Shown: one piece after another, positions 1 to 24,391 of the stretch | How the letters are laid out: the number at the start of each line of letters is the position of its first letter | Numbering within the stretch: the stretch's first letter is position 1 | Virus record (IMG/VR): IMGVR_UViG_3300001683_000048 | Span: 1-24,391 of that record | Source of the DNA: a virus | DNA length: 24,391 nt | Reading direction: 5' to 3' (one strand) | Translations under genes and position numbers: made by a program | Notes under the pieces: model-generated | Seen by the model: only the letters and a program-made list of their open reading frames with translations | What the model was told of the DNA's origin: nothing | Database searches by the model: none

Positions 1-205
1 TCTGCATCAACTACGATTGTTGCATCGTATGCCTGAACAGTTGTACCAATATCCGCATTTTTAAGTAATGGAATACCACCTGCTGTAGCACCATCGTGGA
101 CTACCAGCGTATCTTTATCGGTATCAACAGTGACTTCTCTCACTGCGCCTGTGAACGTACTATGTTCTAGGGTAGTGCCGCCTCTAAGTTGTAATAATTT
201 AGCCA

Positions 206-206
<1 letters not shown>
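1..206 (-). CDS. Tail fibre / receptor-binding protein, N-terminal part (runs off window)
   Basis: Only the first 68 codons are present; the gene continues past the left edge. The protein starts MAKLLQLRGGTTLEHSTFTG and continues with REVTVDTDKDTLVVHDG and AGGIPLL. This 'LQ.RGGT...F.G...E.TVDTD..TLVVHDG' pattern is that of the N-terminal domain of phage major tropism determinant (Mtd)-type receptor-binding proteins, which is common at the start of tail-fibre genes. Its ATG overlaps the TAA of the collagen-like fibre gene (TAATG), so the two are probably translationally coupled. The role in host attachment is inferred from the domain and the position in a fibre cluster. The C-terminal receptor-binding part cannot be seen. 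Confidence 0.8.
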
Positions 207-1123
<917 letters not shown>

Positions 1124-1181
1124 TTCATTCTCCTAATATTTGTAGCCAAGTATTCGCAACTTCATTGATTAATTGAGATTT

Positions 1182-1529
1182 TCATTTTTTAATGCGCTCT
1201 CTAGCTTCTGCCCTTGCCGTCTTGATATCTTCTGGTATCACCACACCTGTCTCTTGTTCACGAATGACATACCAATCGGTAGACGCCAGATAAGTGAGTG
1301 CTTCTGAGTTAATATCGTCTTGGATTTGCTGGTCTATTTCAGCTTGAGTCCTGAAATCATGAACAACAAACGCATTCCCGATATAAGCGGTTGCATTAAT
1401 ATCTAAAGCCGCCAGCCAAACCTTTTCAGAAACGTGAATGTTCGGTTCAGGTATGTTACCTCCATGTACGTCTTGAGAATACCAGCCCAATAACTCGCCT
1501 GTTGTTTCTTCTATGTGTGCATATTTCAT
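1182..1529 (-). CDS. Tail fibre assembly (chaperone-like) protein
   Basis: This 115-aa protein has an N-terminal MKYAHIEETTGELLGWYS segment and a C-terminal YLASTDWYVIREQETG...IPEDIKTARAEARERIKK. The ending 'ASTDWYV.R..ETG...P..I...RA.AR..I' is characteristic of the C-terminus of phage tail-fibre assembly proteins (gp38-like or tail-assembly chaperone families). It lies between two fibre genes, as such chaperones usually do. The ATG is 1 nt after the TAA of the upstream fibre gene. The reading frame stops at TGA (1182-1184) but stays open for 18 more codons to just before the next gene, so a longer ancestral protein is possible. The function is inferred from pattern and context. Confidence 0.65.
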   Translation of the reverse strand: MKYAHIEETTGELLGWYSQDVHGGNIPEPNIHVSEKVWLAALDINATAYIGNAFVVHDFRTQAEIDQQIQDDINSEALTYLASTDWYVIREQETGVVIPEDIKTARAEARERIKK

Positions 1530-1530
1530 G

Positions 1531-2064
1531 TTAATATCCTATTGCCATCCAGTTAACAGAATAGCCGATTTGGTTGGCCCCGTTATTCCCCGAAATTTTT
1601 ATGTAACAACTAGACGCTGTTTTGTTATACGCGTAAACCTCGTTCCCATAATTCCACACTATCCCGTGATTTCTTGCTGTGGTAACGCTTCGACAGGCAG
1701 TGGGGAAAGCAACCGGAAAAGTAACTAACCCCGTTGACCATGTGCTATATGTCCCCCATTGAATAACGACACCACCTACTAATTTTATATACCCATTTGT
1801 GGCTAAACTCTGTGCCGTGTAGGGGGCATTAGGCGCCCACGTTGTCGGAGAGCCAGAGCCTGCGGATGTTAAAATATCACCCAAAGATGAGCCACTCGCC
1901 GATATAACCTTGTTATTTAATGTGTTGATACCGCTGGTAGTTGATGCAGTTAGAGCGGTTAGTGCAGCATCATTCGCGTAAACGCCATCTTCTATATTCT
2001 GTAGATTAGCTGCGGATATTGGTGGAGAACCACCATCAACCCATGTGTTTTTTGAGTAAGCCAT
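1531..2064 (-). CDS. Tail fibre protein with gp53-like C-terminal domain
   Basis: This 177-aa protein begins MAYSKNTWVDGGSPPISAANLQNIEDGV, a segment typical of structural proteins near phage tail tips. Residues about 40-85 are low-complexity Ala/Ser/Thr/Gly. The C-terminal ~90 residues read NGYIKLVGGVVIQWG...VTFPVAFPTAC...YSVNWMAIGY. This matches the 'NGY.KLPGG..IQWG...FP.AFP..C......W.AIGY' signature of the putative tail-fibre gp53-like C-terminal domain, which ends many phage fibres and is thought to form the trimeric receptor-binding tip. It begins 1 nt after the gp12-like gene. It is shorter than T7 gp17 and has no T7-like virion anchor domain. Confidence 0.8.
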   Translation of the reverse strand: MAYSKNTWVDGGSPPISAANLQNIEDGVYANDAALTALTASTTSGINTLNNKVISASGSSLGDILTSAGSGSPTTWAPNAPYTAQSLATNGYIKLVGGVVIQWGTYSTWSTGLVTFPVAFPTACRSVTTARNHGIVWNYGNEVYAYNKTASSCYIKISGNNGANQIGYSVNWMAIGY

Positions 2065-2065
2065 T

Positions 2066-4291
2066 TTATAAGTTCCTGCTTGTTTGGATTAAAGTTCCTC
2101 GATAATTCAAGGTTTCTAGTTGGAAGCCGACGCCAGCGTCATTCAGTAAGTATAAAGTCTGATTATTCACACTGCCCGGCGTTGCGAATTTACTGTCCCC
2201 CTGAACGGTGTACTCTATCCCTAAGGGGTACAAAGCTGTCGTAGTCGCAGTCGTAGTTGAAGGGTATAGTAGATTACTTGGGTATAAACCAGGTTCTATT
2301 ACGGTATTATCATACCTTTTAGATTTACCCCTACTAGCAACAACTAAACTGTAGGAAGAGCCCGGCTTGCTTGTGATAGAAACGTCTTTTAAGAGAAGTT
2401 TAAGCCTCTGGTTATCTGAGACCCCCTCACTTGTGTTAATACCCCATTTAGATAGCTCTATTAGGGAGGAATATGGGGTACTACCAACTGCGCTAGTCTT
2501 GTCTAGGTAGGGCGCCTCAGCAGTAAAGTCTTTTGTGAGCGATAAGGATACTTTAACTAGCTGTATCTTAGTGCTGTCCGCTAGGCTGACGCCAAACACG
2601 AGCAAGTCATTCCCTAACACTTGAATATTAATGGCCTTAGATAACTGAGGGAACTCCCACTTATGCCATGCTGATTGGACTTTCTCATTACCTTGCCAGA
2701 AAAAGTTATAGACAAAAACTTCATTGGTTTTACCGCCAAGTGCGAAGAGCATATCATTCATTACACTCCCAGCAAGCTGCCGGATGCAAGGGAGATACGT
2801 GGGGCAGTGAGAATTGACGTTAGCTGCATCATTTACACTTGTATCAGGTACTACATAGTACTCACGTACATCTGTGGAATGCCCCTGGTGTATAGTAAAA
2901 TATACATTAGGTCCTAGACCTACTGGACTAACATGTGCATCTGCGCTATACGCAGTACTCACCTGGATGTTGACATCCCTTGGAGAGAGGACCTCAGAAG
3001 ATGAAACAGTATACTGAGCATTCTCCCCGAAGATTAATAATTCCTTATTAAAAGGCATCGCATGTGTTAGCTTAACGGCCTTATTACTGTCTACGGCTAC
3101 ATCAATTGGATCGCTATCAAGAACGTCCGTGACAGTTGTGGGGAAGAAATTATAATATTCCCCTACCTCAGATAGTACTACATTATCATTACATAATAAG
3201 CCCAATCTATTTTTATAAAAGAAAATATCTGAAAGTGCGCTTCCCACAAAAGAAGGCGCAGGTGCGCTATCCGCATCCCCAACGCCTCTAGAGGCCCAAG
3301 TAATTGTGCTGAGAGTGAAGGGGCCAGACGCTGTACGCTCAAACTTATGTGGCAGTGTGGCGGCATTGAAGCTATTTTGTAAACCAGGTCTGAAGGTCTC
3401 TTTATACACAGCCCCATCAGCTTTTACATAATAGTTAGCAAAGGCATTTTTATCATCCCCTGAAATCTCAATAACAGCCCCATCAAAACCAAGTGAACTT
3501 GGCAGATCCTGTAATTTACGGGTTGTTCCGACCCAAGACTCTGTGGCTTGGTCGCCCCATGAATCTGCGCCTTTATAGCCCGTGCTGTTAAGTCTTCGTA
3601 CTACTGACCCTTTAGAGGTCGCGCCAGCACCTAAGGCTGTAGCTATTGCGGTTGCTACCTCAACACCATCCGTCCCCTCTATGCCTCCAGAGGGGACTTT
3701 AACACCCGAAGCATTATAAACATAGTATTGGTAACCCTTTGCATTACTTCTAGTAGTACCGTATGCTATTTCTGTTGTTCTTTTTACCCAGTAATAGAAC
3801 GTGCTTTCCCAGTCGGAGTCCCCATTATCATCCGTTGCTGCATCAAGTGCTGTTACTTTATGCTTGTTAACAACATAAGTAGTATCTCCCACAGTGACGA
3901 GAGAAAAGGCTTCTTTTACAAGTGAACCCGAAGGTACATTGAGGTATGAAGAGGTTGCCCAAGAAATAGGGCTACCACTAGCATTAACAAGAAGTAGGCC
4001 TGTTGTTGCGTCTAATACTACCCAAGCACCGTTTTTAATTAGTAATAAATACTCCTCATTTCCCGCGCCTCTATTATATGAGTGTATAAAAAGGTCCTCA
4101 GGATACCCCGAAAACTCTTGCATGAATTGGGTGGGGTTTCTCTTTTGAACTCCTTTAGCGAGGGAAGGGTAGCAGTTAGTCATTTCACTAGATTGGCTGT
4201 TCAGCCGTCTTTCATGGGGAGCCTCGGTTACTCCATTAAATAACCCCCCTATGGTTTCATTTACCATAGAGCTATACTTAGATACAGCCAT
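2066..4291 (-). CDS. Tail tubular protein B (T7 gp12-like nozzle protein)
   Basis: This 741-aa protein is close in length to T7 gp12 (794 aa). It begins with a gp12-type N-terminus: an IGGLFNGVTEAPHERRLNSQ segment, then EMTNCYPSLAKGVQKRNP, comparable to T7's GGISQQPD...E...GLQKRPP. In T7 the protein forms the hexameric tail nozzle below the gp11 ring. The gene follows the gp11-like gene by 2 nt, the conserved 11-12 order. A segment that resembles the phage promoter lies inside the gene at 3748-3765. Nothing suggests truncation. Confidence 0.92.
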   Translation of the reverse strand: MAVSKYSSMVNETIGGLFNGVTEAPHERRLNSQSSEMTNCYPSLAKGVQKRNPTQFMQEFSGYPEDLFIHSYNRGAGNEEYLLLIKNGAWVVLDATTGLLLVNASGSPISWATSSYLNVPSGSLVKEAFSLVTVGDTTYVVNKHKVTALDAATDDNGDSDWESTFYYWVKRTTEIAYGTTRSNAKGYQYYVYNASGVKVPSGGIEGTDGVEVATAIATALGAGATSKGSVVRRLNSTGYKGADSWGDQATESWVGTTRKLQDLPSSLGFDGAVIEISGDDKNAFANYYVKADGAVYKETFRPGLQNSFNAATLPHKFERTASGPFTLSTITWASRGVGDADSAPAPSFVGSALSDIFFYKNRLGLLCNDNVVLSEVGEYYNFFPTTVTDVLDSDPIDVAVDSNKAVKLTHAMPFNKELLIFGENAQYTVSSSEVLSPRDVNIQVSTAYSADAHVSPVGLGPNVYFTIHQGHSTDVREYYVVPDTSVNDAANVNSHCPTYLPCIRQLAGSVMNDMLFALGGKTNEVFVYNFFWQGNEKVQSAWHKWEFPQLSKAINIQVLGNDLLVFGVSLADSTKIQLVKVSLSLTKDFTAEAPYLDKTSAVGSTPYSSLIELSKWGINTSEGVSDNQRLKLLLKDVSITSKPGSSYSLVVASRGKSKRYDNTVIEPGLYPSNLLYPSTTTATTTALYPLGIEYTVQGDSKFATPGSVNNQTLYLLNDAGVGFQLETLNYRGTLIQTSRNL
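3748..3765 (-). promoter_or_regulatory. Promoter-like site inside the gp12-like gene
   Basis: On the minus strand the 17 bases CATACGGTACTACTAGA match the promoter at 19167-19184 at 14 of 17 positions. The predicted first transcribed base is A instead of G. It lies in coding sequence (Tyr-Gly-Thr-Thr-Arg-Ser), so chance is possible. If active it would boost the end of gp12 and the fibre genes. Confidence 0.3.
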
Positions 4292-4293
4292 GG

Positions 4294-4878
4294 TTACCCC
4301 CTTATTCCTCTAGGATTGCTTCTCCTAGAGATAGTACGTGAGTTGACTGCTGAATCGAATATATTATAATCTCCGACATCGGCGTTGGCCTCAATCATTC
4401 TGCGTCTTGCAGAGTCCTCATCCTTTACTAGGAGAGTGGTCACATCAGATACCCCAACTATCCTTTGATATAAAATACGACTTGCTCGCATAGCTATGTA
4501 GTAAGCTACGCTGTAGTCAATATCCTCATAAAAATAGTCCCATATAACGTCTACCTTCTGTACGCCCCCTGCTGCAAATATGTAAGTGTGTTCAGCTTTA
4601 TTGTAGAGCTTACCTTCTTTCTGGATTAGATTATTATCGGCGGAATCTAATCTTAATACGTAACTTGGGACATTAATATGTCCAGTAGCATCCGCTGTTA
4701 GGGGCCATCCTGACTCAGTGTTCCCGAAGAGCCCTGAGGATAAGACATCCCTACGAACCTCATCAAGTACATTCTCAGCCTGTTGGGCCTCATATACATC
4801 CGCTATATCAGCTAGAGTTTCGATAGGTTGCTCCCCAATGGCCTGGAGTGCAATATTAATTGCTTCAAGTGTTGTCAT
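4294..4878 (-). CDS. Tail tubular protein A (T7 gp11-like gatekeeper)
   Basis: This 194-aa protein nearly matches T7 gp11 in length (196 aa). It begins MTTLEAINIALQAIGEQPIE, the N-terminal signature of this family ('L.AIN..L.AIGE.P...L'), followed by an NVLDEVRRDVLSSGLFGNTE segment. In T7, gp11 forms a dodecameric ring joining the portal to the gp12 nozzle. The gene sits between the terminator behind the capsid gene and the gp12-like gene. A purine-rich GCAGGAAGAGACA precedes its ATG. Expression presumably depends on read-through of the terminator. Confidence 0.92.
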   Translation of the reverse strand: MTTLEAINIALQAIGEQPIETLADIADVYEAQQAENVLDEVRRDVLSSGLFGNTESGWPLTADATGHINVPSYVLRLDSADNNLIQKEGKLYNKAEHTYIFAAGGVQKVDVIWDYFYEDIDYSVAYYIAMRASRILYQRIVGVSDVTTLLVKDEDSARRRMIEANADVGDYNIFDSAVNSRTISRRSNPRGIRG

Positions 4879-4910
4879 TGTCTCTTCCTGCTCAATATTT
4901 TAATAAAACC

Positions 4911-4944
4911 AAAAAAAAGGATACTCACCGAAATGAGTACCCTT
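4911..4944 (-). terminator. Rho-independent terminator behind the major capsid gene (T-phi position)
   Basis: On the minus strand AAGGGTACTCA and TGAGTATCCTT form an 11-bp stem with one G-T pair around a TTTCGG loop. A run of eight T follows at once. It lies 21 nt after the capsid stop codon and before the gp11-like gene, the same place as T-phi after T7 gene 10. The plus strand also shows a T-rich tract after the stem, so it may act in both directions. Confidence 0.92.
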
Positions 4945-4965
4945 AGATTTTTCTTACTTTAACTA

Positions 4966-6018
4966 CTAGTCATTAGTAGCTAATTTAATAACACAACCGT
5001 TGTTCAACACGCCGAAGCCCATAGCGTATGATGAAGTCATCAAATCGCCTAGTTTTTCAGGGATGTAGTTTACTTCTGATTTAATATCAAGAAGCTTAAC
5101 AACGCCTACAGCATTCTGTGTGAACATGTAGATATCGCTTGAGCCAATGTTATTAGACACTAAGATGTTATGCCCAGCAACCTGAACAACCTTACCAGTA
5201 TCAATACCACCGTTACCGCCTTGAGTCATATCCTTATGAACTGCACCAGACTGTACTAGACGGTTGTAGTTCTTAGGTGATACTACTACGCAGCGATCAC
5301 CTGGGACATCTTCCTCATCCATAGTAGTCTGAGCATCAAACAATGAAGCAAGGATTAAATCACCCTTTGCACCCTGAGATGAAGCACTAGCAGTAGTTAC
5401 AGATAATACAGATACAGCAGCAGCGTGAGCAGCATTCCATGCACCTGCGGCGTGAGCAGCAGTGAATACATAAACTACATCACTGTAGCTTACACGGTCA
5501 CCAATAGCATACGCAACTGAAGCAGAGAACGCAGTTACATCAGAGTATGGTTGACCTTCGCCACCATTAACGTCACCAGTATTAGCCGCATTCTTAACAC
5601 AGTTATCTAACTGAGTGATGATAGCAGTATCTACAGTCTTAGCTAGTCTACGACCCATCTCAGAAGAGTACTGAGAACGAGTTTCGTAATGAGCCATTGC
5701 TTCTTCAAAAGAATCAACAAAGACACTGGCATATTTAAGTTCATCAATTTCAATTACACGCTCACCTGCGTTAATTAAATTTGGTGTGATATCAGTACCT
5801 GGAACATGAGTCGATATAGCTGAATCATACTTACCAATTACTGGGAATGAGGCACTCTTGCCAGAAGCAATTGTGCGAGATTGTACCTTCGCTAAGAAGA
5901 TGTTGTTAGTTTCAAAAGCAGTCAGGACTTCGCCTGAGAATACTTTAATTGCTAATTGGCGATCAGATGCTCCCGCTGTTCTGGAAGTACCGATACCTTG
6001 TGATGGTGTAAATGACAT
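4966..6018 (-). CDS. Major capsid protein (T7 gp10A-like)
   Basis: This 350-aa protein is homologous to T7 gp10A (344 aa; HK97 fold). Shared stretches are LAIKVFSGEVLTAFE (22-36), SGKSASFPVIG (52-62), EEAMAHYETRSQYSSEMG (105-122) and a YAMGFGVLNNGCVIKLA ending. It would form the icosahedral shell around the scaffold. Residues about 150-215 have no clear counterpart in T7. Within them YAIGDRVSY...VYVFTAAHAAGAWN (170-195) resembles carbohydrate-binding modules of the CBM5/12 (chitin-binding type 3) class, possibly exposed on the particle surface. The gene has a long leader (6019-6291) and a strong terminator behind it, consistent with very high expression. The ATG is preceded by AAAGGAAAAATAAT. 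Confidence 0.96.
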   Translation of the reverse strand: MSFTPSQGIGTSRTAGASDRQLAIKVFSGEVLTAFETNNIFLAKVQSRTIASGKSASFPVIGKYDSAISTHVPGTDITPNLINAGERVIEIDELKYASVFVDSFEEAMAHYETRSQYSSEMGRRLAKTVDTAIITQLDNCVKNAANTGDVNGGEGQPYSDVTAFSASVAYAIGDRVSYSDVVYVFTAAHAAGAWNAAHAAAVSVLSVTTASASSQGAKGDLILASLFDAQTTMDEEDVPGDRCVVVSPKNYNRLVQSGAVHKDMTQGGNGGIDTGKVVQVAGHNILVSNNIGSSDIYMFTQNAVGVVKLLDIKSEVNYIPEKLGDLMTSSYAMGFGVLNNGCVIKLATND

Positions 6019-6019
6019 A

Positions 6020-6103
6020 TTATTTTTCCTTTAATGAGGTATAAAAAGTCCTAAGAGGACCGTGGGGTTTAGCGCGGAGTGAATAAAGGATGGGTATCCT
6101 CAT
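6020..6103 (-). CDS. Possible 27-aa leader peptide upstream of capsid gene
   Basis: The frame starts ATG at 6103 with a good ribosome site (GAGGT, 7 nt upstream). It encodes a basic 27-aa peptide beginning MRIPILYSLRAKPHGP. Its TAA ends 1 nt before the capsid ATG, which would allow translational coupling. The short hairpin at 6048-6060 lies inside it. No homologue is recognised. It could equally be untranslated leader. Confidence 0.25.
   Translation of the reverse strand: MRIPILYSLRAKPHGPLRTFYTSLKEK
6043..6060 (-). terminator. Weak terminator-like hairpin in capsid leader
   Basis: On the minus strand GTCCT-CTT-AGGAC forms a 5-bp stem with a 3-nt loop and is followed directly by TTTTT. The stem is short, so it may be an attenuator or an RNA-processing or stability hairpin rather than an efficient terminator. 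Confidence 0.35.
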
Positions 6104-6291
6104 GCAATATACCTCAGTATATACAATAGGCCAACAATAGGTTGTCCCGCACTATAAAAATAGGACCCCTGATTACCGTATTGGTAATCTGAGGAGATAA
6201 GAAGGTGATGGCAAGAGTTACACTAGGTATAGAGGGGGGGGTAACCTAGTACCTTGAGGCGGTCATTGTGTGCTACATCACCCACACACAT

Positions 6292-7137
6292 TTAGAATGA
6301 ACTAAGTGCGACACGCCTTTGAACTGAGGCCCTGAATGCAGGGTCCTGTGAATATTTAGGGTTAGACATCTCGTGCATCATCTCTGCTTTAGAGGCGTAT
6401 CCCCCTTGTTTTGCACTCCCTGCGTCCCCGCGAAGTAGGGATGGCCCTCTCTGCGCGGCGTAGCGAGCGAATAAACCTTGTATGGCAAAATTACTAGCGT
6501 CCTCTGATGTTAAAGAAGAGTTAAAAGCCTCTTGTTCAGACTCTGATAGCGCCTCTCCCGCCCACTGAATCATACTATTATACTCAGCCTCACCCCCGAC
6601 TACGGAGTGCATACGAGTGACCGCAGAAGCTGTTAAAGCCTCCTGCCCAGCGATATAAGCATCTACTAAATTTTTAGGGATACCAGAGTCACTTAGGGAT
6701 TTGTACGTTTCCTCAGATAGCGCACCTGAGTCTGCATACTCGCCTTCTAAGGACGCATAGTCTATGCCCTTAGACTCAGTAAGTTCCTTAGCGGCATCTT
6801 GTTCTACGCTCGAATCCTCAGTAACGCCATCTGTTGCAGCCTCAACATCTTCAGGAGTATCTTGCTTCCCTGCGAGCTTATCTTGTAGGTGTTTATACGC
6901 CTTCTCAAGCTCTTCCACTGACTTATACTTACCCGCCAGCATTCTCTCTTGATCAGTCTGTAAAGACTCCTCGGTTTCTTGCGCGGCGGCATCAACTTTA
7001 GCTACCATCTCGGCATCATGAGCCGTTTGTTGTTCCTCGGATGTTAAAGCTAATACGTTTTCTTGCGTTTCGGCACCTGTTTCGGCTTCTGTTTCGGCTT
7101 CTGTTTTGGCTTCTGTTTTGGCTTCTGTGTTCGACAT
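6292..7137 (-). CDS. Capsid assembly scaffolding protein (T7 gp9-like)
   Basis: This 281-aa, very acidic protein lies between portal and capsid genes, the position of T7 gene 9 (scaffold, about 307 aa). Scaffold proteins guide procapsid assembly and then leave. Residues 4-24 are a Thr-Glu-Ala-Lys/Glu repeat encoded by a 12-bp tandem repeat. A segment MLAGKYKSVEELEKAYKHLQ (about 66-85) is the 'KYKSVEELEKAY..L' motif commonly seen in phage scaffold proteins. The C-terminal region (about residue 230 on) is more basic and would contact the shell. The ribosome site is GAGGGGAATAT before ATG. Assignment rests on composition, this motif and gene order. Confidence 0.88.
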   Translation of the reverse strand: MSNTEAKTEAKTEAETEAETGAETQENVLALTSEEQQTAHDAEMVAKVDAAAQETEESLQTDQERMLAGKYKSVEELEKAYKHLQDKLAGKQDTPEDVEAATDGVTEDSSVEQDAAKELTESKGIDYASLEGEYADSGALSEETYKSLSDSGIPKNLVDAYIAGQEALTASAVTRMHSVVGGEAEYNSMIQWAGEALSESEQEAFNSSLTSEDASNFAIQGLFARYAAQRGPSLLRGDAGSAKQGGYASKAEMMHEMSNPKYSQDPAFRASVQRRVALSSF

Positions 7138-7247
7138 ATATTCCCCTCTGTTTTATTAAATTGTAACGCTACTTCTTTAGCTTGCACTGCTAATAATCTG
7201 GATTGAGGTGTGACCTGCATCACATCCCCATATGTTTTAATTAACAT
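7050..7247 (-). CDS. Possible small protein overlapping portal end and scaffold start
   Basis: This 65-aa frame starts ATG at 7247 with a GGGGAG ribosome site 8 nt upstream. It overlaps the last 11 nt of the portal gene and the first 88 nt of the scaffold gene in another frame. It fills the 99-nt gap between them. The first 40 residues look protein-like (MLIKTYGDVMQVTPQSRLLA), then the scaffold's 12-bp repeat is read as a basic Lys-Pro-Lys-Gln repeat. The function is unknown. The tail may be a by-product of the repeat; a real gene is suggested by the start signal and gap filling. Confidence 0.4.
   Translation of the reverse strand: MLIKTYGDVMQVTPQSRLLAVQAKEVALQFNKTEGNICRTQKPKQKPKQKPKQKPKQVPKRKKTY
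7072..7129 (-). repeat. 12-bp tandem repeat in scaffold N-terminus
   Basis: About five copies of a 12-bp unit (minus strand ACAGAAGCCAAA or ACAGAAGCCGAA) run in tandem. They encode Thr-Glu-Ala-Lys/Glu in the scaffold frame and Lys-Pro-Lys-Gln in the overlapping frame. Copy number may vary between relatives. Confidence 0.85.
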
Positions 7248-8781
7248 TTGGTTGCTCCCCTTGTGGATATGCTTGTGCTGCGAGACCTTCACCAACAGCA
7301 GTGCCACCTGATTGGGCGGCAGCCCCTAGACCTTGCTGTGCTAGTTGCTGCATTTGAGCCTGTTGCGCCTCTTGTTGTCTCTGTTGAGCAGATTTAATTA
7401 AGGCTCTAGTTTCAATACCCAATGAGGTACCTATTTGATCGATAACTGCATCTACATTTGCATGCTGTGCAAATATCTCAGGACCTAATAGTTGCTGTAC
7501 CGTCTGTGCGAATTGTACCAGTTTATTGTAGTCATGTCCTCTTCCCAGAGCCTCTACACCAGTAACAATCACAGGTTCCACAAGCCCCTCAGGGAACTTG
7601 ATTTTGTTAGACAGCATCATCAGTTTAATTAAAGGTAACTGTAGCTCTTGAGTAAGAATAGAATAAATACCACCTAAGGCATCCTCTAGTTCTCCTGCCA
7701 TTAAGCGTACTTCTTCGGCGGTAACCCGCTCTGCATCTCTTCTAGCAGACTCGTTAAGTAAGAATGCACTAGCTAGTCTACGCTGGATATCGTTCATGGT
7801 CTGATACGCAATGTTCAGGTCATGGGACTTATCCATTTGTAATGTAGACACATCTCCTGCGCGACCTTTTACAATAGCGCCCGAAGGTGCTTTAGCAACC
7901 GTAGCTATATTAGTCGTTCCCACGGGGTCCACGAAGAAAAGAATCTTTGCTGCCGCAGCGGAGGCCTCAACAATAGCCATATTAAGGGACTCTAAACTTC
8001 TTAAATCGCCCAAGTACTGCTCTACTAGACCCCTACCATAATTCTCATTGTGTATAGAAGTCCAACGTAATGGAAGATAAGGAAGCGAATCCTTCTTATA
8101 AACACCGCGTGTTCCAGGTACTTCTTGCTCTAAGGCTTCCTGAAACACTTCCCACTTACCGTCCACCAATTTAATCTGTGTATATAAATCAATATCAGCA
8201 TCATCAGCCTTGTTCGAGGTATCTAAACCTTCTGGTAAGTCATCTGGATTAACCCGTTCCTTAGTGATTATTTCCTTTAAGGCTCCCTCAGGATTCCTTC
8301 TGACTACGTATGAATTAAGATTAAAAACCCGTGTGCCATTATTCTTATCCCTGTGTATCATACTGTTGCCAGTAGCAACTAGTAATTTTAGGGCCTCAAA
8401 GATAGGTACGCGAAGCGCCTCTCTTTCTAGCTGAGACATAAGCCCCCGCTCTAACTCACCTAACTTATCTTCAACCTCTGCTAATTTACCCCCACCCTGC
8501 GCTGCAATCTCTTGCATAGCTAACTTGTCGGGTACGAAACGGAAGAAGGGGCTATTAGGAGGAAGTAATGCTAATAATAACTTACTGGCTAGATTGTTTA
8601 CGGCCCTAGCACCTAAGGATTGATAAGGAGTTGCTAGGCTTTCATCCTCTTGTGAGGAAGGGTCTACAAGTAGAGAGGGGATAGTGAGTTCTGTGCACCG
8701 CTTTGCTCTGTCTAAGACGGAGCTCCTAGCACTATCTAGTTTTACCCACCGGCTTTTTAAAGAGACCGCTTCTGTTTCCAT
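7237..8781 (-). CDS. Head-tail connector / portal protein (T7 gp8-like)
   Basis: This 514-aa protein matches T7 gp8 (536 aa) in length and layout. The N-terminal part (SRWVKLDSARSSVLDRAKRC, then TPYQSLGARAVNNLASKLLL and ALLPPNSPFFRF) is the signature of the bacteriophage head-to-tail connecting protein family. Twelve copies form the DNA-entry vertex and the docking site for gp11. The last ~60 residues are Gln- and Ala-rich, as in other podovirus connectors. It follows the small proline-rich gene by 3 nt and has a CAGGGGAATAAAGA ribosome site. No odd features are seen apart from the small frame overlapping its 3' end. Confidence 0.95.
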   Translation of the reverse strand: METEAVSLKSRWVKLDSARSSVLDRAKRCTELTIPSLLVDPSSQEDESLATPYQSLGARAVNNLASKLLLALLPPNSPFFRFVPDKLAMQEIAAQGGGKLAEVEDKLGELERGLMSQLEREALRVPIFEALKLLVATGNSMIHRDKNNGTRVFNLNSYVVRRNPEGALKEIITKERVNPDDLPEGLDTSNKADDADIDLYTQIKLVDGKWEVFQEALEQEVPGTRGVYKKDSLPYLPLRWTSIHNENYGRGLVEQYLGDLRSLESLNMAIVEASAAAAKILFFVDPVGTTNIATVAKAPSGAIVKGRAGDVSTLQMDKSHDLNIAYQTMNDIQRRLASAFLLNESARRDAERVTAEEVRLMAGELEDALGGIYSILTQELQLPLIKLMMLSNKIKFPEGLVEPVIVTGVEALGRGHDYNKLVQFAQTVQQLLGPEIFAQHANVDAVIDQIGTSLGIETRALIKSAQQRQQEAQQAQMQQLAQQGLGAAAQSGGTAVGEGLAAQAYPQGEQPNVN

Positions 8782-8784
8782 TCT

Positions 8785-8985
8785 TTATTCCCCTGACTGA
8801 AGCGCCTTTTTCGCTGGCCCTTTATTTAGTGGGATTTGTAGACGCTTTTTACCTGCCGCCTTCTTCTTCAAGGCCTTTCTAGACTTGTCCCCGCTACCTG
8901 CATCAAATGTCGCTTCCTCTATAGGAGGTAAAGGTGGTGGTGGTGGCTCTGGTGTAGGTGATGAAGATGAAAAAATACCGCCCAT
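8785..8985 (-). CDS. Small proline-rich protein, possibly gp7.3-like virion/tail assembly protein
   Basis: This 66-aa protein has an N-terminal MGGIFSSSSP, a polyproline stretch (about residues 11-21), then a strongly basic segment with SGDKSRKALKKKAAGKKRLQ. T7 gp7.3, encoded directly before the connector gene, is also small with a basic C-terminal 'GRKKARAGGKKSL' element. The similar position and the 'K.AAGKK.L' element suggest an equivalent minor virion or tail-assembly protein. Similar MGG-F-S proline-rich proteins occur next to portals in other podoviruses. It starts 1 nt after the TAA of the upstream gene, with a GGAG site. Function is inferred only. Confidence 0.6.
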   Translation of the reverse strand: MGGIFSSSSPTPEPPPPPLPPIEEATFDAGSGDKSRKALKKKAAGKKRLQIPLNKGPAKKALQSGE

Positions 8986-8986
8986 G

Positions 8987-9151
8987 TTAGTCTCCTGATT
9001 CCTGTAATTGTTTTAAGTGGCGGATTAATTCAATAACGCCGTGTTGTTTGCCTTGTTGATAGGGAGTCTGCTCTACTGGCATAATCCTATCTGGGTAGTC
9101 TTCCTCTAATTGCTTGAGTAAGGCTGTTGTTTTTGCTGGTAGATTATCCAT
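8987..9151 (-). CDS. Small hypothetical protein (54 aa)
   Basis: The start at ATG 9151 has a strong GAGGGG ribosome site and the frame ends 1 nt before the proline-rich gene. The protein begins MDNLPAKTTALLKQLEEDYP and contains a YQQGKQHGVIELIRHL segment, predicted mainly helical. The 'YQ.GK......IR.L' pattern recurs in small proteins before podovirus portal genes, but no function is known. It is the first gene after the terminator at 9161-9195. Confidence 0.65.
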   Translation of the reverse strand: MDNLPAKTTALLKQLEEDYPDRIMPVEQTPYQQGKQHGVIELIRHLKQLQESGD

Positions 9152-9160
9152 ATTCCCCTC

Positions 9161-9195
9161 TTAAAATAAAGACCCCGAAGAATCTCAGGGTCTCT
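9161..9195 (-). terminator. Rho-independent terminator after 52-aa gene
   Basis: On the minus strand AGAGACCC and GGGTCTTT form an 8-bp stem with one G-T pair. It can extend inward through TGAG/TTCG to about 12 bp with an ATTC loop. TTTATTTT follows. It starts 8 nt after the stop of the 52-aa gene and would end or attenuate transcripts from the promoter at 9376-9393. Confidence 0.88.
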
Positions 9196-9202
9196 TAGCT
9201 AT

Positions 9203-9361
9203 CTACTTGAAGAAGCTTTTCGTTCTAGCCTTCGTTTCAGCTACAGCTTTAGATAGTAGCTCTGGCTGTGCTTTGAAGAAAGTAGCCCATGTCGCAACAT
9301 CTTTAACCTTAGCGGCTTCACCCATGTATTCTTTAAATATAGTAATCATTTTTCTCTGCAT
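9203..9361 (-). CDS. Small hypothetical protein (52 aa) between promoter and terminator
   Basis: The frame encodes a Lys/Ala-rich, helical protein beginning MQRKMITIFKEYMGEAAKVK and ending ARTKSFFK. It is the only complete gene between the strong phage promoter (start point 9376) and a strong terminator (hairpin from 9195), so it should be made at very high level. The ATG at 9361 lies 15 nt after the predicted transcript start. Met5 (9349) is an alternative start. No family is recognised. Its position after the class II genes and before the portal block resembles where T7 keeps small virion or assembly proteins, but that is only context. Confidence 0.65.
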   Translation of the reverse strand: MQRKMITIFKEYMGEAAKVKDVATWATFFKAQPELLSKAVAETKARTKSFFK

Positions 9362-9375
9362 TTTAGTTAAGTTTC

Positions 9376-9393
9376 CTATAGTGGTACGTTATT
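9376..9393 (-). promoter_or_regulatory. Phage RNA polymerase promoter (late, strongest T7 match)
   Basis: The minus strand reads AATAACGTACCACTATA followed by G (9376) and GAAAC. The last seven bases before the start plus G are identical to the T7 core CACTATAG, and 11 of 17 upstream positions match the T7 promoter. It shares the GTACCACTA core with the sites at 19167 and 22049. It would drive the 52-aa gene and, by read-through of the terminator, the virion genes. The TATAG contains the stop codon of the 38-aa membrane gene. Confidence 0.88.
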
Positions 9394-9492
9394 TCTAAGC
9401 CCCCAAATAACACGGACAATTAGATGTATGCCTACGAGTGAGGCTGCCACCCATAATAAGGCTTTGTACCTTCCGGTATTACTTATTCCCAT
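9376..9492 (-). CDS. Small single-span membrane protein (38 aa)
   Basis: The ATG at 9492 lies within the last codons of the NrdB gene (10-nt overlap) and has a GGGAG ribosome site 7 nt upstream. The 38-aa product has a basic N-terminus (MGISNTGRYK) followed by one hydrophobic helix at about residues 11-32 (ALLWVAASLVGIHLIVRVIW) and a short polar tail. This looks like a single-span inner-membrane peptide. The stop codon TAG is part of the phage promoter's TATAG. Function is unknown. It is too short for an ordinary holin, though a lysis or membrane role cannot be excluded. Confidence 0.6.
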   Translation of the reverse strand: MGISNTGRYKALLWVAASLVGIHLIVRVIWGLRNNVPL

Positions 9493-10436
9493 ATAATTTC
9501 TCCCGTCATCCCCACAGCACTATAATCTGTCACTGTTTTCTCGAAGAAGTTACTCATACTATCCCCGCTAGTTAACTCCTCTACCCAAGGGAGGGGGTTC
9601 TCTTTAACTTTAAAGTTACCCCTTAGCCCCATCTGAATTAAGCGCCTATCCGCCAAGTACCGAATATACCTCTTAACTTCATCTTTAGATAAACCCTCAA
9701 TATCCCCACCCTCAAAGGAAAGGTCAATAACCTTATCTTCCAGACTAACGACCTTTCTCGCAAGTTCATATATCTCCTTCTTAAATATATCTGTGACAAC
9801 TCGTGGGTGTTCGCTGCAGAACTCTCTAAATAAACGAGACATCCCCTCAGTGTGTAGTGTCTCATCTCTTATGCTCCATTCAATTACAGTGTTCATCCCT
9901 TTCATTTTGCCCATTCGTTGGTAGTTTAAGAGCATCACAAAAGCTGAGAATAATGACACGCCTTCATTAAATACAGTCAGGGCTAACGACATAGCTGTTC
10001 CATGTAGTGAGTGTACGTCCGCCTTTTTCATAAAATCCACCTTATTCTCTAAGGCTTTATAATCTAAGAAGGCAGAGTACTCACTCTCATGGAGTCCTAA
10101 GGTATCATTTAATAAGGCGTAAGCTCTGGTATGGATACCTTCCCGTGCGGCAAAGGACATCAACATCATCCTAACCTCATTATTTAAGAACTTAGGTATA
10201 TAGTAAGTGCAGTAATTGCCCGCTACTACAACATCGCTCTGCGTGAAGAGCCTTAATATCTGAGTAATATGCTTTTTCTCAACTTCAGATAGTGTGCCAT
10301 CCTTCCACTGCGTCACATCATCATTGAGATTAATCTCCTTCTCGGTCCAATGTAAATCTTCATGCCTCTCAGCGTACTCGACAGCCCAAGGCTGCTTGAA
10401 AGGTTTGTATACTTTGCTTTCTTCTAAGAGACTCAT
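9483..10436 (-). CDS. nrdB: Class I ribonucleotide reductase, small (radical) subunit
   Basis: This 317-aa protein supplies the radical cofactor for NrdA. The metal ligands of the family are visible: D68 (TQSDVV), E99 and H102 with the radical tyrosine Y106 (REGIHTRAY), E158 (FNEGVSLF) and E192/H195 (RDETLHTEG). The spacing E-x2-H-x3-Y equals E115/H118/Y122 in E. coli NrdB, so a tyrosyl-radical dimetal enzyme is expected. It is shorter than E. coli NrdB (376 aa). It ends YSAVGMTGEIIWE, presumably the tail that binds NrdA. The gene follows nrdA by 10 nt and has a GTAGAGG ribosome site. Together they reduce host ribonucleotides for phage DNA synthesis. Confidence 0.96.
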   Translation of the reverse strand: MSLLEESKVYKPFKQPWAVEYAERHEDLHWTEKEINLNDDVTQWKDGTLSEVEKKHITQILRLFTQSDVVVAGNYCTYYIPKFLNNEVRMMLMSFAAREGIHTRAYALLNDTLGLHESEYSAFLDYKALENKVDFMKKADVHSLHGTAMSLALTVFNEGVSLFSAFVMLLNYQRMGKMKGMNTVIEWSIRDETLHTEGMSRLFREFCSEHPRVVTDIFKKEIYELARKVVSLEDKVIDLSFEGGDIEGLSKDEVKRYIRYLADRRLIQMGLRGNFKVKENPLPWVEELTSGDSMSNFFEKTVTDYSAVGMTGEIIWE

Positions 10437-10446
10437 CCTCTACCCC

Positions 10447-12231
10447 CTACCCTTGGCACGCTAAACATTCATCTTCCTCCATAAAATCCTTTAGAGCAAC
10501 ACGCTCGACCGATACGCCTACATTCTCTGCGGAATTAGAGGTACTAGTCCGTAAATAATATAACCCTTTCAGACGTGCCTTCCACGCCTTCAGGTGTACC
10601 TGAGATACGTAGTTCTTATCGCTGCCTGAGGGGAAGAAAAGATTAACACTCTGTCCTTGGCATATATATTCCTGCCTGTCTCCAGCGTGTTGTACAACCC
10701 AGTGCTGGTCTAACTCGAAGGCTGTTTTAAATACATCCTTATCCCAAGCTGTCAGATAATCTAGTTGTTGTACGGACCCATTATGGTGGTTTATGTTTCT
10801 CCATTCCCGCTCTAACCACTCAACGCCCTTCCCTAAGCGTAATCTATGCTCCTCCATAACAGCCTGCAAATACTTATTCTGAATTAGATGCGAGCCAATC
10901 CGTGTTTTATGCACAAAGGAGTTAGACTTTAAGGGTTCAATACTTGGACTAGTCCCTACAATCATCCCGCTATTAGCGTTGGGCGCTATTGCCATTAAGT
11001 GAGAGTTACGCCTACCGCTCTTCTTACCATCTGGATATGCACCTCTAACCCCAGCTAAGAATTGAGTGGCCTCCACAGCCTTCTTTTTAATATCTCCGAA
11101 TATCTTCCTGTTTTGCCCTACAGCTAAGGAAGATTCCCAAGGAATCATGTTCCTCTGTAGATAGCTATGAAAACCCATGGCACCTAAACCTAAGGACCTC
11201 TCACTAACTGCGGAAGTAATGGCCTTCCTTAAATGTATAGGATGTGCATCTTCAATGAAGCATGTTAATACATTATCTAACATAGTAATCAAATCCCCTA
11301 CGAGACTTGTGTCTTTCCACTCGTCGTAATACTCTACGTTCACGGATGATAAACAGCAAACTGCGGTTCTATCCGCGCTGGTGGGCAAGTGAATTTCATT
11401 GCATAAATTACTACCTCTTATTTTTAAACCTTTATTTTTTAAGGTTTCCGGAAGCCTCCTATTAGCCTCGTCAATAAAGTTGAGGTACGGCTCACCAGTT
11501 CTGAAACGAGTTTCGATAATTCTCTCCCAGAGTTCTCTCGCATCCACTGTATCCCTGACACTATTATCATGGGGGTCAACAAGGTCCCACGGGCTACCGC
11601 TAATAACAGCAGTAATAAACTTATCAGTAATATTAATGGCGTTATTAATATTAAAGCACTTGCGGTTAGTATCGCCACCACTGGGGATACGGATGGATAA
11701 AAACTCAATGATATCTGCGTGAGATATGTCAATATACGCTGCATAAGAACCCTTTCTAGTTTTGCCTTGTTTATAGGCTGTCATTGCTGAATCAGCTACC
11801 TTAATAAAGGGTATCGGGCTAGGTGCCTTATCACTAACGGCACGAACATCCGACCAATGCCCACCTACCCCACCGCCTTTAACTGATAACCAAGCTAGTT
11901 CAGCCTGATGCTCAATAAGACCCTCCAAGGTATCTGGGACGTAGGATAAGAAACACGAGATGGGGAGACCCTTACTAGATTCCCCAGGAAACGGCGCATT
12001 GCTTAGTATTGGGGAAGAGAACATAAAGTAACCCTTGGATACTGCGTCATACAAGCGTTGGGCTAGATCCATATCCCCAGCACTGTACGCAACTGAGGCG
12101 CGAGCGTATGCTTCCTGCGGACTTTTCTCTCCCTTTTTTAGATAGTATCCAGTGACAAGTTCAAGTGCCTGTGGAGTCATCTCAGAATCCCACTTTAAAT
12201 CAATTTTTATACCTAGATGTTCTTTAGACAT
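10447..12231 (-). CDS. nrdA: Class I ribonucleotide reductase, large (catalytic) subunit, without ATP cone
   Basis: This 594-aa protein reduces ribonucleoside diphosphates with NrdB. Active-site features are visible: C93 (PISCFLS), the N-x-C-x-E motif NLCNE at 275-279 carrying the thiyl cysteine C277, the partner cysteine in CCLSS (292-293), the radical-transfer Tyr pair at 558-559 (GLYYLRT) and a C-terminal redox CxxC (ECLACQG). Compared with E. coli NrdA (761 aa) these positions are shifted by 130-160 residues and no N-terminal ATP-cone domain is present, so dATP feedback inhibition is probably absent. The ATG overlaps the stop of the MazG-like gene (TAATG). Confidence 0.96.
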   Translation of the reverse strand: MSKEHLGIKIDLKWDSEMTPQALELVTGYYLKKGEKSPQEAYARASVAYSAGDMDLAQRLYDAVSKGYFMFSSPILSNAPFPGESSKGLPISCFLSYVPDTLEGLIEHQAELAWLSVKGGGVGGHWSDVRAVSDKAPSPIPFIKVADSAMTAYKQGKTRKGSYAAYIDISHADIIEFLSIRIPSGGDTNRKCFNINNAINITDKFITAVISGSPWDLVDPHDNSVRDTVDARELWERIIETRFRTGEPYLNFIDEANRRLPETLKNKGLKIRGSNLCNEIHLPTSADRTAVCCLSSVNVEYYDEWKDTSLVGDLITMLDNVLTCFIEDAHPIHLRKAITSAVSERSLGLGAMGFHSYLQRNMIPWESSLAVGQNRKIFGDIKKKAVEATQFLAGVRGAYPDGKKSGRRNSHLMAIAPNANSGMIVGTSPSIEPLKSNSFVHKTRIGSHLIQNKYLQAVMEEHRLRLGKGVEWLEREWRNINHHNGSVQQLDYLTAWDKDVFKTAFELDQHWVVQHAGDRQEYICQGQSVNLFFPSGSDKNYVSQVHLKAWKARLKGLYYLRTSTSNSAENVGVSVERVALKDFMEEDECLACQG

Positions 12232-12563
12232 TAATCTCCCCCAACATAATTAGACGGGTCATATTCCTCTTTAACAAAAACACCTAGCTCATTCAAATGA
12301 CCCTTGCGGTCTTTTATTTCAGAGTATGAAAGAGCGATGCACTCATCTAAGAATACCCCATAGGTCAAACACACGCCCCGAAGAGTAATGTATATATCTC
12401 CTATGGCATCTTTAATCTCAGCCTCTGAGTCTCGGTTGAGGGCATCTAAAAGCTCCGTTGTCTCCTCCAGTGTTTTTAGCGCCTGTCCCATAGGGACTCC
12501 GTTTTTAATAATGCCCCTGTCGTTAAACCACGTATCTATTTTTTTATCTAAATAGTCTTTCAT
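12231..12563 (-). CDS. MazG-like nucleotide pyrophosphohydrolase
   Basis: This 110-aa all-helical protein carries the acidic metal-binding motifs of the MazG/all-alpha NTP pyrophosphatase superfamily: KTLEETTELLDAL (about 30-42, E-E-x2-E) and EIKDAIGDIYITL (about 49-61, E-x2-D-x3-D). Family members hydrolyse (d)NTPs to monophosphates. Phage copies may remodel nucleotide pools or ppGpp, but the substrate here is unknown. It directly precedes nrdA (TAATG overlap) and starts on the TAA of the 56-aa gene, so it belongs to a nucleotide-metabolism operon with nrdA and nrdB. Confidence 0.75.
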   Translation of the reverse strand: MKDYLDKKIDTWFNDRGIIKNGVPMGQALKTLEETTELLDALNRDSEAEIKDAIGDIYITLRGVCLTYGVFLDECIALSYSEIKDRKGHLNELGVFVKEEYDPSNYVGGD

Positions 12564-12733
12564 TACTCACTAGCCTCATCCCACGCCTGCATAAACAATA
12601 CCTCGTCAGAGGGTATCGAAAAAGTAGATATTTTCGTATATATCATAAAATTATCCCCCGCCTTTATCATCTTTAGTACGTCCTTATAGAACTCATCTAT
12701 GCCATCCTTATTAACAACCCGTATCTTCATCAT
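12563..12733 (-). CDS. Small hypothetical protein (56 aa)
   Basis: The frame starts at ATG 12733 (a second ATG follows at once), with an excellent GGAGG site 7-8 nt upstream, and overlaps the end of the preceding gene by 23 nt. It ends in TAATG with the MazG-like gene. The protein begins MMKIRVVNKDGIDEFYKDVL and ends FMQAWDEASE, a plausible small alpha/beta fold. No family is recognised. The strong start signal and tight coupling on both sides argue that it is real. Confidence 0.65.
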   Translation of the reverse strand: MMKIRVVNKDGIDEFYKDVLKMIKAGDNFMIYTKISTFSIPSDEVLFMQAWDEASE

Positions 12734-12968
12734 GTGTAACCTCCAATTCCTCTTCCCAGTTTAAGTGTCTTCTTGCCTTTGTACCGCGTTCCCAATCCTG
12801 TATGTAAGTAGCCAACCACTCCGCGCCGGTGTAAGCAGCCATGTACTCAACAGCCGGAATAGCCTTGGCATAACCAGAGTTAAGATGATCTTGATAAGAC
12901 ACACAGTGCCAACCATCACCCTTTTGTATGCACAAGGTTCCAGGGCAGGCCGTTACAAGCTTCTTCAT
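12711..12968 (-). CDS. Hypothetical protein (85 aa)
   Basis: ATG 12968, 1 nt after the exonuclease stop, is preferred. A longer frame up to 13058 would overlap the exonuclease by about 90 nt and reads a low-complexity extension. The protein begins MKKLVTACPGTLCIQKGDGW. Three Cys and one His lie in the first 25 residues (ACPGTLCIQ, WHCVSY), followed by a helical region with YMAAYTGAEWLATYI and an acidic tail. No domain is recognised. The Cys pattern could bind a metal, but this is not established. Confidence 0.6.
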   Translation of the reverse strand: MKKLVTACPGTLCIQKGDGWHCVSYQDHLNSGYAKAIPAVEYMAAYTGAEWLATYIQDWERGTKARRHLNWEEELEVTHDEDTGC

Positions 12969-12969
12969 A

Positions 12970-13752
12970 CTACCAGCGCCACTGTAGCGCCAGTTCCCCC
13001 GGCTTCCAGAGTGAGAACTCTTCTGTCTCCTCATCAAATTCCCTAAGCATCCAGACAAGCCTAGACTGCTCTAATAAATAGTCCCTTGTGCAACCCGCAT
13101 CTTTATAGGTACGGATTACAGAATCCCACATTTCCTCGTTTCCTTTGCATTCTGCGAGTATTTTCCGCGCCTTAACCTTACCTATTTTAGGGCAGCCTTT
13201 AACGCCATCAACAGAATCCCCCATAAGAACCTGATAGAAGAATAGATAATCTGCTGCATCTTGGTCAACATAATATTTCTCTGTTGTGTTGTAGTTAAAG
13301 TGCCTACCTACCGCTTGGTCTAAATCCTTATCAATATGACATAGGACATACTTATCTGGGGCGGCATATAACCTAGCGACACACACATCATCCGCCTCTA
13401 CGTTAGAAAATAAGAGAGCCCCTGCTAAAAGGAGGGCATCCTTCAACGGTTTTAATAAAGACAGGGGTACCTTGGGAGACTTCCTATTTTTTTTATAGTC
13501 TTCTGAAACGCTACTCCTGAACGATTTTTTAGGACTTACAACTAGAATATAAGACTCGGTTTTTGTCCTCTCTTGTATTTGCTCGATAAAGGCCCACATA
13601 CTATCTAAGGCAGCCTCTAAATCAGTAGACACGGAAGATACAAAATTACCAGACTCTTGCCCATCGTCCCATACTGTGGTGTCTTGATGGATACTGGCGT
13701 ACTTATACGCAATGCTGTCTGCGTCTATAAGCGCAACCTTAGGAGAGCTCAA
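12970..13752 (-). CDS. 5'-3' exonuclease (T7 gp6-like)
   Basis: This 260-aa protein belongs to the 5'-nuclease (FEN-like) family. It shows an N-terminal metal-binding VALIDADSIAYKY (Asp10, Asp12), a central NVEADDVC acidic cluster, HIDKDLDQ, and the helix-3-turn-helix VLMGDSVDGVKGCPKIGKVK with GDxxDxxxG. T7 gp6 (about 300 aa) removes RNA primers and degrades host DNA; the same role is inferred. The start is TTG at 13752, with GGAG 7 nt upstream and a TTGA overlap with the DUF3310 stop. The next Met (residue 52) would delete the catalytic N-terminus. This makes the non-AUG start nearly certain. Confidence 0.9.
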   Translation of the reverse strand: MSSPKVALIDADSIAYKYASIHQDTTVWDDGQESGNFVSSVSTDLEAALDSMWAFIEQIQERTKTESYILVVSPKKSFRSSVSEDYKKNRKSPKVPLSLLKPLKDALLLAGALLFSNVEADDVCVARLYAAPDKYVLCHIDKDLDQAVGRHFNYNTTEKYYVDQDAADYLFFYQVLMGDSVDGVKGCPKIGKVKARKILAECKGNEEMWDSVIRTYKDAGCTRDYLLEQSRLVWMLREFDEETEEFSLWKPGELALQWRW

Positions 13753-14042
13753 GGCTCTTCTCCGTACACTTGTTTGAGCAAGAACTCACAGTAATGTATG
13801 GCCTTTCGTATATCCTCACTCCCATTTTTATCACCGTGCCGGGTTATGTATTTGACAACATTACCCTCGCAGTACCCTAAGCCGTTAGCCATTATGTAAT
13901 CAATGGGCTGTACCGCCAAATCATAGTGGTCACCCCCAACCTGCTTGGGGTTATCACTCTCAGCCAACTCATAATGCAGGCCGTCGTTGCCGTTTTGGCC
14001 TATTATATCCACCCTACTTCTTCCTCTTTTTTCGCCTATCAT
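13749..14042 (-). CDS. DUF3310 protein (related to the C-terminal part of T7 gp1.7)
   Basis: This 97-aa protein has the DUF3310 pattern: NPKQVGGDHYDLAVQPIDYI, then LGYCEGNVVKYITRHGDKNG and an amphipathic helix DIRKAIHYCEFLLKQVY. The domain forms the C-terminal part of T7 gp1.7, reported as a nucleotide kinase. Whether this short version has such activity is unknown. The ATG at 14042 lies 8 nt after GAGGG and overlaps the RusA-like gene by 29 nt. A GTG at 14012 behind an AGAGG is an alternative start that would avoid the overlap. It is coupled to the exonuclease by a TTGA overlap. Confidence 0.8.
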   Translation of the reverse strand: MIGEKRGRSRVDIIGQNGNDGLHYELAESDNPKQVGGDHYDLAVQPIDYIMANGLGYCEGNVVKYITRHGDKNGSEDIRKAIHYCEFLLKQVYGEEP

Positions 14043-14367
14043 TTTTAAAACCCTCTATATTAAATTTAATGTACTCCGCGCCTTTAGCAACATCTTCCTT
14101 CTTAGCTAGTATCTTGTATATACGCTTATCGTTAAAGCCGTACTTCAACTGCATACAATCAATGAAGGGCTTTAGGGTGTTGTCTAAATCAGCTAGTCTA
14201 CTACTTAGCCCAACATAGACCGTTAACGTTAAAGGACCCTCAGGTATTTCAAGGGGTGGAAACAAGGGTAGGATTTTTCTCTCAAAATCTCGATACTTAT
14301 ATGATTTAACCTTCCGCCCCCCATACATCTCATTACTGCTTAATGCTTTAATATTTATTTTTTTCAT
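14014..14367 (-). CDS. RusA-like Holliday junction resolvase
   Basis: This 117-aa protein has the RusA-family core: GPLTLTVYVGLSSRLADLDN (Asp-Leu-Asp-Asn), KPFIDCMQ..YGFNDKRIYK (third Asp) and a closing beta strand EYIKFNIEGF. E. coli RusA (120 aa) uses the equivalent three Asp residues to cleave four-way junctions as a dimer. The lysine-rich tail (DRRKKRKK) may aid DNA binding. It overlaps the end of the endonuclease VII-like gene by 20 nt and the DUF3310 gene by 29 nt. It probably resolves recombination or replication intermediates. Confidence 0.8.
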   Translation of the reverse strand: MKKINIKALSSNEMYGGRKVKSYKYRDFERKILPLFPPLEIPEGPLTLTVYVGLSSRLADLDNTLKPFIDCMQLKYGFNDKRIYKILAKKEDVAKGAEYIKFNIEGFKNDRRKKRKK

Positions 14368-14782
14368 AAACTTGTGCTAGATATAGTACTGCCTTGCCAA
14401 CGCCAGTTAGGTCATCCCCTAACGTGCCTATTGCCTTGTTACAGGAGATACACAGCACCCCTCGAAACCGCCCTGTGTCGTGATCGTGGTCATAACATAG
14501 TTTATCCTCGCTCCCGCAACACTCGCAGATAGCACTAGTACCCATCCGTTCCTCATACTCAGTTAAAGTGCATCCATAGTTAAGTTTAATGCTTCTAACC
14601 TTTGTGCGTAGGCGTACCGCAGGAGTATTGTTGTAAGCTCTCCTACAAGCTAGACAGATATTCTCATACCCTAAATCACGAGCATGATTCTTTACGAACT
14701 TTAGTAAGGCAAAGGGCGTGTACGCCTCTATCTTACAAGACCTACACGTCTTTAATACCCCAAAAGAAACCTCATTTCCCAT
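14348..14782 (-). CDS. Endonuclease VII-family HNH nuclease
   Basis: This 144-aa protein has the recombination endonuclease VII signature: a zinc-binding CECCG, the catalytic LCYDHDHDTGRFRGVLCISC and the following NKAIGTLGDD. A second Cys pair set (CRSC...CLAC) lies nearer the N-terminus. T4 endonuclease VII resolves branched DNA before packaging, and many phage homologues are HNH nucleases of this type. ATG 14782 is chosen because AGGGGG precedes it by about 10 nt. A TTG frame extending to 14815 would overlap the polymerase gene and has no visible ribosome site. It lies directly after DNA polymerase and overlaps the RusA-like gene. T7 has its junction endonuclease (gp3) in the replication block as well. 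Confidence 0.88.
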   Translation of the reverse strand: MGNEVSFGVLKTCRSCKIEAYTPFALLKFVKNHARDLGYENICLACRRAYNNTPAVRLRTKVRSIKLNYGCTLTEYEERMGTSAICECCGSEDKLCYDHDHDTGRFRGVLCISCNKAIGTLGDDLTGVGKAVLYLAQVYEKNKY

Positions 14783-14796
14783 ACTGTCGATACCCC

Positions 14797-16614
14797 CTAG
14801 TGTGTGTCGTTCCAAGTTATCCCCACCTTAGCCTCACCCTCAAGTTTAACCCTAAAGTCTAAGGTCTTCTCAGTCAGCGCGAAACCCTGTTCAGCTATTC
14901 TTGCAAATTCATCTGCTATATCAGCGGAAACTTCCCACTGTATTTCATCATGTATATTACCGACCTGCTGATAATCTATCCCATACTTCCACCCCTTATC
15001 TTGGAATAAGGAATTAGTTAGTACGTTGTAATACTTCATCACGAGGGCTCCTGCACCTTGCAGTAGAACATTCAAGGCGCTGTGCTCACTTTTAATAGCA
15101 TACTTCCTACCTGATAGACCCACTAGGTAACCCCTTTGTGCCGCCTGTTTAACAGCCATTGATAGTTTAGCTAGTGCAGGGAGTTCTTTTAGGAAGGAAT
15201 CCTTCAACCGCTTACCATCTTTAGCTGTGCCATTAACAATCTCGCCTATCTTTGCGTTACCCGCTCCGTACAAGAACCCATATATAAATGTTTTAGCGGT
15301 GTCCCTGCTTGGTAATCCTGCTGCCTCTTGATTGACAGTATGGATATCACCGTTGACCACCTTGTCCCCGTACTCACCGCCATCATATCTCGCCATGTAA
15401 TGCGCCAACATTCTAAGCTCAAGACCGCTGGCATCACAGCCCACTAATTTGAAACCTTTAGGTACAGTCCATAAGCCTCTACACTCGGAGCCCTTGAATG
15501 ACCTACCGCTTGGTGTCTGAGCGACATTGGGCTTGCTGTGTGTACAGCGTCCGGTAACCGCACCTAAGGAATTAACCTGCCCATAGATTCGTCCATCCTC
15601 TTTGACGAGCCTTAACCACCCGTTGGCCCCCTCTGCTACCATTCCCAATACCTTTGTGAGTAAAAAATATTTTCTTAGCAGTTGTGCCTCAGGAAACTCT
15701 GCGTTGCTCAAGACCTTCTCGTTTATGATAGGGGTTCCCTTCTCAGTCTTCTCAGGGCTCTTCCAACCATAAACCTCTTCCATCCACCTTCTTATATGGT
15801 GCCTAGACCCAGGGTTGAACCTAACCTCATCGTATCTGCCCCAAGCGCCTTGTGCGTTAAAGTGCGCCCCTTTCTGAATCTGGCGCGTATACATAATAGA
15901 TATCTGTCCATCCTTCTTATGTTTTTTAGCAGGTGACATTGGTACCCAATCTTGTAGGGGTTTGAATACCGCCGATAATTGATCTTCTAGCTCTTCCTTC
16001 TCTGAAAGAAGCTCTACGTGCATTTTCTTAGCCTTAGCAATGTCAAACTGCCAGCCCGATTTAATCTGCTTTGCTATTAGACGCGCAAAGTCCTGCTCAA
16101 TGCTTAACGCGCTGTCAGGTACATCCTTCTGTATTAATTTACTATGCAAGGCCACGTTTAACATGACATCCTGCTTGCAGTACGCCAACATGTCCTCAGA
16201 GTACGTGCTCCACGCATCCTCCTTCTCGCCATACGTGCCTTTATTGTTACCTAACCGGAAACCCCATGCTTTTAAAGCGTGTGACCCCGTTAACCTTGGG
16301 GGTACCCGCCTGGACCTTGAATCCATCTCAAGTAGGTTGTAGTACGACAACCTTGATAGGATTAAGGTGTCAGTGCAGGGTATGGTATCCAGAGAAACCC
16401 CGTGTAACTTATAAACCACCTCGTTATCATATGAGATTATGTTATGGCCTAAGAGGTGGTCAGCGTTTTTAAGAACCTCAATTAACTCCGGTATATCATC
16501 AGGCCGATACTCCTTTATCTCCTGTGTATCAATATCATACGTCACCCCACAGTGTATTTTACTCACTGTGTCGAGTAACCCGTTTGTTTCTAAATCATAT
16601 AATAATCTAGCCAT
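14797..16614 (-). CDS. Family A DNA polymerase with 3'-5' exonuclease (T7 gp5-like)
   Basis: This 605-aa protein replicates the phage genome. The proofreading domain is intact: D7/E9 (LYDLETNG), D63 (SYDNE) and YCKQD ending at D149. The polymerase domain has motif A GCDASGLELRML (D394), motif B R437-x3-K441-x3-Y445 (RDTAKTFIYGFLYG) and motif C HDE (555-557). The Tyr at 445 equals Tyr526 of T7. It is about 100 residues shorter than T7 gp5 (704 aa), and much of the loss lies between exonuclease and motif A, where T7 carries its thioredoxin-binding loop. The ATG overlaps the helicase stop (TAATG). Confidence 0.96.
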   Translation of the reverse strand: MARLLYDLETNGLLDTVSKIHCGVTYDIDTQEIKEYRPDDIPELIEVLKNADHLLGHNIISYDNEVVYKLHGVSLDTIPCTDTLILSRLSYYNLLEMDSRSRRVPPRLTGSHALKAWGFRLGNNKGTYGEKEDAWSTYSEDMLAYCKQDVMLNVALHSKLIQKDVPDSALSIEQDFARLIAKQIKSGWQFDIAKAKKMHVELLSEKEELEDQLSAVFKPLQDWVPMSPAKKHKKDGQISIMYTRQIQKGAHFNAQGAWGRYDEVRFNPGSRHHIRRWMEEVYGWKSPEKTEKGTPIINEKVLSNAEFPEAQLLRKYFLLTKVLGMVAEGANGWLRLVKEDGRIYGQVNSLGAVTGRCTHSKPNVAQTPSGRSFKGSECRGLWTVPKGFKLVGCDASGLELRMLAHYMARYDGGEYGDKVVNGDIHTVNQEAAGLPSRDTAKTFIYGFLYGAGNAKIGEIVNGTAKDGKRLKDSFLKELPALAKLSMAVKQAAQRGYLVGLSGRKYAIKSEHSALNVLLQGAGALVMKYYNVLTNSLFQDKGWKYGIDYQQVGNIHDEIQWEVSADIADEFARIAEQGFALTEKTLDFRVKLEGEAKVGITWNDTH

Positions 16615-18218
16615 TAAAATTCCCCTTCAAATACATCCGTTACCTGAGACATTCTCCCAGTGACCTTATCGAACTCCAGTGTGTCTGCGAGCCCCACTTC
16701 CCCAACGAAGCGGTTCTTCAGAACTCGTAACTTAACTCTATTCGAGTTTTCCTCATCCCGCATGTTCCGCTCAACACCGATAACCGCATCAGAGAGTTGC
16801 GCGATAGCTCCGGAACCCCTCAATTGAGACAGAGATACTGCGGCACCATCTTCATGCCCCTTGTCACCTTGAGGTCTCCTGAGGTGTGAGATAACTAAGA
16901 TTCCTGCCTGCGTCTCTTCAGCCAAGGACCTTAAATTAGTCATTAGAGCGTCAATAGCTTTACGCTCATCAACATCAGCGTTCCCAGAAACCACGATAGA
17001 AACATGGTCTAAAATTATAAAGTCCACAGACTGCTGAGTAATCAATAACCTAAGTTTCGTAAGTAGGTTTGCTTCATCAAGCGAGCCGAAGTGATCGTAG
17101 AAAAAAAGCCTGCCATCTCCCATTGTTTCCTGCCACGCTTCTTTCTTATCCTCCATGGATACCTTGTCGTACTCAAAGAAGAGCGGTTTGTTTAAGTACA
17201 TGCCCATGAAACCTAACGCACTTCTCTTGATATTTTCCTCAAGAGCAACATACCCAATTTTTAATCTCTCCTTCATTAATAGGTGGTAAGCAATTTCCTT
17301 GACGATTGTGCTCTTACCTACGCCTGACCCAGCCGTGAACGTCACTAGCTCACCTTTTCGTATGCCCTTGAATTTTTCCTGAAGCATTGGGAATGGATAG
17401 GTATATGTCTCAAACACCTCCTCTGTGCTCAACAGTTCCCAGAGCTCTGAACCGTTCACAACACCATCAATTCTAACTGGGCCGGAATTGTAAGAGGCTG
17501 AGACCACCGCTGAAGGACCCTTGGCAACAAGCAATTCGCTGGCATCCTTAAAACCCGTGGAAGAAACCTCAGCTAACTGCCCTGGTTTAAAAAGACCCGC
17601 AACTTCCTGTACCGCACTGCGCCCCGCATCATCATCATCAAACCAAAGGACTACTTCTTTAAAAGAAAGTACCCATTCTAAGTTCTCTTTAATATTCTTC
17701 AGTGCTGACCCAGCGCCATTGATTAGTGACACAACAGGCCATTTGCATGAGAAGGCCTCCGCAACTGAGAGAGCGTCTAACTCGCCCTCAGTGATAATTA
17801 CTTTTCTCCCGCCAGCAGCAAACAGGTTCTGCCCGAACAATGAGAGGTTTTTAGCCTGCCCACGGTAAGAGAAGCCTTTGTCTGCCGTGCGTATCTTTTG
17901 TCCAACTAGTTTTTTATCTTTATTCGAGTGATAGTTAGCAACCTGAACCGTCAATCCGTTCTGTTCAGTAACTGAGTACGCATACTTCTTACATGTATTC
18001 TCAGATATCCTACGGGTATTTAATGCCCTACAAGAACCCGTTAGGAGGCCGGAGGGTTTTGACACCCTCACAGACCCCTCAGCCTCAGAAAATACCGTGG
18101 TTCCGCATGAGAAACAATGTGTGTTTCCATCAGAATAAAGACTGTTTGCATCAGATGACCCACAGGCCTCACACCCTACGTGCTTAATAAAAACACTCTC
18201 TTCACTTTCATTTCTCAT
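16614..18218 (-). CDS. DNA primase-helicase (T7 gp4-like)
   Basis: This 534-aa bifunctional protein (T7 gp4 has 566 aa) primes lagging strands and unwinds DNA. The N-terminal zinc finger is C16-x2-C19...C35-x2-C38. The primase TOPRIM motifs are ITEGELDAL (E144) and LWFDDDDAG (194-197). The RecA-like helicase domain has Walker A TAGSGVGKST (295-304), Walker B IILDHVSIVV (D404), then VISHLRRPQGDKGHEDG (443-458) and the LRGSGAIAQLSDAVIGVERN segment. The acidic C-terminus (DVFEGEF) with an aromatic end resembles that of T7 gp4, which contacts the polymerase. A GAGGGGATGCT site precedes the ATG. Confidence 0.96.
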   Translation of the reverse strand: MRNESEESVFIKHVGCEACGSSDANSLYSDGNTHCFSCGTTVFSEAEGSVRVSKPSGLLTGSCRALNTRRISENTCKKYAYSVTEQNGLTVQVANYHSNKDKKLVGQKIRTADKGFSYRGQAKNLSLFGQNLFAAGGRKVIITEGELDALSVAEAFSCKWPVVSLINGAGSALKNIKENLEWVLSFKEVVLWFDDDDAGRSAVQEVAGLFKPGQLAEVSSTGFKDASELLVAKGPSAVVSASYNSGPVRIDGVVNGSELWELLSTEEVFETYTYPFPMLQEKFKGIRKGELVTFTAGSGVGKSTIVKEIAYHLLMKERLKIGYVALEENIKRSALGFMGMYLNKPLFFEYDKVSMEDKKEAWQETMGDGRLFFYDHFGSLDEANLLTKLRLLITQQSVDFIILDHVSIVVSGNADVDERKAIDALMTNLRSLAEETQAGILVISHLRRPQGDKGHEDGAAVSLSQLRGSGAIAQLSDAVIGVERNMRDEENSNRVKLRVLKNRFVGEVGLADTLEFDKVTGRMSQVTDVFEGEF

Positions 18219-18239
18219 AGCATCCCCTCAGATGTACCC

Positions 18240-18866
18240 TTAAAAATCAGTTGCTGTCGATTTAAACTCTACGTCAACATCTGAGTCAAACGCGGCCTCT
18301 CCGCTCTCATCACCAAAGCCATCATCGCTCTCGTACTTCTCAAGATTAATAACCTGAATTTTCTTCAGTTTAGACGATAGGCCTACTGTGTTACCGTTTG
18401 CCATGTGATAGGCGGATACCCACGCCTGCATTTTTATCGTACTACCATTCCCAATGAGTGTATTCCAATTGTCTTCTTTCCGGCCCTTGTTATCATAAAC
18501 CTCAACCTTAGTCGGATTGCCATCGAAATCAACCGCGTAAGTCTTTGTTTTTATTACGATATTTCCAGTTTCATTACCTTCTCTATCATACTCAGGGCTC
18601 ACAACATCCCTAGCAACAACTGTTTTGTCCTTGGGTGGCTTCAATGCTTCACGCGCCTCAGCTAGGGCAGCATCCAGCATCTTTTGAAGACTTTCAACAT
18701 ACGCCTTGACTGCTGGCTCCTTGGGGTCGCAGACAATCTGAGCCTCATAGGTTCCCTTTGGGTTAAATTTGTAATCAGGCTCTACCACTTTTACCCACAT
18801 CGCACTGCCCGCCGGTGTGACAACTGATTTGCCCTTAGTTTTTTGAATAATACCTTGTCTTGCCAT
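18240..18866 (-). CDS. Single-stranded DNA-binding protein (T7 gp2.5-like)
   Basis: This 208-aa protein starts MARQGIIQKTKGKSVVTPAG and contains SAMWVKVVEPDYKFNPKGTY, a pattern of phage gp2.5-type OB-fold proteins. The last ~35 residues are strongly acidic (DDGFGDESGEAAFDSDVDVE) and end in Phe (TATDF). In T7 gp2.5 (232 aa) an acidic tail with terminal Phe binds polymerase and primase-helicase. It lies directly before the primase-helicase. It should coat single-stranded DNA and coordinate the replisome. Confidence 0.87.
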   Translation of the reverse strand: MARQGIIQKTKGKSVVTPAGSAMWVKVVEPDYKFNPKGTYEAQIVCDPKEPAVKAYVESLQKMLDAALAEAREALKPPKDKTVVARDVVSPEYDREGNETGNIVIKTKTYAVDFDGNPTKVEVYDNKGRKEDNWNTLIGNGSTIKMQAWVSAYHMANGNTVGLSSKLKKIQVINLEKYESDDGFGDESGEAAFDSDVDVEFKSTATDF

Positions 18867-18877
18867 TTGTGAATCCT

Positions 18878-19135
18878 CTATTTAAGTTTAAAGTTTGGAA
18901 AAAGATTAGCCATTATTTGTCGGTAAGCCTGTAAGCTATCTTCAAACACTGCGTACTCCCTCCGGTTTTGAAGTAATGCGCTCCTATGCTCCTGATATTC
19001 TAGGAATAGTAGCTCGTACTCCAGTATTGCCTGCTCCAAAATACCGTTGACGTACTCAAACTTTCGGTTGAGCCTATCTTCCATATTCAGAGGAGTCAAA
19101 GTTTCTAGGGCCATCATATCTGCGTTCATTTGCAT
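18878..19135 (-). CDS. Hypothetical protein (85 aa), first gene of middle operon
   Basis: The preferred start is ATG 19135, with GGAGG 8 nt upstream and a 32-nt leader from the predicted transcript start at 19167. A frame from 19165 would begin only 2 nt after the transcript start and has no ribosome site. The protein (MQMNADMMALETLTPLNMED onward) is helical, Leu/Glu/Tyr-rich, with a coiled-coil-like middle (ILEQAILEYELLFLEYQEHR). It ends 11 nt before the SSB ATG. No family is recognised. In T7 the region after gene 1 holds small host-takeover genes such as gp2; an equivalent role is possible but unsupported. Confidence 0.65.
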   Translation of the reverse strand: MQMNADMMALETLTPLNMEDRLNRKFEYVNGILEQAILEYELLFLEYQEHRSALLQNRREYAVFEDSLQAYRQIMANLFPNFKLK

Positions 19136-19166
19136 TAAAATAGCCTCCAATTTATATTCGCCCATG

Positions 19167-19184
19167 CTCTAGTGGTACCTTATA
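19167..19184 (-). promoter_or_regulatory. Phage RNA polymerase promoter (middle/class II genes)
   Basis: The minus strand reads TATAAGGTACCACTAGA with start G at 19167. It matches the 9376 site at 14 of 17 positions and resembles SP6 (AGGTGACACTATAG) and T3 (CACTAAAG) promoters. It fills the gap between the RNA polymerase stop and the next gene, so it would drive the 85-aa gene, SSB and the replication operon. Confidence 0.88.
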
Positions 19185-19190
19185 TTTTAT

Positions 19191-21737
19191 TTATGAGAAA
19201 AAGTAAGTACTTTCAAGCACTTGGGGTAAATCTAGGGTGTTTATCATCAAATCCTCCGCTTCTTTTAGGTGTGTGGGCGAAACCTGGGATACCCAATGTT
19301 TAAGAGGCTCCCCCTCAAACAATGTTACAAAAGCTTCCCTAACCGCAGTGTTTAATTTTGGGGCATCGTTCGCTGGGACACCAAAAGAATCATGGATTAG
19401 CATGTAGTCTGTGCAACCTTGTTTACGGAGTATATCGACTGCCATATACATTAATGTCGAGTCCAGCGAATGGATTAAATTAGGCGCTATGCCATTACCT
19501 TGTTGCTGCCTGTTTATTTTAGATGTAGGTGTTCTCAGTGTAAGCCTGCCCAAAACTGTTCTTACTTGTTTTATTTTGGTCTTGGTCTTCCACTGTACTA
19601 CAGGGAAATTAAAAAATGGAGTTAGCCAAATTAATGGCGCATCGTTTCCATCTGCGTAAATATCTCGTACCACATCTTTTATGAAATGTTGACCGGAAGT
19701 AGCCCCTGAGACAATCTCATCAATACTTCTTTTATTTAACTCGACAAGCAGTTTTGCTACTATCCACTTGTCACCCCGCCAAAAAACCTGCTCATCATCT
19801 TCCATCTCATCGAGCAACTCGCGTATTTGATCAAACATACCGCGAGTAGTAACGCTGTACGGTACTGTCATCACATTCCGCTTTGTTAATTTTCGCGTGA
19901 CATTGCCCCTTAGTGAGGCGGCCTCCTCATGTGTCGTGCTGACGTTATACTCACCATCTTTTGTCGTGTACGTGAATTGCTTCGGGTGGTCACCTGCCTT
20001 TAAAAAATACTCAACTCTGTCTGCGACATCAGTGTATACGTCAGCGGGCGGCAAAGAGCCTCTACCTTCTTTTTTATCAATAACATTAACCGCTTCCGCA
20101 CCTTCTTTATCAAGAAGCAAACCTGCGTAAAGTTGCAGTCCAGAACACGTTGCATCTAGGCTCACTGGGAGACCAACTGGGAGGCCCTGAGAATGGTCTA
20201 ACAGCGCCTTACAGGCTGCTAAAAACATAAGAGGTTCATCAGCCTCGTTCCATTCTTTTAGCGTGTCTAATGGGTTCTCCGCAAAATTCTTAAATGTTTC
20301 CAAATTTTCATCAACATACGCAATGCGCCTGTCGTAACTTTCTTTGTCCCTGCCCCATGTGTTTGCACAGTGAATTTTCAGCCAATACAAGCCCTCATCT
20401 GTCAGTATTTTCTCATCTGCGAACGTCAGGAAGGATTTAACGGCCCCCGTGCTCTGTGGGTTTAAAATTTGTTGGATAGGGTACAGCCTCCCCCTAAAAT
20501 CTGTGTTATACGTGAAGTAGAGGCAGGCCTTATCTGCGTACTCCAACGCAATGTTATGTGCAAGCGTGAACATGATTCTTTTACTGCGGTTTGCTTCCAA
20601 CTTTTTCAACTGAATCTCTTTAGCCCGATACCAGTTTTTATAGTCTTCTTTTGTGACATGCTTTCCTGTGTCGGGAGAAAGAGGGCCAAAAGATGCCTTG
20701 GGGACCATCTCAAAAACGTTCAACGTTTCCATATACGGTAAATCGGCATAATATCTCGGATTTGACTCCGGCGTACTAGGGTCAACAAGACCCTCATCGC
20801 AGATATGATTAACAACATTAAGAATATATGTATTTATTTTCCAGCGCGTTTGCTGCACATGATTAACGAGACTATATAAAGGGTCTAGAATATCCGCTGG
20901 CAAACGATCGTACTCACCACGACCCGCGAGGTTCCCTTCTATCCATGTGCAGGCACGTTGATTCCTTATGAATGTCTGATTGTTAGGTGTGTAATAACCC
21001 CCGTTTGAATAGAGATTGGTCCAATCTGTCGGTGGTGCAACGAGCGGTTTATATGTTACGGAGAATAAAACATTTCTATCGCGCACTCTTCCAATAATAC
21101 TTTGGGCATCCTCCGTGAGCACTAGTATTTTCTCTGTCTTGTTGCCCACATACGTCATCCTGACCTCAAACAAATTGCTCCCAGATGATAAAAGACAGTC
21201 GATTAGTTTTGCACCAATATTGCTTTTGAAAACTGACTGAACGGTGTTGTCTGTCATCGCAGCAATCTTCGTCTTGCGCTGGTTTATGTATCCAATGCCA
21301 CGGCTTTTATATTCATACTCTAAGTAAGCGTAGAACTTTGGCTCATTCGCTTTGAACTGTTCTACAGATAGCAAATCCAAAACTTTTCCCGCCAGGTTGT
21401 TTGTTATTGACGACAACCGGGCCTGCTTAACTGAAACAGCATTCAATAAATACTCAATGACAGTGAACGCTAGAACTTCCTCACGACCCTCAAAGTTATC
21501 TTTTAAAAACTCCTTGTATTTTGCTGCGTGACCGCGTGTCGGCGCGGCGAAGAAAGCAACTAACTGTTCTGCCACAGCAGAAATACACATCTTTTGGAGC
21601 ACTGAGCCTTCTCGCGTTGTTGAGAATAGCCCAGCTTTGATCATACCCGCGACATTGTGGTCGTACTTCCTCGTTGCGTCCTCCAGAAATCTCTGCTCTG
21701 AGAATATCTGTTCAATCTCCAACTCAGCATCGTCCAT
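19191..21737 (-). CDS. Single-subunit DNA-dependent RNA polymerase (T7 gp1-like)
   Basis: This 848-aa protein (T7 RNAP has 883 aa) transcribes the phage middle and late genes. Recognisable elements are TDFRGRLYPIQQILNPQSTG (412-431), motif A SLDATCSGLQL with D528, motif B KRNVMTVPYSV with K619 and Y627 (K631/Y639 in T7), GNGIAPNLIHSLDS (747-760) and motif C IHDSFG with D783 (D812 in T7). The specificity-loop region (about 715-745) differs clearly from T7, matching the different promoter. The last residues are YFFS rather than T7's FAFA. The ATG overlaps the preceding TAA (TAATG). A phage-type promoter lies upstream at 22049. Confidence 0.97.
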   Translation of the reverse strand: MDDAELEIEQIFSEQRFLEDATRKYDHNVAGMIKAGLFSTTREGSVLQKMCISAVAEQLVAFFAAPTRGHAAKYKEFLKDNFEGREEVLAFTVIEYLLNAVSVKQARLSSITNNLAGKVLDLLSVEQFKANEPKFYAYLEYEYKSRGIGYINQRKTKIAAMTDNTVQSVFKSNIGAKLIDCLLSSGSNLFEVRMTYVGNKTEKILVLTEDAQSIIGRVRDRNVLFSVTYKPLVAPPTDWTNLYSNGGYYTPNNQTFIRNQRACTWIEGNLAGRGEYDRLPADILDPLYSLVNHVQQTRWKINTYILNVVNHICDEGLVDPSTPESNPRYYADLPYMETLNVFEMVPKASFGPLSPDTGKHVTKEDYKNWYRAKEIQLKKLEANRSKRIMFTLAHNIALEYADKACLYFTYNTDFRGRLYPIQQILNPQSTGAVKSFLTFADEKILTDEGLYWLKIHCANTWGRDKESYDRRIAYVDENLETFKNFAENPLDTLKEWNEADEPLMFLAACKALLDHSQGLPVGLPVSLDATCSGLQLYAGLLLDKEGAEAVNVIDKKEGRGSLPPADVYTDVADRVEYFLKAGDHPKQFTYTTKDGEYNVSTTHEEAASLRGNVTRKLTKRNVMTVPYSVTTRGMFDQIRELLDEMEDDEQVFWRGDKWIVAKLLVELNKRSIDEIVSGATSGQHFIKDVVRDIYADGNDAPLIWLTPFFNFPVVQWKTKTKIKQVRTVLGRLTLRTPTSKINRQQQGNGIAPNLIHSLDSTLMYMAVDILRKQGCTDYMLIHDSFGVPANDAPKLNTAVREAFVTLFEGEPLKHWVSQVSPTHLKEAEDLMINTLDLPQVLESTYFFS

Positions 21738-21931
21738 TACGCCATCCTACGTGCTATTTGTCGAACCTTGCGTTTCCGTAGGAGCATTCGAGCCCTCTCG
21801 CTTCTGCTCTCAACCTCATCCTGATAAACCCTTAGAAATTCCTTGGGGTCATCCAACTGCAACTGCCTAAAATCCCGGTATCTCTTCTCATCAAAATCAT
21901 CATCAACAGTGTCAACTACATAATTATTCAT
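21737..21931 (-). CDS. Hypothetical charged protein (64 aa) coupled to RNA polymerase
   Basis: ATG 21931 is preferred because GAGGGGAAGAGAAC lies just before it. An in-frame ATG at 21949 is preceded only by the tandem repeat. The protein starts MNNYVVDTVDDDFDEKRYRD, then DPKEFLRVYQDEVESRSERA and a very basic C-terminus (LLRKRKVRQIARRMA), so it is acidic in the first half and basic in the second. It overlaps the RNA polymerase start by 1 nt (TAATG) and is surely cotranslated with it. No family is recognised. Confidence 0.7.
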   Translation of the reverse strand: MNNYVVDTVDDDFDEKRYRDFRQLQLDDPKEFLRVYQDEVESRSERARMLLRKRKVRQIARRMA

Positions 21932-22046
21932 GTTCTCTTCCCCTCTCATTTAAGTATCCCTTAGATATCCTAGTCATCCCTAGGTATCCTTTAGGTAATG
22001 CATCATCTCTTGAGGCCATCAGCCTGCTCTTTTTCCTTTTCTTCAC
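21924..22046 (-). CDS. Possible 40-aa basic peptide in RNA polymerase leader
   Basis: An open frame runs through the whole leader from GTG 22046, 3 nt after the predicted transcript start, to TAA inside the next gene's start. It begins V/M-KKRKKSRLMASRDDALPKG and contains KGYL twice because of the DNA repeats. ATG 22019 is an alternative start giving 31 aa. No clear ribosome site precedes either start, so this may be non-coding leader. Confidence 0.25.
   Translation of the reverse strand: MKKRKKSRLMASRDDALPKGYLGMTRISKGYLNERGREHE
21951..21996 (-). repeat. Tandem ~11-nt repeats in leader before RNA polymerase block
   Basis: On the minus strand four related units occur in a row: CCTAAAGGATA, CCTAGGGATGA, CTAGGATAT and CTAAGGGATA. 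The outer copies CTAAAGGATACCTA and CTAAGGGATACTTA match at 12 of 14 positions. Each unit contains an AGG/GGG purine block resembling a ribosome site. The array ends close to the GAGGGG site of the 64-aa gene. Confidence 0.65.
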
Positions 22047-22048
22047 AG

Positions 22049-22066
22049 CTTTAGTAGTACCTTAAA
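22049..22066 (-). promoter_or_regulatory. Phage RNA polymerase promoter upstream of the polymerase gene
   Basis: The minus strand reads TTTAAGGTACTACTAAA with start G at 22049. It matches the 9376 promoter at 12 of 17 positions and ends like T3's ACTAAAG. It sits in the gap between the 89-aa gene and the leader of the polymerase operon. It would let the phage polymerase transcribe its own gene. Confidence 0.82.
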
Positions 22067-22080
22067 AATAGGCATACATA

Positions 22081-22350
22081 TCAAAGCTTTACGATGGCCT
22101 CGTTTCCATGCGGTTTTGCCGTCAAAATATAACCGCCTGCGTTATAGAAGTATCGTCCCGCTATGACATACGGCTTGCTGTCAGTCGTAAGTATCCACGT
22201 CCATACCTGAGTTAGGGGTTGTTGCAGAACGTGGGCGTAATCATCATCTCGTGTGCCGTAGAGACAACCATTAAAGCCCTCACCGTCGCTAATCACGTTT
22301 TGAAGTGGGGTGTAGGCCTCCTCGAACTCGGAATAACTCATTGTTTTCAT
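22081..22350 (-). CDS. Hypothetical early protein (89 aa)
   Basis: ATG 22350 overlaps the preceding stop as ATGA and is preferred to a start 15 nt upstream. The protein starts MKTMSYSEFEEAYTPLQNVI and is rich in aromatic residues (VWTWILTTDSKPYVIAGRYF). It is predicted to be a compact beta-rich fold. A similar 'G.NG.LYGT...D...V' layout occurs in small proteins of unknown function in phages, but no family is named with confidence. It is the last early gene before the phage promoter. Confidence 0.65.
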   Translation of the reverse strand: MKTMSYSEFEEAYTPLQNVISDGEGFNGCLYGTRDDDYAHVLQQPLTQVWTWILTTDSKPYVIAGRYFYNAGGYILTAKPHGNEAIVKL

Positions 22351-22640
22351 TTGTACAGCCCCCAAGCCCTCGACTCCTCCAGTTCAGCGCCCGTGAAATG
22401 CTGAGTAGGCGCGGACAAGAAGGCTTTAAGCAGTTGTAAAGCTAAAACCCTGCTGGCCTCATTAACATTACCCTTCTGGCACTTGACTGAGCAAAATTCC
22501 CGCGCGAGCCAATCCTCAATTGGTTGCATATAAAATACGCCGTTTTTCTGCTTTCTGAGGCGTGGAACGCGAGTGCCACAGCCGCACCGACGAGGGTTTT
22601 TCTGCATTATTTCAGCATCCGTTAGATTTTTATCCCTCAT
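22347..22640 (-). CDS. Hypothetical protein with possible zinc site (97 aa)
   Basis: The protein has C19-G-C21 (RRCGCGTRVPR) and FCSVKC with C50 and C54, a Cx1C...Cx3C arrangement that could bind zinc. The stretch between is basic (PRLRKQKNG). It is followed by a helical, Leu-rich segment (ASRVLALQLLKAFLSAP). It starts ATGA on the end of the HTH gene and ends ATGA with the next gene, so the three are coupled. A nucleic-acid or protein-binding early factor is plausible; nothing more specific can be said. Confidence 0.65.
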   Translation of the reverse strand: MRDKNLTDAEIMQKNPRRCGCGTRVPRLRKQKNGVFYMQPIEDWLAREFCSVKCQKGNVNEASRVLALQLLKAFLSAPTQHFTGAELEESRAWGLYK

Positions 22641-22831
22641 TTTCTGTCCTCTTTCAGTACATTTCTGTAAATTACGCGCTGCACAGTGATCACGCTGACG
22701 TCAAATTTCTCAGCCAGCGATTTAAAGCTTAATTGTGCCGCTTGACGCATGAGCATTGCGTGATCGTGTCGTAGCTCGATAATTAAAGCTTCATCATCCG
22801 CAGATAATATTGGTTTTACGCCTCGTTTCAT
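22637..22831 (-). CDS. Small helix-turn-helix protein (64 aa)
   Basis: Residues about 36-56 (FKSLAEKFDVSVITVQRVIY) fit a helix-turn-helix: a helix, a Phe-Asp-Val-Ser turn and a recognition helix. This resembles the DNA-binding ends of recombinases and small phage regulators ('SLAEKFGVS..TV.R.I'). The N-terminus is MKRGVKPILSADDEALIIEL. The ATG is preceded by CGGAGGGTAAAC, part of a 30-nt leader found also before the 90-aa gene. It may be a transcription regulator or homing-type DNA-binding protein. Confidence 0.7.
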   Translation of the reverse strand: MKRGVKPILSADDEALIIELRHDHAMLMRQAAQLSFKSLAEKFDVSVITVQRVIYRNVLKEDRK

Positions 22832-22858
22832 GGTTTACCCTCCGTTTATATTATTTAA
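22829..22858 (-). repeat. Duplicated 30-nt leader, copy 1 (before HTH gene)
   Basis: The minus-strand segment TTAAATAATATAAAC plus GGAGGGTAAACCATG matches the segment at 23579-23608 at 24 of 30 positions, including the ribosome site and the ATG. Here it is non-coding, lying after the stop of the 56-aa gene. Confidence 0.75.
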
Positions 22859-23029
22859 TTAGAACTTCTGACTTTCGAGGACCGTCGCGAGGCGCTGTGC
22901 GCGTTCGGGGTTTGCTCTTTTAAATTTCGGTGAATCAACCTCGCCAACCTCACCGCGTATCTTTTCTGAAACAGCCTTTTCTAGGGCCTCCTTGTTTTTT
23001 CCTGCGGGCATATCTATTACTATTTTCAT
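22859..23029 (-). CDS. Small hypothetical protein (56 aa)
   Basis: The ATG at 23029 overlaps the stop of the previous gene as ATGA and GGGGAAG lies 5-10 nt upstream. The protein starts MKIVIDMPAGKNKEALEKAV, so one short beta strand and a helix, then SEKIRGEVGEVDSPKFKRAN and a basic helix NPERAQRLATVLE. Charged residues dominate. No family is recognised. Coupling to the 93-aa gene suggests joint function. Confidence 0.65.
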   Translation of the reverse strand: MKIVIDMPAGKNKEALEKAVSEKIRGEVGEVDSPKFKRANPERAQRLATVLESQKF

Positions 23030-23307
23030 TGTGCTTCCCCTTTCATTCCCTTTTTTACAGCATGAATAAATCCGAAATGAAATAATACATTTCGTTCATC
23101 ATCGGATAATTCCCATGTTTTTGCTACACCCGCAAATTCGTTTGGCTCCACCACGACAACGTTATCATTCCTTTTCATTTCAGCAATAATGTAGCGAAGA
23201 CCTTGCTTCATTATCAGCGCCTGTGCCTCTTCTTCGATATCCATCGTTATCCTTGCAGATCCATCAGGCATATCAATTACTTCAACATTTCTATAATTCC
23301 AATTCAT
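23026..23307 (-). CDS. Hypothetical early protein (93 aa)
   Basis: ATG 23307, 1 nt after the preceding TGA and 10 nt after GGAG, is preferred. An in-frame ATG at 23334 would add nine residues and overlap the upstream gene. The protein starts MNWNYRNVEVIDMPDGSARI, has an acidic segment TMDIEEEAQALIMKQGLRYI and ends with a conserved-looking ELSDDERNVLFHFGFIHAVK. A two-layer alpha/beta fold is likely. Small phage proteins with a 'LSDEE...L..FGF..A' tail exist, but no function is known. Confidence 0.65.
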   Translation of the reverse strand: MNWNYRNVEVIDMPDGSARITMDIEEEAQALIMKQGLRYIIAEMKRNDNVVVVEPNEFAGVAKTWELSDDERNVLFHFGFIHAVKKGMKGEAQ

Positions 23308-23308
23308 G

Positions 23309-23581
23309 TCACTTATTCTCCGTTGCTGTTGCATTACCCAACTCTAGCTGTGTCGCTGCGGCTAGGCTGACATCGTCCACCTGCCCAAATTCGTACACCC
23401 AGGCGTGAATGTGGTATTGGCCGGATTCGCCATCATAACAACCGTACCCACACGGCATAAACCATCTTTCCAACTCGTTGTCATACATAAGGGCTGTTGC
23501 GTCCTCCAACGTTTCAGCGTCAAGCGCGACAGATATGGTGTGTGTTTCCGTGCGCGTCATGTTTAAATTAAATGTTGGCAT
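23309..23581 (-). CDS. Hypothetical early protein (90 aa)
   Basis: The protein starts MPTFNLNMTRTETHTISVAL, with alternating polar and hydrophobic residues as in a beta strand, then DAETLEDATALMYDNELERW and an aromatic segment FMPCGYGCYDGESGQYHIHA. The strand-helix-strand order resembles a small ferredoxin-like or DUF-type fold, but no family is recognised. It has an AGAGGATAAAAT ribosome site, in the duplicated leader shared with the HTH gene. It begins 3 nt after the methyltransferase stop. Confidence 0.65.
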   Translation of the reverse strand: MPTFNLNMTRTETHTISVALDAETLEDATALMYDNELERWFMPCGYGCYDGESGQYHIHAWVYEFGQVDDVSLAAATQLELGNATATENK

Positions 23582-23608
23582 ATTTTATCCTCTGTTTATG
23601 TTGTTTAA
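23579..23608 (-). repeat. Duplicated 30-nt leader, copy 2 (end of methyltransferase gene)
   Basis: The same 30-nt element as at 22829-22858 with 6 differences. Here most of it encodes the last residues of the methyltransferase (LNNINRG and stop) and supplies the ribosome site of the 90-aa gene. Confidence 0.75.
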
Positions 23609-24391
23609 TATGTGCGCGATAACATCCACCGTCCAGCCATTGCCCAGCATTTTATACCGCTGTGTGTTTGAGACACCCTCAGTGTATCCATCCGGAACAG
23701 TTTGTAACCGCTCACATTCTAGTGGTGTTAGTTTGCGGTAGGTTGGTGGCGTTTTTATTTGATTTTTCCTAAAGTCAGCAATTACAGTCTCTGTATAGCC
23801 TTTCTTGGTGGCTTCTTTAACTAAAAGTACGTTATCTTTTTGTACGGTAGTTAGACATCCACTCTTCTCATCAAACCGCCCTTCAAATCTTTGTTTAGTT
23901 TTTAAGTCTGGGTTATAGTCATCCCTCTTACCTGTTTCGGGATTAATCTTTCTACCGACAATACGACCGCATAAAACCTTTGGTTCTCTATGGCCACCAC
24001 CCATTGTTGTTAGCGTTGGTGATTTGCCGTCTTGGTGGTAAACACGCTTGATTGAGTCATTGCCTTTTAAATCAGCATCACCAACATGACACAATCCATC
24101 TTTAGAGAATACCAACTGTCTTCGGTGTTTCTCAAAATAGGACTTTAAGTTACCGCCTTTAAAGTAGTTAGCATCTAAACAGTGACTCTTACCTCGGTCA
24201 ACAAAACCATCCTCAAGAATATCTTTAAGCACTATGCCTTTATCTGTAGGTTGTTGGATATTAGGTATATTAGTCCAATAGAGTCTAACCCTGTTCTGTG
24301 CTGATACAAGTGTTGAATTAATCATTATCGGCTTAACACCTAAATGCTCACTAATAACATCTTGAAACTCTTGCTTCATCCTGACATTCTC
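23585..24391 (-). CDS. C5 cytosine DNA methyltransferase, C-terminal part (runs off window)
   Basis: The visible part belongs to a C5 cytosine methyltransferase. The frame is open to the edge and its first visible residues are Glu-Asn-Val, the family's catalytic motif VI, followed by RMKQEFQDVISEHLG. Motif VIII is VSAQNRVRLYWTNIP. The target-recognition region includes GKSPTLTTMGGGHREP, and the closing motifs are RKLTPLECERLQTVPDGY (IX) and YKMLGNGWTVDVIAHIL (X). The catalytic motif IV and the SAM-binding N-terminus lie outside, so the ATG at 24379 is not the start. Such enzymes can protect phage DNA from restriction. No matching endonuclease is seen in the window. Confidence 0.93.
   Translation of the reverse strand, partial: ENVRMKQEFQDVISEHLGVKPIMINSTLVSAQNRVRLYWTNIPNIQQPTDKGIVLKDILEDGFVDRGKSHCLDANYFKGGNLKSYFEKHRRQLVFSKDGLCHVGDADLKGNDSIKRVYHQDGKSPTLTTMGGGHREPKVLCGRIVGRKINPETGKRDDYNPDLKTKQRFEGRFDEKSGCLTTVQKDNVLLVKEATKKGYTETVIADFRKNQIKTPPTYRKLTPLECERLQTVPDGYTEGVSNTQRYKMLGNGWTVDVIAHILNNINRG

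Follow-up and report, generated by a model that had tools for sequence, protein, structure and literature searches.

A CBM5/12-superfamily module inserted within the T7-type major capsid protein of a marine phage

The major capsid protein (MCP) of a marine virus that infects bacteria carries an in-frame insert of 42 residues, which is best explained as a small beta-structured module belonging to the CBM5/12 superfamily, nearest to the CBM12 type of chitinase A1. The virus is represented by a stretch of 24,391 nucleotides (IMG/VR record IMGVR_UViG_3300001683_000048, hereafter the window), in which the insert is encoded at positions 5422-5547 of the minus strand (MCP residues 158-199). Adhesion domains displayed on capsids are already known, and most of those described on phage surfaces are Ig-like fusions or decoration proteins. 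In the present case, a module from another, carbohydrate-binding superfamily is inserted inside the main shell protein, and two unrelated capsid families carry it at the same position. Literature searches for CBM insertions in capsids turned up no account of this arrangement. Adhesion is the likeliest role of the module, an assignment made with somewhat better than even confidence, and a structural role is its main rival.

The MCP gene (4966-6018, minus strand) encodes a T7 gp10A-like protein of 350 amino acids with an HK97 fold, matching the Gp10A-like profile PF21703 (E 1.8e-30) and phrog_267 (E 3.4e-63). The closest solved structure to its model is the P-SCSP1u capsid (8i4l, Foldseek E 1.6e-19), followed by other T7-like capsids. 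A C-terminal extension of the gp10B frameshift type is absent, as neither alternative frame stays open past the MCP stop. Every MCP subunit would therefore carry the module, in line with the initial annotation, which had contrasted a module built into every capsomer with the separate gp10B extension usual in T7-like capsids.

The insert comprises exactly the 42 residues that are absent from six close relatives (L017-L022) and starts after the motif GEGQP. The initial annotation had placed it at residues 166-200 (5419-5523, minus strand; ASVAYAIGDRVSYSDVVYVFTAAHAAGAWNAAHAA). The translation was as given there and the module does lie in that span, but the actual insert is somewhat longer and begins earlier; the clean gap in the six relatives confirms that it is an insertion relative to other T7-type capsids. 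Among close relatives, 19 carry the module, and it is precisely this segment that distinguishes them from the six without it. Module-bearing IMG/VR relatives share 80-89% identity with the window MCP, the module-free ones 66-74% over the best segment and 75-85% over aligned residues. The capsid protein of the nearest named relative, Lau218 (about 49% identity), also lacks the insert, and among 56 T7-type capsids from one scan it is confined to members of the window's own clade. A tblastn search with the 49-residue insert against 50,697 phage records gave no match. Misassembly was considered and ruled out by the presence of the insert in many independent assemblies with differing sequences. When the insert region is left out of the T7-type capsid tree, a single branch (support 79/91, recovered in 80% of bootstrap trees) separates all carriers from the rest, so that one gain explains the T7-type cases. 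That only one gain is seen in this tree counts against the explanation preferred below.

CBM5/12 modules are best known for anchoring chitinases to chitin. The relationship of the insert to this family, which had been proposed from a residue pattern, was upheld by profile search. On the full MCP, the CBM_5_12 profile PF02839 matches residues 163-197 with 25.3 bits (E 1.6e-5), slightly below its cut-off of 26.2; searched alone, a 66-residue segment reaches 30.2 bits (E 4.5e-7), above the cut-off, and the insert by itself 31.3 bits. All 13 module sequences searched singly match PF02839. An independent profile made from seven modules, all of them from other viruses, gives the window MCP 54 bits, while the top of 2000 shuffles is 8.6. 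By this sequence comparison the segment is homologous to CBM5/12 modules, and a chance resemblance does not account for the score. Profile matches in the PDB include the chitinase A1 domain (1ED7, E 6.8e-6) and the CBMs of chitinases and chitin deacetylases, together with a single dioxygenase and some unrelated chains that score weakly.

An AlphaFold2 (AF2) model was obtained from a 54-sequence alignment (mean pLDDT 78, pTM 0.77), whereas close relatives only gave a pLDDT of 34. The insert (161-200) is predicted with short strands at a pLDDT of about 90 and lies between the spine helix (111-142) and the first A-domain helix (215-235). It is preceded by a flexible junction following the spine helix, residues 143-157 (NAANTGDVNGGEGQP; 5548-5592, minus strand), with pLDDT below 50 at 150-154. 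In this model the insert folds apart from the HK97 A/P core, contrary to the possibility, raised at the outset, that it belongs to one of these two domains. It appears instead as a separate module at the junction between spine helix and A domain, adjoining the G-loop position of HK97-fold capsids (PMC5701804). In P74-26 the G-loop touches the decoration protein on the outside of the shell (PMC6775164), and in the T7-like PhiM1 it helps build an exterior clip pocket (PMC11440229). By analogy with these structures, the module may be expected to face outward. A T=7 head of this type contains 415 subunits (PMC13320782), such that weak sites could act together.

Comparison of capsid genes shows that the insert is exchanged. 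Between the window and L007, identity is 74% before the insert, 95% within it and 86% after it, and the synonymous difference (pS) falls from 0.62 to 0.03 before rising to 0.35. This synonymous dip points to exchange by recombination. The two genes share a run of 28 identical codons ending at residue 178, a length reached in 1 of 20000 shuffles. L008 and L011 show the opposite pattern, with flanks 100% and 99% identical and inserts 92% identical, and together the two comparisons show that recombination moves the region as one block. The insert is under purifying selection, with dN/dS about 0.21 against 0.12-0.15 in the flanks.

The module is not restricted to T7-type capsids. In the unrelated P2-type MCP family phrog_1623, it is found at the equivalent site in 16 of 80 viral MCPs, the remainder having a short linker there, and 13 of 60 P2-type MCPs from bacterial genome assemblies bear it as well. 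These carriers reside mostly in gut Clostridia and include the isolates Acetatifactor muris DSM 23669 and Faecalibacterium sp. I4-3-84, whose genomes with module-bearing capsid genes are open to examination. The P2-type tree needs nine changes in module presence, at least four of them forced by well-supported branches. MCPs 88-94% identical in DNA exist both with and without the module, and near-identical P2-type capsid genes differ by the cassette in the pairs L186/L239 and L170/L188. Such capsids constitute natural matched pairs for studying capsid-wide weak binding in phage ecology.

Beyond capsids, the module occurs in a major tail protein, in a crAss-type ring protein and in tail fibres with up to four copies. 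A DNA pattern for AHAAGAWN hits 15 viral stretches (nine MCPs, four fibre-like proteins and two chance frames). The close relative L021 has a module-free capsid, with one diverged copy in its adaptor and another in its nozzle. Neither has a counterpart in the Lau218 proteins or in those of the window, where the adaptor (tail tubular protein A, PF17212) is encoded at 4294-4878 and the nozzle (tail tubular protein B, PF25675) at 2066-4291, both on the minus strand. The two L021 modules share 53% of bases and are thus not fresh copies of one another. The L021 nozzle (4742-7219) has a further early insertion of more than 100 residues, which is likewise absent from the window and Lau218 proteins.

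We moderately favour the explanation that this exchangeable module faces outward and serves adhesion through weak, multivalent binding of glycans. In this mechanism, an in-frame cassette would have been acquired at the loop linking the spine helix to the A domain. The module would fold on its own on its flexible N-terminal junction and be displayed outwardly by each of the roughly 415 subunits that form the T=7 head. There it could serve as a weak, highly multivalent adhesin for a surface polysaccharide of the host cell envelope, a biofilm or particles, so that encounters become more frequent before the tail fibres engage. Purifying selection would keep the module while recombination swaps it between phages and, over longer times, moves it among capsid, adaptor, nozzle, tail tube and fibre. 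Its probable function is that of a swappable sticky patch on the particle exterior. More tentatively, the junction of spine helix and A domain may be a natural docking site where unrelated phages repeatedly plug in and swap a lectin-like cassette; related phages place it also in adaptor, nozzle, tail tube and fibres, which would make the whole particle surface a tunable adhesive. The site points to a permissive display position in HK97-fold shells.

A structural role is the strongest competitor, though we regard it as unlikely. The insert would then be an enlarged G-loop-type element that braces the E-loop of a neighbouring subunit and helps to stabilise the capsid or set its size, with the CBM fold serving as a scaffold rather than a lectin. 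Its position beside the G-loop fits this proposal, since G-loop length locks the E-loop in the P2-type phiRSA1 (PMC8538268) and in P74-26 (PMC6775164), as does the short linker of module-free P2-type MCPs. The closely similar MCPs with and without the module speak against it, however, as do the copies in adaptor, nozzle, tail-tube and fibre proteins, where a bracing role is impossible.

A genuine chitin-binding module, tethering the phage to particles of chitin or to hosts that colonise it, is distinctly improbable. In its favour, the CBM5/12 proteins among the PDB matches are mostly chitin-active, and the single exposed Trp of CBM12 has a counterpart: W194 (codon 5437-5439, minus strand) aligns by profile and in the variant alignment with Trp687 of Bacillus chitinase A1, the binding residue there. 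The 1ED7 sequence used for this alignment is presumably correct, as it gives the 28.6 bits and the coordinates of the PDB search exactly. Two-Trp phage modules (L061, L067) are intermediates that support the alignment, and they suggest that it is the C-terminal core Trp which the window module has lost. Of the core aromatics, the Tyr (Y170) is kept; where chitinase A1 has its C-terminal core Trp, the window module has a small residue, and variants such as L061 retain a Trp near that position. In some bacterial-genome capsid modules (L287, from a Faecalibacterium genome, L288 and L265), the key Trp is replaced by Phe. The host predicted for Lau218, the nearest named relative, is SUP05 (PMC5224470). 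SUP05 bacteria oxidise sulphur and are not known to have a link with chitin. CBM5 ligand binding needs a consecutive Y-W or W-W aromatic pair (PMC8449059), for which the variant alignment shows F-T-A-A-H in the window module. With this pair missing and one CBM12-type Trp remaining, and with P2-type carriers mostly in gut Clostridia, chitin itself, the first ligand named in the initial annotation, is doubtful; a polysaccharide ligand is plausible. The absent pair, the lost core Trp and the Phe substitutions also weigh against the adhesion reading favoured above.

Less probable still is a nearly neutral mobile peptide, comparable to the in-frame palindromic elements of Rickettsia, spreading as a coding segment without a ligand because surface loops tolerate insertion: recurrent gain and loss, recombination and the diversity of target proteins suit it, but the protein sequence is conserved among copies (dN/dS about 0.2, with common aromatic and His positions), the divergence of the L021 pair argues against recent within-genome copying, and neither a mobility gene nor repeat ends were seen.

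Several known systems resemble the proposed adhesion module in part. It shares with chitinase A1 the PF02839 match, the Y..G..V.Y..Y...H pattern and the aligned Trp, but has a shorter C-terminus, lacks the second core Trp and the CBM5 Y-W pair, and sits inside a capsid protein, whereas the 1ED7-type domain is attached to an enzyme. The internal insertion recalls the P22-like I-domain, which measures about 120 residues; the window insert has 42 and lies upstream of the first A-domain helix. The I-domain is a larger, stabilising element in the strands of the A-domain sheet (PMC5701804), and the window module differs from it in fold and site. The closest tested precedent, by analogy, is phage Douge, whose Ig-like domains on capsid and tail tube bind mycobacterial glycans (PMC13033339). 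In both cases, a domain of glycan-binding type is carried by every capsid subunit and also by tail proteins, but the fold families are unrelated and the Douge domains are C-terminal fusions rather than internal loop insertions. T3/T7 gp10B and the vertex Ig protein of Peru-2 (PMC13320782) are also accessory surface domains on T7-type heads; they are a minor C-terminal extension or a separate protein, in contrast to an internal module on every subunit.

Other features of these genomes were recorded. The capsid gene of the Lau-type relative L085 (1495-3039; also that of L084) is split by about 600 bases, in an intron-like arrangement holding a small ORF (1840-2208) that appears endonuclease VII/HNH-like by eye; at the Rfam gathering score, no known intron family is found in the interruption. 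In the window, an endonuclease VII-like gene (PF02945; 14348-14815, minus strand) overlaps the end of the DNA polymerase gene, a C5 cytosine methylase fragment (PF00145; 23585-24391, minus strand) is cut by the contig end, and a collagen-like repeat protein, probably a fibre, is encoded at 206-1123 (minus strand; PF01391, E 2.3e-21).
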